From contig NZ_OY780933.1 of NCBI RefSeq assembly GCF_963676065.1, positions 620,001-684,000 of the forward strand: a stretch of DNA of 64,000 bases, written 5' to 3'. A program made the translations under genes and the position numbers. Source of the stretch: Maridesulfovibrio sp. Its GTDB lineage: Bacteria > Desulfobacterota > Desulfovibrionia > Desulfovibrionales > Desulfovibrionaceae. Below the pieces are notes generated by a model that was not told the DNA's origin, did no database searches, and saw nothing but the letters and a program-made list of their open reading frames with translations. Position 1 is the first letter of the stretch, and every line of letters begins with the position of its first letter. This document shows positions 1-64,000 of this stretch, in pieces.

Positions 1-876
1 CCATGCGCCAACCGGACCGTAACCGTCTTTAAAACGAGCGGGTACGAAGCGGTTTTCCATCATGGTCATTTCAGCGCCAACCTGTGCACACATGGTGTAG
101 GTGGAACCAGCGTTCCATACGGGATACCATGCACGACCCATACCTTCACCAGTGGAGCGAGGACGGTAAACGTTTACAGCACCACCGCAAGCTACAACAG
201 CTGCGTTACATTTGAAAACATATACTTTGTTTTCACGAGTGGAGAAACCTACAGCACCAGCGATACGGTTGGGTTCGTTGGCATCAAGAAGCATCTTAAC
301 GATGAAGATACGTTCCATGTAGTTATCTTCGCCGAGAGCCATTTTAGCAGCTTCAGCAACGATACATTTGTAGGACTCACCGTTGATCATCATCTGCCAG
401 CGACCGGAACGAACGCAAGCGTCGCCGTTACGCAGGGAGAGACCAGCTGCTTTAGCAGCTGCACCGTCGAGGTTCTTACCGTCTTTTTTGATCCAGCAGG
501 GAAGGCCCCACTCTTCAAAAAGGTGAACGGAATCATCAACGTGACGGCCGAGGTCAAAAATAAGGTCTTCACGAACGAGGCCCATGAGGTCAGTACGAAC
601 CATGCGTACGTAGTCATCAGCGTCATTTTCGCCAAGGTATGTGTTGATAGCGGAAAGACCCTGTGCAACAGCACCGGAACGTTCCATAGCAGCTTTATCG
701 AGAAGCATGATGGACATATCGCCACCAACTTTTTCGATCCAACGGCATGCTTCATAAGCAACACCGCAGTTACCCATACCACCACCGACGAGGAGCAGGT
801 CGACGTCTTTTTCTATAAGCTCAGGTTCTGCGAGAGCAACACCTTTAGAAGCTTCTTTACTAGGGAGAAGAGGCAT
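1..876 (-). CDS. aprA: Adenylylsulfate (APS) reductase alpha subunit, 3' end outside window
   Basis: Catalytic FAD subunit of dissimilatory APS reductase, which reduces APS to sulfite and AMP in the cytoplasm. Only the first 292 codons lie in the window; the frame is open to base 1. Visible: start ATG at 876 with an AGGAGGAAA ribosome site just upstream, a flavin dinucleotide motif GGGMGNCG at residues 31-38, then typical AprA sequence (DKAAMERSGAVAQGLSAIN, RPRSTGEGMGRAWYPVWNAG). It lies 65 bases downstream of aprB on the same strand, so it is co-transcribed with its Fe-S partner. In related organisms qmoABC follows aprA; that would lie to the left of the window. Identity is very secure; only completeness is unknown. 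Confidence 0.97.
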   Translation of the reverse strand, partial: MPLLPSKEASKGVALAEPELIEKDVDLLLVGGGMGNCGVAYEACRWIEKVGGDMSIMLLDKAAMERSGAVAQGLSAINTYLGENDADDYVRMVRTDLMGLVREDLIFDLGRHVDDSVHLFEEWGLPCWIKKDGKNLDGAAAKAAGLSLRNGDACVRSGRWQMMINGESYKCIVAEAAKMALGEDNYMERIFIVKMLLDANEPNRIAGAVGFSTRENKVYVFKCNAAVVACGGAVNVYRPRSTGEGMGRAWYPVWNAGSTYTMCAQVGAEMTMMENRFVPARFKDGYGPVGAW

Positions 877-941
877 GTTTCCTCCTTAATTAGGTTTTAG
901 ATTACGTGAATTAATACACCTAAGCCAATGCTTAGCAGTGA

Positions 942-1427
942 TTAATCCAGATCCTTCCAAGCTGTGGTCTTGTCAGCATCAGCAACGTCAAACTTCTGTC
1001 CGAGAACTTCTTTGGGCTTAGCCAGTTCAGTTTCGGTGAAGAGGAGTTCGCTGTCGAGATCGCCCGGCTCGGGTTTACCTTCATAAGGTTTGATAGAACC
1101 TTCAGCGGTAGTGCGGATGGGGAACTTGAAGCGTTTTACGTTTCCATTACGGAATTTAACGGTCCACATGATGTCTTCAGCGGAACGCATGGGGATAGAA
1201 GTACCGCCCATGGGTGCGAAGTCACCGTAGGGACGTGCTTCGATAGCGCCCTGGGGACAAATTTTAACGCAGGAGTAACACTCCCAGCATCCTTCGGGTT
1301 CCTGGTTGTAAGCCCGCATTTCTTCGGGATCCAGGATCATCAGATCGTTAGGGCAGATGTACATGCAGGCGGTCTTTTCGCCACCTTTACAGCCATCACA
1401 CTTTTCCGGATTGACAAAGGTCGGCAT
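942..1427 (-). CDS. aprB: APS reductase beta subunit (two [4Fe-4S] ferredoxin)
   Basis: Electron-transfer subunit that passes electrons to the FAD of AprA. The 161-residue protein has two four-cysteine clusters: C10, C13, C21, C25 with the AprB-type spacing CDGCKGGEKTACMYICP, and C47, C50, C53, C57 (CWECYSCVKICP). The AprB-specific ARPYGDFAPMGG segment follows the second cluster, then a C-terminal tail of about 80 residues that in known structures wraps around AprA. The start is set by AGGAGGA seven bases upstream. It is the first gene of the aprBA operon, read leftward from a promoter near 1521-1549. Length is within the normal family range. Confidence 0.97.
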   Translation of the reverse strand: MPTFVNPEKCDGCKGGEKTACMYICPNDLMILDPEEMRAYNQEPEGCWECYSCVKICPQGAIEARPYGDFAPMGGTSIPMRSAEDIMWTVKFRNGNVKRFKFPIRTTAEGSIKPYEGKPEPGDLDSELLFTETELAKPKEVLGQKFDVADADKTTAWKDLD

Positions 1428-1510
1428 ACCTAGTCCTCCTAAAAGGGTTTAATGTTATCAATCACCGACATCCTATAACCATTTATAATCTTGCCTAATG
1501 TTCAAGGCTC

Positions 1511-1524
1511 GTGAAATTAGTAAC
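1511..1524. promoter_or_regulatory. Imperfect GTGA-N6-TCAC-like element at the aprBA promoter
   Basis: GTGAAATTAGTAAC has the form GTGA-N6-TAAC, one mismatch from the GTGA-N6-TCAC dyads found upstream of sat and dsrM. It overlaps the candidate -10 region of aprBA, where bound repressor would block transcription. A second GTGAAATT half-site begins at 1557. Taken alone it is weak; its interest is that it recurs at all three sulfate-reduction promoters. Confidence 0.35.
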
Positions 1525-1549
1525 TATCAAGCCCCACACACGGTGTCAA
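1521..1549 (-). promoter_or_regulatory. Probable sigma70 promoter of aprBA
   Basis: On the minus strand a perfect -35 box TTGACA (1549-1544) is followed after 17 bases by TAGTTA (1526-1521), a weak -10. The implied start lies about 90 bases before the aprB ATG. A dyad-like element (1511-1524) overlaps the -10/start region. The -35 box is clear; the -10 choice is uncertain. Confidence 0.5.
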
Positions 1550-2055
1550 GACGAAAGTGAAATTTAGAACAAGCTAATCTCAAGTCCGCAATACAAATGG
1601 TTCTGAAACACTGTTGCCAGTTCACGATGCCGCAAAAAACAGCACCGGTCTTTTCGCAACAAAACAATAATGTGTTCCATCATGGGTTGGTATTTAGTTC
1701 AATCTAGCCTTTAATTGCAAGCCTTTTTTTCAGAATATGAGATTTTCTTCACAACAACTCTAACAATTTGATTTTACACACCAAGAACGTAGAGATTCAC
1801 CTGATTTTCTCTAGACTAACTTCAAAAATACTTATCATATAATATGCACAATTCTTGATAGGCTTAAGAATAGAGATAATGAAGACAAACGATCTCGAAT
1901 ATCTTTCATACAAAAAACAGCTAACAGTTAAACCCTGCCTGCCCCTGCTCAAGATCTTTTTTTGGACCTCTTTTTGTGTCCTTCATAACAGACTATAATC
2001 AAAGTAATTTTTACGAATAGATTTCCCTTAATCTTCACTCTTTAGAACAGAGCAA
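1550..2055. other. AT-rich intergenic region between aprB and sat control elements
   Basis: About 500 bases of AT-rich sequence without a convincing gene on either strand. The only longer open frame nearby (2035-2217, minus) has no ribosome site, covers the sat promoter and operator-like dyad, and is rejected. I see no tRNA-like or clear terminator structure here. Confidence 0.5.
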
Positions 2056-2069
2056 GTGAAAAATTTCAC
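2056..2069. promoter_or_regulatory. Inverted repeat GTGAAA-AA-TTTCAC upstream of sat (Rex- or CRP/FNR-type site)
   Basis: GTGAAAAATTTCAC is a dyad with 6-bp arms and a 2-bp spacer. It matches the core of Rex operators (GTGAA-N4-TTCAC) and also the GTGA-N6-TCAC core of CRP/FNR-type sites. It lies 18 bases upstream of the TTGACA -35 box. Rex is known to repress sat in Desulfovibrio vulgaris, so Rex is the favoured reading; assignment to a specific regulator is inference. Confidence 0.6.
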
Positions 2070-2087
2070 CCCTTTTCAAATTTGCCC

Positions 2088-2116
2088 TTGACATTTCTTT
2101 CACAAACCATTCATAA
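2088..2116 (+). promoter_or_regulatory. Probable sigma70 promoter of sat
   Basis: TTGACA (2088-2093), a 17-base spacer, then TCATAA (2111-2116). The implied transcript has a leader of about 200 nt before the sat ATG. That leader contains a GCCTCC...GGAGGC hairpin around 2229-2252 and ends with a strong AAGGAG ribosome site. Confidence 0.5.
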
Positions 2117-2330
2117 CGCCTTTTAAGCTTTATGGAGAAAATGCTTTTTGGGCTTTCTTGAAAGTCCACTCCATGATATTTGTTTTTACGAATTTTCGTT
2201 CCGCAGACCCGCCTCATTTATATGAAGCGCAGCCTCCACAGTTTACCCGGAGGCCGAGGATTTCTAATCTGGAGGTCTTGCGGAAGGGCCAAGGTGTTGA
2301 AAAAAATAATTACTACAAGGAGACGTAAAC

Positions 2331-3611
2331 ATGTCTAAGCTCGTAGCCCCTCACGGTGGTAAAGGTCTTGTATGCTGCCTGCTCGAAGGAGCAGAACTCG
2401 CTGCTGAACAGAAAAAGGCAGAAGGTCTGAAGCAGATCGAAATTTCCGCCCGCGCAAAGGGTGACCTCATCATGATGGGATGTGGTGGTTTCTCTCCCCT
2501 GAACGGCTTCATGGGTAAAGCAGACTGGAAAGGCGTTTGTGAAAAATTCCTGATGGAAGACGGCACTTTCTGGCCTGTTCCGGTTACCCTCGATTCCGAT
2601 GACGAAAGCGTCAAAGTCGGTGACGAGATTGCTCTCGTTAACGATGGTACCGTATACGCTACCATGCAGATCACCGAAAAATACGAAATGTCCGAAGAAG
2701 ACAAGAAATGGGAATGCTACCAGGTCTTCAAAGGTGAAGGCGAAGAATCTGCTGACGATATCTTCTGGAAAACCGCACTTGAAGATCACCCCGGTGTTCA
2801 GATGGTTATGGCTCAGAAGAAGTACAACCTCGCCGGTCCCGTTAAAGTTCTTTCCGAAGGTGAATACCCCGAACAGTACAAAGGCGTTTACCTGCGTCCC
2901 GCAGAAACCCGTGCAATGTTCGACGAAAAAGGCTGGTCCACAGTTTCTGCTCTCCAGCTGCGTAACCCCATGCACCGCTCTCACGAATTCCTGGCAAAAA
3001 TTTCCATCGAAGTTTGTGACGGTTGTCTGATCCACTCCCTGATCGGTAACCTCAAACCGGGCGACATTCCTGCTGACGTTCGTGTTAAAGCTATTGACAC
3101 TCTCGTTGAGCACTACTTTGTTAAAGAAAACGTTATCCAGGCTGGTTACCCCCTCGATATGCGTTACGCTGGTCCTCGCGAAGGCCTTCTCCACGCTACC
3201 TTCCGTCAGAACTACGGTGTTAACCGCATGCTGATCGGTCGTGACCACGCTGGTGTTGGTGACTTCTACGGTCTGTTCGAAGCTCAGGAAATTTTCGACA
3301 AAATTCCTTACGCAACTGAAGCTTGCCCCGAACCAGGCAAAGCACTTCTTTGCGAACCCATGAAAATTGACTGGACTTTCTACTGCTACAAATGTGACGG
3401 CATGGCTTCCCTGAGAACCTGCCCCCACAACAAAGAAGAGCGCGTAATCCTTTCCGGTACCAAACTGCGTAAAGCTCTCTCTGAAGGCGCTGAAATCGTA
3501 GATCACTTCGGTCGTGACGAAGTTCTCGTACAGCTCCGTGAATACTACGAAGGCCTCACTGAAAAAGTTGAAGTCAAAATGCAGGGTGCTGCTTCCGGCG
3601 ACGCCATGTAA
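2331..3611 (+). CDS. sat: Sulfate adenylyltransferase (ATP sulfurylase)
   Basis: Activates sulfate with ATP to APS, the first step of dissimilatory sulfate reduction. The 426-residue protein is the prokaryotic single-chain Sat type. Visible motifs: [11 protein letters not shown] (209-219, nucleotide-binding HxxH), GRDHAGVG (303-310), and a C-terminal zinc-type set C352, C355, C364 and H366 (CYKCDG...TCPHN). The ATG is preceded by AAGGAG. It is monocistronic: an intrinsic terminator follows within 30 bases. It diverges from aprBA, placing the first two sulfate-reduction enzymes on either side of one regulatory region. Codon use is strongly biased, consistent with very high expression. Confidence 0.98.
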
Positions 3612-3640
3612 TTTAAGTAGTACCACTACTTGCTTATTCA

Positions 3641-3680
3641 GGGGGGAGGCGGCTAACGCCTCTCCCCTTTTTTCTTTTTT
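3641..3680 (+). terminator. Intrinsic terminator of sat
   Basis: GC-rich hairpin formed by GGGGAGGCG and CGCCTCTCCCC around a short CTAA loop, followed by a long T-rich tract. Confidence 0.85.
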
Positions 3681-3722
3681 TACGGGCAGATAGGGAGTCT
3701 TTTTCATACGCAAAAGCAAGGG

Positions 3723-3751
3723 TTGCCCATTATTTGAATTCGCGCTATTAA
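3723..3751 (+). promoter_or_regulatory. Probable promoter of the chorismate-mutase/EPSPS-like gene
   Basis: TTGCCC (3723-3728), 17-base spacer, TATTAA (3746-3751), placed between the sat terminator and the 3791 start. The gene therefore appears to be transcribed independently of sat. Confidence 0.45.
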
Positions 3752-3790
3752 ATTGGACTTCTCTACATCACATTTCAGGAAACAAAAAGA

Positions 3791-5431
3791 ATGCCCGAAT
3801 ATAAAAAATTTGACAGAAACGGTGCCTCCGCACCGCGCAGACAGTCCCTGCTCGACGAAATCAAAGAGCTGGACGCACGACTCCTTTCCCTCGTATCCCG
3901 CAGAAATTACCTCATGGGTAAAGCTGCTTCCAAACGGAAACAAAAAGGTTTGCCTCTTGGCGACCCGGATATGGAAAGACGAATTTTTGAAACATGGACC
4001 TCAGAAGCAGGTAATAAAAAATTTGATATTAAAACTGCCCGTCGCGTATTCGAGCAGTTGAACAACCTAGCATACGCAGCCGTTGCCAAACCGGAAAACC
4101 GCAAGCTTTCCACCTACATTCTTTCTCCTCCCCGCAAACCGGTAAACGTCACTTTTGACGGTCCCGGCTCTCTGCTGCAGTCCAAATTCTGGATTGCCCT
4201 AAGTGCGGTGTCCGGAGCTGAGAGTAGGATGGCACCCCTGTGCGTCAATGACCAGCTGACTGAACTTATCAAGGCTTTCAACCAGGCTGGCGCGCATATC
4301 TCCTGGGACGGTGATGCCGTTGAATCCCGCGCAGGAGACGGCATTGAATTTGAGGAAAAGCTAGTCTTCGCCGGTGACGACGCCATGACTATGTTCCTCA
4401 CTATTGCTTTCGGACTGAAAACTGTCGGCAAATTCAAAATTGCCGGCGGCCCCATCCTTAAACAATATGATTCAAGACCTCTCGCCGAAGTCCTGTCTCC
4501 GCTTGGTGCACGACTGAACACCCTTGATCTTCAGAGTCATGGCCTGCCGGCCAGACTTGAATGCGGCGGACGCATGGCTTCTTCTATTGAAATTTCTAAT
4601 GATATTCCTTCTGAATTTGTTGCCGCCCTCGCACTTGCAGCATGGACATATCCTCAGGGCCTTACAATTAAATTCCCGAAAAACTGGCACGGAATGGAAC
4701 TGCTGCAGGAAGTGGTCTCGGTTCTCAAAAAATGCGCTGTTAAAGTTTCGCTTAGCGATACTGAATGCCGCATCCCCGCAACTGAGAAAATTTCCATCCC
4801 TGAGCAGCCGAAAATTGCGCTGGAGCCCGAACTTTGTGCCGCGCTGTTATCCATCCCCGCTTTCAGCGACGGGAAGGTTACCATCAACGGAAACTGGCCC
4901 AAATCCGCAGTTGCTGACGATGCGCTGCAAGCTCTTAGAACCGGCGGAGTTAATGTTAGTATTTCTGCTGAAAGCATCACCGCGACCAAAGGTGAAGCCG
5001 CAGCTGACGCATCTTTCGATTTCGGAAATGCAAACGCTCTCTTCCCTATCGGACTCGCTTTAGCGCTGAATTCGCGCTCCGAATGCAAACTGAGCAACAT
5101 CGATGATGAAGTGCTCTTTGAACAGGGAATTGAACTGCTCGAACGCCTCGGCATCAGGTATGAACGTGGCGAAGACAGTCTGACTGTCATTCCCGGCAGA
5201 CTCAAGTGGGATGAAGCATGGTCCGCACCGACCCCCTTCTTCGGTATCGCTCTCGGACTTCTGGCATGGATGCGCCCCGGAATATCCATAGACAACCCCG
5301 GCGATATTAATGATCTCTGGCCCCGTTATTGGACTCTCTACAACAATCTGCCTGAAATTGACGGACTCAAAGCCCCTGAGGTTAAGACAAAAGATGAATC
5401 AAAAACCAGAAGAAGAATTAAAATCGATTAG
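3791..5431 (+). CDS. Chorismate-mutase-like/EPSP-synthase-like fusion protein, probably catalytically degenerate
   Basis: 546 residues. Residues 17-105 look like an AroQ-type chorismate mutase helix bundle (LLDEIKELDARLLSLVSRR, then GDPDMERRIF); residues 118-525 resemble the two-lobed EPSP synthase fold. By my hand alignment to the E. coli enzymes, EPSPS active-site residues are mostly lost. The PGSKSxSNR loop reads PGSLLQSKF (125-133), so the catalytic Lys and Arg are gone, and the NAGTAMRP, D313, E341/R344, NDHR and C-terminal Lys regions are not conserved; only SRP near 240 survives. The mutase half keeps an Asp and Glu but lacks the helix-1 Arg, Ser84 and Gln88 equivalents. The frame is intact, so a non-enzymatic or new role is possible. 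No aromatic-pathway genes are nearby. AGGAAA precedes the start. Confidence 0.7.
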   Translation: MPEYKKFDRNGASAPRRQSLLDEIKELDARLLSLVSRRNYLMGKAASKRKQKGLPLGDPDMERRIFETWTSEAGNKKFDIKTARRVFEQLNNLAYAAVAKPENRKLSTYILSPPRKPVNVTFDGPGSLLQSKFWIALSAVSGAESRMAPLCVNDQLTELIKAFNQAGAHISWDGDAVESRAGDGIEFEEKLVFAGDDAMTMFLTIAFGLKTVGKFKIAGGPILKQYDSRPLAEVLSPLGARLNTLDLQSHGLPARLECGGRMASSIEISNDIPSEFVAALALAAWTYPQGLTIKFPKNWHGMELLQEVVSVLKKCAVKVSLSDTECRIPATEKISIPEQPKIALEPELCAALLSIPAFSDGKVTINGNWPKSAVADDALQALRTGGVNVSISAESITATKGEAAADASFDFGNANALFPIGLALALNSRSECKLSNIDDEVLFEQGIELLERLGIRYERGEDSLTVIPGRLKWDEAWSAPTPFFGIALGLLAWMRPGISIDNPGDINDLWPRYWTLYNNLPEIDGLKAPEVKTKDESKTRRRIKID

Positions 5432-5648
5432 TATTCCCGAAATCGAAGTTGAAATTGAAAACTTTAAGAAGGAATTGGATCTTTGCAAGCAGCGGACTAA
5501 AACGCTGATGGCTAGTGAAAAACCTTCTGAAGAAATCTTTTTTGCAAAAGAAATATTTGAATCTCAGCAGGACAAACTGCGTCTGGAAGCAGAGATTGAC
5601 ATACGTCAACGAAAAATCAACCGAATGCGCCTCGGAATGGAAGGATAA
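5394..5648 (+). CDS. Small charged coiled-coil protein, unknown function
   Basis: 84 residues from ATG 5394. I chose this start because the longer frame back to 5310 lies wholly inside the upstream gene, while GAGGT sits about ten bases before 5394. The gene overlaps the end of the EPSPS-like gene by 38 bases in another frame, implying translational coupling. The protein is Glu/Lys-rich and predicted almost fully helical (EIEVEIENFKKELDLCKQ, then a second helix ending RQRKINRMRLGMEG), with no membrane segment or signal. I do not recognise a family. Its tight overlap suggests it functions with the upstream fusion protein. Confidence 0.6.
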   Translation: MNQKPEEELKSISIPEIEVEIENFKKELDLCKQRTKTLMASEKPSEEIFFAKEIFESQQDKLRLEAEIDIRQRKINRMRLGMEG

Positions 5649-5768
5649 CTGCCCCGTCGATCATAACAGCTTTAGCGGGCACTTTATGAAATTCACGGGA
5701 ATTCTACGTACAACAGAACACTTAGTTCAAATCAGCTTATTAAAAAGCGCAATCACACCGGAGGTATC

Positions 5769-7685
5769 ATGGGTTTAAACATTACTGAAAAGATCATATC
5801 TGCTCATCTGTTAAGTGGAGAAATGGAGCCGGGCACAGAAGTCGGGCTACGAATTGATCAGACACTTACTCAGGATGCCACCGGTACGATGGCTTATCTG
5901 CAATTTGAAGCCATGGGCATTGACAAGGTGCAGACAGAACTTTCTGTAAGCTATGTCGACCACAACACCTTGCAGATGGGTTTTCGCAACCCTGATGACC
6001 ACCAGTACCTGCGCACCGTCGCAGCCAAACATGGTGTAGTGTTCTCTCCCGCAGGAACCGGAATCTGTCACCAGCTGCATCTGGAGAACTTCGCTAAACC
6101 CGGTAAAACCCTGATCGGTTCCGACAGTCACACCCCCACCGCCGGTGGACTCGGCATGCTTGCCATGGGTGCGGGCGGACTTTCAGTTGCCCTGGCTATG
6201 GCAGGTCAGCCTTACTCAATCCCCATGCCGCAAGTAGTTAAGGTCGAGCTGACCGGAGCACTCACAGGCTGGGCTTCCGCGAAGGACATCATCCTTAAGC
6301 TGTTGCAGATCAAGACAGTTAAAGGCGGCGTAGGTAAAGTCTTTGAATTTGCGGGCGAAGGTGTAAAAACTCTCTCCGTACCTGAACGAGCTGTTATCAC
6401 TAATATGGGTGCGGAACTGGGTGCGACCACTTCCATCTTCCCCAGTGATGACAACACCAAAACTTTCCTCAAGGCCATGGGCCGCGAAGAAGATTGGTCC
6501 GAACTGATTGCCGACGCAGACGCAACATACGCCGAAGTTGTCGAAATCAACCTTTCCGAACTTGAACCCATGGTAGCACAGCCGCATATGCCCGACCGGG
6601 TTGTTACTGTTAAGTCCCTTGCCGGACTGAAGGTCAACCAGTCCGCCATCGGCTCATGCACAAACTCTTCTTACTCCGACCTGAAGACAACAGCGCAGAT
6701 CCTGCAGGGTCAGCAGTTGCCGCAAGGAGTGGACCTGATGATCTCCCCCGGCTCAAAGCAGGTTCTGAAAATGCTTGCTTCCGATGGGCTGATCGCCAAC
6801 TTCCTCGATTCCGGCGCCAGACTGCTGGAATGCACCTGTGGTCCCTGTATCGGAATGGGCGGTTCTCCGACATCAGCAGGAGTCAGCGTACGTACCTTCA
6901 ACCGTAACTTTGAAGGCCGCAGCGGAACTCAGGATGCGCAGGTATACCTCGCAAGTCCGCAGACTGCTGCCAAGCTTGCTCTTGCCGGTGAATTTACCGA
7001 TCCCGCAACATGGGGTACTCCTCCGGCCAAAATCGATTTCCCGGATGAAGTTCCTTCCATCCGCCACCTGTTCATCTTCCCGCCTGAAAACGGTGCTGAA
7101 GTTGAAATCGTGCGCGGACCGAATATTGTTCCCCTTGAAACCTTCTCCGCCCTTCCGGATCAGATTTCCTCGGAAATCCGTCTGAAAGTCGAAGATGACA
7201 TTACCACCGACCACATTCTGCCCGCAGGAGCCCAGATTACTGCTCTACGCTCTAACATCCCGGCCATCAGTGAGTATATCTTCAGCCGCGTTGATGAAGG
7301 ATTTGTCGGTCGCATGAAGGCCGCCGAGAGCGGAATCATTCTTGGCGGAGAAAACTACGGTCAGGGTTCCAGTCGCGAGCATGCAGCCCTCGGCCCCCGT
7401 CATCTAGGGGTTGTAGCAGTTATTACCAAATCTCTTGCTCGTATTCACAGGGCAAATCTTATCAATTTTGGTATTCTACCCCTTGTACTCTCTGAAAAGA
7501 GTGATTACGACAAACTATCTGAAGGTAGTAAATTGACCATCGATACCACCAGCATAACCCCGGGCGGCGAAACCGTGGTCACTGCTGACGGCATCGAAAT
7601 CAAGGTCAAAAACGATCTTTCAACGAAAGAACTGGATATTATTAAAGCCGGTGGACTGCTGAACTACGTCGGCAAACAATTGTAA
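5769..7685 (+). CDS. acn: Aconitate hydratase, short (about 640-residue) bacterial/archaeal form
   Basis: Interconverts citrate and isocitrate through a [4Fe-4S] cluster in the cytoplasm. The 638-residue protein has cluster ligands C297 (SCTNSS), C357 and C360 (CTCGPCIGMGG), the substrate motif GSDSHTPTAGGLG (117-129), and the swivel-domain signature ENYGQGSSREHAALGPRHLG near residue 530. It is shorter than the 890-residue AcnA and belongs to the compact aconitase group common in deltaproteobacteria and archaea. The start is set by GGAGG seven bases upstream. Sulfate reducers use it in a partial citric acid cycle leading to glutamate. Confidence 0.95.
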   Translation: MGLNITEKIISAHLLSGEMEPGTEVGLRIDQTLTQDATGTMAYLQFEAMGIDKVQTELSVSYVDHNTLQMGFRNPDDHQYLRTVAAKHGVVFSPAGTGICHQLHLENFAKPGKTLIGSDSHTPTAGGLGMLAMGAGGLSVALAMAGQPYSIPMPQVVKVELTGALTGWASAKDIILKLLQIKTVKGGVGKVFEFAGEGVKTLSVPERAVITNMGAELGATTSIFPSDDNTKTFLKAMGREEDWSELIADADATYAEVVEINLSELEPMVAQPHMPDRVVTVKSLAGLKVNQSAIGSCTNSSYSDLKTTAQILQGQQLPQGVDLMISPGSKQVLKMLASDGLIANFLDSGARLLECTCGPCIGMGGSPTSAGVSVRTFNRNFEGRSGTQDAQVYLASPQTAAKLALAGEFTDPATWGTPPAKIDFPDEVPSIRHLFIFPPENGAEVEIVRGPNIVPLETFSALPDQISSEIRLKVEDDITTDHILPAGAQITALRSNIPAISEYIFSRVDEGFVGRMKAAESGIILGGENYGQGSSREHAALGPRHLGVVAVITKSLARIHRANLINFGILPLVLSEKSDYDKLSEGSKLTIDTTSITPGGETVVTADGIEIKVKNDLSTKELDIIKAGGLLNYVGKQL

Positions 7686-7694
7686 GTGAGTTAT

Positions 7695-7726
7695 GGCAGG
7701 AAGGCCGTGTAAGCGACCTTCCTGCC
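7695..7726 (+). terminator. Hairpin after aconitase gene
   Basis: Perfect 10-bp stem GGCAGGAAGG / CCTTCCTGCC with a 12-base loop. The following T-run is short and interrupted, so it may be a weak terminator or an mRNA-stabilising stem. Confidence 0.5.
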
Positions 7727-7784
7727 TGTTTAATAGAATAAACATTAGAAAGCAGCCCTGCTGCAAACGGAGATTGAAGAAGCC

Positions 7785-9686
7785 ATGATGGACATTCTGC
7801 GCCAAAGTGCCCAAAGCTGGGGCATCAAAATAGCGTTCGGTATCATTATCGCAGTTTTTATTTTTGCCTTCGGCGCTGGCGGATTCAACGGCAACACCGA
7901 CCCGGTAATCGCCTATGTTAATGATCAGCCGGTTCCCACTCAGGAATTCATGCAGGTTTACCGCGAAACAGCCGAAGCTATGCGGGCCCAGAATCCCAAT
8001 ATGGATTCAGAACAATTTCAGTCTCCTGAGTTCAAAAAAGCAGTGTTCGACCAGATGGTCAGCCAGAAACTTCTTGATGCAGCAGCCAGGAAGCTCGGTA
8101 TCTCCGTTTCCAACAACGAGCTGTCATACAGCATCAGACAAATTCCAGGCTTTAATGACGATAACGGTAAATTCGACATGGACCGCTATCAGGCATTCCT
8201 GCAGAGCAGGCACATGTCCGCAGCCACTTTTGAAGATGATATTCGCAACAGTGCGCTTATCCGCAAACTGCAGGAATACATAACCCTGCCGGTTAAGCCT
8301 TCAGAAACTGAGGCTCGCAAACTTTTCGATACCGCATCTGAAAAAGTCCAAATTGACTACTACTATATTTCAGGTGCTGATTTCATCAAGAATACTAAGA
8401 TCAGCGAGAAGGAAATAGAGGATTTTTATAAGGCCAATCCTGATAAATTCACTATCCCTGCACGTTCTGTGATCAAATACCTTTCCTTCACACCTGAAGC
8501 CCTTGCCATCAACGAGACTGTAAGCCCTGAAGAAATTAAAGCTTACTATGATGCTAACAAAAACGATTTTCAGCAGGAAAGCGAAGTCAATGCCCGTCAC
8601 ATACTGATCGCAGTAGATAAAGACGCATCGGAAAAAGATGTTGCTGCGGCTGAAAAGAAAATCAAAAAGATTTTGGCCAAAGCTAAATCCGGTCAGGATT
8701 TCGCCAAACTTGCTAAGAAATATTCCGAAGGTCCCAGCAGCACTAAAGGCGGAGAACTGGGCTGGTTCAGTCGCGGATCTATGGTCAAGCCTTTTGAAGA
8801 AGCTGCTTTCGCGCTCAAAAAAGGCGAAATCAGCGAACCTGTCCGCACCCGCTTCGGCTGGCACTTAATCAAAGTTGAAGATGTGCATGAAGCAGGTCAG
8901 AAAGAATTAGATCAGGTTAAAGATGATATCAGCAACATTATCGCTGAAGAAAAAGCTGCCGATTCCATCACCGACAAGCTCGATCATGCAATTGACATGC
9001 TTGCTTCCGGTATGAAGCTGGACAAGATATCCGAAGATCTGGGTATCGCTGTTCAAGAAAGCCAAAAAGCCACTGTTAAAAATCTTGCTCAGGCATTCGG
9101 CATGACAGAAAGTGCAGCCCAGACCATTATCAGTCTGGCATCAGGTACTTCAACCGATATGCCTGTTGCTGTCGACGGCGGTTACATTCTTGTGGAGAAA
9201 GAAAAAGATATTCCGCCGTCCTTGAGTCCGCTCAAAGACCAGAAGCAGGATATCGAGAGCTTCCTTTCACAGCAGCGGGCTATGCAGGCGGCTAAAGCCA
9301 AAGCCATGGTCATTATGAGCCAGCTGACAAACGAAAAGACTGTCGCCGGCACCCTGAAAACTATCAAAAAAGACCTTAAAACTTCTGAGCCATTCGGCCG
9401 TAACGGCTTTGTACCCAATCTGGGAATGAATCCGAAGCTGGCTCAGGCTGCTTTTGTAGCGAAAAAAGATCAGTGGCTGTCTGACGTATTTGAACTGCCC
9501 GGCGGATTTATCGTAGCCCGTTTAGACGAGCGTATTCCGCCCAAGGATGATGCATGGAAAGCACAGAAAGACAGATTTATAGATGCTATTTATCAACAGC
9601 GCGGTAATGAAGTATTCAACGCCTTCCTCACCAGCCTGCGATCCAAAGCACAGATCGAGTACGTTCGCAAAGATATCCTGAATTAA
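7785..9686 (+). CDS. ppiD: PpiD-like membrane-anchored peptidyl-prolyl isomerase (SurA_N + parvulin domain)
   Basis: Periplasmic folding factor tethered to the inner membrane. A single N-terminal membrane segment (about residues 13-33, [19 protein letters not shown]) is followed by a SurA/PpiD N-terminal chaperone domain (about 40-200) and one parvulin (PpiC) domain near 265-370 with the signatures [10 protein letters not shown] and [22 protein letters not shown] second chaperone-like region fills 400-633. Length and layout match PpiD rather than soluble SurA. Two adjacent ATG codons (7785 and 7788) are possible starts. It stands alone between aconitase and argJ and ends at a strong terminator. 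Confidence 0.88.
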
Positions 9687-9710
9687 TACGGACACACATT
9701 AAGATTATTA

Positions 9711-9746
9711 ACGGGTCTGTTCTTTGTGAACAGACCCGTTTTTTTT
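9711..9746 (+). terminator. Intrinsic terminator of ppiD-like gene
   Basis: Perfect 12-bp stem ACGGGTCTGTTC / GAACAGACCCGT with a TTTGT loop, followed by a run of seven or more T. Confidence 0.92.
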
Positions 9747-9873
9747 AAATAAATTTCACCAACTGTTGTTTTCAATCATATCTTTTATCTTGCACAGTCT
9801 ATTTCTAGAGAGTAACTGTTTTTTCATTAATGCCCATCATTATACGGGTAACAATTTTCAAGGATGACCAACC

Positions 9874-11058
9874 ATGCTTAAAACTCCTAAAGGATACAAA
9901 TTCACAGCCCTTGAAGGCGGATTCAAATACAGTGGCCGTGACGATTTAGCCTTAATTCTCAGCGATGTTCCTGCTGTTGCGGCTGCCGTTTTCACAAAAA
10001 ATAAATTTCAAGCCGCCCCGGTTACAGTGGGCAAAGAAATCCTGGCTGAATCGCACCTTGTTCGCGGAGCCATGATCAATGCAGGACTGGCCAATGCCTG
10101 CACTGGAGCTGAAGGAATTGAGGACTGCAAGGAAAGCCTTATTCTAGCAGCCAAGTATCTCAGCATCAGTGAACGGGACCTTCTTCCCGCCTCTACAGGT
10201 GTTATCGGTCCACGCTTTAATATGGACAGATGGCGCGAAGTCGCCCCTAAATTCAAAAAAGCTCTGACTGAAAATGATCCCGTCAAAGCCGCAAAAGCCA
10301 TTATGACCACAGACAAATTCCCTAAACTGGCTTGGGGCGAAATTGAATGTAACGGTCAGTCGGTCCGCATGCTCGGGATGTGCAAAGGAGCGGGCATGAT
10401 CTCCCCTGATATGGCTACAATGCTCGGATTCGTCACCTGCGATGCCGAGGTCGATCCCATTTGGTGGCAGGATGCCTTACGCCGCTGCATTAATAAGAGC
10501 TTCAACTGCATCACTGTGGACGGAGATACCAGCACCAATGATACGGTTATGGCTTTTGCCAACGGAGCTTCCGGAGTAAAGGCAGACGACGATGCAACCA
10601 AGAAATCTTTAGAAGACCTGCTTCTTGATATCTGCCAGCAGCTTTCATACATGATTGTGCAGGATGCCGAAGGTGGCACCAAGGTAATGCACATAAAAGT
10701 TACAGGTGCAGCTTCCGACAAGGATGCTGAACTCATGATCCGGGCTGTAGGTAATTCACCTCTGGTTAAAACCGCCCTATTCGGTGAAGACCCGAACTGG
10801 GGCCGGATCGTCGCCGCAGCTGGACGAAGTGGAGCGGATTTCGATCCTGAAAAGCTGACTTTAAGTTTCGGAAAAATAGTGGTTTTTGAAAATGGCAAAC
10901 CGGTGGAAGGCGATATGGATGCGCTGCTGGAACCGTTAATGCGCAAACAGGATGTTGAGGTGAACATAACTCTTGGTGACGGTGAAGGATCATCCCTGTT
11001 GCAGGCTTCGGATCTTACCCGCGAGTACATCAATATCAATGCGGATTATAGATCATAA
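9874..11058 (+). CDS. argJ: Bifunctional ornithine acetyltransferase / N-acetylglutamate synthase
   Basis: Transfers acetyl from N-acetylornithine to glutamate, the recycling step of arginine synthesis; some members also use acetyl-CoA. The 394-residue precursor shows the self-cleavage site ATMLGF, with the nucleophile Thr at 182, which splits the chain into alpha and beta subunits. Other family signatures are STGVIG (108-113) near the oxyanion site and EDPNWGR. A ribosome site AAGGA precedes the ATG by 11 bases. The next gene starts 36 bases downstream, but no other arginine gene is present. Whether it is mono- or bifunctional cannot be told from the sequence alone. Confidence 0.95.
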   Translation: MLKTPKGYKFTALEGGFKYSGRDDLALILSDVPAVAAAVFTKNKFQAAPVTVGKEILAESHLVRGAMINAGLANACTGAEGIEDCKESLILAAKYLSISERDLLPASTGVIGPRFNMDRWREVAPKFKKALTENDPVKAAKAIMTTDKFPKLAWGEIECNGQSVRMLGMCKGAGMISPDMATMLGFVTCDAEVDPIWWQDALRRCINKSFNCITVDGDTSTNDTVMAFANGASGVKADDDATKKSLEDLLLDICQQLSYMIVQDAEGGTKVMHIKVTGAASDKDAELMIRAVGNSPLVKTALFGEDPNWGRIVAAAGRSGADFDPEKLTLSFGKIVVFENGKPVEGDMDALLEPLMRKQDVEVNITLGDGEGSSLLQASDLTREYININADYRS

Positions 11059-11094
11059 ATTCTCCATAACATTAGGTTTGAACCAGACATTTAT

Positions 11095-11712
11095 ATGATG
11101 AAACAACTCGCAAACCGCGATAAGATGACCAGACTTGCCGATTTTCTTTTTGAAGTAGGCATGCTGCGTAAAACCCCGCGTACCGGTTATCAGTTTCTGG
11201 GCAGTGGCTCCGAATCCGTCGCTGACCACTCTCACCGGGTATCGGTTCTAGGCTACGTACTGGCCGATATGGCCGGGGCTGATATGGCCCGCACAGTTTT
11301 TATGTGCCTGTTCCATGATCTGCATGAAGCGCGCACCGGCGACTTCAATTACGTAAACAGCATCTACAACAAAAGTGACCGGAATCAGTCATTACGCCAT
11401 ACCTTGAGCGGGACCGGGCTGGAAGATAAAATCTTTCCCCACTGGGAAGAACTGGAAGAAGGCGATACTCTCGAGTCAAAACTGGCTCATGATGCCGACC
11501 AGCTCGATTTTATTCTCAATCTCAAGGAAGAAAAGGATATGGGGAATCCTTATGCTGCCAAATGGCTGGAATCGGCTTTAAAGAGACTGCGCACAGAAGA
11601 AGGGCAGCAACTCGCCGATAAAATTGCTGAAACTGACCATACAGACTGGTGGTTTCTTGGGCCTCCGCCCAGCTGGTGGGAAAATAAAAAAAGTCTGGAC
11701 GAAGAAGACTGA
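11095..11712 (+). CDS. HD-domain phosphohydrolase (YfbR/HDDC2-like, likely 5'-deoxynucleotidase)
   Basis: 205 residues containing the HD metal-binding set: His at 45/47 in ADHSHRVS, H74-D75 in LFHDLHEARTGD, and Asp near 133-135 in LAHDADQLDFI. This pattern is typical of the YfbR/HDDC2 group that dephosphorylates deoxynucleoside 5'-monophosphates. Two consecutive ATG codons begin the frame. It follows argJ by 36 bases with no terminator between them and may be read through from it. Substrate assignment is by family resemblance only. Confidence 0.8.
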   Translation: MMKQLANRDKMTRLADFLFEVGMLRKTPRTGYQFLGSGSESVADHSHRVSVLGYVLADMAGADMARTVFMCLFHDLHEARTGDFNYVNSIYNKSDRNQSLRHTLSGTGLEDKIFPHWEELEEGDTLESKLAHDADQLDFILNLKEEKDMGNPYAAKWLESALKRLRTEEGQQLADKIAETDHTDWWFLGPPPSWWENKKSLDEED

Positions 11713-11872
11713 CTATAAAGAATTTAAGACATTGTCCCGATCTCATGCTTAAATGCTGCCGCTGCTAACTTTTACCCCTTTTATTTTCCTGATCACTATG
11801 CTAGTTGAGCGGTTTAGGCAGATCTTCAACAAGATTAACGCATACACATTAAAAGAACAGAATCAATAAACA

Positions 11873-12679
11873 ATGCCTCAAACTGAAAATAAAATACTCA
11901 TGCCGTTCAGCATGCTGGGTAATTGCTGCATGAATCTCCTCGCCGAAACCGGGGCCATGTTCATTTTCCTGCTGGATGCCGTTGCTCATATATTCAGTTC
12001 ACTGGGCATCATAACTAAAACGGTCAAGGAACTTTACTTCATCGGAGTCAAGTCCATAACCGTTATATCCTTGATCGGACTTTTTACCGGCATGGTAATA
12101 GCTCTGCAAACCTATTACGCGCTGGCAAAATTCGGATCAGAAGGCTTTTTAGGTGCTGCGGTGGCCCTTTCACTGGTCCGGGAATTAGGACCTGTGCTCA
12201 CTGCGATTATGCTTACCGGACGAGCAGGCTCTTCCATGACTGCGGAAATCGGGGTCATGCGTATCTCTGAGCAGATAGACGCTCTGGAACTCATGGATAT
12301 AAACCCCATGAACTATCTGGTAAGTCCTAAACTTCTGGCCTCGATCATCTCCTTTCCCATCCTGACCGCTTTTTTCGACCTGATCGGTATCGCAGGCGGT
12401 TACCTGACCGGGGTTGCCCTGCTCGGAGGAAACTCCGGGGTGTACTGGCACCGAGTGCAAACCTCTCTTGGCTGGGAAGATATTTCAGCAGGCTTCAGTA
12501 AATCCATCGTATTTGCTGTACTGGTCTGCACGGTGTGCTGTTTTCAGGGGTATTTTACTCACCACCGTAAAGACGGCAAAGGTCCCGAAGGCGTTAGCCA
12601 GGCAACGACAACCGCAGTAGTTATGTCCTGTGTGCTGGTCTTAATGGCCGACTATGTCATGACTTCTCTGCTCTTCTAG
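11873..12679 (+). CDS. mlaE: Phospholipid-transport ABC permease MlaE
   Basis: Inner-membrane permease of the Mla system, which maintains outer-membrane lipid asymmetry. The 268-residue protein has about five hydrophobic segments and the MlaE signatures LVRELGPVLTAIMLTGRAGS and GVMRISEQIDALELMDINP. It opens a compact operon mlaE-mlaF-mlaD-mlaC-mlaA. The ATG at 11873 has no strong ribosome site; no better in-frame start precedes the first conserved block. The STAS protein MlaB found with E. coli Mla is absent from this operon. Confidence 0.93.
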   Translation: MPQTENKILMPFSMLGNCCMNLLAETGAMFIFLLDAVAHIFSSLGIITKTVKELYFIGVKSITVISLIGLFTGMVIALQTYYALAKFGSEGFLGAAVALSLVRELGPVLTAIMLTGRAGSSMTAEIGVMRISEQIDALELMDINPMNYLVSPKLLASIISFPILTAFFDLIGIAGGYLTGVALLGGNSGVYWHRVQTSLGWEDISAGFSKSIVFAVLVCTVCCFQGYFTHHRKDGKGPEGVSQATTTAVVMSCVLVLMADYVMTSLLF

Positions 12680-12688
12680 AGGGACCGG

Positions 12689-13528
12689 ATGAATACAAAG
12701 GCACCGGATATTAAAATCAAAGACCTGACCATCGGCTATGACGGATCACCGGTGGTTTCAGATATCAACGCTACCCTTCCCGGCGGTGGTATTTCAGTTA
12801 TCCTCGGGCGTTCCGGGTGCGGGAAGTCTACCCTGCTTAAAAATATTCTTAAGCTGAACGAACCTATGGGTGGAGCCGTCTTTCTCGGAAGACACAATAT
12901 TTACGAGCTTAAACGTAAAGCCTTCCGCTGCCTGAAGCAGCGCATAGGAGTGCTTTTTCAGGACGGGGCCCTGCTGGGCGCCTTAAACCTGTTTGATAAC
13001 GTAGCCCTGCCTTTGCGGGAACATACACGTCTCAAGCAGTCGGAAATACACGAAGTAGTTAAGGCAAAGCTCAAACTGGTCGGTCTGGAAGATTACATGG
13101 ATTACTTTCCGAATGAGCTTTCAGGTGGTATGCGCAAAAGGGCAGGACTGGCTCGGGCCATGGTTATGGACCCGGACATTCTTTTTTGCGACGAGCCTAC
13201 TTCCGGCCTTGATCCTATCAATTCTGCGGAATTGGATGAACTGCTGCTGGAACTTAAAGATCGGTTCGACATGACCATCGTCGTGGTCAGCCATGATCTG
13301 GCCAGCATGGAAACCATAGCTGACTACGTTGTGGTTCTAGGAGAGGGAAGCACTCTCTTTAAAGGACAAAAAAAGGATCTACTGGCTACTGATGATCCTT
13401 ATCTAAGGCAATTTCTGGATCGTGAAGGCGAGAAACGGGAAAATCCCCGTTTGACCATGGCCCCGCTCGATCCTGCGGTAATGAAAATGAATTGTGCCAA
13501 ATACATTGGCGATTTGAACAGCAATTAA
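12689..13528 (+). CDS. mlaF: Phospholipid-transport ABC ATPase MlaF
   Basis: Cytoplasmic ATPase that powers MlaE. The 279-residue protein has Walker A GRSGCGKST (40-48), ABC signature LSGGMRKRAGLARAM, Walker B ILFCDEPTSGLD and the switch His in VVSHDLASM. The SGGMRKR signature is the form typical of MlaF/Mkl ATPases. It starts nine bases after mlaE and its stop abuts the mlaD ATG, showing tight translational coupling. Confidence 0.95.
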   Translation: MNTKAPDIKIKDLTIGYDGSPVVSDINATLPGGGISVILGRSGCGKSTLLKNILKLNEPMGGAVFLGRHNIYELKRKAFRCLKQRIGVLFQDGALLGALNLFDNVALPLREHTRLKQSEIHEVVKAKLKLVGLEDYMDYFPNELSGGMRKRAGLARAMVMDPDILFCDEPTSGLDPINSAELDELLLELKDRFDMTIVVVSHDLASMETIADYVVVLGEGSTLFKGQKKDLLATDDPYLRQFLDREGEKRENPRLTMAPLDPAVMKMNCAKYIGDLNSN

Positions 13529-13993
13529 ATGCATATGGACCTCGGCATGAAAAAATATCCCAAAGAAACAGCGGTCGGAATTTTCGTCTTACTCGGTCTG
13601 CTCTTTATCGTTTATATGAGCGTCAAGCTTGGCGACGTGCGCATGTTTGCCGATGACCACTATAAAGTAACTGCCAGCTTCAACGATATCACAGGCCTGC
13701 GGGTCAATTCCCCAGTGGAAATGATGGGGGTTCCCATCGGATATGTGAGTAACATCGACCTTAATCTGGAAAAGCAAAAAGCAGTGCTTACCTTCAGTAT
13801 TGAAAATCGCATTCAGCTTACCGATGACGCAATCGCATCGGTAAAAACCAGTGGTCTTATCGGGGATAAATATATTAAAATAACCCCCGGCGGAGTGGGT
13901 GACCCCATCGAACCGGGCGGAGCGATAATTGAAACCGAGTCAGCAATTGATATTGAAGACTTGATCAGTAACTATGTTTTTGGCAAGGTTTAA
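13529..13993 (+). CDS. mlaD: MCE-domain lipid-transport protein MlaD
   Basis: Membrane-anchored periplasmic substrate-binding component. 154 residues: one N-terminal membrane segment (about residues 15-32, VGIFVLLGLLFIVYMSV), then one MCE domain beginning YKVTASFNDITGLRVNSPVEMMGVPIGYV with the conserved SGLIGDKYIKITPGG loop. Length fits single-MCE MlaD, which forms a hexameric ring on MlaEF. The ATG immediately follows the mlaF stop codon; a second Met at codon 7 is a possible alternative start. Confidence 0.93.
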   Translation: MHMDLGMKKYPKETAVGIFVLLGLLFIVYMSVKLGDVRMFADDHYKVTASFNDITGLRVNSPVEMMGVPIGYVSNIDLNLEKQKAVLTFSIENRIQLTDDAIASVKTSGLIGDKYIKITPGGVGDPIEPGGAIIETESAIDIEDLISNYVFGKV

Positions 13994-14027
13994 AAACAAT
14001 TTAATTTATAAATAATCGGTTCTCAAT

Positions 14028-14693
14028 ATGAAAAGAACATTATCAATATTCATCGTCTTTCTGCTTCTTTGCAGCTTCACCGGGACATGCTTCGCAGCAG
14101 CCGAAAATTCTCCCATGATTCGTCTGCGGGCAGGCATTCAGGGTGTTATCGAAATCCTTAACAATCCTCAGTACAAAGGACACCCGGACAAGCGAAATGA
14201 ACAAATCGCCCAAATACGCGAAACCATAAAAGACTTTTTCGATTTTGAAGAGCTCTCCAAACGTTCCGTGGGACGGGCTTGGCTCCAATTTTCTCCTGAA
14301 GAAAAAACACGTTTTATATCTCTTTTCACCAAACTTCTGGAACAGACCTATCTTGCCAGGATCGAAGATTATTCCGGTGAGAAAGTCGCATTTGACAAAG
14401 AGAGTATTATTAAGGGAAAATACGCTCAAGTTGAGACACGCTTACTTACCGATAAGCAGGACATCCCGGTTTTTTACCGCATGAAGCTCAAAAACGGTGA
14501 ATGGAATGTTTATGATGTTAAAATTGAGGGCGTAAGCCTTGTTAAGAACTACCGGACTCAGTTTAACGGTATTCTTGACACTACCAATGACAAGACTTTC
14601 GATAAAAGTAAAAAAGACCTCTTTGACCGTCTTGAGAAAAAATGCAAAGAGCTTAACACCCCCAAAGCCGCGACCGAAGACGGCCAAAAATAA
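14028..14693 (+). CDS. mlaC: Periplasmic phospholipid-shuttle protein MlaC
   Basis: Soluble carrier that ferries phospholipid between MlaA at the outer membrane and MlaD at the inner membrane. A signal peptide is visible (basic start MKR, hydrophobic core to about residue 20, cut near CFAAAENS). The mature part carries Tol-Tol-Ttg2/MlaC features: the IRETIKDFFDFEELSKRSVG helix, LFTKLLEQTYLARIEDYSGE, and the late block WNVYDVKIEGVSLVKNYR. The 221-residue length is typical. It lies 34 bases after mlaD and 11 bases before mlaA. Confidence 0.93.
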   Translation: MKRTLSIFIVFLLLCSFTGTCFAAAENSPMIRLRAGIQGVIEILNNPQYKGHPDKRNEQIAQIRETIKDFFDFEELSKRSVGRAWLQFSPEEKTRFISLFTKLLEQTYLARIEDYSGEKVAFDKESIIKGKYAQVETRLLTDKQDIPVFYRMKLKNGEWNVYDVKIEGVSLVKNYRTQFNGILDTTNDKTFDKSKKDLFDRLEKKCKELNTPKAATEDGQK

Positions 14694-14704
14694 CGGGAAT
14701 AACC

Positions 14705-15610
14705 ATGATTAGGAACTACTCAACTACCATCCTCGCCTTTCTGGTACTGGCAGTTATTCTGCTGACCTTTCCTTCCAAGGTCAGATCAGCGGAAAACAGT
14801 GAGCAGGCGATGGTCGCGCAGGTCGGCTCCGGTGTTATAGGTACTGTCAAAAACAATCCCGAAGAATACGCTGACGAGGAATTCAGCGAGGATATGTGGG
14901 GCGATTCCAAAACGAACGAAGAAGCCGATGCTTCTGATCCATGGCAGGGTTACAACCGTGCCATGTTCAAATTCAACGACTACATGTACTTCAATGTCAT
15001 GAAGCCCGTCGCTAAAGGATATAAGTGGCTGGTGCCTCTCAGACCGCGCACATGGACCAACAACTTTTTCCAAAATATGCTTTACCCTGTGCGCTTTGCC
15101 AGTTGCGTGCTGCAGGGTAAATTCTATACCGCCGGAGCGGAGACTTCAAAATTCGTAGCCAACTCCATATTTGGACTCGGCGGACTCGGAAACGTGGTCG
15201 GCGAGGCCCAATCAACCATGCCTCTTTACCTCGGTGATGAAGACATGGGCCAGACTTTCGGAGTGTGGGGAATCCCCAACGGGCCGTACTTTGTACTTCC
15301 TCTCCTTGGGCCCTCCACCGTGCGTGATGCCGCAGGGTTCGGGATTGATACTTTTGTGCTGAACCCCTTCTGGTGGTTCGGCATTCCCTGGTACTACTCC
15401 GCCTCAGCAGGAGCATACAACCAGATCAACAAACTTTCATTCCACATCGGTGAATATGAATCGCTCAAGGAAGGCTCAATTGATCCTTACCTTGCACTCA
15501 GGGACGCTTACCTGAGCTTCAGGGCCAAGCAGGTTCATGACGCGAAGATTGATCCCCAAAAGCCCGAACCTAAAATGACCACTGACCCGGATGCGACGCC
15601 GCAGAATTAA
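14705..15610 (+). CDS. mlaA: MlaA/VacJ-family outer-membrane lipid-asymmetry protein without a lipobox
   Basis: Outer-membrane component that extracts misplaced phospholipid. The 301-residue protein matches MlaA from about residue 75: DPWQGYNRAMFKFNDYMYF, FFQNMLYPVRFAS, ANSIFGLGGLGNV, EDMGQTFGVWGIPNGPYFVL, LPLLGPSTVRDAAG. The N-terminus (hydrophobic to about residue 24, then VRSAENSEQ) looks like a signal-peptidase-I leader and has no Cys for lipidation, unlike E. coli MlaA, which is a lipoprotein. About 45 acidic residues separate leader and domain. It is the last gene of the mla operon proper. Confidence 0.92.
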   Translation: MIRNYSTTILAFLVLAVILLTFPSKVRSAENSEQAMVAQVGSGVIGTVKNNPEEYADEEFSEDMWGDSKTNEEADASDPWQGYNRAMFKFNDYMYFNVMKPVAKGYKWLVPLRPRTWTNNFFQNMLYPVRFASCVLQGKFYTAGAETSKFVANSIFGLGGLGNVVGEAQSTMPLYLGDEDMGQTFGVWGIPNGPYFVLPLLGPSTVRDAAGFGIDTFVLNPFWWFGIPWYYSASAGAYNQINKLSFHIGEYESLKEGSIDPYLALRDAYLSFRAKQVHDAKIDPQKPEPKMTTDPDATPQN

Positions 15611-15615
15611 ATCCC

Positions 15616-16107
15616 GTGAGAATTGCAGTAATATCTGACACCCACCTCCGTGAGCCTAACAAAAGACTCACGGAGGTTTTTGATAAATATCTCGCAAACG
15701 CTGACATGCTCCTGCACTGCGGTGATATGGTCAGCTTTTCAATGTGGCAGTTTTTCTGCCAGCATCACAATTTCCATGCCGCTCTGGGCAATTGCGACGA
15801 ATGGGCGCTTTCCGATTATCTAACTCCTCTGGAGTCTGTTAACTTCAAAGGCATACGCATTGGAATCGCTCACGGGTGGGGGTCACGATCACAGGTTGCG
15901 ATAAACGTGGCAAATTCTTTCGGACCGGATTTTGATCTGGTCTGTTATGGCCATACCCACATCCAAGACTGGTCAATTGTAAACGGAGTGCAGATGCTTA
16001 ATCCCGGCAGTCTGACATCGCCGCGCGACGATCTTCCGCCATCTGTGGCAATTGTTGAAGTGGACGACGAGCAAAACATGGAATGCTCCTTTGTGCCTGT
16101 GGATTAA
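15616..16107 (+). CDS. YfcE/MJ0936-type metallophosphoesterase
   Basis: 163 residues starting at GTG 15616, five bases after the mlaA stop, so it is probably co-transcribed with the mla genes. Motifs of the calcineurin-like phosphoesterase fold are all present: D8-T-H10 in ISDTHL, LLHCGDMVS, GNCDEW, HG in IAHGWG, and GHTHIQDW near the end, followed by LNPGSLTSPRDD. The small size and the NPGS motif place it with YfcE-type phosphodiesterases. The natural substrate is not evident from the sequence. Confidence 0.88.
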   Translation: MRIAVISDTHLREPNKRLTEVFDKYLANADMLLHCGDMVSFSMWQFFCQHHNFHAALGNCDEWALSDYLTPLESVNFKGIRIGIAHGWGSRSQVAINVANSFGPDFDLVCYGHTHIQDWSIVNGVQMLNPGSLTSPRDDLPPSVAIVEVDDEQNMECSFVPVD

Positions 16108-16174
16108 AAGCTGTCCGCCCTCCCTCGCCTATCCATAGACATTTCAAACTGGACAAATTTTCGTAAAACAAAGA

Positions 16175-16215
16175 AACGGCCGTAACACCTCATTGGTATT
16201 ACGGCCGTTTTTTTT
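16175..16215 (+). terminator. Intrinsic terminator after the mla operon and phosphoesterase
   Basis: AACGGCCGTAA pairs with TTACGGCCGTT across a 12-base loop, followed by eight T. It lies in a convergent gap and may weakly serve the minus-strand gene as well. Confidence 0.9.
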
Positions 16216-16284
16216 CTCAGGACCGGTTGCCGCCATCATACGATGCCCAGTCCGGTAATATTTTCCAGCGGTAAACTGAAATGC

Positions 16285-16506
16285 CTAAACAAAAGGATCT
16301 TTCAGGAGCTTATACTCCCCGTCCTTTTCTGCAAGAATCCCATTACCTACCATCTCAGTCAGAAAAGTCAGGAGCTTAGCACTTTCGCCCGGCGCTAGCA
16401 CCTTTCCTCCTTCAGCTTCAAGATAAGATGGTGGCAGGTATTCAGCCTTCCCCCTTCTAAAAAGTGCAACGAGAAATCGATCAGATAATTTTTTCGTACC
16501 AGCCAT
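16285..16506 (-). CDS. Small conserved-looking hypothetical protein, winged-helix-like
   Basis: 73 residues, preceded by a strong AAGGAGG ribosome site eight bases from the ATG, which supports it being real. It has no signal or membrane segment. The predicted helix LTFLTEMVGNG followed by ILAEKDGEYKLL resembles the recognition helix and wing of a small winged-helix fold, but I cannot name a family. It follows the MarC-family gene by 25 bases on the same strand and is probably its operon partner. Confidence 0.6.
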   Translation of the reverse strand: MAGTKKLSDRFLVALFRRGKAEYLPPSYLEAEGGKVLAPGESAKLLTFLTEMVGNGILAEKDGEYKLLKDPFV

Positions 16507-16531
16507 ATGCGAATCCTCCTTAGCGTAACAA

Positions 16532-17140
16532 CTAGTTCAGCATGAAATTGCGCACCCCGGTAAAAAAGATCTGGGCGGCAATGGACGCGACAAACAGTCC
16601 GGTCAAACGGCTCATGATATTTAAACCGCGTCTTCCCAAGAGACGTTTGAGGCTTGAGGATATAAATAACAGAATTCCTACTGTTAATACAGCGGTAACA
16701 AGCGCGGCGCAGGCCAGGACCATATCTTTGTATCCCTGAACGGATGATCCCATGACCAGCAGGGCACCGATGGTTCCCGGACCAACGACAATGGGAATGG
16801 CCAAAGGCACTACCGCAATATCATCATCGTCATTTCCTGCATCAAATTTTTTGCCCCCGCCGTTCACCATATTAAGAGCTGAAAGAAACAGAACCGCGCC
16901 GGCTCCTATCCTGAAAGCATCGAGAGTAATTCCGAACAACTCGAAAATATATCTGCCGTAAAGATACAAAATCACAGAACTGATAATGACCGCGACAGTA
17001 ACTTTCACCGCGGTTTTCTTCCGTTCGATAGGTGCCATATCCTGAGTCAGGGAGAGGAATGCCGAGATGGCGAAAAACGGGGTCAGAACAAAAAACAGTT
17101 TCAAATACGTTTGAAGAAACGTTGCGAGCATGGTTTTCAC
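16532..17140 (-). CDS. MarC/UPF0056-family integral membrane protein
   Basis: 202 residues with six hydrophobic segments. The family pattern is seen in LKLFFVLTPFFAISAFLSLT at the N-terminus, then the central IAVVPLAIPIVVGPGTIGAL and the last segment GLNIMSRLTGLFVASIAAQ. MarC proteins were once linked to antibiotic resistance, but that has not held up; the transport role is unknown. An acidic loop DAGNDDDDIA precedes segment four. It is transcribed away from the chemoreceptor gene. Confidence 0.88.
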   Translation of the reverse strand: MKTMLATFLQTYLKLFFVLTPFFAISAFLSLTQDMAPIERKKTAVKVTVAVIISSVILYLYGRYIFELFGITLDAFRIGAGAVLFLSALNMVNGGGKKFDAGNDDDDIAVVPLAIPIVVGPGTIGALLVMGSSVQGYKDMVLACAALVTAVLTVGILLFISSSLKRLLGRRGLNIMSRLTGLFVASIAAQIFFTGVRNFMLN

Positions 17141-17321
17141 TCACTTAATTTTTATTATGGGTTAAGATTCGGTTTAAGTGCCTTATTCAAAAATTGATGC
17201 CGCTCTCTACACCTCATAAATTATTCTATCAATACAAATTTACCCTCATTTTTCAATCCATAACAAGAAATATGAATCTTAGGGTGTATTTTCTTAGTAT
17301 TTTACTTCCTGTCTATACCCG

Positions 17322-17353
17322 GCATATGTTATATAAATAGCACTTTTATATGC
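17322..17353. promoter_or_regulatory. AT-rich dyad upstream of the chemoreceptor gene
   Basis: GCATATGTTATATAAA and TTTTATATGC form an interrupted inverted repeat about 37 bases before the chemoreceptor ATG. A TATAAA box lies inside it. No FliA-type promoter (TAAAGTTT-N11-GCCGATAA) is visible. It could be an operator or simply part of a sigma70 promoter. Confidence 0.35.
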
Positions 17354-17389
17354 AACATAACAAAAGAACAGGTTTATTAGGAGACTCTT

Positions 17390-19396
17390 ATGTTTAAAAA
17401 TATGAAACTGGCAATGAAGCTGGGGCTAAGCTTCTCTCTCTTAATCGTCTTGAGTGTTGCCATGGCTTATGTCGGCTATGACGGTATGGGAGGGATCGAA
17501 AACAGGGTTGATAAAGCCGATGACGTGAACCGCATGGTACGTCTCATTCTTGAAACACGCATGAGTGAAAAAAATTACATGCTTCGCGCTGATAAAGACT
17601 ACCTTAAACAGCACGCTAAGCTGATTGAAACACTTAAATCGCAGGTAAAAGCCACAAACGCGAAATTTTCACAAAAGATCAATAAGGATCAGATGACCGA
17701 ACTGACCTTGGCTTTGGATAATTATAAAAACGCTTTTGATAATTATACAAAACTGGTCCAGAAGAGGACCAAAACCATGGATCTGATGCGTTCCGATGCC
17801 CGAACAACCCTTTCCGAACTTGAAAAAGTACGTTCGGACCAGAAAAAACAGCTGGAAGCCATTCTCATCGGAACAGAAACAAAAATTACAGCCGGCATTA
17901 ACAGGTCAGAATTCCACAACATAGGAAATCTCTACAACGCAGGGCAACGGGAAATCAATGACAAATTGACCAAGGCCGATGACGCCAACCGGGCCATCAA
18001 ATGGTTCATAACAGCCCGTAAGAACGAAAAAGAATACATTATTTCATCCGATCCCAAATATCTGGAATTAGTCAGAAGCGATATTAGCCGCATTAGTGAA
18101 CTCATTAAGAATCTCGAAAAAAGATTTAAAGCTCCGGCTAATATTGCTAAGGTTAAGGATGTTTTTAATAATATAACCAGCTATTACACCAATTTTCTGA
18201 CTTATACTGAGATCATGGCACAGCAGGTTGAATCTGAAAAAAACATGGTCGAAGCTGCGCGTAGAGCAGATGCGCAGTGCCGTGCTGCACGCTCGGATCA
18301 AAAAACAAAGATGCTGGCCCAGATAGAATCTTCCACGAAACTTCTTTTCATCGGCGCGTTCATTACGCTTATTCTCGGTTTGCTAACTGCAATAATTCTG
18401 ACCAAAGCAATCACCGGCCCCATTCAGATGGGCGTAGACTTTGCCCAGCGCATGGCCAATGGAGATTTCACCCGTACCCTGGATGTTAACCAGAAAGACG
18501 AAGTGGGCATCCTTGCCGCAGCCTTGAACAATATGGTCAACCGCCTGTCCGGAGTAGTGGCAGAAGTCGGTAGCGCCACTTCAAACGTCGCTTCCGGCAG
18601 TGAAGAACTTTCCGCCACAGCCGAGTCCCTTTCACAAGCCTCCACAGAACAGGCCGCAAATGTGGAAGAGGTATCCTCATCAATGGAGCAGATGACAGCC
18701 AATATCCGACAAAATGCTGAAAATGCCCAGCAGACAGAAGGCATAGCCGTGCAGTCTGCGAAACAGGCTGAGGAGAGTGGAGGCGCGGTAACTCACGCAG
18801 TAGAGGCCATGAAAAATATTGCGGAAAAAATCTCCATCATTGAAGAAATTGCCCGCCAGACCAACCTGCTGGCCCTCAATGCAGCCATTGAAGCCGCTCG
18901 GGCGGGTGAACACGGCAAGGGCTTTGCTGTCGTTGCCGCGGAAGTGAGGAAACTGGCTGAGCGCAGCGGTGAAGCAGCCCGAGAAATCGGTGACCTTTCC
19001 ACAAGCACCGTTGACGTTGCGGAAAAGGCCGGCGATATGTTGAACCAGTTGGTACCGGGAATCAAGCGTACAGCCGAACTGGTGCAGGAGATATCCGCAG
19101 GCAGCAGTGAACAGCTAAGTGGCGCAGAGCAGATCAACAAGGCTGTTCAGCAGCTTGATCAGGTCACCCAGCAGAATGCTTCCGCTTCCGAGGAAATGGC
19201 TTCCACTTCTGAAGAGCTTTCAAGTCAGGCTGAAGAGCTGCAGCAGACCATGGGATTCTTCCGGGTCGATAGCAACAACACCGCTCCCCGTGCCCTGCCG
19301 CCCGTATCCTCACACGTGCAGCAGGATCAGTCAGAGGTAGGGCTGGCGCTGGAAATGGATATGGATACCGCAGACAGTGATTTTGAAAAGTTTTAA
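17390..19396 (+). CDS. Methyl-accepting chemotaxis protein with HBM-type periplasmic sensor
   Basis: 668-residue transmembrane chemoreceptor. Membrane segment 1 (about 10-30) and 2 (about 316-340) flank a roughly 285-residue helical periplasmic domain. That domain contains two copies of a pattern, [17 protein letters not shown] and [17 protein letters not shown], which is the hallmark of the bimodular HBM sensor known to bind organic acids in McpS-type receptors. A HAMP domain follows (about 340-392), then the signalling hairpin with the conserved tip [20 protein letters not shown] and [20 protein letters not shown]. No C-terminal CheR-docking pentapeptide is present. GGAGAC precedes the ATG. 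Ligand is unknown; a TCA-type acid is a guess. Confidence 0.93.
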
Positions 19397-19451
19397 TTTT
19401 ATACACTTCTCTAAACACATAGAGCCAAAATCGTCACGCTAATCAAAAACA

Positions 19452-19487
19452 AAAGCCTCCCGTAAAAAATTACGGGAGGCTTTCCTT
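19452..19487. terminator. Bidirectional intrinsic terminator between chemoreceptor and secA
   Basis: AAAGCCTCCCGTAA and TTACGGGAGGCTTT form a long perfect stem around a short A-rich loop. T-rich tracts follow on both strands, so it can stop both convergent genes. Confidence 0.9.
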
Positions 19488-19506
19488 TCATCGAATTCTG
19501 ATAAGG

Positions 19507-22020
<2,514 letters not shown>

Positions 22021-22049
22021 GTAAGATTATCCTTTTTCTTATGCGGAAA

Positions 22050-22062
22050 GCCTCCGGCGGCC
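22050..22062. repeat. GC-rich intergenic repeat GCCTCCGGCGGCC, copy 1 (secA upstream)
   Basis: Exact 13-base copy of the motif found again at 24752-24764. It is followed by TCCGGAGCCC, allowing a CTCCGGAG dyad. Sits in the 202-base gap between secA and the Fe-S subunit gene. Confidence 0.5.
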
Positions 22063-22117
22063 TCCGGAGCCCTGACGGGCTAAATTTTGTTGCGCTTAAC
22101 GCTGATGCCGGGCGATA

Positions 22118-22154
22118 CTTCCGGCGGCCAAAGGAGTTATTTCCCTTGGAATCC
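22118..22154. repeat. Related repeat: CCGGCGGCC followed by a CCAAAGG...CCCTTGG hairpin
   Basis: The 9-base core CCGGCGGCC (22121-22129) is followed by a stem of CCAAAGG and CCCTTGG (one mismatch), then GGAATCC. This layout resembles a family of intergenic hairpin repeats I associate with Desulfovibrio-type genomes (from memory, not checked). It may act as the transcript end of the upstream dehydrogenase operon. Confidence 0.4.
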
Positions 22155-22222
22155 TTATATATTTTTTAAAAACACCTATCTCGCGGGCATTTTATTAAAA
22201 ACGGATGTTATTTAATAAGTCT

Positions 22223-23359
22223 TTATTTCAAAATATCAAGCCAGTGGGCGGCAAAATAATCATCTTTTACAAGAGTGACAAGTTGAATCACACAAGCGGA
22301 GCAACCGCTCACAATCTGTCCCCCCGGTTCCATCGGCTCTGTCAGCCGGGATAAACAACTCTCTCCCACCTCTTTTGAAAGCTCCGGGGCACCGAGCTGC
22401 ATAATCCCGCCAAATCCGCAACACACATCCCCTTGCACCGGAAGCATGCAATCTTCTGCAATTAAATTAACAAGTTGACCGTCCGTATCGTCTTCAGGTG
22501 CATGACAGGGACGATGGTAAGCAACCTGCTCTGGTGAATCCGCAAGTATGCGGACTTCCGCATCGAGCAGCAGGGACGACAACGGAGTAAGTGATGACTG
22601 CCAGTGATCATACATTTCCTTGTCACCGGCAAAATCTTCAAGGGAATATTCCTGCAGCCCCTTTAAACACGAAGCGCAAAAGGTGATCAGCAGCGGACAC
22701 CCGGCATCTTTCCATACCTCGATATTTTCAGCCCGTGAATCAGCCTGCCTGTCAAGCAGACCGGCGCTTCCATAAGAAGAACCGCAACAGCAGAATTCAC
22801 CGCCCTCGGCCCGTACCAACCCCATACTGTCCATCAGCTGTTCAGCTTTATCCGTCCAGTCCTGACGCGCGAAACGGGCCACACACCCCTTAAAGAGCAT
22901 GGCCTTCCGTTTTTCAAATTTGACCTGAGGGTAAAGCTTGGCCCAAGGTTCGGGGCTGGCCGAAAAAAGAGCCTGCATACGCTTTCTGGATGAACCGAAA
23001 GGTTCCGGCAGGAATTCCGGTAAAAAGCGAGAAAACGCAGCAGCCATAGGCCAGAGCTGTCCCGGATTTTTCAACCATAAATCCCAGCAGGAACGGGTAA
23101 TTTTTTTTGACCCGGCCCGTAGTTTGGAGACCAGTTCCGGACCGGACATATTCTGGGGGCAATTTTTTTCGCAACGACCGCAGGACAGGCACAGGGATGC
23201 CAGCATTTTAAAATCCTTCTCACTAACCTCTTTACCGGTTGCGAGGGATTCAAGGAAAAACTTGGCCCGGGGAGTCAGCTCCTCACGCCCGGTTGCCTTG
23301 AACAAAGGACAGACCTCCAGACATTTCCCGCACTGCACGCATTTTTTAGAATCAGCCAT
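22223..23359 (-). CDS. Iron-sulfur subunit of a glycolate/lactate-type dehydrogenase (GlcF-like, CCG domains)
   Basis: Electron-transfer partner of the FAD protein encoded just upstream. The 378-residue protein has two ferredoxin-type clusters, C7, C10, C13, C17 (CVQCGKCLEVCP) and C57, C60, C63, C67 (CLSCGRCEKNCP). Two cysteine-rich CCG domains follow, marked by FCCCGSSYGSAG and DVCCGFGGIMQLGAPELS. The start ATG overlaps the TGA of the FAD gene (TGATG), giving tight coupling. By family the pair oxidises a 2-hydroxyacid such as D-lactate or glycolate and passes electrons to the membrane pool. Confidence 0.88.
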   Translation of the reverse strand: MADSKKCVQCGKCLEVCPLFKATGREELTPRAKFFLESLATGKEVSEKDFKMLASLCLSCGRCEKNCPQNMSGPELVSKLRAGSKKITRSCWDLWLKNPGQLWPMAAAFSRFLPEFLPEPFGSSRKRMQALFSASPEPWAKLYPQVKFEKRKAMLFKGCVARFARQDWTDKAEQLMDSMGLVRAEGGEFCCCGSSYGSAGLLDRQADSRAENIEVWKDAGCPLLITFCASCLKGLQEYSLEDFAGDKEMYDHWQSSLTPLSSLLLDAEVRILADSPEQVAYHRPCHAPEDDTDGQLVNLIAEDCMLPVQGDVCCGFGGIMQLGAPELSKEVGESCLSRLTEPMEPGGQIVSGCSACVIQLVTLVKDDYFAAHWLDILK

Positions 23360-24747
23360 CAGACCACCTTCCCGGGATTCATAATCTGAAAAGGATCGAA
23401 AGTCTTTTTGATTCCATTCATGACGCGCTGCTGATTTTTATCCAGTTGCTGGTTGATGTATTCAGCCTTGGTCAATCCGATACCGTGTTCTCCAGAAAGG
23501 GTGCCGCCCAGTTCCAGAGTCAGGTTAAAAATCTGTTGTTTGGCCTTAAGAGCCTTTTCCTTCGATCCGGATGCGGATTTATCGTACATGGTGCTGACAT
23601 GAATGTTACCGTCTCCCAGATGTCCGAAACACAGCACAATAACTCCAAGCCGTTCTCCAATACCATGATAGCCCCTGATCGCCTCGGCAACTTTACCGCG
23701 CGGCACGGCAACATCCTCGCCCTGCTTATCAGGACCGAGGTTGAATGCAGCGGGACTGATAATCCTGCGCAGCTCCCAGAGCCTTTCCTGATCACTGCCG
23801 CCGCCTTTTTCCACAAAGGTAACCGCAACAGTCCGCAAAGCTTCTTCCATGCGCTTCAGGTCTGTTTTCACGGATTCCGCAGAACCGTCGATCTTCAGCA
23901 GAAGCAGTCCCCCGGTCCCTTTCGGCCATGGCACTTCCCCGTGCATTTCCAAGGCCCTGATTGTGTTGTGATCCATAAGTTCCATTGCTGTGGGCAGGAT
24001 TCCGCAACCGAACACAGCCTCGGCTCCGTTCAAGCTTCCCTCAAGATCCGCAAAGCCCACCAGCATTGAAGCCGATGTCTCGGGCAGGGGCAGCAATTTA
24101 AGGGTCGCTTCGGTAATCAGGCCGAGCGTTCCGGCGGAACCGACCATCAAGCGCGTTATATCAAGCCCGACCACATTTTTCTGAGTGCGACCTCCAGTAC
24201 GAAGGATATCTCCGCCGGGCAACACAACTTCCAGCCCCAGCACATAATCACGGGTCACGCCGTATTTCACGGCCCGCATGCCCCCGGCGCAGGTGGAAAT
24301 ATTCCCGCCTATAGTAGAAATTTTCATGCTTGCCGGATCAGGAGGATAAAAAAGTTTTTCCGCTTCCACCGCTTTCTGCAAATCAGCGGTGATCACCCCC
24401 GGCTGGGTCACGGCGACAAAATCGCGCCCGTCAATATCAAGGATGGAATTCATATCAAGCATGGAGACGACAACTCCGTGGCGGACCGGTACACAATTGC
24501 CGACCTTGTTGGTGGCCCGTGCACGGGGATAGATGGGAACCCTTTCCGCCTGCGCCCACTTTAACAACTCCGCGATCTGCGCGGTTTTCTGCGGACGCAC
24601 CAAAGCCAAAGGGCGAGCGTGTCGCTGGCTGGCATCAACACCGCATGCAAGCAGAGTACAGTCGTCAAAACTGGACTCTCTGCCGGGGAAAAGATCCTGC
24701 AGATATTTTTTATGGGAACGGGATAATTGCTCTGGATATTGTTTCAT
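23359..24747 (-). CDS. FAD-linked 2-hydroxyacid dehydrogenase (GlcD/D-lactate dehydrogenase type)
   Basis: 462 residues from the ATG at 24747. A frame continues to 24834, but that extension would overlap the upstream LysR gene; MKQYPEQL at 24747 has GGAGGC nearby, so I use it. FAD-binding (FAD_binding_4) signatures are VRPQKTAQIAELLKWA, IYPRARATNKVGN and STIGGNISTCAGGMRAVKYG. The FAD-oxidase C-terminal domain shows CFGHLGDGNIHVS and GEHGIGLTKAEY. It is co-transcribed with the Fe-S subunit and follows a LysR regulator by 61 bases on the same strand. Lactate is the usual carbon source of such organisms, making D-lactate a likely substrate, but glycolate cannot be excluded. Confidence 0.9.
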   Translation of the reverse strand: MKQYPEQLSRSHKKYLQDLFPGRESSFDDCTLLACGVDASQRHARPLALVRPQKTAQIAELLKWAQAERVPIYPRARATNKVGNCVPVRHGVVVSMLDMNSILDIDGRDFVAVTQPGVITADLQKAVEAEKLFYPPDPASMKISTIGGNISTCAGGMRAVKYGVTRDYVLGLEVVLPGGDILRTGGRTQKNVVGLDITRLMVGSAGTLGLITEATLKLLPLPETSASMLVGFADLEGSLNGAEAVFGCGILPTAMELMDHNTIRALEMHGEVPWPKGTGGLLLLKIDGSAESVKTDLKRMEEALRTVAVTFVEKGGGSDQERLWELRRIISPAAFNLGPDKQGEDVAVPRGKVAEAIRGYHGIGERLGVIVLCFGHLGDGNIHVSTMYDKSASGSKEKALKAKQQIFNLTLELGGTLSGEHGIGLTKAEYINQQLDKNQQRVMNGIKKTFDPFQIMNPGKVV

Positions 24748-24751
24748 GCCT

Positions 24752-24764
24752 GCCTCCGGCGGCC
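24752..24764. repeat. GC-rich intergenic repeat GCCTCCGGCGGCC, copy 2 (supplies ribosome site)
   Basis: Exact copy of the 22050 motif. Read on the minus strand it gives GGCCGCCGGAGGC, whose GGAGGC lies a few bases before the dehydrogenase ATG at 24747 and appears to serve as its ribosome site. Confidence 0.5.
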
Positions 24765-24808
24765 TATCAGAGGCCAGAGAAACTTTTAGGTTCCGGAAAG
24801 CAGGAAGG

Positions 24809-25690
24809 CTACGCCTTTTCCCAAACCTTTTCAACGCACGCTAAAAGGGCCTGAATAAGCGGATCATTTTCTTTCTTGCGGGGGAACCCAAAATAAAGTC
24901 CGACCTCGATATGACCGCCCGGCCAAACGTAGAATTCGCCCTTTTCCTCCCCTTCCGAAGCCTCGTCTGCACGCATTACGGTTATACCGTTACCTGCTTT
25001 GACCAGAGCGTTATGGGTGTCCTCACTGTCAGCAATCATTGCCTTGCAGACTTCCAGATCACGAGATGAAAAAGTTTCTTCAAGCTTTACGTTGAAGGAG
25101 CACTCCTCAGGAGTCCATATCCAATCCAAACGGGCGAGATCCTCCCAACTGGCATCAACCATCTTTTCCTTCCAAGAGGCAGGACCGACGACATGCAGCA
25201 CAGTGTTTTCCAGCAGGATGCCACTCACTTCTTCGGGAGGACAGTTGGAATAAAAAAAACCACCATCAAGTTTGCGGGATGCGATATCGCTACGGATAGT
25301 CCATGTAGGCATCTGGACCAGCCGCAGCGAGAGTCCGGGATACCTTTCTTTAATAAGCTTGATGAGTTGCGGAGCTCGTAAATATACAGGAGAAGTATGC
25401 AGACCTACTCTGGCAACCCCGGAAAGGTCTCCCTTCATGGATCGTGCTTCTGACTCGATTTTTTCGACACAATCGAGAATATCGCGGGCCTTTTCAACAA
25501 GCCTGTTTCCTTCGGAAGTAAGCTGCATCCCTTTGGGAGTACGCAAAAAAAGTCGCAGCTCGAACTCTTCCTCAAGAGACTTGATATGCAGACTGATTGT
25601 GGACTGACTTGCGTGCAGACGCTTGGCCGCCCGGGTCATATTCCCTTCCTCGGCCAATATCACAAATGTTCTGATCTGATATAATTCCAT
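24809..25690 (-). CDS. LysR-family transcriptional regulator
   Basis: 293 residues. The N-terminal helix-turn-helix is clear (FVILAEEGNMTRAAKRLHAS, QSTISLHIKSLEEEFELRLF), followed by the effector-binding domain (about 90-290). It lies directly upstream of the hydroxyacid dehydrogenase pair on the same strand. LysR regulators are more often divergent from their targets, so here it may be co-transcribed with them or read from its own promoter. The likely effector is the dehydrogenase substrate or product; this is inference. Confidence 0.92.
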   Translation of the reverse strand: MELYQIRTFVILAEEGNMTRAAKRLHASQSTISLHIKSLEEEFELRLFLRTPKGMQLTSEGNRLVEKARDILDCVEKIESEARSMKGDLSGVARVGLHTSPVYLRAPQLIKLIKERYPGLSLRLVQMPTWTIRSDIASRKLDGGFFYSNCPPEEVSGILLENTVLHVVGPASWKEKMVDASWEDLARLDWIWTPEECSFNVKLEETFSSRDLEVCKAMIADSEDTHNALVKAGNGITVMRADEASEGEEKGEFYVWPGGHIEVGLYFGFPRKKENDPLIQALLACVEKVWEKA

Positions 25691-25855
25691 TTTATTAGCC
25701 GCTTACCCGCTCCGTCTTAGAGACATGAATGAGGCATTAAAAATATTAAAGGGGGTCTTCGATTATTCCCATTGGATTAAAGACCAGGAAAAGGGCAATA
25801 AAAAAACATCGGCTACGTGATTTCTAAAATTGGTCACGAAAACAGGAGAACAATC

Positions 25856-26014
25856 ATGAGCAGCATCAGCGCATTTGTCACAGAAGTTTTCACCCCCGAA
25901 GACAGCGATATGGGCCGCGAAAGACGACTCGATCCCGTAACCGGAACTTTTAAAACAATTTTCTGGATCGGAGCAGCAATGGTTTTCACCATTCTTGTTT
26001 CAGGTCTGCAATAA
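25856..26014 (+). CDS. Small single-span membrane protein, unknown
   Basis: 52 residues from ATG 25856, chosen because AGGAGA lies six bases upstream; the longer frame from 25817 has no ribosome site. The N-terminal half is polar (AFVTEVFTPEDSDMGRERRL) and the C-terminal half is one membrane helix (TIFWIGAAMVFTILVSGLQ), ending right after it. It is divergent from LysR and convergent with smpB. I do not recognise a family; the good ribosome site and clean topology argue that it is expressed. Confidence 0.55.
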   Translation: MSSISAFVTEVFTPEDSDMGRERRLDPVTGTFKTIFWIGAAMVFTILVSGLQ

Positions 26015-26104
26015 CAGCCTTGACTCGTTAAGGTTACTATACCCTTATTATGCTTTCTCCGCCCACCGGCAAGGGGTGGATGAATTTTTACGGCTCGCCG
26101 CAGG

Positions 26105-26575
26105 CTAATAATTAGCCAGCTGGCGGGCCGTATCTCTTTCAATATCCCTGCGTTTAAGCTCTTCCTTGCGGTTATGGACATTACGGCCTTTGGCAAGCGC
26201 TATCTCAAGCTTTATCTTACCCCGCGAGAAATACAACTTGACAGGAACCACGGTTAATCCTTTCTGCTCTACCTTTATCTGCAATTTTTCAATTTCGCGG
26301 GCATGCAGAAGCAGCTTGCGTGGACGATCCGGCTCATGCTGGGTGTAGCCGGCATGATCGTAGGGTGCGATATGAACCCCGACCAGCCATGCTTCGCCTT
26401 CCTTAAAATTAATATAGCCATCCATAAAACTGACCAGCCCCTGACGCAGGGACTTGACCTCGGTGCCCTTAAGCACCAAGCCGGCTTCCATGGTTTCCAC
26501 GAATTCGTAATTACGGCGGGCCTGCTTATTGAGCGCAATTGATGAAGGGCTCTTCTTCTTTTTCTTCTTAGCCAT
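26105..26575 (-). CDS. smpB: SsrA-binding protein SmpB
   Basis: Binds tmRNA and delivers it to stalled ribosomes. The 156-residue protein has a Lys-rich start, then SmpB signatures [41 protein letters not shown] and the C-terminal [19 protein letters not shown] tail that enters the mRNA channel. It starts ten bases after ptsI on the same strand, so it is the last gene of the long ffh-to-smpB minus-strand block. No tmRNA gene is seen in this window. Confidence 0.96.
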
Positions 26576-26584
26576 GACTTCGGA

Positions 26585-28369
26585 TTAACCTGCGATCTCT
26601 TCGTTATCCAGAAGAGACGCAAAAAAGGTCAGCTCTTCCGGATATTTCTTATAAATATTTTCCGTAACAAGACGGTTGATTCTGCTTACAGTGCGGCAAC
26701 CGAGTACATCTTTAAGCAACTGCTTGCATTCCTGCATATTCAGCTGACGCAATATGCGCTTGATGCCGGGAATGGCCTGCGGAGTCAAGCTCAGACTGTC
26801 AATCTGCATGCCCATCAAAATGGGTACGCAATAAGGGTCGGAGGCGACTTCACCACAAAGGCTAACTCCGATGCCTGCCCGGTGCCCGGCATCCACCACG
26901 TATTTGATGGACCGGACCACAGCCGGATGCAACGGCTGGTAAAGATAGGAGACATGGGGATTAGTGCGGTCGATGCCAAGACTGTACTGGATCAGGTCAT
27001 TGGTTCCGATGCTGAAGAAATCCACTTCCTGGGCCAGAATCTCGGCAATCATGACCGCAGCGGGAAGCTCGATCATAACCCCGATGGGCATATTCTCGTC
27101 AAATGGTATGCCCTCTTCGCGCAACTCCTGCTGCGCACGGGCAAGTGCGGATTTGGCCTGCAGGACTTCTTTCAGCCCGCAGATCATGGGAAACATCATG
27201 GACACATTACCATGCACGCTGGCGCGCAGCATGGCCCGGAGCTGGGTCTTGAACAAATCCATATGCTTGAGGCAAAAGCGCATTGCACGCAGTCCAAGTG
27301 CCGGGTTGGATTCATCAAGTGCTCCGAATTGGGACATGAATTTATCCGATCCGAGATCAAGGGTACGCAAAGTTACCTTGCGCGGAGACATAATCGCCGC
27401 AAGTTCAGAATATTTTTCAGCCAGCTCATCTTCTGTGGGCAGATCGGTCCGACTAAGGTAGGCATACTCGGTCCTGAACAGACCGATACCCTCGCCGCCA
27501 TTGTCGATAACCGCCGCGACCTCTTCAAAAAGCTCGATATTAGCGAAGACTTCCACCCGGTATCCGTCTTCTGTCTCAGCCGGAAGCTGACAACTGCGGA
27601 TAATTGTGCGCTGATAATCATCGAACTGCGTCTCAAGCGTATAATACTGCTCAAGTTCTTCGTCGGTAGGATCGACCAAAACCTTTCCGGCCAGACCGTC
27701 AATAATGACCAGATCTCCGTCAACAACGGAATTTTCCAGCTCCGCCGCCCCGACAAGAGCCGGGATATTCAGTGTCCGGGCCAGAATACCGGTATGAGAA
27801 GTTTTCCCGCCCAGAGTGGTCACAAAAGCCATGAGCTTATTTACTTCAAGCTCGATGGTGTCTGCCGGGGTCAGATCATGCGCCATCAGCACGACACGTC
27901 CTTTAACAGGACGCAGATTGGCTTCTCCGCCGATGAGCTTGGCCTGCACCCGCATACCGACCTGACGCACGTCCTGCATGCGCTCGCGGATATAAATATC
28001 CTCAAGAGCACCGAAAGCTTTTTCAAGATCGTTGACGGCCTTGTCTATAGCCCATTCGGCGTTGATTTTCAGCTCATCAATATATTTCAAAGCCGACGAC
28101 TGGAGTTTAGGGTCTTTGAGCATCATCAGGTGGGAATCAATGATCAATTGGTGCTCTTTGAGCTCCGCAGGGACCTTTTCCCGCACAGCGGCAAGTTCAG
28201 TCACGGCTTCGGCGAATCCTTTCGTCAGCCGCTCTTTCTCGCCCTCTACCATATGAGCAGGCACAGTCTGCCTCGGCAGTCTTGACGAGATGCTGCGATT
28301 AAGAAAAAAGGCCTTGCCTATCGCTATACCTGTTGAGACGGAAATTCCGCTGACGACCGCTCTGGCCAC
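26585..28369 (-). CDS. ptsI: PTS enzyme I (phosphoenolpyruvate-protein phosphotransferase)
   Basis: Transfers phosphate from phosphoenolpyruvate to HPr. The 594-residue protein has the phospho-His motif GGKTSHTGILAR (H192), the PEP-binding blocks GIGLFRTEYAYLSR and GVMIELPAAVMIAEILAQEVDFFSIG (quoted in part), and the C-terminal Cys in SLCGEVASDP. Size is normal for enzyme I. It abuts ptsH: the HPr stop and the EI start touch. Only the IID membrane subunit accompanies it here, so its main output may be regulatory or to PTS parts encoded elsewhere. Confidence 0.96.
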   Translation of the reverse strand: MARAVVSGISVSTGIAIGKAFFLNRSISSRLPRQTVPAHMVEGEKERLTKGFAEAVTELAAVREKVPAELKEHQLIIDSHLMMLKDPKLQSSALKYIDELKINAEWAIDKAVNDLEKAFGALEDIYIRERMQDVRQVGMRVQAKLIGGEANLRPVKGRVVLMAHDLTPADTIELEVNKLMAFVTTLGGKTSHTGILARTLNIPALVGAAELENSVVDGDLVIIDGLAGKVLVDPTDEELEQYYTLETQFDDYQRTIIRSCQLPAETEDGYRVEVFANIELFEEVAAVIDNGGEGIGLFRTEYAYLSRTDLPTEDELAEKYSELAAIMSPRKVTLRTLDLGSDKFMSQFGALDESNPALGLRAMRFCLKHMDLFKTQLRAMLRASVHGNVSMMFPMICGLKEVLQAKSALARAQQELREEGIPFDENMPIGVMIELPAAVMIAEILAQEVDFFSIGTNDLIQYSLGIDRTNPHVSYLYQPLHPAVVRSIKYVVDAGHRAGIGVSLCGEVASDPYCVPILMGMQIDSLSLTPQAIPGIKRILRQLNMQECKQLLKDVLGCRTVSRINRLVTENIYKKYPEELTFFASLLDNEEIAG

Positions 28370-28687
28370 TTATTTTTCCTCACCGAATCTGTTCTTAAAA
28401 TGTTCTTCCAGACTATCCAGAGCCGATACGGCATCAGGGCCGTCAGCCCGCAGTTCAAGGACGCTGCCCTGTGCTGCTGCCAGAGTAAGTACATCAAGAA
28501 TACTTTTGGCGTCGACTTCCTGCGATTCGCAGACAACTTTTATGTCCGCTGAAAAATTCTGGGCTTCCTGCGCAAGTTTTGCGGCCGGGCGGGCATGCAG
28601 CCCCAACTGGTTGGTAACAACCACTTTCCGGACGTTTGATTCCCCGCCAGCCGAGGATTCCTCACGCAGAACACTCTCTTCAGTCAT
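28370..28687 (-). CDS. ptsH: HPr-family phosphocarrier protein with N-terminal extension
   Basis: Small phosphocarrier between enzyme I and sugar-specific IIA proteins. The catalytic histidine is H31 in NQLGLHARPA. A serine equivalent to regulatory Ser46 is present (S62 in KSILDVLTLA), so HPr-kinase control is conceivable. The 105-residue protein is about 17 residues longer than typical HPr because of an acidic N-terminal extension (MTEESVLREESSAGGE). It lies between the IID gene and ptsI. Confidence 0.92.
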   Translation of the reverse strand: MTEESVLREESSAGGESNVRKVVVTNQLGLHARPAAKLAQEAQNFSADIKVVCESQEVDAKSILDVLTLAAAQGSVLELRADGPDAVSALDSLEEHFKNRFGEEK

Positions 28688-28723
28688 TTGTTATTAATCC
28701 TTATATATTTTTCTTCAAAAAAA

Positions 28724-29488
28724 TCATAGTAAATGTGTAGCCAGAACCCCGATCACAACCACAAGGACAGCCACTATTTCACGAGCAACTTTCCCGCTGG
28801 CAACCAGCCAGCCGAAAAATCCCAGCGCAGCAGTTCCGGCGTACCACTCATTCCCGTGCAGGGGCCGGGGCCAAAGCTGGAACCAGATTAACAGGACGAG
28901 GAAGGCATTAGCATATTTCAGCCGTTCCCCCCAGTTAATTAAATCCCATTTTTTCAATTCATCAAGGAAACCGAGTCCCCTGTTGATACCGGCCCAAAAA
29001 ATGAATCCTTTAAAAATCTGCAACACACCGAACAACACTACACCAAGTATCATAGCCTGCGTATGATGACCAGCAAGCAGCATATTCACGGTCGCCAGCG
29101 CCCAAAAGATAAGGCCGCTGCCGGAAAAAACCGAATCACCGATAGCTGAAAGAGTATAGCTGGTGGTGTTTTTCAATTTATCAAGCAGTTGAACCGGGAA
29201 TCGGCCGTCTCTGATCTGCATTTCCACCGAAAGAAAAATCGCCACCAGTAACGGAGCCCAGAACGGATGCGAGTTATAATGTTTTACGTAACGTTTGCGG
29301 GCTTTAACAAGTTCCGCATAGTCATCGTAAATTGCTTCCAGACCAGGCTGCATGGCAAAAGAAAAGCCTATATTCTGCAAGCCACGGGTATTGAATCCCG
29401 CTCCTACAAAATAAGAACGCAGAAAGCATCTGACAAAAGCCAGACCCAGTTTCCTTTTTTCTGCTGCCTTTTCCATTTTAAACAACAA
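28724..29488 (-). CDS. PTS mannose-family IID membrane component
   Basis: 254 residues related to ManZ/AgaD: N-terminal RCFLRSYFVGAGFNTRGLQNIGF, then YNSHPFWAPLLVAIFLSVEMQ, a SAIGDSVFSGSGLIFW block and three or more C-terminal membrane segments. IID normally works with IIA, IIB and IIC, none of which is encoded next to it. It starts six bases after rsmI and is followed by ptsH and ptsI. A later Met at codon 5 is an alternative start. Either the partners are elsewhere in the genome or the protein has been retained for another function. Confidence 0.88.
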   Translation of the reverse strand: MLFKMEKAAEKRKLGLAFVRCFLRSYFVGAGFNTRGLQNIGFSFAMQPGLEAIYDDYAELVKARKRYVKHYNSHPFWAPLLVAIFLSVEMQIRDGRFPVQLLDKLKNTTSYTLSAIGDSVFSGSGLIFWALATVNMLLAGHHTQAMILGVVLFGVLQIFKGFIFWAGINRGLGFLDELKKWDLINWGERLKYANAFLVLLIWFQLWPRPLHGNEWYAGTAALGFFGWLVASGKVAREIVAVLVVVIGVLATHLL

Positions 29489-29493
29489 TCCTG

Positions 29494-30336
29494 CTAAGTG
29501 CGCTTTTTCCTTTCAGTTACCTTTTCATAGACCGCTTTGGCTGTCCAGCCTTCCACTTTTTCTGCTATGCGCCGGGCTATGGCTTTCGGTTTATCGCCGG
29601 ATTCCATTTCCGCATCTATCATTTTGTAGATATCATCTTCAGAAGCCGGACCTTCATTCACCGGCGGACCGACAACAACGGTGATCTCACCCCGGAGTTC
29701 TTCCGAAACTTCAGCCCAATCACCCAGACTGCCGTTTATGAACTCCTCATAATCCTTGGTCAGCTCACGGCAAATGGAAAATTCACGGTTGCCAAGTGAT
29801 TCATAGGCCAGATGCATAGTTTCCCGCAACCGGGATTTGCGCTCAAAAAAAACAATGGTGGCGCCGGTGGCGCCATGTGTTTCAAAAAGCTTGCGCATCT
29901 GCCCATCCTTACGGGGCAGAAAACCCAGAAAAGTAAAGGGATATGGCGGCAAGCCACAACCGGAAAGAGCGGTCACAGGCGCACAAGGACCCGGAACAGG
30001 AACAACCCGTACGCCATGTTCACGGCAGGCCCGAACCACCCGGTATCCCGGATCACTCATGAGAGGAGTTCCCGCATCAGAAACGAGTGCCGCGTCTTTC
30101 CCCTCGTCAAAATGGGCCAGTACTTTTTTGATGCGTTTTTCTTCGTTGTGTTCGTGCAGGCTGATCATACTTTTACCGCTGATATCCAGCGCTTGCAGTA
30201 ATTTACCTGTACGACGGGTATCTTCCGCAAAAACCAGATCTACAGCGGCAAGGATTCCCTTTGCCCGATCACTTATATCACCAAGGTTGCCAAGCGGTGT
30301 TGCCACCACCCATAAAGTCGCTGAGGTCGAATGCAT
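29494..30336 (-). CDS. rsmI: 16S rRNA (cytidine1402-2'-O)-methyltransferase RsmI
   Basis: Methylates C1402 in the ribosomal decoding centre. The 280-residue protein begins with the conserved [18 protein letters not shown], then FAEDTRRTGKLL, SDAGTPLMSDPGYRVVRAC and VPVPGPCAPVTALSGCGLP, all family signatures of the tetrapyrrole-methylase fold. The conserved start forces an unusually long 59-base overlap with the end of yraN. It belongs to the rnhB-yraN-rsmI group downstream of the ribosomal-protein operon. Confidence 0.96.
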   Translation of the reverse strand: MHSTSATLWVVATPLGNLGDISDRAKGILAAVDLVFAEDTRRTGKLLQALDISGKSMISLHEHNEEKRIKKVLAHFDEGKDAALVSDAGTPLMSDPGYRVVRACREHGVRVVPVPGPCAPVTALSGCGLPPYPFTFLGFLPRKDGQMRKLFETHGATGATIVFFERKSRLRETMHLAYESLGNREFSICRELTKDYEEFINGSLGDWAEVSEELRGEITVVVGPPVNEGPASEDDIYKMIDAEMESGDKPKAIARRIAEKVEGWTAKAVYEKVTERKKRT

Positions 30337-30688
30337 TTTCTATGTGTTCCGCTCTAAAGCCGGTTCCGTCGTCGTTCACAATAACCAGATCAAAACGACA
30401 GGGTCTCTCCCAGAGATCGAATGCCGATAGATAGCGGGTCGCGGCCTTGACCAGCTTCTTGCGCTTGGCCGGGGTAACCGCCTCTATGCCGGACTGCGTG
30501 CTGCGTCCGGCTCTGGTCTTAACTTCCACAAAAATTAGTTCTTCGCCGTTTTCGCAGATTATATCCAGTTCCCATTGCTTCCAGCGCCAGTTACGCTGAA
30601 GCATACGGTAGCCGCGATTTTCCAGGAAACGGGCGGCATAGTCTTCACCTGCCTGTCCGAAATCTAAATGCCGGGCAGACACATACAC
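30278..30688 (-). CDS. yraN: YraN/UPF0102-family nuclease-like protein
   Basis: 136 residues with the family pattern [20 protein letters not shown], then [20 protein letters not shown], which carries the E...D...ExK arrangement of the restriction-endonuclease fold. The function in most bacteria is unsettled, though a role at Holliday junctions has been suggested for relatives. It overlaps rnhB by 25 bases at its start and rsmI by 59 bases at its end. Linkage to rnhB is common across bacteria. Confidence 0.92.
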
Positions 30689-31320
30689 TCCTGCTTGGCC
30701 TTCTTTTTTTCAGGCAATACGCCTTTAAACGTCATCCTGTGCAGGACGCAGGGACCAAGCTCCTTGAGTGCTTGAAGATGGACTTTAGTTCCGTACCCCT
30801 TATGCACGGCAAAGCCGTAACCGGGGTACCGTCTTTCGAGCTGCACCATCAGTTTATCGCGAAAAGTTTTGGCCAGTATGGATGCCGCGGAGATTGCCGG
30901 TATTTTCAAATCACCCTTAACTACCGCTTCCTGCCGAAAGCCGGAGGCATTGCCCAAATAACGCACAGGGACCGTTTTATTGCCGTCGACCATCAAAAGC
31001 ATGGGTTTGACCCTCAAATGCAGAACAGAGCGGCCCATAGCCCTAAAAGTGGCCTGTAGAATATTTATTTCATCCACCACCTGTGCGCGGGTTACGCCAA
31101 GCGCCCAGCTTACGGCCTGCCTTTTGATCTCGACAGCCAGACGATCCCGGGCAGCCTCATCAAGCTTTTTGGAATCTGTCAGCCCCGGCAGGTCATAATC
31201 TTCCGGCAGAATCACCGCCCCGGCCACAACAGGACCGGCAAGACATCCCCGCCCGGCCTCGTCGATTCCGGCAGTGATAAGATTTTCGGTACCCATTCCG
31301 GGCAGTAAATTTTCAGTCAT
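30664..31320 (-). CDS. rnhB: Ribonuclease HII
   Basis: Removes ribonucleotides and RNA primers from RNA-DNA hybrids. The 218-residue protein has the catalytic start [20 protein letters not shown] (D20, E21), the middle Asp in LMVDGNK, and the [13 protein letters not shown] block. It follows the inserted flippase gene by 15 bases and overlaps yraN. In typical Desulfovibrio-like gene order it would directly follow rplS; here two polysaccharide genes separate them. Confidence 0.96.
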
Positions 31321-31335
31321 GTGAAGCCTTCAAAT

Positions 31336-32589
31336 CTATATTCTAATCCCGACTGATCTAAGTACAAGAAATCGTTGAAACAATACGGAGACAGCATATG
31401 CAATAACTGTTGCCAGAGCCGCGCCGTAGATACCCCAGAAAGGTATCAGCATCAGGTTCAATAAAACATTGGAAAGTACACCTGACAACATCTGTAATGT
31501 ATACAGTCCAGGAAACCCCATCTGCACCAGCGCCTTCCGAAAAGGCATATATCCCGATACAACCAATATTCCGCATGAATGAATGCTAAACACCCAATAG
31601 GCCCCCGGATAATTAGCCAGATCTATCACCACCCCCAACAGAGGCCTGAAAAGCAAAACAGCAACGCCCACTACCAGCAACGAAGCCAAATAAAAATAAC
31701 ATTTTCCGCGTAGTATCATTGATTTCAGTGAATCAAGCTTGTTTTGTGTGTAGCGCTGGGTTATAATCGGATTAAGATTCACAGCCAAACCATTTGCCAG
31801 CAGATGATAGCCCTCGGCAAGCATAGCTGCCAGGCTGTAGATTCCCACTAACTGGTCACTGACAAATGCCCCGAGTATCAAAACATCAAGACGAGTATTA
31901 AGCTCCCCAAGCGTGCCGCTCATAAATACCCGCGCTCCGAAACTGAAATGCCGTTTCACCCAGAACCGCAAGTTACATACGGTCAGCGGTACGATACGCA
32001 CTACGATAACGAGCAAGCAGATCAAGGCGGCTCCTTCACCAATCAAAAATGCAAAAGCTAAACTAGAACCGCTAACATTGAAGAAACAAAGAGCTAGCAT
32101 GGATAAGAAAATACCAACATAGCGCCCTCCCGTCACAACAGCAAAAAGGCCCATACGCCTTAACCCGTTAATAACATGCACCAGGACTTTATTTATTGAC
32201 AGGCAGATTACTGCAGGAGCCACGTATCCGATAGCAATTGCAGTTTCCGGACTGTCAAGAAAAACACCTACAGCATGACGTCCATAATATAGAGAAGTTC
32301 CTATAGGAATGGAACATCCCAAGGCTACAATTAAAGCAGCTGAGACAATTGAGGCTAACTCTTGCGAATTATCAGCATACTCGGCCACATACTTGTTTGT
32401 TGAGAAATTAACACCTAATACCCCAATCTGTGAGGCAAGAATATAAACAGCGTATGCTTGGTTAAAAGACCCCAGAACTGCTGGCCCATAAAAAGCTGCG
32501 ATTATAGCATTCAATCCCAAACCGCATGCCGCCATCACAGCAAGACTTGCTATGTTCCATATTACACCTCGGGCAAATCTACCTGACAT
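31336..32589 (-). CDS. Polysaccharide flippase (Wzx/MATE-like membrane protein)
   Basis: 417 residues with about twelve hydrophobic segments and the N-terminal pattern of Wzx/RfbX flippases (RFARGVIWNIASLAVMAACG, then FYGPAVLGSFNQAYAVYIL). Such proteins move lipid-linked oligosaccharides across the inner membrane. Base composition is more AT-rich than the ribosomal genes around it, and it pairs with the sulfotransferase gene just upstream. Both sit inside the rplS-rnhB junction, which suggests acquisition by transfer. Confidence 0.85.
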   Translation of the reverse strand: MSGRFARGVIWNIASLAVMAACGLGLNAIIAAFYGPAVLGSFNQAYAVYILASQIGVLGVNFSTNKYVAEYADNSQELASIVSAALIVALGCSIPIGTSLYYGRHAVGVFLDSPETAIAIGYVAPAVICLSINKVLVHVINGLRRMGLFAVVTGGRYVGIFLSMLALCFFNVSGSSLAFAFLIGEGAALICLLVIVVRIVPLTVCNLRFWVKRHFSFGARVFMSGTLGELNTRLDVLILGAFVSDQLVGIYSLAAMLAEGYHLLANGLAVNLNPIITQRYTQNKLDSLKSMILRGKCYFYLASLLVVGVAVLLFRPLLGVVIDLANYPGAYWVFSIHSCGILVVSGYMPFRKALVQMGFPGLYTLQMLSGVLSNVLLNLMLIPFWGIYGAALATVIAYAVSVLFQRFLVLRSVGIRI

Positions 32590-32652
32590 ATTAAAAGCCT
32601 TTAATTATTTTCATTACAACGATGCGGAGAGAAGCAAAAAACTGCCTAAAAA

Positions 32653-33531
32653 CTAAACATGTCCTCTGTACTCAGTCCACTCTTCAGGTAAATCCCTGCC
32701 TATTAAGGCCGGCAACTGCTCCAATTCATCTTGCACGCATGCATAAATCTTTTTTTGGGTTTCAAGCGGAAGATCGGACTTACTTTCCAACCCGCGAAAC
32801 AAAACCTTGCGCAACAACCAGTTCGACTTCAACTTTCCAACCATATTAGCAAACCCCGCCTTCTTCATCCAACGAGCAGCAAGAAAAGCAAAATTTGACA
32901 ACATTGCGAAACGTGCTTGCTTTGCAGCATTTGATCTCTGAGAAAGAATGGCCGGTTTAAAGTCTCCATCAACACCGATAAAGTCATAAATCCTACGAAT
33001 GAAAGAATCCGGATCTGCCTTCAACTCATCAAAAAAAAGGACTAAAATTTGCTCTTTTGGAAACACATCAAAATAAGGCTTCAACTTTGAGTAGTAATTG
33101 ACAGTATCAATAGAACAACTATGTAATAAATTGTAGTAATCATACTCTTCTGGCACATGAAGCAATTCTTCAATCTGCACATCTGGCTTAAAGCGCTTAA
33201 TAAAATACATATTAGAGGTCATTCTGCTAACAGGCTCTCGAATACAAAAGATAATCTTACAATCCGGTAATTGCTCATAAATTCTATTCACTGATGATTC
33301 AAATAAATAATAATCGTCTGAGACTTCTCCAACGGCAGCATTATCTTTTCCTTCTGAAAAAAAATTGTAATACCAATCCATTCCCTTTTCAAAATTACTA
33401 TTGAAAAACTCTGTATCTTTTGCCGGTGGAACGAAAACATCTGGATGCTCATCGAGTGCTTTATAAATCCATGTAGACCCACAACGAGAGACTCCGGCAT
33501 AAATAAAGTCCGGCTTAACCTGTAAACCCAT
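32653..33531 (-). CDS. PAPS-dependent sulfotransferase-domain protein
   Basis: 292 residues from ATG 33531, chosen because AAGGAG lies just upstream; the longer frame to 33789 overlaps rplS and its terminator. The PAPS 5'-phosphosulfate loop is seen in DFIYAGVSRCGSTWIYKALD (8-27), and the 3'-phosphate site in IIFCIREPVSRMTSNMYF. The family transfers sulfate to carbohydrates or lipids. PAPS needs an APS kinase, not found in this window. Strongly AT-rich relative to neighbours. With the adjacent flippase it suggests a sulfated surface glycan. Confidence 0.85.
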   Translation of the reverse strand: MGLQVKPDFIYAGVSRCGSTWIYKALDEHPDVFVPPAKDTEFFNSNFEKGMDWYYNFFSEGKDNAAVGEVSDDYYLFESSVNRIYEQLPDCKIIFCIREPVSRMTSNMYFIKRFKPDVQIEELLHVPEEYDYYNLLHSCSIDTVNYYSKLKPYFDVFPKEQILVLFFDELKADPDSFIRRIYDFIGVDGDFKPAILSQRSNAAKQARFAMLSNFAFLAARWMKKAGFANMVGKLKSNWLLRKVLFRGLESKSDLPLETQKKIYACVQDELEQLPALIGRDLPEEWTEYRGHV

Positions 33532-33570
33532 ACAAGACTCCTTTTGAATCAGACCATCCTTGATTCTTAA

Positions 33571-33620
33571 AAATAAAAAACCGCCATACCCGAACTGGTT
33601 CAGTCCGGGAATGACGGTTT
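33571..33620 (-). terminator. Intrinsic terminator after rplS (minus strand)
   Basis: Read leftward, AACCGTCATTCCCGGACTG pairs with CAGTTCGGGTATGGCGGTT (a few mismatches), then TTTTTTATTTTT. It stops the ribosomal-protein operon 40 bases before the sulfotransferase ATG, so the genes beyond need read-through or a promoter within that gap. Confidence 0.85.
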
Positions 33621-33694
33621 TCAACACAATATTGCGTACCCGTGGCGGACTGTAAGTCCTTACGGGCATAACCGCGAAGCATAAGCTTCGTGGC

Positions 33695-34045
33695 CTACCA
33701 AGCCTGTTTGGACTTGATGCGTGCAGCCTTACCTTTAAGACCGCGCAGGTAGTAAATGCGGCTGCGGCGTACTTTACCTTCTGCAACAACCTCTACACGC
33801 TCGATGTAGGGGGAGTGTACGGGGAAAACACGTTCAACGCCAACACCTTCAGACATTTTGCGGACGGTGAAGGTGGAGTTGGTGGTACCTTTACGGTAAC
33901 GCAGAACAGCACCCTGGAAAACCTGGATACGTTCTTTTTCACCTTCGATAATACGCAGGTGAACCTTTACTGTGTCGCCTGCTTTGAAAGCGGGCATATC
34001 AATACGCATCTGTTCGCGTTCGATGTTTGCAATTACGTTGCTCAT
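33695..34045 (-). CDS. rplS: 50S ribosomal protein L19
   Basis: 116 residues from ATG 34045, where AAGGAGT supplies the ribosome site; the extension to 34138 overlaps trmD and is discarded. Family signatures are [33 protein letters not shown] and [19 protein letters not shown]19 sits at the subunit interface. It is the last gene of the ffh-rpsP-khpA-rimM-trmD-rplS operon and is followed by a strong terminator. Confidence 0.97.
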
Positions 34046-34091
34046 TTCGCTACTCCTTATATAAATTTCTTTGCGGCACCCGAAGGCGGAT

Positions 34092-35402
34092 CTACCAGGC
34101 GTCTTTAAGCAGCCTGTCGACCGTGATCGCCACCGCACTTCTTACTGATAGATGGTTGTATCCGTCCATGAACCTGATAGGCCGTAAGCTGCCTTCTGCC
34201 ATGTCCAGAATTTCGGGAGCCAACCCGTGCCCGGTACCGAAGACCAGCAATACGGGATGATCCTGCAACATTTCACGGACCTTATTCATGGTCGTGGTTC
34301 CTGCGCCCCGTGCGCTGGTAGTCACCAGTATCGGCTTCTTACCCGTTCCCGACTCGATATGCTCCACCACATCTTGCAGGGAATCCTTAACTCCTACATT
34401 GGAAAAGGCTGCGGCTCTGTCCGGGTTGAATTTACTACCCGGTCCCGAGGTCCAGTGCGAAATTATCCTTTCGGCAAGTTTCTTCTGATCCTCAATTGGA
34501 GTCACCGCAAAAAATCCGCTAATTGAGTAAGAGCGGGAAACGCGGGACATATCGTGAATATCGAGGTTTGTCAAAGAAACAGCAGCTTTTTCTCCAAATT
34601 TATTTAGCACTGGATAGTGCACCAAAGCCATATAAAGATTTTTTCCCAAACGTTTTCGGGGTATTGTGCGTAAATAACGCACATCATCTTTTTTTAGCCC
34701 TTCCGCTTCGCCCAGAAGCTCGGGACGCGCATCCAAGGTTGCGTCCAGAGACTCTTTTCTTCTCCATTCTTCAATCAAAGCATGGTTGCCTGAAGAGAGC
34801 ACTTCCGGCACTTTCAGTCCTCCATATTCAGCAGGACGGGTGTAGTGCGGATACTCCAGCAGGCCGGAAGAAAAGCTTTCTTCTGTTCCGGATTCGGCAT
34901 GCCCCATAAAATCAGGCAGCAAACGAGCCACAGATTCTATAAGGCACATGGCCCCGGCTTCACCTCCGTTGAGCACGAAATCCCCCACCGAAACCGGTTC
35001 AACGGGAAAAATGTCTTCAAAACGGGCATCAATACCTTCGTACCTTCCACAAACGAGGGTTATTTCCTCTTCGGCGGAAAGCTCGACAGCCAGCTTCTGG
35101 GTCAGCGGACGCCCTTTAGGAGAAAGCATAATCAGCCTCTTCCCTTTGGGGCAGCCTCCTTCCTTCACAGGCTTTATGCCTACGGAATCAAGAGCCTTGG
35201 CAATCGGGTCAACAAACATGACCATGCCAGGTCCACCGCCGTAGGGGCGGTCATCAACAGATTTATGGCGGTCTGTTGTGAACTCACGGGGATCGACTTT
35301 GTTGAAAGAGACAATTCCCTTTTCAACGCCTTTGCCCATAAGCCCGTGAGACAGCGGGGAATCAAAAAATTCCGGAAAGAGTGTAACCAGATTAAATTTC
35401 AC
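34092..35402 (-). CDS. trmD: tRNA (guanine37-N1)-methyltransferase TrmD fused to a second SPOUT-type RNA methyltransferase domain
   Basis: 436 residues, almost twice the normal TrmD length. Residues 1-240 are Trm[47 protein letters not shown] and [10 protein letters not shown], with the trefoil knot. Residues about 255-436 form a second domain ([20 protein letters not shown], then [12 protein letters not shown] and [12 protein letters not shown]), resembling the TM1570-type SPOUT family that is a separate neighbour of trmD in Thermotoga. The fusion appears normal for Desulfovibrio-like bacteria. The TrmD half modifies G37 of tRNA; the second half's target is unknown. Confidence 0.93.
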
Positions 35403-35440
35403 TATGTCCAGCCTTGGAATTTAAAAAGCGGCACTCTGAC

Positions 35441-35992
35441 CTATTTCTTTTTCTTCCCGTTATCTTTTGCATCTGTAAGATAGATGTCGAGCAGCCCTTC
35501 GGGCGGATCAACAACAACCTTTTTTGCATCAGGATCAACAGACAACACGAATTCATCTACAGCGGGAAAAAGTATTTCCTTTCCCTCTGGAGAAGATAGC
35601 ACCCATGTTTCCTGCCCTGGGGCAAGAATAAAGTTCGAGATGGTTCCAACCACAGTTCCGTCTTCAAGCTCTACGCTCATGCCTTCAAGCTCGTACATGT
35701 AAACTTCATCATCCCCGGATTCGGGAAGATCCGCTTCACGCACAAGAATTTCCATGCCGCGCAGGCTTTCCGCCTGATCACGCCCCTCGACACCCTTAAA
35801 TGTCAGGAGCATGCGCCCCTTATGTTTTCGGGAGGAGCGCACAACAAATCGACGGGGTTTCTGTCCATCTTTAGCAAGATAAAGACAGGGTACCTCGTCG
35901 AAGAGAAAAGGGGAGTCCGCATGAGATTCAATACAGACTTCCCCCCTGAGACCATGTGGTTTGACCACCTCGGCAACTACAAGCATTTCCAT
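35441..35992 (-). CDS. rimM: Ribosome maturation factor RimM
   Basis: 183 residues; assists 30S assembly by binding ribosomal protein S19. Family signatures: VAEVVKPHGLRGEVCIES at the N-terminus, then the PRC-barrel half with MEILVREADLPESGDDEVYM and LFPAVDEFVLSVDPDAKKVV. A Lys-rich tail (DNGKKKK) ends the protein. It sits in standard order between khpA and trmD. Confidence 0.96.
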   Translation of the reverse strand: MEMLVVAEVVKPHGLRGEVCIESHADSPFLFDEVPCLYLAKDGQKPRRFVVRSSRKHKGRMLLTFKGVEGRDQAESLRGMEILVREADLPESGDDEVYMYELEGMSVELEDGTVVGTISNFILAPGQETWVLSSPEGKEILFPAVDEFVLSVDPDAKKVVVDPPEGLLDIYLTDAKDNGKKKK

Positions 35993-36025
35993 AGTAGCCT
36001 TCCGGCGGTTCCGGTTCGTGGGCTC

Positions 36026-36259
36026 TTATTCCAGAATTTCCAGAACAGAACGCTTTCTCACCTTGGTTGATGCAGCACCGAGCAGAGTTCTCATGGCACG
36101 CGCAGTGCGCCCCTGCTTACCGATAACTTTACCTAGGTCTTCTTTGGCGACCTTGAGTTCAATCACGGAAGTCTGCTCCCCTTCGATCTCGGTGACAACT
36201 ACTTCATCCGGATTGTCAACAAGCGATTTCGCGATGTATTCTACTAAATCCTTCAACAT
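36026..36259 (-). CDS. khpA: KH-domain RNA-binding protein KhpA
   Basis: 77 residues containing one KH domain with the [18 protein letters not shown] motif that grips single-stranded RNA. It matches the small KhpA/YlqC proteins encoded between rpsP and rimM in many bacteria. The gap of about 78 bases from rpsP holds no extra gene. Confidence 0.95.
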
Positions 36260-36337
36260 GCAAACAACCTCCGCTTCTGATTTCGAGTGTGTACCGTGAG
36301 TAGTGAAGAAGAATTCGAACCTGGCGAGATACGAACC

Positions 36338-36574
36338 CTAGGAATCAGCTTTGAGGAGAGATTTTACAGTATTGCTGGGTTCAGCACCTCTCTCAAGCCA
36401 CTTCTCTACTTTTTCCTTATCAATTTTCACTTCAACAGGTTCAACCATCGGGTTGTAGTAACCGCAGAAGTCCAAAGGACGACCGTCACGTCTGGTTTCG
36501 CTGTTGATTGCTACAATACGATAAAAAGGGCGTTTTTTGGAGCCCATACGGGTCAATCTGAGTTTAATAGCCAT
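36338..36574 (-). CDS. rpsP: 30S ribosomal protein S16
   Basis: 78 residues with the standard S16 start [20 protein letters not shown] and the block [20 protein letters not shown]. It follows ffh by 72 bases and precedes khpA, the classic order of this operon. Confidence 0.97.
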
Positions 36575-36646
36575 TGTCTACTTTCCCCCATATAATCTTA
36601 AATTAAGTGGTTCGTTAATAAATTGCAAGCAAATGCCCACAAAAAA

Positions 36647-38164
36647 CTACTTCTTCTTTTTCTTGCGGGTCTGCTTTTTGAGCTTTTTCTTTTTGCGGGC
36701 AAGCAGGGTCTTCTTGCTTTTAGCTTTTGAAGGCTGGCCCATGCCATCCATTCCTTCAAGTCCTTCCAACCCTTCCATACCGGGCATTCCCGGCATTCCT
36801 GCACCGCCGCCAAGTCCGGGCATTCCGGGCATATTCGGCATCTTGGGCATTTTGCCCTTTCCGCCTTTACCGCCCATCATTTTCTTCATCATCTTGCTCA
36901 TCTGCTCAAAATTCTTGAGCATCTGATTGACCTCTTCAAGCTTTACGCCGGAACCTTTCGCAATCCTCTGCCTGCGGCTGGGATTAATAAGCTTGGGCCG
37001 CCTGCGCTCTTCCATGGTCATGGACGAGATGATGGCTTCTATCCTGTTCAGTTCCTTGTCCGGGATCTCCATATCGCCGAGTTGCTTGGTCAACCCGCCG
37101 AGTCCGGGGATCATCTTCATGATCGACCCCATGGAACCGATCTTCTTCATTCTACGCATTTGGGTGCGGAAATCCTCAAGGTCAAATTCGGCCTTGCGGA
37201 ATTTTTCGGTCAGCTTTTCCGCTTCTCCCTCATCCATAACCGACTGAGCCTTCTCAATCAGGGAAAGAACATCCCCCATACCGAGAATTCTCGATGCGGC
37301 CCTGTCCGGATAAAAGAGTTCCAATTCGGAAAGCTTTTCACCCACACCGACAAACTTAACCGACTTACCGGTAACTGATTTGATGGAGAGCGCCGCACCG
37401 CCTCGGGCATCACCATCCATTTTGGTAAGGACGACACCGGTAACATCAAGTTTGTCATCAAAGGTGGAAGCCACATTGACAGCGTCCTGACCTGTCATTG
37501 CGTCCGCCACGAAAAGTATTTCATCCGGAGTGCATTCTTCCTTGATGGAAACGAGTTCATCCATCAGGAGTTCATCGATATGCAGTCGTCCGGCTGTATC
37601 AAAAAGCAGAACATCGCATCCGGCTTCCTCCGCCTTGACCATAGCGTCACGGCAGATGTCCACAGGATTCATTTCCGTTGTGGACGGGTAGGCCGGCATA
37701 TCCAGCTGCTTGGCCAGCACATGAAGCTGATCAATAGCAGCAGGGCGGTAAACGTCGGCAGGAACAAGATACGGTTTGAATTTCTTACGCCGCAGATGCA
37801 AGGCGATCTTGGCGGAAGAAGTAGTCTTACCGGACCCCTGAAGGCCGACCATCATTATCTTGGAAAGCTTGCCCTTTGTGAGTTTAAGGTCTTCCTGTTC
37901 ACCACCGAGCAACTCGGTAAGCTCGTCGTTAACGACCTTAATTACCTGCTGTCCGGGAGAAAGTGATTTCTGAACCTCCTGCCCGAGAGCGCGCTCCTTT
38001 ACCTTCTCCACAAAATCTTTAACGACCTTGTAGTTTACGTCCGCTTCTAGAAGAGCAAGGCGCACTTCACGCATTCCGGCCTGGATGTTTTTCTCATCCA
38101 GCCGTCCCTGCCCTTTAAAATTTTTAAAGGCTTCGGAAAGTCTATCTGATAGGCTGTCGAACAA
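36647..38164 (-). CDS. ffh: Signal recognition particle protein Ffh (SRP54) with extended Met/Gly/Pro and Lys-rich tail
   Basis: GTPase of the signal recognition particle. 505 residues: N domain (1-90), G domain with GLQGSGKTT (107-115), DTAGRLHIDELLMDEL and TKMDGDARGGAALS, then the Met-rich M domain (about 300-430) with RRQRIAKGSGVKLEEVNQML. Beyond the M domain is a low-complexity tail of about 70 residues with repeated MPGMPG/MPNMPG and GLEGLEG units, ending in a poly-Lys stretch. Such tails occur in some bacterial Ffh proteins, but this one is long. It heads the rpsP-trmD-rplS operon. Confidence 0.97.
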   Translation of the reverse strand: MFDSLSDRLSEAFKNFKGQGRLDEKNIQAGMREVRLALLEADVNYKVVKDFVEKVKERALGQEVQKSLSPGQQVIKVVNDELTELLGGEQEDLKLTKGKLSKIMMVGLQGSGKTTSSAKIALHLRRKKFKPYLVPADVYRPAAIDQLHVLAKQLDMPAYPSTTEMNPVDICRDAMVKAEEAGCDVLLFDTAGRLHIDELLMDELVSIKEECTPDEILFVADAMTGQDAVNVASTFDDKLDVTGVVLTKMDGDARGGAALSIKSVTGKSVKFVGVGEKLSELELFYPDRAASRILGMGDVLSLIEKAQSVMDEGEAEKLTEKFRKAEFDLEDFRTQMRRMKKIGSMGSIMKMIPGLGGLTKQLGDMEIPDKELNRIEAIISSMTMEERRRPKLINPSRRQRIAKGSGVKLEEVNQMLKNFEQMSKMMKKMMGGKGGKGKMPKMPNMPGMPGLGGGAGMPGMPGMEGLEGLEGMDGMGQPSKAKSKKTLLARKKKKLKKQTRKKKKK

Positions 38165-38260
38165 TTCTCTTACTCCGCCGGCTAAGCATTTTTACGCTCA
38201 TAAATCTCAAAAGCATCACCTTTTTCTGGTTGATGCCAATTGCGTAAAGAAAGGGGTTGT

Positions 38261-38289
38261 CTGTTAAAGCTTTTATCTACCCAAGTCAA
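38261..38289 (-). promoter_or_regulatory. Candidate promoter of the ffh operon
   Basis: On the minus strand TTGACT (38289-38284) is followed after 17 bases by TAACAG (38266-38261), about 95 bases before the ffh ATG. The -10 is weak. Confidence 0.4.
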
Positions 38290-38374
38290 GTGAAGACTCA
38301 TATCAACTTTTCGGAAAATGACAAACATTTATCGTCCATCTCAAAAAAATTACTTGCAATACTTCTTGCTTTTT

Positions 38375-38404
38375 TTGGCAATGAACCTTTAAATTGCTTA
38401 TTCT
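38375..38404 (+). promoter_or_regulatory. Candidate promoter of the OB-fold gene
   Basis: TTGGCA (38375-38380) and TATTCT (38399-38404) with an 18-base spacer, about 30 bases before the AAGGAGG ribosome site of the 38441 gene. Confidence 0.4.
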
Positions 38405-38440
38405 TACATAACTCTCGCAAAGCATTTTAAGGAGGGGAAA

Positions 38441-39010
38441 ATGCCCAACATAGTCAAAGGAGAACAATTTCATCTTGTTGACCCTATGGGAAGACTAAGG
38501 ACAAAAATTTACATTTCAAACGAGGGAAGAGTTGTTGCCGATGTATACGATTCTACAGGGAACCTCAACAACCGGGTGGACCTGCAAAAAAACATTATGA
38601 CGGGACCCACTGCACACCAAAACGTACCCCGGCATCAAAAAGAAACCCTCGGTGCATGGCATGCCCGCATCGGTAATGAAGTAAAACTGGCCCAGTCAAA
38701 ACTACACGTCGGCTCTTATAAGCTATACATTGATTTTGTAGAGAACAACACCATGGCCAGCGGTAAATATCTTAATGAAGTAATTGATGTTTCCGGAGAA
38801 ATAGTAGATGTTTCCACTAAAAGCTTCGGCGATCTTCATGTGGGACTCAAAGGGATTTCCAATTTTACCGCCGAGGTAATCTGTCATTTTACCGAAGACC
38901 AGATCCCGATTGTCAGCAACCTCAAGCCAGGCGTTAAAGTCCGCATTAAGGGGAAATGCACTGAATACGTCAACAAGCGGGTTAAAATATGGGGCTGCCA
39001 ACTAGTTTAG
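38441..39010 (+). CDS. Protein with C-terminal OB-fold (tRNA_anti-like) domain, unknown function
   Basis: 189 residues with a strong AAGGAGG site. No signal or membrane segment. The C-terminal 75 residues (NEVIDVSGEIVDVSTKSFGD, then LKPGVKVRIKGKCTEYVNKR) have the strand pattern of the OB-fold family labelled tRNA_anti-like, found in many proteins of unknown role. The first 50 residues contain short beta-rich units (HLVDPMGRLRTKIYISNEGR, VVADVYDSTGNLNNRVDL). A function cannot be given; nucleic-acid or small-ligand binding is possible. It is followed by the CCG-type Fe-S gene 51 bases later. Confidence 0.65.
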   Translation: MPNIVKGEQFHLVDPMGRLRTKIYISNEGRVVADVYDSTGNLNNRVDLQKNIMTGPTAHQNVPRHQKETLGAWHARIGNEVKLAQSKLHVGSYKLYIDFVENNTMASGKYLNEVIDVSGEIVDVSTKSFGDLHVGLKGISNFTAEVICHFTEDQIPIVSNLKPGVKVRIKGKCTEYVNKRVKIWGCQLV

Positions 39011-39061
39011 TGTCATCCAGAACCATGAGGGGCACTGACCGGGCCGGCAATAATTACACTT

Positions 39062-40150
39062 ATGCCTGTATCAAAACTGCTCCGACAAGAACTGCAGCAC
39101 ACCGCTGACGAGTGTATTGACTGCGGAAAATGCATGGCTCTATGCCGCTTTCTGGCTGAAAGCGGTTCCCCGGTGTCACTAGCCATGAGGGGCCTCTCCT
39201 CTGACAAGGATGCTGACACGCTGGCAATCAGGTCATATGATTGCTCCGTTTGCGGGTTATGTTCGGCTGTATGCCCGGTGGCGGCAACCCCGGAACGCAT
39301 GTTCAAGGAATTTCGCAACCACGCTCAGGCAAACGGCCTATTCAAACTCCAGCGTTACTCTCCCCTGCTAAAATATGAGAGACTGGGCCGTCACTTTCCA
39401 TTTAAAGGCGAATCTATTCCTGCATCCTGCAAGACGGTTTTCTTTCCGGGCTGCACCCTCCCCGCAATGCATCCCGAAGCCACCACTATGACCTATAAAA
39501 TTTTGAAAAGATTGGACCCGAAACTGGGACTGGTCTTTAACTGCTGCTCCAAACCATCCAAGATGCTGGGGCTGAATGACAAATACGAGGAACAACTTTC
39601 CAGCCTTGTGCAACGTCTTGAACGCAAAGGGGTCGGGAGAATACTCACCGCCTGCCCCAACTGCTATATGACGTTTAAAGAATTCAATACCAAGCTTGAA
39701 ATCGTCTCCGTATATCAGGCATTGAAATCTTCCGGCTTTGCCCCGGTAATTCCTGCCATTAAGGAAGTAACCGTGCATGATCCCTGCGTAACCCGCTATG
39801 AAACTGAAATGCACAAGCATGTGCGGACGCTTATTAAATCCACCGGGGTCAGGGTCATTGAGATGAAGCATAGCCGCACTAAAACTTTATGCTGCGGCGA
39901 AGGCGGGGCGACCCAGTTTAACAATAAAGGTTATGCAAAAAACTGGTCCCGAAAACGGATTGGAGAAGCCCGGAGAACCGGAGTTCCCATAGTAACCTAT
40001 TGTGCCGGATGCGTTAATTTTCTCGGGGGCAAGTATCCTACAATCCATGTCCTCGACCTTTTGACCGTTAAAAGAAAAAACATCCCGAAACCGGCAACCT
40101 TTCCATTTAATTACCTGAACAGGCTTATTCTAAGATTTTCTATCCGGTAA
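39062..40150 (+). CDS. Heterodisulfide-reductase-like Fe-S protein with CCG domains (HdrD/GlcF-like)
   Basis: 362 residues. Two ferredoxin-type clusters near the start, CIDCGKCMALCRF (from residue 18) and CSVCGLCSAVCPV (from residue 61), are followed by two CCG-type cysteine domains (FFPGCTLPAMHPE, VFNCCSKPSKMLG, ACPNCYMTF, then VHDPCVTRYE, LCCGEGGATQFNN, TYCAGCVNFLGG). This layout is shared with HdrD, DsrK and GlcF subunits that pair with membrane or flavin partners. No obvious partner is adjacent apart from a polytopic membrane protein 55 bases downstream. The ATG lacks a strong ribosome site. Redox partner unknown. Confidence 0.82.
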   Translation: MPVSKLLRQELQHTADECIDCGKCMALCRFLAESGSPVSLAMRGLSSDKDADTLAIRSYDCSVCGLCSAVCPVAATPERMFKEFRNHAQANGLFKLQRYSPLLKYERLGRHFPFKGESIPASCKTVFFPGCTLPAMHPEATTMTYKILKRLDPKLGLVFNCCSKPSKMLGLNDKYEEQLSSLVQRLERKGVGRILTACPNCYMTFKEFNTKLEIVSVYQALKSSGFAPVIPAIKEVTVHDPCVTRYETEMHKHVRTLIKSTGVRVIEMKHSRTKTLCCGEGGATQFNNKGYAKNWSRKRIGEARRTGVPIVTYCAGCVNFLGGKYPTIHVLDLLTVKRKNIPKPATFPFNYLNRLILRFSIR

Positions 40151-40205
40151 TTTTTTTGAATACGGCCCTTCTAAATCAAACCAGTTCCATGTAACACATT
40201 TGCAA

Positions 40206-41369
40206 ATGAGTTCAGACAAAACAACACTCACAGCCTCGGAATTCCCCCTTGCCCTGTTCGGACTGGGACTGCCGTTAATTCTCGCCGCCTTCAGCCTGAG
40301 CGGGTACCGTGCGCCCGATAACACGGCAGAACTCCTTGCGACCGGACTGGCTGTTCTAGGGCTGCTTATGGAAATGCTGGGCCGAAACAGACAAAACGCG
40401 ACACCGCTTTGGCTTAAGGCCGGAATCCCCGCGCTGCTTGTAACCTGGTTTTTCTTTAGCAACTTCAGTTCCCTAGCATGGAATGCACTGGACCAGTTAC
40501 CACTGATAATGGAAAGCAGGCCGCTCATTTTTCTGATGGTGACAGCATTATGGTTGACGATATTCCCTCCACCGACTCCGAAACAAATCACTTTCTGGGC
40601 CAGCTGGCTGGCCATATTCATTTGTCTGGAATTCGGTTGCCGTTTTTTTCTACTGCATCAACCAGCAGCACCGTCCCTTTTCGGCTTACAAATCATCACC
40701 GGACCACTATTGCTGGCAGGACTTTGCTCCAGCCTGCATAACCCCGACGAGAACACATTCTCCCGCCTATTCATACTGGCGGGAATATTCTGCTCTCTTG
40801 GAAGGGACACTATACTGGCATCTGTAATTATCCTGCTTATTTCAGGACCTCGGGGCGGACTCAAAAAGACCCTGATAATTATTGCCATGCTCCTTTTTAA
40901 TTATCTGTCACTGTCAATTCATGAAATGAACTTCATGAACCGACAGGACCTGCCTTCATACTGGCTATGGTTTTCCGTACTGGAGCTTTTCGCGCATAAT
41001 CCTGACCTGCTCCTTACCGGATTTTCATTAAGCACCCCTCTACCGCTGAATGTTCCGGCTTCACTATGGACTCTCTGGCACGGACAGCAACAGCTCTGGA
41101 CCGGATCAGGAATATACCTGTTCCATGTCCTTCCCTTTTGGCTGCACCTGCTGAGCGCATGGGGAATCGCCGGGCCATGTGCCGCTGCCGCTGCAGGAAC
41201 AGCCTTGTACAGAAAATTCCCTTCAGCCATGATGGGTAGTCTCATGATCGCTGTCTTCTTCTGCGGCTTCTTTAGCCCCCTTCTCTATACCCCGGCCTGC
41301 GCGCTCTTTATTTTTTCAACCTTGATCGCAGCCACACAGCCTGAATTTCAAACCTTCCGCTTTGAATAA
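40206..41369 (+). CDS. Polytopic inner-membrane protein, unknown (O-antigen-polymerase-like topology)
   Basis: 387 residues from ATG 40206; the frame also opens at TTG 40200. About ten to eleven hydrophobic segments, with a longer polar loop before the last quarter (LNVPASLWTLWHGQQQLWTG). The overall topology, and a large loop followed by IYLFHVLPFWLHLLSAWGI, recalls O-antigen ligases/polymerases, but the typical His/Arg motifs are not convincing. It follows the Fe-S protein gene closely and may be its membrane partner or an independent polysaccharide gene. No terminator hairpin is obvious after it. Confidence 0.5.
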   Translation: MSSDKTTLTASEFPLALFGLGLPLILAAFSLSGYRAPDNTAELLATGLAVLGLLMEMLGRNRQNATPLWLKAGIPALLVTWFFFSNFSSLAWNALDQLPLIMESRPLIFLMVTALWLTIFPPPTPKQITFWASWLAIFICLEFGCRFFLLHQPAAPSLFGLQIITGPLLLAGLCSSLHNPDENTFSRLFILAGIFCSLGRDTILASVIILLISGPRGGLKKTLIIIAMLLFNYLSLSIHEMNFMNRQDLPSYWLWFSVLELFAHNPDLLLTGFSLSTPLPLNVPASLWTLWHGQQQLWTGSGIYLFHVLPFWLHLLSAWGIAGPCAAAAAGTALYRKFPSAMMGSLMIAVFFCGFFSPLLYTPACALFIFSTLIAATQPEFQTFRFE

Positions 41370-41452
41370 CCAACTCTCCTAAGCCTCTAAAAATATGTAA
41401 TTAACTATGCTAGAGCGGTGCTAATTACATATCTACTACTTTTTGAGATACT

Positions 41453-41462
41453 TTTGTAATAC
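41453..41462 (-). repeat. GTATTACAAA motif, copy 1 (inverted)
   Basis: TTTGTAATAC, reverse complement of the copies at 41557 and 41902. Lies in a very AT-rich stretch before the small RHH-like gene. Confidence 0.45.
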
Positions 41463-41556
41463 ATTTATATATCAGAAAAGTTTTTATTATGAATTAATAA
41501 TGATTATATTTACATCGATATTCGTTTATTTTTAATAATCAATTTAATTTTATTTT

Positions 41557-41566
41557 GTATTACAAA
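41557..41566 (+). repeat. GTATTACAAA motif, copy 2
   Basis: Forms an inverted pair with copy 1 and is followed seven bases later by a perfect 10-base palindrome GACAATTGTC (41573-41582) inside a TTGACA promoter-like box. Confidence 0.45.
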
Positions 41567-41630
41567 TGTATTGACAATTGTCTTTTTTATGGGGAAGATG
41601 CTTCAAAACAAGGCAGGAAAAACAGACACA

Positions 41631-41867
41631 ATGAGCAGAAAAGTAAAATCCGTGAGAGTCCCTATAGAACTGGAGACTCTCAATCTTTCCAAACTAATCC
41701 GGGAATTTGAGAACTATCTCAGAGACTTGGAATCTGCCACATTGTTAAAACAGGAAGGCAACCGTGACGCAGCGGAAGCCCTGATCAAAACAAGGCAACT
41801 GGATTTGGGAAAAAGAATTGCCAAAATGATATGGGAAGCCAGAGTTGAATATGGTAAAATGAAATAA
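41631..41867 (+). CDS. Small putative ribbon-helix-helix DNA-binding protein
   Basis: 78 residues from ATG 41631 (MSRKVKSVRVPIELETLNL); the frame extends to 41571, but that would place translation across the promoter-like box. The N-terminus has the basic strand plus helix pattern of ribbon-helix-helix repressors (KSVRVPIEL, then LSKLIREFENYLRDLESA), followed by a second helical, charged half ending RIAKMIWEARVEYGKMK. No ribosome site is strong. Flanking DNA is much more AT-rich than the rest of the window, suggesting transfer. Three GTATTACAAA motifs surround the gene and may be its operator sites. Function assignment is tentative. Confidence 0.5.
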   Translation: MSRKVKSVRVPIELETLNLSKLIREFENYLRDLESATLLKQEGNRDAAEALIKTRQLDLGKRIAKMIWEARVEYGKMK

Positions 41868-41901
41868 CTTTTACTAATGTATTACTAAATGTAAACATTT
41901 C

Positions 41902-41911
41902 GTATTACAAA
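41902..41911 (+). repeat. GTATTACAAA motif, copy 3
   Basis: Direct copy of the 41557 motif, 34 bases after the small gene and just before the thioesterase gene, so it could also sit in that gene's control region. Confidence 0.45.
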
Positions 41912-41950
41912 AAACATCTGTGCAAATTAATAGCGATCGGGGCAGCCATA

Positions 41951-42454
41951 ATGAAACCAAAAAAGATCAGCGAGAGCAGGACGTTAATGACCTACCGAGT
42001 CTTGCCGCAGGATACCAATCCGGCAGGCAACCTTCATGGGGGAGTACTGCTTAAGCAACTGGACCTTGTTGCCGCCACCTGCGCTATGCGCCATGTGCGC
42101 AAGCCGGTGGTAACAGCTTCGATCGACCGCATGAACTTTCTGCGACCGGCCTATGTGGGGGAACTCATCAACCTGCATGCTAATGTAAATATGGTCGGCA
42201 GGACATCTATGGAGATAGGGGTTCGCGTTGAGGCTGAAAATTTATTAACCGGTGAGATCAGACATACGAATTCGGCTTATCTCACCTTTGTGGCCATTGG
42301 TGAAAATGGAAAACCGTCACCGGTTCCGCCGCTGATCCTTGAAACCGGAGTCGATCACAGACGGAACAGGGAAGCAGTGGAGCGCAGGGCTGTGCGTAAA
42401 GAGGAAAGACTTCGGGAAACCGCCTCCGCAGCACAGAACACGAGCAGGGAATAA
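41951..42454 (+). CDS. Acyl-CoA thioesterase of the hotdog-fold YciA type
   Basis: 167 residues; hydrolyses acyl-CoA to free acid and CoA. The YciA/BACH pattern is clear: NPAGNLHGGVLLKQLDLVAA with the catalytic Asp, then VVTASIDRMNFLRPAYVGEL and GRTSMEIGVRVEAENLLTGE, and NSAYLTFVAIGENGKPSPVP. The C-terminal tail (about 135-167) is charged and helical. It is preceded by an AT-rich zone and followed by several hairpins. Chain-length preference is unknown. Confidence 0.9.
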   Translation: MKPKKISESRTLMTYRVLPQDTNPAGNLHGGVLLKQLDLVAATCAMRHVRKPVVTASIDRMNFLRPAYVGELINLHANVNMVGRTSMEIGVRVEAENLLTGEIRHTNSAYLTFVAIGENGKPSPVPPLILETGVDHRRNREAVERRAVRKEERLRETASAAQNTSRE

Positions 42455-42476
42455 ATCTCATCTTACACAGCTCGAG

Positions 42477-42584
42477 CAGTGCGATTATCGCCATATTTAG
42501 ATAAATCCGCACTGAATTGCATCTTCCAGCAGATTGCATGCTACTCCGAGTCTGGTTTCTGGCCGGGAGCTCCACCCTCCCGGC
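42477..42584 (+). other. Two successive hairpins after the thioesterase gene; possible 3' UTR or small RNA
   Basis: CAGTGCG (42477-42483) pairs with CGCACTG (42508-42514), and GCCGGGAG (42562-42569) pairs perfectly with CTCCCGGC (42577-42584), followed by TAAAAATTT. No coding frame covers them. Together with the terminator at 42611 they would give a structured transcript of about 180 nt. Promoter not identified. Confidence 0.35.
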
Positions 42585-42610
42585 TAAAAATTTCGGCATC
42601 CTGCTCCTAG

Positions 42611-42656
42611 GGCGCCCGGCCTGGGTAAACCCGGTCCGGGCCGGGCGCCGCGCTTT
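42611..42656 (+). terminator. GC-rich hairpin with short T-run
   Basis: GGCGCCCGGC (42611-42620) pairs with GCCGGGCGCC (42640-42649), with an inner GGG-TAAA-CCC hairpin in the loop; GCGCTTTTC follows. Confidence 0.65.
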
Positions 42657-42673
42657 TCAACACTATCAAGGCC

Positions 42674-42715
42674 GGAAAGCCCCGGCATGCTGATCTCAGC
42701 ATGCCGGGGCTTTCC
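42674..42715. terminator. Long perfect hairpin between thioesterase and sfsA (convergent)
   Basis: A 20-bp perfect stem (42674-42693 with 42696-42715) closed by only TC, ending in GCTTTCC on both strands. It lies 45 bases after the sfsA stop and likely acts in both directions, although neither side has a long T-run. Confidence 0.7.
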
Positions 42716-42759
42716 ACGTTCAAAATCTTTTGTGCACTAAATATTTGCAGGTCGAGCGA

Positions 42760-43479
42760 CTAGCTGCCGAGAACAACGGACAACCGACGACCAAGCCCGA
42801 TTCCACTGGAATTTATGACGGCCTCGTAAGCCCAGCACTCCACTCCTGACTGGACAGCCTTGTAAAAAAGGTCCGCATATTCAGGATCAATAAAATCAGC
42901 TGGGCCGAAACAGTTCCCATCATTGCGCTGCACAAAAAAGAAAAGGGCTACCCTATCCCCTTTGGAAGCAAGGTCCATAAGCTCAACGATATGTTTGCGA
43001 CCGCGTTCTGTCTGGGCATCGGGAAAACAGGCCACATCGTCTTCTACCAGCGTAACGTTTTTGCACTCCACCCAGAGCTTAGGCAATTTGCCGGAATCAT
43101 CAGTAAAGAGACCATCAAGGCGGCTGTTGCCTACTTTCGCTTCACGCTTGAGGGTTGTATACCCCTCAGCCTCAGACAACTGCCCGGCCTCAAAGGCAAG
43201 CTGTAACATCTTATTGGGAACGGCTGTATTCACGCCGATCATATCACCGAAAGGCATAACAGCTTCAAGCGTCCATTTTAATTTACGCTTGGGATTCTGT
43301 GCCGGGGAGATGAAAATTTCCTGCCCTTCACGCAGCAACCCCAGCATGGACCCGGTGTTGTTCGTATGCACCCCGACGAGCTCTCCATCCAGCATGGCTT
43401 CCACAGTAAAACGCTTATACCGGCGGACGAAAAGAGCTCTGCGACATCCTTGTGGATAAAAAATTAACAGTTCTGACAT
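42760..43479 (-). CDS. sfsA: SfsA-family DNA/RNA nuclease-like protein
   Basis: 239 residues. Family blocks are FVRRYKRFTVEAMLDGELVG, HTNNTGSMLGLL, NSRLDGLFTDD and WVECKNVTLVEDDVACFPDA, the last two carrying the D...ExK metal site of a nuclease fold. SfsA was first described as a sugar-fermentation stimulator in E. coli; DNA binding is supported and nuclease activity proposed. It is monocistronic and divergent from the dsr operon. Confidence 0.93.
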   Translation of the reverse strand: MSELLIFYPQGCRRALFVRRYKRFTVEAMLDGELVGVHTNNTGSMLGLLREGQEIFISPAQNPKRKLKWTLEAVMPFGDMIGVNTAVPNKMLQLAFEAGQLSEAEGYTTLKREAKVGNSRLDGLFTDDSGKLPKLWVECKNVTLVEDDVACFPDAQTERGRKHIVELMDLASKGDRVALFFFVQRNDGNCFGPADFIDPEYADLFYKAVQSGVECWAYEAVINSSGIGLGRRLSVVLGS

Positions 43480-43697
43480 TTTACATTCCCACCCTGATGT
43501 GATTATAGTTTTTTAAAGACGGGGCGCTATAGCTATTCATTGACAACAAAAGCAATAATCAAGAGACGTTGTGTCATAATTAATAAAATAAAGCATCTGC
43601 TAAGAACCGTGAACTGACATTAATACATGATAACAAAACCCCTTGTTTGACAATGATTTTCAGACCATCTGATACCCAGACTAAGACCTAAAACCCC

Positions 43698-43726
43698 TTG
43701 ACGAATCACTAGGTATCTGGAATATC
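43698..43726 (+). promoter_or_regulatory. Candidate promoter of the rsbRD-dsrMKJOP operon
   Basis: TTGACG (43698-43703), 17-base spacer, AATATC (43721-43726). The -10 is poor. The dyad at 43743-43758 would lie just downstream of the start, a repressor-type position. An alternative promoter nearer the gene cannot be excluded. Confidence 0.35.
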
Positions 43727-43742
43727 GTCCTGTTAGTCACGG

Positions 43743-43758
43743 TGTGACAGAATTCACA
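43743..43758. promoter_or_regulatory. Perfect CRP/FNR-type dyad TGTGA-N6-TCACA upstream of the dsr operon
   Basis: TGTGACAGAATTCACA matches the CRP-family consensus in all ten specified positions. An overlapping palindrome GTCAC-GGT-GTGAC covers 43736-43748. It lies 100 bases before the first gene of the operon. CRP/FNR-type regulators such as HcpR are predicted to act on sulfate-reduction and nitrosative-stress genes in Desulfovibrio; which regulator binds here is inference. Confidence 0.6.
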
Positions 43759-43858
43759 TTTTTGGCTTTGTTTGAAAGCCGCCATCAATTTCCGGACCCT
43801 GCGTGAAATGCATGCAGCGGCCTGAAATTATTATTGTTTACAATACAGGTAACAAAAA

Positions 43859-44389
43859 ATGAGTCTTGCACAAAAATTGTCGGAACGAAAAGATGATCTG
43901 ACGGAGAAATGGTACGACCTGGTTCTTTCTTCCTATCCTAAGGAAACCCAGCAAGTCTGGAGATCCAACAAAGACCAGTTCACCAACCCTGTCGGAGTAA
44001 CCATCAAGAAGGTAACAGGAGAATTGTTTGACCTTATACTTGAATGGAAAAGCGCCGACGATCTTGCAAACTCTCTTGACGAACTGATCAAGATCAGGAC
44101 CGTACAAGACTTTGCACCATCTAAAGCTTTAAGCTTTGTCTTTCTTTTTAAGAAACTCCTGAGAGACGAGTTCATGGAGGAACTGAAGAGCGAAGGCAAA
44201 CTTGATGAGTTGCTCGCGTTTGAGGCCCGGATTGATAATCTGGGACTTATCGCGTTCGACATCTATACCAAGAATAGGGATTTGATTGCGCAAATGAGAA
44301 TTGAAGAGATTAAAAGATCTCATCACATGCTCCTTCGGCGGGTCAACAAAATCGAGGACGCTTCGGCCAAAGGGGCCGGACAGGTGTAG
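43859..44389 (+). CDS. RsbRD N-terminal-domain protein (stress-sensor-like) at the head of the dsr operon
   Basis: 176-residue, all-helical soluble protein. It resembles the RsbRD_N domain: a four-helix sensor with LSERKDDLTEKWYDLVLSSY, then NKDQFTNPVGVTIKKVTGEL and a long C-terminal helix pair. RsbR-type proteins in Bacillus pair this kind of module with a STAS domain; no STAS domain is present here. It lies 48 bases before dsrM with no terminator, so it is co-expressed with DsrMKJOP. A haem- or redox-sensing or chaperone-like role is possible but unproven. Confidence 0.75.
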   Translation: MSLAQKLSERKDDLTEKWYDLVLSSYPKETQQVWRSNKDQFTNPVGVTIKKVTGELFDLILEWKSADDLANSLDELIKIRTVQDFAPSKALSFVFLFKKLLRDEFMEELKSEGKLDELLAFEARIDNLGLIAFDIYTKNRDLIAQMRIEEIKRSHHMLLRRVNKIEDASAKGAGQV

Positions 44390-44437
44390 TGGCCGGCTTC
44401 CCCCGGAAGCCAAACGTTATAAGCGAGGTGAAGGTAG

Positions 44438-45433
44438 ATGAACGCTTTGTACTCACTCGTTTTAGTTTTTGCCCTGGTGCTCATCGCGCTCTTCGGAGTG
44501 GGGTCCGCACACATGGCAGGACTGTTCGGCACGCTGTTACCGTACGTAGCAGTTGCCGTATTTCTGGTTGGCTTTGCCAGCCGGATTATTGGCTGGGCCA
44601 AAAGCCCGGTTCCTTTTCGTATCCCGACAACGGGAGGACAGCAAAAGTCTCTGGATTTTATCCAGCATGACCGCTTTGACAATCCCGTAACTCCGGGTCA
44701 AACTTTTATCCGCATGATCCTTGAGGTCTGTTGCTTTCGTAGCCTTTTCAGGAATACAAAAGTAGAACTCAGGGACGGAAGAGTAACTTATGCCTCATCC
44801 AAATGGCTGTGGCTTTTTTCACTGCTCTTCCACTACTCATTCCTGCTCATCGTGATCAGGCACATGAGACTCTTCTTCGAACCTGTGCCTGCTTGCATCG
44901 GTTTCGTTGAATTTCTTGACGGTATCTTGCAGATCGGTGTTCCCAGACTGTACATGTCTGATCTCCTGATTCTCGCCGGCCTCGGCTTCCTGCTCGGCCG
45001 CAGACTCAAGGACCCCAAACTTCGTTACATTTCTCTGGTAACCGACTACTTCCCGCTGCTTCTCATCATCGGCATCGCCCTTTCCGGCATTTACATGCGC
45101 TACTTTGCTCATGTAGATTTACTTGCCATCAAGAAGCTCACAATGGGTCTGGTAACCTTCAGCCCTGTCATTCCCGCGGGAGTCAGTGTGGTGTTTTACA
45201 TCCACCTCTTCCTCGTATGTGTGCTGCTGGTGTACTTCCCCTTCAGTAAGTTGATGCACGCAGGTGGTGTATTCCTTTCTCCGACAAGGAACATGCCTAA
45301 CGATACCCGTATCAACCATCACGAAAACCCCTGGAATGATCCCAACATCAAGCCTCACAGCTATGAAGCTTATGAGGATGAATTCAGGGAAGCAATGATT
45401 GAAGCGGGTCTCCCGGTGGAAAAAAAGGCATAG
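44438..45433 (+). CDS. dsrM: DsrM, membrane cytochrome b-type subunit of the DsrMKJOP complex
   Basis: 331 residues, NarI-like dihaem cytochrome b that exchanges electrons with the quinone pool. About six hydrophobic segments; candidate haem-ligand histidines are in LFSLLFHYSFLLIVIRHMRL and in YMRYFAHVDLL and VVFYIHLFLVCVLL. The cytoplasmic N-terminal region after the first two segments and the C-terminal tail (NHHENPWNDPNIKPHSYEAY) are as in Desulfovibrio DsrM. GAGGTGAAGG precedes the ATG. Partner DsrK starts 58 bases downstream. Confidence 0.95.
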   Translation: MNALYSLVLVFALVLIALFGVGSAHMAGLFGTLLPYVAVAVFLVGFASRIIGWAKSPVPFRIPTTGGQQKSLDFIQHDRFDNPVTPGQTFIRMILEVCCFRSLFRNTKVELRDGRVTYASSKWLWLFSLLFHYSFLLIVIRHMRLFFEPVPACIGFVEFLDGILQIGVPRLYMSDLLILAGLGFLLGRRLKDPKLRYISLVTDYFPLLLIIGIALSGIYMRYFAHVDLLAIKKLTMGLVTFSPVIPAGVSVVFYIHLFLVCVLLVYFPFSKLMHAGGVFLSPTRNMPNDTRINHHENPWNDPNIKPHSYEAYEDEFREAMIEAGLPVEKKA

Positions 45434-45491
45434 AGCGTCTTATAAGACCTATGCCGGACAGACCTTAAATATCTTTTGATGAGGAGTTGAC

Positions 45492-47099
45492 ATGGCTGAC
45501 CTCCCAAAAGCTGATGAGCTTTTTAAAAGCATTAATTACACACCGCCGTCCACAGGCTGGATGGATACCCCGGTAGATACTTCTCCGGGTAACTGGTGTT
45601 ATCCCGCTAAGGCGGAAAAACTCGAATATCTGGGATTTCCGAACCCCCGTGAGTGGAGTCCGGAAGACGTTGACTGGAAACTTCCTGAAAACTGGCAGGA
45701 CATCGTCCACGAAGGTTTCAAGGAAAGACTCGGAAAATACCGTTCACTGAAAGTATTCATGGACATCTGTGTTCGCTGTGGCGCCTGTGCAGACAAGTGT
45801 CACTTCTTCATCGGTTCCGGTGATCCAAAGAACATGCCCGTCCTGCGTGCGGAACTTATGCGTTCCATCTATCGTAAGGACTTCACCCTGGCCGGTAAAA
45901 TTCTCTCCACCCTGACAGGGTCGCGAGTAATGACCGAAGATGTTCTCAAAGAATGGTTCATTTACTTCTATCAGTGCACAGAATGCCGCCGGTGTTCCCT
46001 GTTCTGCCCCTACGGCATCGATACAGCGGAAGTAACCATGATGGCGCGTGAGCTGCTGCATCTGTGCGGTGTGAACATCAACTGGATCATGGAACCGGTT
46101 TCCAACTGTAACCGTACCGGTAACCATCTCGGTATCCAGCCCCACGCATTCAAAGACATCGTCGACTTCATGGTTGACGACATCGAAGAAATCACCGGTA
46201 AACGCCTGAACGTTCCCTTGAACGAAAAAGGCCATGAAGTAATCTTCATTACTCCTTCCGGTGACGTGTTCGCTGATCCCGGCATCTACACCTTCATGGG
46301 TTACCTGATGCTGTTCGATCACATCGGACTCGACTATACACTCTCCACCTACGCATCTGAAGGCGGTAACTTCGGTCTCTTCACTTCTGCTGATATGATG
46401 AAGAAATTGAACGCCAAGATGTACGCCGAAGCCGACCGCCTCGGTGCCAAATGGATTCTCGGCGGTGAGTGCGGCCACATGTGGCGTGTTATCAACCAGT
46501 ATATGGATACCATGAACGGACCTGCGAACAATCTTGAAGTTCCAGTCAGCCCGATCACCGGTACCGTGTTTGAAAACGCACGCCAGACCAAAATGGTCCA
46601 CATCACCGAATTCACTGCTGACCTGATGAAGCACAATAAATTGAAGCTTGATCCCAGCAGAAACGATCATATCCGCGCAACATTCCATGACTCCTGCAAC
46701 CCGGCCCGTGCCATGGGTTTGATGGACGAACCCCGTTACGTCATCAAGAACGTTGTTAAGAACTTCTTTGAAATGCCTGAACAGACCATCCGCGAGCAAA
46801 CTTTCTGCTGCGCTGGCGGTTCCGGCCTTAACACTGACGAAATCATGGAAATCCGCATGCGCGGTGGTCTGCCTCGCGGTAACGCACTGAAATCAGTTAA
46901 GGATCAGTATGATGTAAACATGCTCTCCTGCATCTGCGCTATTGACCGTGCGACCCTTGTCCCTCTAGCCAACTACTGGGCTCCCGGCGTAGACGTCTGT
47001 GGTGTTCACGAGCTGGTTGGTAACGCTCTCATCCTTGACGGTGAAAAAGAGAGGGAAACAGACCTTCGCTTCAATCCTCTGCCCGGGAAGGAGGGTTAA
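45492..47099 (+). CDS. dsrK: DsrK, HdrD-like catalytic Fe-S subunit of DsrMKJOP
   Basis: 535-residue cytoplasmic subunit, proposed to reduce the DsrC trisulfide formed during sulfite reduction. Two ferredoxin clusters, CVRCGACADKCHF (from about residue 93) and CTECRRCSLFCPY (from about 162), precede CCG-type cysteine motifs (GGECGHMW, DSCNPARAMG, FCCAGGSGLNTDE, SCICAIDRA) that bind the noncubane [4Fe-4S] site in HdrB-like proteins. GAGGAG stands eight bases before the ATG. It matches Desulfovibrio DsrK in length and motif order. Confidence 0.97.
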   Translation: MADLPKADELFKSINYTPPSTGWMDTPVDTSPGNWCYPAKAEKLEYLGFPNPREWSPEDVDWKLPENWQDIVHEGFKERLGKYRSLKVFMDICVRCGACADKCHFFIGSGDPKNMPVLRAELMRSIYRKDFTLAGKILSTLTGSRVMTEDVLKEWFIYFYQCTECRRCSLFCPYGIDTAEVTMMARELLHLCGVNINWIMEPVSNCNRTGNHLGIQPHAFKDIVDFMVDDIEEITGKRLNVPLNEKGHEVIFITPSGDVFADPGIYTFMGYLMLFDHIGLDYTLSTYASEGGNFGLFTSADMMKKLNAKMYAEADRLGAKWILGGECGHMWRVINQYMDTMNGPANNLEVPVSPITGTVFENARQTKMVHITEFTADLMKHNKLKLDPSRNDHIRATFHDSCNPARAMGLMDEPRYVIKNVVKNFFEMPEQTIREQTFCCAGGSGLNTDEIMEIRMRGGLPRGNALKSVKDQYDVNMLSCICAIDRATLVPLANYWAPGVDVCGVHELVGNALILDGEKERETDLRFNPLPGKEG

Positions 47100-47102
47100 T
47101 CA

Positions 47103-47480
47103 ATGCACTACGGTGGAAAAATAATAACCGGACTGGTCATTTTCCTTGGCCTGGTGTCCATGCCCTTTTGGTTCAACATCGGCGGAAGCTACGAAGAACC
47201 AAAAGTGCAGCTGCCTAAGAACGCTAAAATTTGTGTCGCTCCCACGCAGAACATGCGTGAAACACACATGAAGCTTCTTAACGAGTGGAGAGACATGGCT
47301 CTTCGTGAAGGCAAAAGAACTTACATCAGTGCCCAAGGCAATAAATACACCATCAGCCTTCAGAACACATGTATGCAGTGCCACACCAGCAAGGAAGAGT
47401 TCTGCGACAAGTGTCACGTTGATGCTAGTGTTACTCCCTACTGCTGGGATTGCCACGTACCTCCCAAGGAGGCTAAATAA
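47103..47480 (+). CDS. dsrJ: DsrJ, periplasmic trihaem cytochrome c subunit
   Basis: 125 residues. An N-terminal uncleaved signal-anchor (about 7-24, IITGLVIFLGLVSMPFWF) holds a small periplasmic domain with three CxxCH haem sites: CMQCH, CDKCH and CWDCH. Cys44 in KICVAPTQNMRETHM corresponds by position to the cysteine reported as an unusual haem axial ligand in DsrJ. It begins four bases after dsrK, and its stop codon overlaps the dsrO start (TAATG). Confidence 0.96.
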   Translation: MHYGGKIITGLVIFLGLVSMPFWFNIGGSYEEPKVQLPKNAKICVAPTQNMRETHMKLLNEWRDMALREGKRTYISAQGNKYTISLQNTCMQCHTSKEEFCDKCHVDASVTPYCWDCHVPPKEAK

Positions 47481-48262
47481 TGAAACAGAGTAGAAGAAAC
47501 TTCCTGAAGTTTGCAGGGCTGTCCGCTGCCGGACTCTGCATCGCTCCCACCGCTGCCTTGGCATCCGGTGGCCCCAGCGGTGGAGCCCACTACGAAGTGA
47601 CCGCTAAACATCTGCACGCCAAACGGTGGGCAATGGTTATCGACACCCGCAAACTCAATACTGAAGAAGCAATTGAAGCTCTGGCTGAAACCTGCCACCA
47701 CATCCATAACGTACCGACCACCATTGGCACCGATCAGGAAGTCAAATGGTTATGGTCCGGAACTTACGGTGAAGTTTTTCCTGAACAGGAAAACAACTTC
47801 CCTTCCGAAGCTCAGGAAAAGCACAGGTTCCCCCTGCTCTGCAACCACTGCGAGCACCCTTCCTGTGTTAGAGTATGCCCCACAAAGGCTACTTTCCAGC
47901 GCCCTGACGGTATTGTAGCAATGGACTACCACCGCTGCATCGGTTGCCGCTACTGCATGGCTGCCTGCCCTTACGGTTCCAGAAGCTTCAACTTCATGGA
48001 TCCCAGAAAACATCTGGATATGGACAAAATCAACACGAAGTTCCCCACCCGTATGCGCGGTGTTGTGGAAAAATGTAACTTCTGTGTTGAGCGTCTCGCT
48101 ACAGGCGAAATGCCTGCCTGTGTAGAAAAATCCGGTGGCGCAATTATCTTCGGCGATCTGCAGGACCCTGATTCAACAGTCAGAAAGGCTCTGCGTGAAA
48201 ACTTCACCATCCGTAGAAAACCGTCCGTAGGTACCGAACCGGGCGTTTACTACATCATTTAG
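47480..48262 (+). CDS. dsrO: DsrO, periplasmic ferredoxin-type subunit with Tat signal
   Basis: 260 residues. The N-terminus carries a Tat motif (SRRNFLKFAG) and cleavage after LASGG, so the folded Fe-S protein is exported. Cysteine clusters include CNHCEHPSCVRVCPTKA, CIGCRYCMAACPYGS, and CNFCVERLATGEMPACVE, typical of the NrfC/PsrB type. It works with the membrane subunit DsrP encoded 14 bases downstream. The ATG overlaps the dsrJ stop. Confidence 0.96.
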   Translation: MKQSRRNFLKFAGLSAAGLCIAPTAALASGGPSGGAHYEVTAKHLHAKRWAMVIDTRKLNTEEAIEALAETCHHIHNVPTTIGTDQEVKWLWSGTYGEVFPEQENNFPSEAQEKHRFPLLCNHCEHPSCVRVCPTKATFQRPDGIVAMDYHRCIGCRYCMAACPYGSRSFNFMDPRKHLDMDKINTKFPTRMRGVVEKCNFCVERLATGEMPACVEKSGGAIIFGDLQDPDSTVRKALRENFTIRRKPSVGTEPGVYYII

Positions 48263-48275
48263 GGGGAAGCTTGAT

Positions 48276-49448
48276 ATGCTCGAAAAAGCTCTAAAAGGCG
48301 GACCGAAGTATTGGGCCTGGATTGGTTTCCTGCTGCTCATAATTGCTGCCGGTTTCTGCACTTACATTGGACAGCTTCAGGAAGGTATGACAATCACAGG
48401 CATGAGCCGTGATGTTTCCTGGGGCTTCTATATCTCACAGTTCACCTACCTTGTCGGTCTTGCCGCATCCGGGGTTATGATCGTACTGCCTTACTACTTC
48501 CATCATTACAAGAAGTTTAAAGGCATGGTAATCATGGGTGAATTCATGGCCATCGCTGCCGTTGTCATGTGTCTCGGTTTCATTATCGTCGACATCGGGC
48601 AGCCTCAGCGTATGCTCAACATCGTGTTCCATCCGACTCCGAACTCTATCCTTTTCTGGGATATGATCGTTCTGAACGGTTATCTTCTCTTGAACGTCGT
48701 TGTTGGCTGGACTTGCCTTGAATGTGATCGTCAGCGCGTTTCCCATCCTAAATGGGTTAAACCTCTGGCCTACACTTCCATTGTATGGGCATTCTCCATT
48801 CACACAGTTACCGCGTTCCTGTATGCCGGTCTGCCCGGCCGCCACTACTGGCTTTCCGCCATTCTGGCAGCCCGCTTCCTGGCTTCCGCATTCTGCTCAG
48901 GACCCGCGATTCTGCTGCTTGTTGTGTTCGTTGTCCGCAAGCTCACAAAATATGAGCCCGGCAAAGGCGCAATCAAGACTCTGACTACTATCATCACCTA
49001 TGCAATGTGTGTGAACGTTTTCTTCTTCCTGCTGGAAGTATTCACCGCATTCTACTCAAACATACCGGGACATATCCACTCCTTCGCGTATCTCTTCGCA
49101 GGTAGCCATGGCCACCACGAACTGGTGCCCTGGATGTGGACCGCAGTTGCATTCGGCCTCGGTAGCCTTGCACTGCTCATCCCGCCCAAACTGCGTTACA
49201 ACCAGAAGCTGCTGCCCTGGTCCCTCGCTATCCTCGTTATCGCAACATGGATTGATAAGGGCCTTGGCCTGCTGATCGGCGGTTTCACACCGAACCCGTT
49301 CAACGAAGTCACTGTTTACTGGCCCACCGGTAAAGAGCTCATGATTTCCATGATGGTTTACGCACTCGGCGCGCTTGTTCTGACTTTCCTTTACAAGATT
49401 GCAACAGACGTAAAGCGTGAAATCGGAGAGCTGATTACTGAAGACTAA
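48276..49448 (+). CDS. dsrP: DsrP, NrfD-type membrane quinone-interacting subunit
   Basis: 390 residues with about ten membrane segments of the NrfD/PsrC family, which interacts with quinol without haem. Signatures include YWAWIGFLLLIIAAGFCTYI, SWGFYISQFTYLVGLAASGV, FHPTPNSILFWDMIVLNGYL and ARFLASAFCSGPAILLLV. It is the last gene of the operon and is followed directly by a strong terminator. AGGGGGAAGC precedes the start. Confidence 0.96.
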   Translation: MLEKALKGGPKYWAWIGFLLLIIAAGFCTYIGQLQEGMTITGMSRDVSWGFYISQFTYLVGLAASGVMIVLPYYFHHYKKFKGMVIMGEFMAIAAVVMCLGFIIVDIGQPQRMLNIVFHPTPNSILFWDMIVLNGYLLLNVVVGWTCLECDRQRVSHPKWVKPLAYTSIVWAFSIHTVTAFLYAGLPGRHYWLSAILAARFLASAFCSGPAILLLVVFVVRKLTKYEPGKGAIKTLTTIITYAMCVNVFFFLLEVFTAFYSNIPGHIHSFAYLFAGSHGHHELVPWMWTAVAFGLGSLALLIPPKLRYNQKLLPWSLAILVIATWIDKGLGLLIGGFTPNPFNEVTVYWPTGKELMISMMVYALGALVLTFLYKIATDVKREIGELITED

Positions 49449-49471
49449 TCAATCTCGGATTACTGATTTGA

Positions 49472-49504
49472 AAGCCCCTGTCTCTTCCGAGGCAGGGGCT
49501 TCTT
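49472..49504 (+). terminator. Intrinsic terminator of the dsr operon
   Basis: AAGCCCCTG pairs with CAGGGGCTT, extended by a CT/AG pair, with a short loop; TCTTTAT follows. Confidence 0.85.
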
Positions 49505-49644
49505 TATATCTATCGGACATCCTTCCTGATCTGAATCAATCATTAATACTATAGCATAAAAACAAGTCAATTTCTAACGTCAGCTAACGGATAGAACAAT
49601 CGACAGTTATCGATTTAATGTTACGGATATTAAATTTTGAAGTA

Positions 49645-49684
49645 CTAAAAAAGCCGCCCATCCCTGTTAAGGATAAGCGGCTTT
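49645..49684 (-). terminator. Intrinsic terminator of the Gln-rich protein gene (minus strand)
   Basis: Read leftward, AAAGCCGC...GCGGCTTT encloses an inner ATCC/GGAT stem, followed by TTTTTT. Confidence 0.85.
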
Positions 49685-49729
49685 CTCGCGCAAGAATAAT
49701 CTTACGCAGGGAGACTTAAGTATGAGCGA

Positions 49730-50224
49730 CTATACGTAGTCTCCCCGGTTAAATTTAATCTGCTCAGTCACGGCCACGGTTTCCAATTCGGATACTATGG
49801 AACCAAGCTCCGGATTCTCACTTTGTACACCCGGCCAATCCTTCTTGAGGGACTCAACTCCACCTTGAATACCTTCAAGAGTCGAATAGGCCTGCTTCAA
49901 CCCGTTCTCATCAGGTGAGCCGAGTTGCTGGGCATAGCTTTCAAGCTTTCCGAAGAGGTCTTCCACCTTACCGACAAACTCACTTTCGCTGACCTGTGCG
50001 GACTGCTGAACCTGAGCTACCTGCTGCACCTGCAGCAAGGGATTCATGGCCTGAAGACCCGGCACCGGCGGTGCGGAAACCGCGCCGTTATTCTGCGCTG
50101 CTCCTTGCTGAACTTCCTGATTCAGGAATTCGCCGAACGCTGCCCCGTCAACCTTCTTTGCCTTATTTTCCTGTTGCTGCTGTTGCAGCTTTAAGGCTTC
50201 AATCTGTTCAGGACTTATCTTCAT
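49730..50224 (-). CDS. Gln-rich hypothetical protein
   Basis: 164 residues from ATG 50224, where GAGGAG gives a good ribosome site; the frame to 50251 is discarded. An N-terminal helix begins MKISPEQIEALKLQQQQQEN; residues 40-80 are low-complexity (Gln, Ala, Pro, Val), and a C-terminal helical domain (FVGKVEDLFGKLESYAQQLG, then LKQAYSTLEGIQGGVESLKK) ends the protein. No signal or membrane segment. I do not recognise the family. The N-terminal layout is reminiscent of small flagellar or rod-associated proteins, but that is only a resemblance. Monocistronic with its own terminator. Confidence 0.65.
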   Translation of the reverse strand: MKISPEQIEALKLQQQQQENKAKKVDGAAFGEFLNQEVQQGAAQNNGAVSAPPVPGLQAMNPLLQVQQVAQVQQSAQVSESEFVGKVEDLFGKLESYAQQLGSPDENGLKQAYSTLEGIQGGVESLKKDWPGVQSENPELGSIVSELETVAVTEQIKFNRGDYV

Positions 50225-50512
50225 ATTATACTCCTCAGCCTTTGGTTTCATAGCATACTATGCAATGAGCTTGCCAAACTACATATTTTAACATAATCGG
50301 CTGATATAACTTAATTTGTATTTATTAAAGACTCGGAAAATAATGCCCAATTTCGCGTAAAAAACAGCATAACGAGACTTTTTTTCCTTGTTGACGATAA
50401 ATCATAAGAAAATGCTTGTCCATGGCCTACTTTATCGGATAATATTGGAAGTAAGAAATTTTAAGTGCACTTTCTTATCCACGCACAACCTTACAAATAT
50501 GGAGGTATAACT
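50225..50512. other. Divergent intergenic region with candidate usp promoter
   Basis: Holds the ribosome site of the leftward gene and, toward the stress-protein gene, TTGTCC (50416-50421), a 16-base spacer and GATAAT (50438-50443). No other structure is apparent. Confidence 0.4.
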
Positions 50513-50953
50513 ATGGCTGAAATCAAGAAGATACTCTGTGCAGTGGACTTTTCGGATCACAGCCCCCTGGTAGCCGAATACGCAAGTACCCTTGCCAAGA
50601 CTCTGGGAGCCGAAATCACTTGCCTTTACGTTGCCCCTTCACTGGATCAATACGTGGGATTCCATGTTCCGCCAAGCTCCATTGAAAACTTTGTTGGTGA
50701 AATCGTCACCGGCGCGGACAGCACCATGGAGACATTCATCGCTGAAAACTTCAAGGATGTAACTGCAAGCGGAAAGGTTGTTACCGGTTACGCTGCCGAA
50801 GAAATTCTCGCGATTTCAGAAAGTGAAAACGCGGATATGATTATCATGGGCACACACGGCCGTGCGGGTATTGACCGTATCCTTTTCGGTTCTGTAGCTG
50901 AGAAGGTGGTAAAGGCTGCCAAGAGCCCGGTTTTAACTATCAGACCCTCCTAG
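50513..50953 (+). CDS. Universal stress protein (UspA family)
   Basis: 146 residues from ATG 50513, set by GGAGG ten bases upstream; the longer frame from 50465 is rejected. The nucleotide-binding pattern G-2x-G-9x-G-S is present in GTHGRAGIDRILFGSVAEKV, followed by the family ending SPVLTIRPS. The N-terminus KKILCAVDFSDHSPLVAEYA has the usual Asp. It probably binds ATP. It is single and convergent with rsgA. Confidence 0.92.
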   Translation: MAEIKKILCAVDFSDHSPLVAEYASTLAKTLGAEITCLYVAPSLDQYVGFHVPPSSIENFVGEIVTGADSTMETFIAENFKDVTASGKVVTGYAAEEILAISESENADMIIMGTHGRAGIDRILFGSVAEKVVKAAKSPVLTIRPS

Positions 50954-51018
50954 AAATAACCTTATAACCGACCCGAAGACTGTCACCCCGGTCTGACGGT
51001 CACGCCTTCTAACCTTAA

Positions 51019-51052
51019 AAAAGCCCCCCGTACTTCTTGGTACAGGGGGCTT
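51019..51052. terminator. Bidirectional terminator between usp and rsgA
   Basis: AAGCCCCCCGTAC pairs with GTACAGGGGGCTT. The minus strand has a TTTTTT run right after it; the plus strand has a weaker T tract. Confidence 0.85.
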
Positions 51053-51055
51053 ACT

Positions 51056-52171
51056 CTATCTATTTTTGTTCCTTTTCTTTAATTTTTTATTTTGCAGGGC
51101 TATTTCGCGCCAACGTTCTTTCTCCACCCGGTCTGCAGACTTATTTCTTCTTTGAGTGATATAAGTAAGCTCCCGTTTCATTTTATAATAACTTTCCAGA
51201 CGTTCAGGGGAAAGCTCTCCTTGATCGACTGCACGAAGCACATTGCAGCCGGGATCATTTAGATGATCGCAATCAGCGAAACGGCAATACCGCGCATAAT
51301 CCTCAATATCCACGAATGCCTCTGACGCTCCGCCGTTATTGGTATAGAAAGCAATCTCGCGAATACCGGGATTATCTATCAGCATTCCTCCCTGCGGCAT
51401 GACGATCAAATCGCGCCCTGTGGTTGTATGCATGCCTTTGCCGACGCTTTTACTCACGCAACCCGTATCTTGGACATGCTGACCGTAAAGCCTGTTTAAA
51501 AGCGTTGATTTGCCGGCGCCGGAAGAACCTACCATTGAAACCGTCTTCCCGGGAGTCAGATACTTTTCCAGTTCCAGAATTCCGGCTTCATCATTAGCCG
51601 AAACCAGATGCACGGGAACACTAAAAGCTACAGATTCAATTTCCTCCACGCATGCCAGCGGCTCAGCGTGTAGATCTCCCTTGCTTAAAACGACAACAGG
51701 AGCCAGATTGCAATTGTAAACGAGTGTCAGATAACGCTCGATACGCCGAACATTATAATCGCGATCCAACCCGCAAACAATCAGCACGGTGTCCAGATTC
51801 GCAGCCATGACCTGTTCTTCTGCCGACTGATCCTCTCTCTTTCCACGCCCACCAGAGGCTCCCCGCGATAGCACATTGCGTCTGGGCAGCACTTTTATGA
51901 TACGGGAATCTTCGATCAGCACCCAATCACCGGTAACGGGAAACAATTCCCCCTCTCCCGGCAATCCGGCTTTATAACGTATTCTACCGGAAAGGGTTGC
52001 CTGTAACTCTTCTTCGCCCTGACTCAATTGGAATATATCTTTATTCACGCTCACGACACGGGCAGGAGTGTAATCAAAATCAATTTCTTCCTGAAAAAAA
52101 TCTGACCAGCCCATGGCTGTCAGTTTACTTCGACTATTAGTATTTTTAGTTATTTCCAAGATTGTTTTCAT
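51056..52171 (-). CDS. rsgA: Ribosome small-subunit-dependent GTPase A
   Basis: GTPase that checks late 30S assembly. The 371-residue protein is a circularly permuted GTPase: OB domain (about 30-115), then KGDLHAE (G4), SANDEAG (G5), GSSGAGKSTLLN (G1) and DNPGIREIAF (G3), ending with a zinc domain (CRFADCDHLNDPGCNVL) and a Lys/Arg-rich tail. The first 19 residues before MGWSDFF may be non-native; GGTGA upstream of 52171 supports the longer start only weakly. Confidence 0.95.
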   Translation of the reverse strand: MKTILEITKNTNSRSKLTAMGWSDFFQEEIDFDYTPARVVSVNKDIFQLSQGEEELQATLSGRIRYKAGLPGEGELFPVTGDWVLIEDSRIIKVLPRRNVLSRGASGGRGKREDQSAEEQVMAANLDTVLIVCGLDRDYNVRRIERYLTLVYNCNLAPVVVLSKGDLHAEPLACVEEIESVAFSVPVHLVSANDEAGILELEKYLTPGKTVSMVGSSGAGKSTLLNRLYGQHVQDTGCVSKSVGKGMHTTTGRDLIVMPQGGMLIDNPGIREIAFYTNNGGASEAFVDIEDYARYCRFADCDHLNDPGCNVLRAVDQGELSPERLESYYKMKRELTYITQRRNKSADRVEKERWREIALQNKKLKKRNKNR

Positions 52172-52715
52172 CTTGTGTCACCATTTGTTTTTCCTGATCG
52201 CAGGAGATTTTCTTACATAGCGTATGTAGGCAAAACGGCTGTTTATAGAACACAACTAGCCGACACACCTGAACAATACGGACAGTGCAATTAGTAATGG
52301 TATGAACATGTCACCGACAAAATTTGGGAATAACAATAGAGGCGGAACCCTAAAGCAGAGTTCCGTTACGGCGTTAGCCGGGAAGGAAGCAGAAAAGTTC
52401 CTTAATGATATTTATAGTTGTTCCACCTGAGGCAGAACCAGATCATATGCTACCGGCTTGTTACCCGTTGTCGGCAACTTGCGGTACAATCTCCAATGAT
52501 CTTATCAACATAAAATCTCCTTAAAACAATTATCACATGTTAGAAAATTCTTACGTACACTATTATGAGCTGTCAACAGCAGATATTTTGACAAACTTCC
52601 CGTTCCAAACTAATAAAACCGTACCTGCCTTTTAATATATATCTGCTTTTATTACACCGAAGGCATCTTTTTTTCAAAAAAGCGCTCAGCGCACTACAAT
52701 TACCAAGGAATCAGC
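52172..52715. other. Intergenic region between rsgA and hisC with possible small or decayed reading frames
   Basis: 544 bases. The plus strand holds a 42-codon frame (52302-52430, MNMSPTKFGNNNRGGTLKQ...) with no ribosome site. The minus strand has AAGGAGATTTT before an ATG near 52513 that opens only 16 codons, and a stop-free run at 52412-52501 in another frame. None is convincing as a gene; a decayed insertion or leader peptide is possible. An SRP-RNA-like GGAAGGAAGCAG at 52381 lacks its pairing partner. Confidence 0.3.
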
Positions 52716-53810
52716 ATGTCCGCCATCAAAGTCCGCTCCGATATGATGGACTCAAAGCCCTACGCACCGGGTCTGACCATCGAAGAAATCAAAGAAAAAT
52801 ACGGCCTCGATACCGTCATCAAACTCGCAAGCAACGAAAACCCGCTGGGGGCATCGCCAATGGCCCAAAAAGCCATCAGCCGCCACGCGCCTTACGCATT
52901 CCGCTACCCTCATAACGGCAACCCCCGTTTAAACAAAGCAATTGCCAAGCGCGCAGGCGTATCGGAAGATCAGGTCATAAGCGGCAACGGTTCGGACGAG
53001 ATTCTCGACCTGCTGGTACGCATTAAGGCCACTCCCGGCAGGGACGAAGTAATCACCTACGAATCATGCTTCAGCATGTATCGCCTTATGTCGCACCTCT
53101 GCGCTATCAATTTCCGCCAGATTCCCCGTGATGAAGGACATAAACAACCCATCAAAGCCATCACCGAAGCTGTTACTGATAAAACCGCAATTGTATTCAT
53201 CACTTCACCGGACAACCCGACAGGACTTGCTGTCACGGTGGATGAAGTGCGTGAAATGGCGGCATCCATACCGGAGCAAACCCTGCTGGTCATCGATGAA
53301 GCCTACATAGAATTCGCCAGACCGGCTGAAAAATATGACATGCGCGGTCTGCTGAACGAATTTCCCAACATAGTCCTGACCCGCACCTTCTCCAAGGCCT
53401 ACGCACTGGCCGGACTGCGCATCGGCTACGGCATAATGAGTCCTGAACTTGCCGAGTATATCAAAAGCGCCCGGGCACCTTTCACCGTAAACCTGCTGGC
53501 CGAAGAAGCAGGCATTGCCGTGCTTGAAGATGAAGCTTTCTTCAATACTACAATGGACGTTGTTCTACGTGGGCGCACCCTTTTTACTGATGAAATCCGC
53601 AAAATGGGCTGCGAAGTGCTTGATTCCCAGGCCAACTTCATTATGTTTAAGCCCACCCGCGATGCCATGGATGTTTTCCAGAAGTTGCTGGAACGCGGAA
53701 TCATTGTCCGCCCGCTGAAAAGCTTCGGACTTGATGAGTACATCCGGGTTAATATGGGAACTGATCAGGAAAACAAAATATTTCTGAAAACACTTAAGGA
53801 GATCCTTTAA
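52716..53810 (+). CDS. hisC: Histidinol-phosphate aminotransferase
   Basis: PLP enzyme that forms histidinol phosphate in histidine synthesis. The 364-residue protein has KLASNENPLGASP (36-48), the cofactor Asp in SPDNPTGLAV, the Tyr in LVIDEAYIEFA and the PLP lysine K227 in TRTFSKAYALAGLRIGYG. AAGGA precedes the ATG. Its stop overlaps the cmk start (TAATG). No other his gene is adjacent; hisC-cmk linkage recurs in Desulfovibrio-type genomes as I remember it. Related aminotransferases acting on aromatic amino acids cannot be excluded. Confidence 0.93.
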   Translation: MSAIKVRSDMMDSKPYAPGLTIEEIKEKYGLDTVIKLASNENPLGASPMAQKAISRHAPYAFRYPHNGNPRLNKAIAKRAGVSEDQVISGNGSDEILDLLVRIKATPGRDEVITYESCFSMYRLMSHLCAINFRQIPRDEGHKQPIKAITEAVTDKTAIVFITSPDNPTGLAVTVDEVREMAASIPEQTLLVIDEAYIEFARPAEKYDMRGLLNEFPNIVLTRTFSKAYALAGLRIGYGIMSPELAEYIKSARAPFTVNLLAEEAGIAVLEDEAFFNTTMDVVLRGRTLFTDEIRKMGCEVLDSQANFIMFKPTRDAMDVFQKLLERGIIVRPLKSFGLDEYIRVNMGTDQENKIFLKTLKEIL

Positions 53811-54481
53811 TGGATACACCTTTCATTATTACTCTGGACGGACCCGCCGGTGTAGGCAAATCAACCCTTGCTAAACGGCTGGCCGACCGATTTGAAATAG
53901 CCTACCTCGATACCGGGGCGATGTTCCGCGGCACTGCGTGGAAGCTTGGTCAGGGGTCATGGGACTGGGATGAAGAGAAGCTCGACGAAGCGCTCAAAGG
54001 GCTGGAATTCACCCTCTCCGGCAGTGGCAGCAATTCCACTCTAAGCCTGAACGGAACTCCGCTGACGGATGAAATTCGCACCGAGACAGTCGGGATGTGG
54101 GCTTCCAACATGGCCAGAATACCGGCCGTGCGCGAATATCAGAAAATAGCTCAGCGCCGCATAGGCGAAACAACATCGCTGATAGCTGAAGGCCGCGATA
54201 TGGGCACCGTAATATTCCCGCAGGCTCCCTGTAAATTTTTCCTTGATGCCGACCTTGAAGAACGGGCCCGCAGACGCTTTGAACAGCTGAAGGAAATGGG
54301 CAAACCGGCGGAAATGGAAGAACTGATTGAACAGATTGGTAAACGTGACGAGCAGGACCGCAACCGCAAAGTCGCACCGCTCAAACCGGCGGAAGACTCC
54401 ATCCTTGTGGATACAACCAATCTCGATATTAATGGAGTATTTGACAAGTTAGTGTTCGCAACTGAAAAAAAGATCAATTAA
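53810..54481 (+). CDS. cmk: Cytidylate kinase
   Basis: Phosphorylates CMP and dCMP with ATP. The 223-residue protein has the P-loop GPAGVGKST (11-19), AYLDTGAMFRG in the CMP site, the IAEGRDMGTVIFPQA block and the lid DEQDRNRKVAPLKPAEDSIL. It overlaps hisC by one base, with a terminator 29 bases after its stop. Size is normal. Confidence 0.95.
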   Translation: MDTPFIITLDGPAGVGKSTLAKRLADRFEIAYLDTGAMFRGTAWKLGQGSWDWDEEKLDEALKGLEFTLSGSGSNSTLSLNGTPLTDEIRTETVGMWASNMARIPAVREYQKIAQRRIGETTSLIAEGRDMGTVIFPQAPCKFFLDADLEERARRRFEQLKEMGKPAEMEELIEQIGKRDEQDRNRKVAPLKPAEDSILVDTTNLDINGVFDKLVFATEKKIN

Positions 54482-54509
54482 AAACGAACACACTATTTCA
54501 TGTGTTTCA

Positions 54510-54546
54510 GGCCGCTTGGATAATTTTCCAAGCGGCCTTTATTTTA
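54510..54546 (+). terminator. Intrinsic terminator of hisC-cmk
   Basis: GGCCGCTTGGA pairs with TCCAAGCGGCC around TAATTT; TTTATTTTAT follows. Confidence 0.88.
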
Positions 54547-54600
54547 TATCAACCCAAATGTTGCTTGACTTTAAGGCTCTACGTACTACCTAATTAATCC

Positions 54601-56079
54601 ATGAATCACCAACTAGACCAAACGGAGCTATCCGTGAAAATATCTTCTATTCTGAAAAAAATCTTTCCCGAACCGCTCGGACCGGTTTCAAATGAATTAA
54701 CCGATGAACTGGCGGCTTCCTTTTTTCCCGCAGACTCAACCAGACTGGCCCACATGCGTCAGGCATGCCGTACCGCAAGCCGACTGGCCTATCAGATGGA
54801 CTACGATGAGCAGACCGCGAAAAAAATCATCACCGCTGCTCTTTTTCATGATGTGGGCTATTCTGAAAAGCTTAACAAAACCGGATTTCACCCTCTCGAC
54901 GGAGCGGCTTACCTCGCCCACTGTAACGCTCCCGAAGACGTAATCAGTGCTGTTCTCTGGCATTCCAGCACCCCGATTGAAATTGAGAATCTCCCCGAGA
55001 TCAAAAAAATATACGACAACTTTCCCGGCCCGAACTACGACAGCCCTATCCATAAGGCAGTTGCATACGCGGACTTCAGGACCTCCCCCCTCGGCGAATC
55101 CTACTCTTTCGGCCAACGCATTGCTGAGCTTGAAAGCAGATTTGGAATCGGTTCAGTTCCGCCGTCCATAGCTCGCATGACTCTGCCATACGCCCGCAAG
55201 AATCAGCGGGATTATGCCAGCACCATCGCCTGTGCACAGGGTAAAAATCTGCCATGGATTTTCTGCGACATCGACAACACCCTGATCATGCCGGGAAAAC
55301 GCATCGATCGCCGCACCCTGAACGCAATCAACCGCTACACCACAGCAGGCGGGCATTTCTCGCTCATTAGCGGAAAACATATGATCAGCGTCCCGCATCT
55401 GATCAGCTGCGTCGGCGACCACACACCGCATGTCGGAGTAAACGGTTCGGTAATTGTGCGCAACGGCAGGCTGGAGATTTTCGGTGAAACCATCACCCCC
55501 TTCAAAGCTATTGAAGACGCACTGCTGGAAGCAAATGTAAACTACGCGACCTATGTGCAGGATGGCATCTGGACCCGTTCTGATCTCAAAGCAAAAGAAC
55601 TGGAGGACTTCGCCAACGTAGGTGAAATAATGCCCCAGTCCGGTCCTACCCCGGAAGAAAAAGGAGCCATTAAAATCCTGACCTTTTCCCATCGCGACCA
55701 GACGGAACAATGCGAACTTGTCCGCAATCTTGCCGATGCATACGGCATGAACTGCGTACGCACGGCCGAAGATTTCCTTGAGATAGGACCCGCCAGGCAC
55801 GGAAAACATTCCGCCATGATGCAGATCATGAAAGAAGCAGGATGGTCGGACCTCAACTCCATCGCCATAGGTGACAGTGAAAACGACCTCACCATGTTCG
55901 GGCACGCAGGCATAAGCGCTGTCGTCGCCAATGCAGCAAGGGAGGCTTTGCCTTCGGCAGATATGATCATCCCGGCCTGCGAGGAATATGGTGTAGCCCG
56001 TCTTCTGGACACGCTTGTGGATTCAGCTCAAGACGGCTGCTGGTCCATCCCCTGCAACTGGCTTTCTGCCCATAAATAA
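54601..56079 (+). CDS. HD phosphohydrolase fused to a Cof-type HAD phosphatase
   Basis: 492 residues with two catalytic domains. Residues 45-200 form an HD domain: H51, H83-D84 in ALFHDVGYSEK, H121 in VLWHSSTPIE and D158 in AYADFR. Residues 215-470 form a HAD IIB (Cof) phosphatase: D223-x-D225 in FCDIDNTLI, SGKHM (258), K402 and GDSENDL (424-430), with a cap domain between. Both sets of active-site residues look intact. HD proteins often act on nucleotides, and Cof-type HADs on sugar or nucleotide phosphates. Physiological substrates are unknown. There is no strong ribosome site before the ATG, which is the only plausible start. Confidence 0.82.
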   Translation: MNHQLDQTELSVKISSILKKIFPEPLGPVSNELTDELAASFFPADSTRLAHMRQACRTASRLAYQMDYDEQTAKKIITAALFHDVGYSEKLNKTGFHPLDGAAYLAHCNAPEDVISAVLWHSSTPIEIENLPEIKKIYDNFPGPNYDSPIHKAVAYADFRTSPLGESYSFGQRIAELESRFGIGSVPPSIARMTLPYARKNQRDYASTIACAQGKNLPWIFCDIDNTLIMPGKRIDRRTLNAINRYTTAGGHFSLISGKHMISVPHLISCVGDHTPHVGVNGSVIVRNGRLEIFGETITPFKAIEDALLEANVNYATYVQDGIWTRSDLKAKELEDFANVGEIMPQSGPTPEEKGAIKILTFSHRDQTEQCELVRNLADAYGMNCVRTAEDFLEIGPARHGKHSAMMQIMKEAGWSDLNSIAIGDSENDLTMFGHAGISAVVANAAREALPSADMIIPACEEYGVARLLDTLVDSAQDGCWSIPCNWLSAHK

Positions 56080-56178
56080 AGACTTTTTTCAGTCCGGTTG
56101 CGACTTTCCGTCATTGTGCTATAAGAATCAGAGTTAAACTCTGAGCACTTTTCGCACTTTTAAGGAGGTCGCTCCGGT

Positions 56179-57213
56179 ATGAAAAAATCCCTTATACTCA
56201 GCACTGCGGCAATTACACTCACTTTTGCCGTGTTATTGTTGACCTCCGGTTGCTCCAAAAACAGCACCGCTACCATCAACAACTGGGGCGCTGATCTGAC
56301 CAAAGCCCTGACCACCGAAAATCCTTTTCAGGAAATTGAACTCTTTTACGGAACAGACCGACACTCCGGAGGAAGCACCGAACCGGCAAAAGCATACAAT
56401 GCTGACCGGGGAGAACTCAGCTGGGGAGCCTGCTCTGTTGCCGTTCCATATGACAAAAAGATCAAGACCCTGAAAAAGTCCGCTTTCACCATGACTTCAT
56501 ACGGAATGCGTCCCGACGGAGAATATACGCTCAAGGATGTTCGCCCGCTTCCCCGGAAGTCAATTGAAACAATTTTACCCAAAAGACTGGCCAGATGCCC
56601 GGACAAATCCGCACTGGTTTTTATTCACGGGGTGGATGTTTCATTTGAGGAAGCCGCCCTGAGCACCGCACGCCTGAGCTACCATCTGCAATATCAGGGC
56701 GCACCCATCTTTTTCAGCTGGCCGGCTCAGGCGGAATACCTGCAGGATGAGAAAAATGCGCAATACTCAATTGCACAGCTGACCGAATTCATCAAAACGA
56801 TCGCACAGACTCTGCAAGCGGAAGACATCTACCTGATCGGCGACGGCATGGGCTGCCTGCCGCTGTGCGAGGCAATGACAAAAGTAAAACTCGCTCCCGC
56901 TGATATGGCCCGCATCAGGGATTTGATCCTCATAACCCCGGATATAAACCGCACTAAATTTGCTGAAGACATACTGCCCCGAATGCATAACACAAGCGCT
57001 CATATCACGGTCTACACTTCAAACACCGATGATGCCCTGACCACCGCCCACAAAAACCGCGCAGGAGTCAGACTTGGCGATGTTTTAAATAACACAGACA
57101 TGCCGGGGATCGATTTTGTGGACGCTTCCGCAGTCAGCACAAACATGAACGGCAAACCCATGGTCGTAAAAAAGACATCAATCTACAACGACATTTCAAG
57201 CATAATAAAATAG
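56179..57213 (+). CDS. Lipoprotein with DUF900-type alpha/beta-hydrolase fold lacking nucleophile Ser and catalytic His
   Basis: 344 residues. The signal peptide ends in LTSGC (C25), so it is predicted to be lipidated. The fold is recognisable from ELFYGTDRHSGG, LVFIHGVDVSFEEAALSTAR, GAPIFFSWPAQAE and ITPDINRTKFAEDI. In the family the nucleophile elbow reads about HSMGN; here it is GDGMG (221-225), with Gly at 223 in place of Ser. The late GHSYY-type His motif is also absent (NMNGKPMV). It should be inactive as an esterase, suggesting a binding or structural role at the outer membrane. AAGGAGGT precedes the start. Monocistronic. Confidence 0.8.
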   Translation: MKKSLILSTAAITLTFAVLLLTSGCSKNSTATINNWGADLTKALTTENPFQEIELFYGTDRHSGGSTEPAKAYNADRGELSWGACSVAVPYDKKIKTLKKSAFTMTSYGMRPDGEYTLKDVRPLPRKSIETILPKRLARCPDKSALVFIHGVDVSFEEAALSTARLSYHLQYQGAPIFFSWPAQAEYLQDEKNAQYSIAQLTEFIKTIAQTLQAEDIYLIGDGMGCLPLCEAMTKVKLAPADMARIRDLILITPDINRTKFAEDILPRMHNTSAHITVYTSNTDDALTTAHKNRAGVRLGDVLNNTDMPGIDFVDASAVSTNMNGKPMVVKKTSIYNDISSIIK

Positions 57214-57225
57214 CATAAGTTTATC

Positions 57226-57275
57226 ACAAATAAAGAACCGCGATACCTTTGAGGGTATCGCGGTTCTTTATTTGT
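57226..57275. terminator. Bidirectional terminator with perfect 22-bp stem
   Basis: Arms 57226-57247 and 57254-57275 are perfectly complementary around TTTGAG. The stem includes AAATAAAG/CTTTATTT at its base, giving T-rich ends on both strands, so it can terminate both the lipoprotein gene and rnhA. Confidence 0.88.
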
Positions 57276-57308
57276 TCTTCAAATTGCCGGAAAGCGGAGA
57301 CTGATCGG

Positions 57309-57773
57309 CTAGGCACCTTCGTCTTCAATAAGATCGCCTGATGATGCCGCAGTACGGGCCAGATCATCACAGCGTTCGTTTTCCGGGTCTCCGGCATGTC
57401 CTTTGACCCAGCGAAAAGTCACATTGTGCTTTTCCAGTAGCGGAATGAACTGCAACCAAAGATCCTTGTTCTTAACCGGCTTCTTCGCCGCGGTTTTCCA
57501 GCCGTTTTTCTGCCAGTTATCAATCCACTTCTTAGTGAATGCATTTTTCACGTACTGGGAATCAGTGTAGAGGGTAACCTCGCATGGTTCTTTAAGCTCA
57601 GTCAGGGCCGCGATAACCGCCCGCATTTCCATGCGGTTGTTGGTTGTTTTCCGGTAGCCCTGTGAGAGTTCCTTACGGTGTTCGTTAAATAGCAGCACCG
57701 CCCCGTATCCGCCCTTTCCGGGATTACCGAGACAGGAGCCGTCTGTATATATGGTAAGTTTTTTCTTGGACAT
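57309..57773 (-). CDS. rnhA: Ribonuclease HI
   Basis: Degrades RNA in RNA-DNA hybrids. 154 residues with catalytic D10 in [20 protein letters not shown], the Glu in [13 protein letters not shown], the Asp in [12 protein letters not shown] and the His/Asp region in [19 protein letters not shown]. It follows the TPM-like gene by nine bases on the same strand. Together with rnhB this organism has both H-type ribonucleases in the window. Confidence 0.96.
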
Positions 57774-57782
57774 TTACCTTCA

Positions 57783-58352
57783 TTATTCCTTGTGTGCTGA
57801 TGACTCCGGGTCGGACAGGCTTCTATTTCCGTCTGTATAAACTTTAGGGACTGCCTGATTGGCATCGACATTGACCAGCCGGTCCCAGATCATGGACAGA
57901 CAGGTCATGAGTGAAGTCGGCCACTCATCATCAGAAAAATGGTTTACAAAATGTTTATTCTCAAGCTCCGAAATAAACCCCTTGCCCAAAGCATGCGCCA
58001 CAAGACCGGGAAAATGCATACCCACACCCTGAGTAGGCGGCGAAATGACAATCAATAATTCTTTGGGATCAACTTCCTGAGACGTAATAGGATCAAGAAT
58101 TATCTGAATACGGACTTTGACCCCGAATTCAGACCGCATACTGCGAATGAATCCCTGCACGAAATCCCTTTCTGAACGGCTCAAAACCTTGGTCTGGTCC
58201 CAGAGAGCGTTACGGGCCTGTATTTTCTCCAGAGTGGATTGGTTATTTACCCAAAATGCATAAACAACCAGACCGAGAACAATAACCATCCCGATCAACC
58301 TGAGAAACTTTTCCGCGCCGGTCTTACCCTGAGGTTTAATAAACAGTGCCAT
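57783..58352 (-). CDS. Membrane-anchored TPM-domain-like protein
   Basis: 189 residues: one N-terminal membrane segment (about 19-36, LIGMVIVLGLVVYAFWV), then a domain resembling the TPM fold (LSRSERDFVQGFIRSMRSEF, then DPKELLIVISPPTQGVGMHF and FSDDEWPTSLMTCLSMIWDR). TPM-domain proteins occur in cell-envelope and photosystem-repair roles; here function is unknown. It precedes rnhA in the same transcript. A truncated or diverged fold is possible because the usual acidic metal-binding residues are not obvious. Confidence 0.6.
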   Translation of the reverse strand: MALFIKPQGKTGAEKFLRLIGMVIVLGLVVYAFWVNNQSTLEKIQARNALWDQTKVLSRSERDFVQGFIRSMRSEFGVKVRIQIILDPITSQEVDPKELLIVISPPTQGVGMHFPGLVAHALGKGFISELENKHFVNHFSDDEWPTSLMTCLSMIWDRLVNVDANQAVPKVYTDGNRSLSDPESSAHKE

Positions 58353-58452
58353 GGATCATACCCTGTGCTGCTTGAGTGATTGAAATCAGATTTGAAGAAG
58401 TACCTTCAAGTGCTTATGGTATCAAGTATTTGCTTTCATGTAAAAATAGAAG

Positions 58453-59832
58453 CTAAGCACTCAGCTCAGCCGCCAGCCGGGCAAGCATGCTTTCCACACG
58501 ATTCCTGATTTCGGCAAGCTGAGCCTTTGATGAAGCTTCAAAACGAAGCGTCAAAGCCGCCTGTGTGTTGGAAGCCCGGACCAGAGCCCAGCCGCCATCA
58601 AAGACAACGCGCACTCCGTCTATATCTATTACTTCATAGTCCTCAGCAAGCTCTAGCGCCGCCCTCCGCACCAGCTCAAACTTGATTTCCTCGGGGTATT
58701 CCACGCGCAGTTCCGGGGTGAAATATGTCTGCGGCCATTCCTCCCACATTTCTGAAACCGGAACCTCTGAACCGGAAAGGATCTCCAGCAGCCGCAGCGC
58801 GGAATAAAGCCCGTCATCAAATCCGTAAAAACGGTCAGCAAAAAAAATGTGCCCGCTCATCTCACCGCCGAGGCCGGCCCCGGTTTCGATCATCTTGGCT
58901 TTCATCACAGAATGTCCGGTACGGGCCATGAGCGGATTACCGCCATGCCGGGCCACATCATCGAAAAAGAGATGGCTGCATTTCACATCGGCAACCACGG
59001 TTTCCCCGGGCTTTCTTTCCAGCATTTCACGGGCATAGAGGGCCAGCAGACGGTCTCCGGGTACCAGCCGCCCTTTTTCATCTACAGCTCCGATCCGGTC
59101 AGCATCGCCGTCCAGCCCGATACCTACCTCTGCACCATGCTGAACAACAGCCTTAAAAAGATCGCCCATATATTCGGCAACCACCGGGTCAGGATGATGG
59201 TTGGGGAAATCCCCATCAGGTTCGCAATATTGCGGAATAACCTCGGCTCCAGCCCGGCGCAGCAGCTCCAGAGCTATATGCCCTCCGGCACCGTTGCCGC
59301 CATCCAGAACAACCTTGACAGCACGCTTAAGCTTGATGCCTGAAAGCAGATCATCCATGTAGAAGGGGACTATATCGTGGTAAGAGATAACACCGGTTCC
59401 TTCGCTGAATTCACCGGACGCCATTATTTCATATATCTGCTGGATATCATCGGTATGGATGGTTGTTTCGCCCTCCCAGACCTTGAAGCCGTTGAATTCA
59501 GGAGGATTGTGGCTGGCGGTGATCATCACCCCCGCTTTATAGTTCAGTTTTTTAGCCGCGAAATAAAATGCTGGAGAAGGGACTAGGTTAAGAAACAGGA
59601 CATCAACGCCGGAAGCATTCAACCCCCGCCCCATTGCCTGCTGATAGCCCGGTGAGCTGTGGCGGCAGTCATGGCCGACCACTGCGCGGTCCCACCCTTT
59701 TGACCTGAACCATGTGCCGCAGGCCAGTCCAAGCCGCTCGACCCACTCTTCATCGAAATCATGATCCACAACTCCACGGATATCGTAAGCCCTGAATATC
59801 TCTTTTTTGATTTCTTTCACTGAATTCTCCAT
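58453..59832 (-). CDS. Phosphomannomutase/phosphoglucomutase
   Basis: 459 residues of the alpha-D-phosphohexomutase family. The phosphoserine loop is MITASHNPPEFNGFKV (S107), the Mg loop GLDGDADRIGAVD, the sugar-binding loop GGEMSGHIFF and the phosphate-binding loop RASNTQAALTLRFEA. The N-terminal FRAYDIRGVVDHDFDEEW is typical of AlgC/ManB-type enzymes with dual mannose/glucose specificity. It supplies sugar-1-phosphates for surface polysaccharide. It is monocistronic and divergent from hflKC. Confidence 0.94.
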   Translation of the reverse strand: MENSVKEIKKEIFRAYDIRGVVDHDFDEEWVERLGLACGTWFRSKGWDRAVVGHDCRHSSPGYQQAMGRGLNASGVDVLFLNLVPSPAFYFAAKKLNYKAGVMITASHNPPEFNGFKVWEGETTIHTDDIQQIYEIMASGEFSEGTGVISYHDIVPFYMDDLLSGIKLKRAVKVVLDGGNGAGGHIALELLRRAGAEVIPQYCEPDGDFPNHHPDPVVAEYMGDLFKAVVQHGAEVGIGLDGDADRIGAVDEKGRLVPGDRLLALYAREMLERKPGETVVADVKCSHLFFDDVARHGGNPLMARTGHSVMKAKMIETGAGLGGEMSGHIFFADRFYGFDDGLYSALRLLEILSGSEVPVSEMWEEWPQTYFTPELRVEYPEEIKFELVRRAALELAEDYEVIDIDGVRVVFDGGWALVRASNTQAALTLRFEASSKAQLAEIRNRVESMLARLAAELSA

Positions 59833-60111
59833 CGTGGTTTTTTTATTTTTATCGGCAGATAAAAGTTAACTTTACATGTGTCAAAACTTCATAAAAAAAT
59901 AAACAATTTTTAAACGTACTGATTTTAAGGTTTTATCTTTAGAACAATTTGATATAATCTGTGCATATTTGCTGACGCGTCGCAGGTAACGAATAACTGC
60001 CATCTGCTTTTTGATTATAAATGCGTTGACGCGGTTATTATTTCATTAACATTTCGATCCGCATATCCGATTTTCCTTGATATGTGGGTCTATCTCACCT
60101 ATCAAATATAC
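59833..60111. promoter_or_regulatory. Divergent control region of phosphomannomutase and hflKC
   Basis: AT-rich. A perfect TATAAT lies at 59953-59958 on the plus strand, but with a poor -35, giving a leader of roughly 150 nt before hflK. GACGCG occurs at 59974 (within the palindrome GACGCGTC) and again near 60025, which could pair in the leader RNA. No further gene is seen. Confidence 0.4.
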
Positions 60112-61185
60112 ATGAACTGGGACTGGGACAAATTATCCGAACAACGGCAGAGGAATAAAGGCGGAGGAGGAGCTCCTAAACCGCCGAATGTGGACGATAT
60201 CAACTCCACGATCAAAAAACTCCGCGGTACCGGCTTGCCGGGCGGAAAATTTATCATCATCGGCATCATCCTGCTCTGGTTTCTTTCCGGGGTATACATT
60301 GTAGAACCGGATGAAGTCGGTGTGGTAACCAGATTCGGTAAGTACGTAAGTACAACAACACCGGGACCGCATTACCATCTTCCGATTCCCATTGAATCGG
60401 TCATGAAACCCAAAGTTTCACAGATCAGACGTGTGGAAGTGGGTTTCCGTTCTTACGGCTCTTCGCGCTCCTTTACTCAGGGACAATCGCGCAACGTGCC
60501 GGAGGAATCTCTTATGCTGACCGGTGATGAGAACATCGTTGATGTTCAATTCATCGTGCAATACCAGATCAAAGATCCGGTTGACTACCTTTTCAAAGTC
60601 AGCAATCAGGCGAAAACCATTCAGGATGCTGCCGAAGCGGCCATGCGTGAGATCATCGGTAAAACCAAGATCGAGCTGGCCCTGACCACCGGTAAACTCC
60701 AAATTCAGACCGAAACCAGAAACCTGCTGCAGGAAATTTCAGACCGCTACAAACTCGGGGTCAATGTTCTCGCAGTGCAGTTGCAGAACGTGCATCCACC
60801 GAACGAGGTTGTGGACGCGTTTAAAGACGTTGCGTCCGCGCGTGAAGATAAAAGCCGCTACATCAATGAAGCGGAAGCCTATCGCAACGACATTCTGCCT
60901 AAGGCAAGAGGTCAGGCTGCGGTTATCCTGAACAAAGCTGAAGCCTACAAGGAGACCAAGATCCGTCAGGCAGAAGGTCAGGCTAAACGTTTTATGGCTG
61001 TTTACAAAGAATACCAGAAGGCCAAGGATATTACGGTAAAACGTCTGTATCTGGAAACAATGCAGAACATTCTTGCCAATCCTAAAGTCACCAAGGTTAT
61101 CCTTTCCGATGACGCGGCCCAAAAGGCACTCCCGTTCCTCTCTCTGGACGGAAAGGGACTTCCCATCCACAACGGTAAAAAATAG
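60112..61185 (+). CDS. hflK: HflK, SPFH-domain regulator of membrane protease FtsH
   Basis: 357 residues from ATG 60112 (MNWDWDKLSEQRQRNKGGGG), the typical HflK start; an upstream ATG at 60082 is possible. One membrane segment (about 48-66, FIIIGIILLWFLSGVYIV) is followed by the SPFH domain with GVVTRFGKYVSTTTPGPHYHLP, then the coiled-coil with EAEAYRNDILPKARGQAAVI. HflK and HflC form a periplasmic cage around FtsH. The start of hflC is six bases downstream. Confidence 0.94.
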   Translation: MNWDWDKLSEQRQRNKGGGGAPKPPNVDDINSTIKKLRGTGLPGGKFIIIGIILLWFLSGVYIVEPDEVGVVTRFGKYVSTTTPGPHYHLPIPIESVMKPKVSQIRRVEVGFRSYGSSRSFTQGQSRNVPEESLMLTGDENIVDVQFIVQYQIKDPVDYLFKVSNQAKTIQDAAEAAMREIIGKTKIELALTTGKLQIQTETRNLLQEISDRYKLGVNVLAVQLQNVHPPNEVVDAFKDVASAREDKSRYINEAEAYRNDILPKARGQAAVILNKAEAYKETKIRQAEGQAKRFMAVYKEYQKAKDITVKRLYLETMQNILANPKVTKVILSDDAAQKALPFLSLDGKGLPIHNGKK

Positions 61186-61190
61186 GGGAT

Positions 61191-62054
61191 ATGAATATGA
61201 GTTTACTCAAAAAAGGTTCCGCTCCCCTGGCAATTCTGATTATCGTTGCCGTGCTGGGGATCGCCCAAAGTGCATATATAGTTAAGCAGACCGAAAAAGC
61301 CATCGTGCTCCAGCTCGGTAAACCGAAAGCAGGACCGATGGGACCGGGGCTGCATTTTAAACTGCCCTTTGTTCAAAACGTGATCTACTTTGACTCACGC
61401 CTTCTGGAATATGATGCCCGCCCGGCTGAAATCCTGACCAAAGACAAAAAGAACATGGTCGTGGATAACTACTCCAAATGGCGCATTTCAGATCCGTTAC
61501 TGTTTTACCGCACAGTGCGTTCCATTCCGCGCGCTCAGGCCCGGCTTGATGATATCATCTATGCTGAGCTTCGCGTTGCCCTTGGACGTTACACGCTGAT
61601 TCAAATCATCTCCAGTGACCGTACTTCCATCATGGAAGAGGTTACTCAGACTTCAAACCTCCTGCTCAAGCCCTACGGCATTGAAGTCCTTGATGTCCGC
61701 ATCAAGCGTACGGACCTGCCGCCGGAAAACGCCCGTGCTATTTACGGACGTATGAGAGCTGAACGTGAACGTATGGCTAAGCAATACCGTTCACAGGGTA
61801 ATGAAGCGGCGGCCCGCATTACCGCTCAGGCCGATAAGGAAAGAGCAATCACAATCGCCGATGCGAACCTCAAAGCTGAGATTCTGCGAGGTGAAGGTGA
61901 TGGTAAAGCAACCAAGATCTACGCCGACAGCTTCGGCAAGGCTCACAAGTTCTATGAATTCAAAAAGTCTCTCGAAGCTTACGAAGCAGGATTCAAGGAC
62001 AACACCAAGTTCATCCTTTCGCAGGAAAATCCGTTCTTGAAGTTTATGAAGTAG
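61191..62054 (+). CDS. hflC: HflC, partner of HflK in the FtsH cage
   Basis: 287 residues. N-terminal membrane segment (about 11-29, PLAILIIVAVLGIAQSAYIV), SPFH domain beginning KAIVLQLGKPKAGPMGPGLH, and a charged coiled-coil carrying the HflC pattern RMRAERERMAKQYRSQGNEA. AGGGG precedes the ATG by a few bases; a second Met at codon 3 is equally possible. It is paired with hflK, and a terminator follows. Confidence 0.95.
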   Translation: MNMSLLKKGSAPLAILIIVAVLGIAQSAYIVKQTEKAIVLQLGKPKAGPMGPGLHFKLPFVQNVIYFDSRLLEYDARPAEILTKDKKNMVVDNYSKWRISDPLLFYRTVRSIPRAQARLDDIIYAELRVALGRYTLIQIISSDRTSIMEEVTQTSNLLLKPYGIEVLDVRIKRTDLPPENARAIYGRMRAERERMAKQYRSQGNEAAARITAQADKERAITIADANLKAEILRGEGDGKATKIYADSFGKAHKFYEFKKSLEAYEAGFKDNTKFILSQENPFLKFMK

Positions 62055-62088
62055 CCAGCTTTAGTCAAATAGCTTGGCAAACTCGACA

Positions 62089-62130
62089 TAAAAAGAATAA
62101 GCCCGTAGTATCTTAAAAGATATTACGGGC
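62089..62130 (+). terminator. Intrinsic terminator of hflKC
   Basis: AAGCCCGTAGTATCTT pairs with AAGATATTACGGGCTT (one G-T pair) around a two-base loop, followed by TTAATTTT. Confidence 0.88.
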
Positions 62131-62153
62131 TTTAATTTTGCCGGAGAGATAAC

Positions 62154-63275
62154 ATGAAAAACTGCAAACACCTCATCGTCGGGGCCGGGATTACGGGCGG
62201 AACCATCGCAAGACGCATTGCCGAAGACCTTGGCGAGCGGGTTATAGTCATAGACAGACGCGGCCACATAGGCGGTAACTGCCACAGTCATATAAATGAA
62301 GACACGGGCATAGAGATTCACAGCTACGGCACCCATATTTTCCATACCAAAGAACGCCGGGTCTGGGATTTCATGAACCGGTTTACAGAATTCAACGGTT
62401 ACAGACATAAGGTGGTAACCACTTATCAGGGCCGCACATTCCATATGCCGGTCAACCTGCAGACCATCAATTCATTTTTCGGAATCAGCTTAAAACCGCA
62501 CGAAGTCGAAGGATTTATCCAGAGCAAAAGTGCGCAGGAAAACATAACCGATCCGCGGAATCTGGAAGAAAAAGCAATCAGCCTGATCGGCCGGGAATTA
62601 TACGAGGCTTTTGTTAAAGGATACACCCTCAAACAATGGGAATGCGACCCGAAAGAGCTGGACGCATCGATAATTACCCGCCTTCCATTCCGGCACACAT
62701 ATGAATGTGACTATTTCACCGACCGTTATCAGGGGCTGCCGTGGGAGGGTTATGAAAAACTATTTGAGCGTCTGCTGGATCACGAACTGATTGAAACCCG
62801 GCTGAATACGGATTTCTTTTCTGTCCGGGACAAAATACAGCAAGACTGCAACATATACTACACCGGCCCGGTGGACAGCTATTTTGCATACTGCCATGGA
62901 GAGCTCACATGGCGTTCCCTGCGTTTTGACTACCGGGTGGAAGATGTGCCTGACTTTCAGGGCACCTCGGTCATGAATTACGCGGATATCGACGTGCCTT
63001 ACACTCGCATTCATGAATACCAACACTTGCACCCGGAAAGGGAAAACAAAAGCGGCAGAACCGTCACAGCACGCGAATTCTCCATGAAATGGATACGAGG
63101 CGAAGAACCATACTATCCGGTCAATACAGATGAAGACCGCAAACGTCTTGAACTATATCAGGCGGAAGCGGCAAAGCTCGTAAACGTCCATTTCCTCGGA
63201 AGGCTGGGACAATACAAATATTATGATATGGATAAGGCCGTGCTGGCGGCGCTGGAGTTTTGCGACGAAATATAA
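62154..63275 (+). CDS. glf: UDP-galactopyranose mutase
   Basis: FAD enzyme that converts UDP-galactopyranose to UDP-galactofuranose for surface polysaccharide. The 373-residue protein has IVGAGITGGTIARRIAEDLG (8-27), then GGNCHSHINEDTGIEIHSYG, GTHIFHT, GYTLKQWECDPKELDASIIT (catalytic region) and LGRLGQYKYYDMDKAVLAAL at the C-terminus with the FAD-binding Arg. CCGGAGAG precedes the ATG. It is a single gene, convergent with hemW. Together with the phosphomannomutase and flippase in this window it implies a galactofuranose-containing surface glycan. Confidence 0.94.
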   Translation: MKNCKHLIVGAGITGGTIARRIAEDLGERVIVIDRRGHIGGNCHSHINEDTGIEIHSYGTHIFHTKERRVWDFMNRFTEFNGYRHKVVTTYQGRTFHMPVNLQTINSFFGISLKPHEVEGFIQSKSAQENITDPRNLEEKAISLIGRELYEAFVKGYTLKQWECDPKELDASIITRLPFRHTYECDYFTDRYQGLPWEGYEKLFERLLDHELIETRLNTDFFSVRDKIQQDCNIYYTGPVDSYFAYCHGELTWRSLRFDYRVEDVPDFQGTSVMNYADIDVPYTRIHEYQHLHPERENKSGRTVTAREFSMKWIRGEEPYYPVNTDEDRKRLELYQAEAAKLVNVHFLGRLGQYKYYDMDKAVLAALEFCDEI

Positions 63276-63323
63276 AGCCAGAATTTCAATAGTTGGCCTG
63301 CGACAGGCATATCCCGGCTATCT

Positions 63324-64000
63324 CTAATCAAACGCAAGGGATTCCAGAATAGAATTGGAGACCAGCATACCGTTCTTGGTAAGCCGGAGATAGCCGGCGC
63401 TCATGCGCAACAGACCATTTTTATGTAGGGCGCTGATTAACTGACTTTTTTCTTTAATCAGATCCCGACCGGTAAGTTCCGTATAATCCGAGAGCTTAAG
63501 GCCTTTTGTGGTCCGCAAACAAAGCATGATGAGTTCCTGCGCCTTAATTTCATCGGTGAGTTCTTCAAAATCATCCCCCGCAAAACCTCCTCGTACAGCG
63601 GCGTCATACTCATCAAGATACCGCGGATTGGTGAATCTGCGGTTGCCTAATGTAGATACAGCGGAAGGACCTAGACCGAGATAATCCAAACGGTCCCAGT
63701 AACCCTGATTATGGCGGGATATAAAACCCATGCGCGCGAAATTTGAAATTTCATACTGAATGTAACCCATGGATTCCAGATACTCGGCCCCGTAAATAAA
63801 CATACGGGCCTGCTCTCCTTCGGGAGGCAGTTCCATATCGATATCTTCCGCCCGCTGCCCGAAAACAGTACCCGGTTCGATTGAAAGTCCGTAACAGGAC
63901 ATATGCTCCGGCTTCAGCTGAACAACAGCTTTGAGCTCGTTATTCCAGTCTTTAAGCTTCTGACGCGGCAGGCCCCAGATAAGATCAATGCTGATATTGC
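63324..64000 (-). CDS. hemW: HemW-type radical-SAM haem chaperone, 5' end outside window
   Basis: The frame runs open to the right edge: NISIDLIWGLPRQKLKDW, then LKPEHMSCYGLSIEPGTVFG, ISNFARMGFISRHNQGYWDR and LGLGPSAVST. These are core blocks of HemW (formerly HemN-like coproporphyrinogen oxidase homologues), now regarded as haem-binding chaperones. The radical-SAM CxxxCxxC motif lies further right, outside the window, so the HemW versus HemN distinction rests on the C-terminal half only. Apparent starts inside the window (for example 63902) are internal Met codons. Confidence 0.92.
   Translation of the reverse strand, partial: NISIDLIWGLPRQKLKDWNNELKAVVQLKPEHMSCYGLSIEPGTVFGQRAEDIDMELPPEGEQARMFIYGAEYLESMGYIQYEISNFARMGFISRHNQGYWDRLDYLGLGPSAVSTLGNRRFTNPRYLDEYDAAVRGGFAGDDFEELTDEIKAQELIMLCLRTTKGLKLSDYTELTGRDLIKEKSQLISALHKNGLLRMSAGYLRLTKNGMLVSNSILESLAFD

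Follow-up and report, generated by a model that had tools for sequence, protein, structure and literature searches.

In the window, by which we mean the whole 64,000-nucleotide stretch of DNA that was analysed, an uninterrupted open reading frame of 546 codons encodes a protein, here called T, in which a chorismate-mutase-like half is fused to an EPSP synthase (EPSPS) fold. The gene, its parts and its neighbours are as follows.

3791..5431, plus strand: T, a pseudo-EPSPS fusion protein of 546 amino acids, frame intact, with Pfam CM_2 and EPSP_synthase matches
3854..4060, plus strand: chorismate-mutase-like (AroQ, CM_2) half of T, residues 22-90
4106..5362, plus strand: EPSP-synthase fold without an active site, residues 106-524 of T
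5408..5425, plus strand: conserved basic C-terminal tail of T, RRRIKI, residues 540-545
5394..5648, plus strand: c3, a small gene of 84 amino acids that shares 38 nt with the 3' end of T
3640..3678, plus strand: terminator-like stem of 12 pairs with a T tract, between sat and T
2331..3611, plus strand: sat, a neighbour outside the finding
5769..7685, plus strand: aconitase, a neighbour outside the finding

The original prediction had read the locus as an intact frame with two recognisable folds, placed between sat and aconitase and without flanking aromatic genes, and each of these points is borne out. T matches Pfam CM_2 at 38 bits (gathering cut-off 27) and Pfam EPSP_synthase (PF00275) at 31.8-32.6 bits (cut-off 22.8), the latter match spanning residues 125-514. 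At an E-value of 0.01, CM_2 is matched by 34 of 54 members of the T family and EPSP_synthase by 31 of 54. The NCBIfam equivalog for functional AroA, TIGR01356, gives 68.7 bits, below its cut-off of 287.25, and the best NCBIfam mutase model, TIGR01791, gives 33.6 bits, below its cut-off of 66.95. No aromatic genes were recognised by eye among the open reading frames of the first 14 kb of the window.

An AlphaFold model of T, built from 54 sequences, has a mean pLDDT of 91.5. By Foldseek and VIA-align, its residues 105-523 superpose on EPSP synthases, the best PDB match being the EPSPS structure 2bjb (Z 37.9 over 403 residues, rmsd 2.9, 20% identity), and MurA structures score up to 30.4 where EPSPS structures reach 37.9. 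As in AroA, the full two-domain fold is predicted to be present, and T and the AroA proteins of the order have in common the structural residues P125, G219, P253, P419, G454 and P511. In the mutase half of this model, a predicted monomer, helices span residues 20-51, 59-75 and 80-99, the three-helix pattern of AroQ chorismate mutases (PF01817). Because this half is nearly absent from the VIA-align rows, its fold is assigned from the Pfam match and the predicted helices.

EPSP synthase, the target of glyphosate, is among the best studied of enzymes. We scored 20 positions, which we take to make up the S3P and PEP site of E. coli AroA, in an alignment of 90 T copies from 89 genomes with E. coli AroA and the AroA of the window's own genome. 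G084 contributes two of the copies, G093 is left out, the copies at L069 and L111 almost coincide in the tree, and alignment A1 holds 54 of the 90. None of the 20 residues is kept in 37 copies, one is kept in 37, two in 14 and three in 2. Judged from their residues, the alignments establish that the EPSPS active site has been lost, and its positions released from constraint, in all 90 aligned copies. No copy has retained K22, R27, R124, Y200 or H385 (E. coli AroA numbering), and R344, R386 and K411 are missing from 87-89 of the 90; the likeliest to be retained are S169 (17/90), D313 and E341 (13/90 each). In the T of the window, the loop PGSLLQSKF replaces PGSKSxSNR, as the original prediction had stated, and the substitutions include K22 to L128, S23 to L129, R27 to F133, N94 to D196, G96 to A198, T97 to M199, R124 to Y226, Q171 to E275, D313 to A416, R344 to L442, H385 to P482, R386 to F483 and K411 to D508. 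The further claim that NAGTAMRP, D313, E341/R344, NDHR386 and K411 are not conserved holds for this copy.

The same loss extends to the orthologues, each of the 90 keeping at most 3 of the 20 residues, and neither MAFFT nor hhalign places catalytic Lys, Arg, Asp or Glu where an EPSPS would be expected to have them; such a placement is what the original prediction had named as its refutation. Misalignment hiding an active site is rejected, as the MAFFT alignment and a local profile-profile alignment by hhalign (probability 99.8%) differ in register only at N336, which MAFFT leaves in a gap and hhalign places on D439, and at K340/E341, which MAFFT places on I437/D438 and hhalign treats as a deleted loop. 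When the same residue is sought up to three columns away, it is general only for a G three columns before G96 (85/90); S occurs near S23 in 42 of 90 copies, R beside R27 in 40, R near R124 in 36 and T beside T97 in 30, and every other active-site residue is found in 17 of 90 or fewer (K22 in at most 2, D313 in 13, R344 in 9, and R386 and K411 in 3). In true AroA proteins the site is intact: the paralogue in the window's own genome keeps 18 of 20 residues, AroA of other orders (n=15) keep 18-19, and across 31 AroA of the same order, namely the 30 best-scoring loci and the window genome's own, 18 of the 20 positions have the expected residue in 30 or 31 proteins. N94 and N336 are unlike E. coli in 30 and 31 of these 31 proteins, respectively.

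A pocket re-used for a new substrate should be no less conserved than the remainder of its domain. In T, the mean entropy in the hhalign alignment is 2.82 bits at 18 old active-site positions and 2.36 bits at 395 other positions of the EPSPS domain, a modest difference (one-sided p 0.029), while in the AroA of the order it is 0.10 at the 20 active-site positions and 1.36 elsewhere (p 5.5e-10). The greater variability of the old pocket in T thus suggests that it was abandoned, not re-tuned. The original prediction had proposed a non-catalytic or a re-purposed EPSPS fold; the residues speak for the non-catalytic part of that proposal and the variability of the old pocket against re-purposing in place.

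The mutase half has fared differently. Its active site is presumably formed by R11, R28, K39, D48, R51, E52, S84 and Q88 (EcCM numbering), among which R11 and R51 bind carboxylates and Q88 is the ligand of the ether oxygen. In the T of the window, R28, D48 and E52 correspond to R38, D58 and E62, a further likeness to AroQ mutases, and K39 corresponds to the basic residue R49. R38 and E62 are invariant (90/90), D48 is D in 70 of 90 copies, and the K39 position is R in 68 and K in 13 and hence basic in 81 of 90. T differs from AroQ mutases in that R11, R51, S84 and Q88 are not conserved: R11 is R in 7 of 90 copies, S84 is S in 10 and Q88 is Q in 3, and at the R51 position R is not among the six commonest residues in the 90 copies. 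It also differs in scoring below the TIGR01791 cut-off and in being fused to an EPSPS fold. The original prediction was therefore right that several key residues are gone from this half, namely these four, and about half of the set (R28, D48, E52 and a basic residue at 39) is kept. The retained residues make a ligand site or weak activity possible.

T has acquired a conservation pattern of its own. R241, P253 and E257 are invariant in all 90 copies, and D154, K161, N164, K224, R255, P480 and N502, most of which are other residues in AroA, are kept by 73-86 of 90. The T-specific residues R241, R255, E257, D154, K161 and N164 all lie in the first half of the EPSPS domain. A C-terminal motif of the RRRI type is found within the last 45 residues of 87 of 90 copies, where shuffled tails give 15.7 on average, and R542 of this tail is R in 85 copies and K in 5. 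An origin of the tail as a by-product of a Shine-Dalgarno sequence or of the c3 frame is not favoured, since its arginine codons vary among copies and the motif occurs in 9 of the 11 copies without an adjacent c3. T is under strong purifying selection, with dN/dS of 0.035-0.138 in 14 pairs within the genus (dS is above 1 in 9 of these). A decaying pseudogene is rejected on the same values and on the lack of a stop within any listed match. The protein nevertheless diverges faster than aconitase, with a median identity to the window copy of 30% versus 68% across the 51 loci that have both.

T is widespread in the order, its relatives having been sampled mostly from the window's genus and family. 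A protein search finds it in 90 of 98 genomes, the window's own included, across all six sampled families and 50 of 57 genera. Three of the eight genomes without T are only 64, 67 and 84% complete. When these eight and G371 were searched with a profile, five gave matches, four of which are true AroA by BLAST to the AroA of the window genome; the fifth, in G045, is weak. T is not indispensable, since well-assembled genomes of five genera (G021, G024, G040, G046 and G056/G371) lack it. In a profile search of 297 genomes spread over the phylum, nine members of the order score 510 to 660 bits with T, and the other matches listed score 173 or less. Nearly all of these other matches cover only the EPSPS half, and none begins before profile position 78. 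The best 15 of them, from outside the order, lie in frames of 419-534 codons with 18 or 19 of the 20 AroA active-site residues and are ordinary AroA. Titled contigs, scanned with patterns derived from seven sequences, yield 59 loci with T relatives, including ones from Nitratidesulfovibrio, Humidesulfovibrio, Desulfocurvus, Desulfonatronum and Desulfohalobiaceae. Beyond the phylum, the searches covered these titled contigs and a plasmid collection, and the latter returned one weak match of 21% identity.

T coexists with a true AroA. The assembly that holds the window is a single contig of 4.23 Mb, 99.98% complete, with three PF00275 genes including T. One of the others, in a 424-codon frame (359.1 bits, G000:C1:3282839-3284035), is probably murA. 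The third is a second, complete aroA in a 455-codon frame (318.9 bits), outside the T locus and flanked by genes that we name by eye as chorismate mutase/prephenate dehydratase and prephenate dehydrogenase. In D. hydrothermalis, the available text of PMC4162548 describes the same pheA-aroA-tyrA order within a pressure-regulated cluster of aromatic genes. From its residues, the AroA paralogue of the window genome would be active. T differs from AroA in keeping 0-3 of the 20 active-site residues, in the deletion of the K340/E341 loop in the profile alignment, and in being fused to a mutase-like half, without an aromatic cluster in the window and beside a true AroA. The idea that T replaces a missing aroA is rejected, because 84 of the 98 genomes sampled from the order have an AroA above the cut-off; AroA and T occur together in 80 of 98.

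Two further genomes of the order show unusual AroA inventories. In G026 (L089), which is 98% complete, T is present and no AroA scores above the cut-off; its one 85-bit match is MurA-like by score, and this organism may be an aromatic auxotroph that keeps T. At L119 (G024:C9), a true AroA lies in a 695-codon open frame that extends about 256 codons ahead of the AroA match, possibly as an N-terminal fusion or as a mere open frame.

The genes around T were counted in 79 long loci (L035-L113), and since some loci end at contig ends, the counts are lower bounds. Sat is encoded in 38 and AprB in 43, aconitase follows downstream in 51, and 49 have a PpiD-like protein; AprA-sized and, by eye, Qmo-like genes adjoin AprB, so that T is often near sat, aprBA and Qmo-like genes. 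In 7 of the 79 loci (for example L078, L089 and L096), a gene near T of about 400 codons looks by eye like an aminotransferase gene. In the window, T is probably a transcription unit separate from sat, given the terminator-like stem at 3640-3678 directly after sat; the stretch holds four terminator-like sites versus 3.0 expected from shuffles, and this one has the longest stem. The small gene c3, of about 85 codons, adjoins T in 79 of 90 loci by a script with a composition filter (56 of 79 loci by plain tblastn with the c3 of the window), and its start codon lies inside T in 76, with a median overlap of 41 nt. It is predicted to form a two-helix hairpin (model pLDDT 89.2) and has no convincing match in Pfam or NCBIfam. 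All six T-less genomes tested retain c3, two of them (L218 and L220) with the order sat, c3, aconitase and PpiD-like gene intact, and searches of 11 genomes in which c3 does not adjoin T turned up no c3 in any of them. c3 is a conserved neighbour of T that is lost independently of it and a candidate partner only.

A mutant phenotype may already exist for one member of the family. In D. alaskensis G20, Dde_1109 is aprB and Dde_1110 is aprA according to the available text of PMC10133479; that of PMC11434458 names Dde_1109 aprA instead, which leaves the gene position unaffected. Dde_1106 is three locus numbers from aprB, about the place of T in related genomes (in L051 and L078, one called open reading frame separates AprB from T), and by this locus numbering is probably the T orthologue. 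In the part of PMC5193443 that includes its Table 1, Dde_1106 is listed as '5-enolpyruvylshikimate-3-phosphate synthase' under amino acid metabolism, and its transposon mutant has fitness values of -1.25, -1.33, -1.64, -1.04, -1.13, -2.41 and -0.75 in seven conditions, the worst after ten days' stationary phase at 500 uM phosphate. If Dde_1106 is T, cells would benefit from the gene without strictly requiring it; a polar effect on the overlapping c3 could also account for the fitness defect.

T has lost its EPSPS active site across the order and is yet maintained by selection, so it probably has a different, non-enzymatic job. Its fold is kept under selection without EPSPS catalytic residues and with an AroA paralogue present, which on the evidence of the sequences would make it a pseudoenzyme. 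The account that we favour, and consider somewhat probable, is that T is an order-wide pseudoenzyme with a candidate role as a binding or scaffold protein. Its ancestor would have been a fused chorismate mutase-EPSP synthase whose EPSPS chemistry disappeared ahead of the divergence of the order's six sampled families, and which was then retained for binding or scaffolding. The AroQ-type three-helix half may dimerise T, by analogy with AroQ mutases, the rigid two-domain EPSPS body could display the newly conserved residues as a surface, and the RRRI tail may dock a nucleic acid or another protein. T would act in general upkeep rather than in sulfate activation or aromatic synthesis.

Other explanations centre on catalysis or ligand binding. 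That T remains a working chorismate mutase-EPSP synthase, with both activities and an unusual active site, seems hardly credible: both Pfam models are matched over their cut-offs and the predicted fold is intact, but the invariable loss of K22, R27, R124, Y200 and H385, the near-invariable loss of R344, R386 and K411, the score far below the aroA cut-off and the presence of a normal AroA all argue otherwise, and the residues that might substitute from within three columns are mostly rare, those beside R27 and near R124 being the more frequent. T might instead be a re-purposed enzyme or an allosteric sensor, in which the half-kept mutase site or a new site around R241, E257 and R255 serves another reaction or a shikimate-pathway metabolite. 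The invariance of R38 and E62, the basic residue at position 39 and the T-specific polar residues of the EPSPS half are consistent with this, and DAHP synthase fusions provide a known example of a CM domain with a regulatory role. The equivalents of R11, R51 and Q88 are not conserved, however, the old EPSPS positions show more variation than other parts of the domain, and the conserved CM residues could be structural, so that we regard this explanation as unlikely. A tentative proposal, to which we give a slightly better though still poor chance, is that T is a sensor or adaptor made of two disarmed shikimate enzymes, in which the half-kept mutase site would bind a pathway metabolite or some other anion and the new residues and basic tail would relay this to a target. 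If true, T would be a regulator made from dead copies of aromatic-pathway enzymes, in host bacteria that begin the pathway by the aldolase/dehydroquinate-synthase route; to our knowledge, bacteria with this start are missing the usual DAHP-synthase control point.

The gene neighbourhood offers two further explanations. The frequent overlap of c3 with T would suit an obligate two-protein complex formed through coupled translation, an idea made improbable by the occurrence of each gene without the other and by the two T-less genomes in which c3 keeps its place between sat and aconitase. The proximity of sat, AprB and the genes adjoining AprB raises the prospect that T assists the enzymes of sulfate activation and reduction (sat, aprBA, qmoABC) as an accessory or assembly factor. 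We consider this more improbable again, as the stem in the window parts T from sat and T is present in 17 of 17 genomes of the order without AprA above the cut-off, compared with 73 of 81 with AprA. Three of the 17 hold AprA in pieces, and among the remaining 14, completeness reaches 95% or more in 9; G022, a 1.5-Mb genome that is 100% complete, is one of the 17 and has T. T is, accordingly, not simply a sulfate-reduction factor.

Pseudoenzymes are known as a kind, and a conserved, non-catalytic family with the EPSPS fold was not found in the open-licence PMC papers searched, within which T seems new. Fusion of EPSP synthase to another aromatic-pathway enzyme does occur naturally, as in the prephenate dehydrogenase/EPSP synthase PRK14806 (NF011381); the partner enzyme there is a different one, and one distant T copy scores 19.9 bits against that model, whose cut-off is 902.

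The name that T receives from its matches is probably misleading: metabolic models and mutant screens that trust the name would place T in aromatic amino acid synthesis, and one member, Dde_1106, has probably been published under the name EPSP synthase (PMC5193443, as far as its mutant table goes). For an order of mostly sulfate reducers, in which 90 of 98 genomes carry the family, T offers a testable case of a two-enzyme fusion outliving the loss of its EPSPS catalysis.
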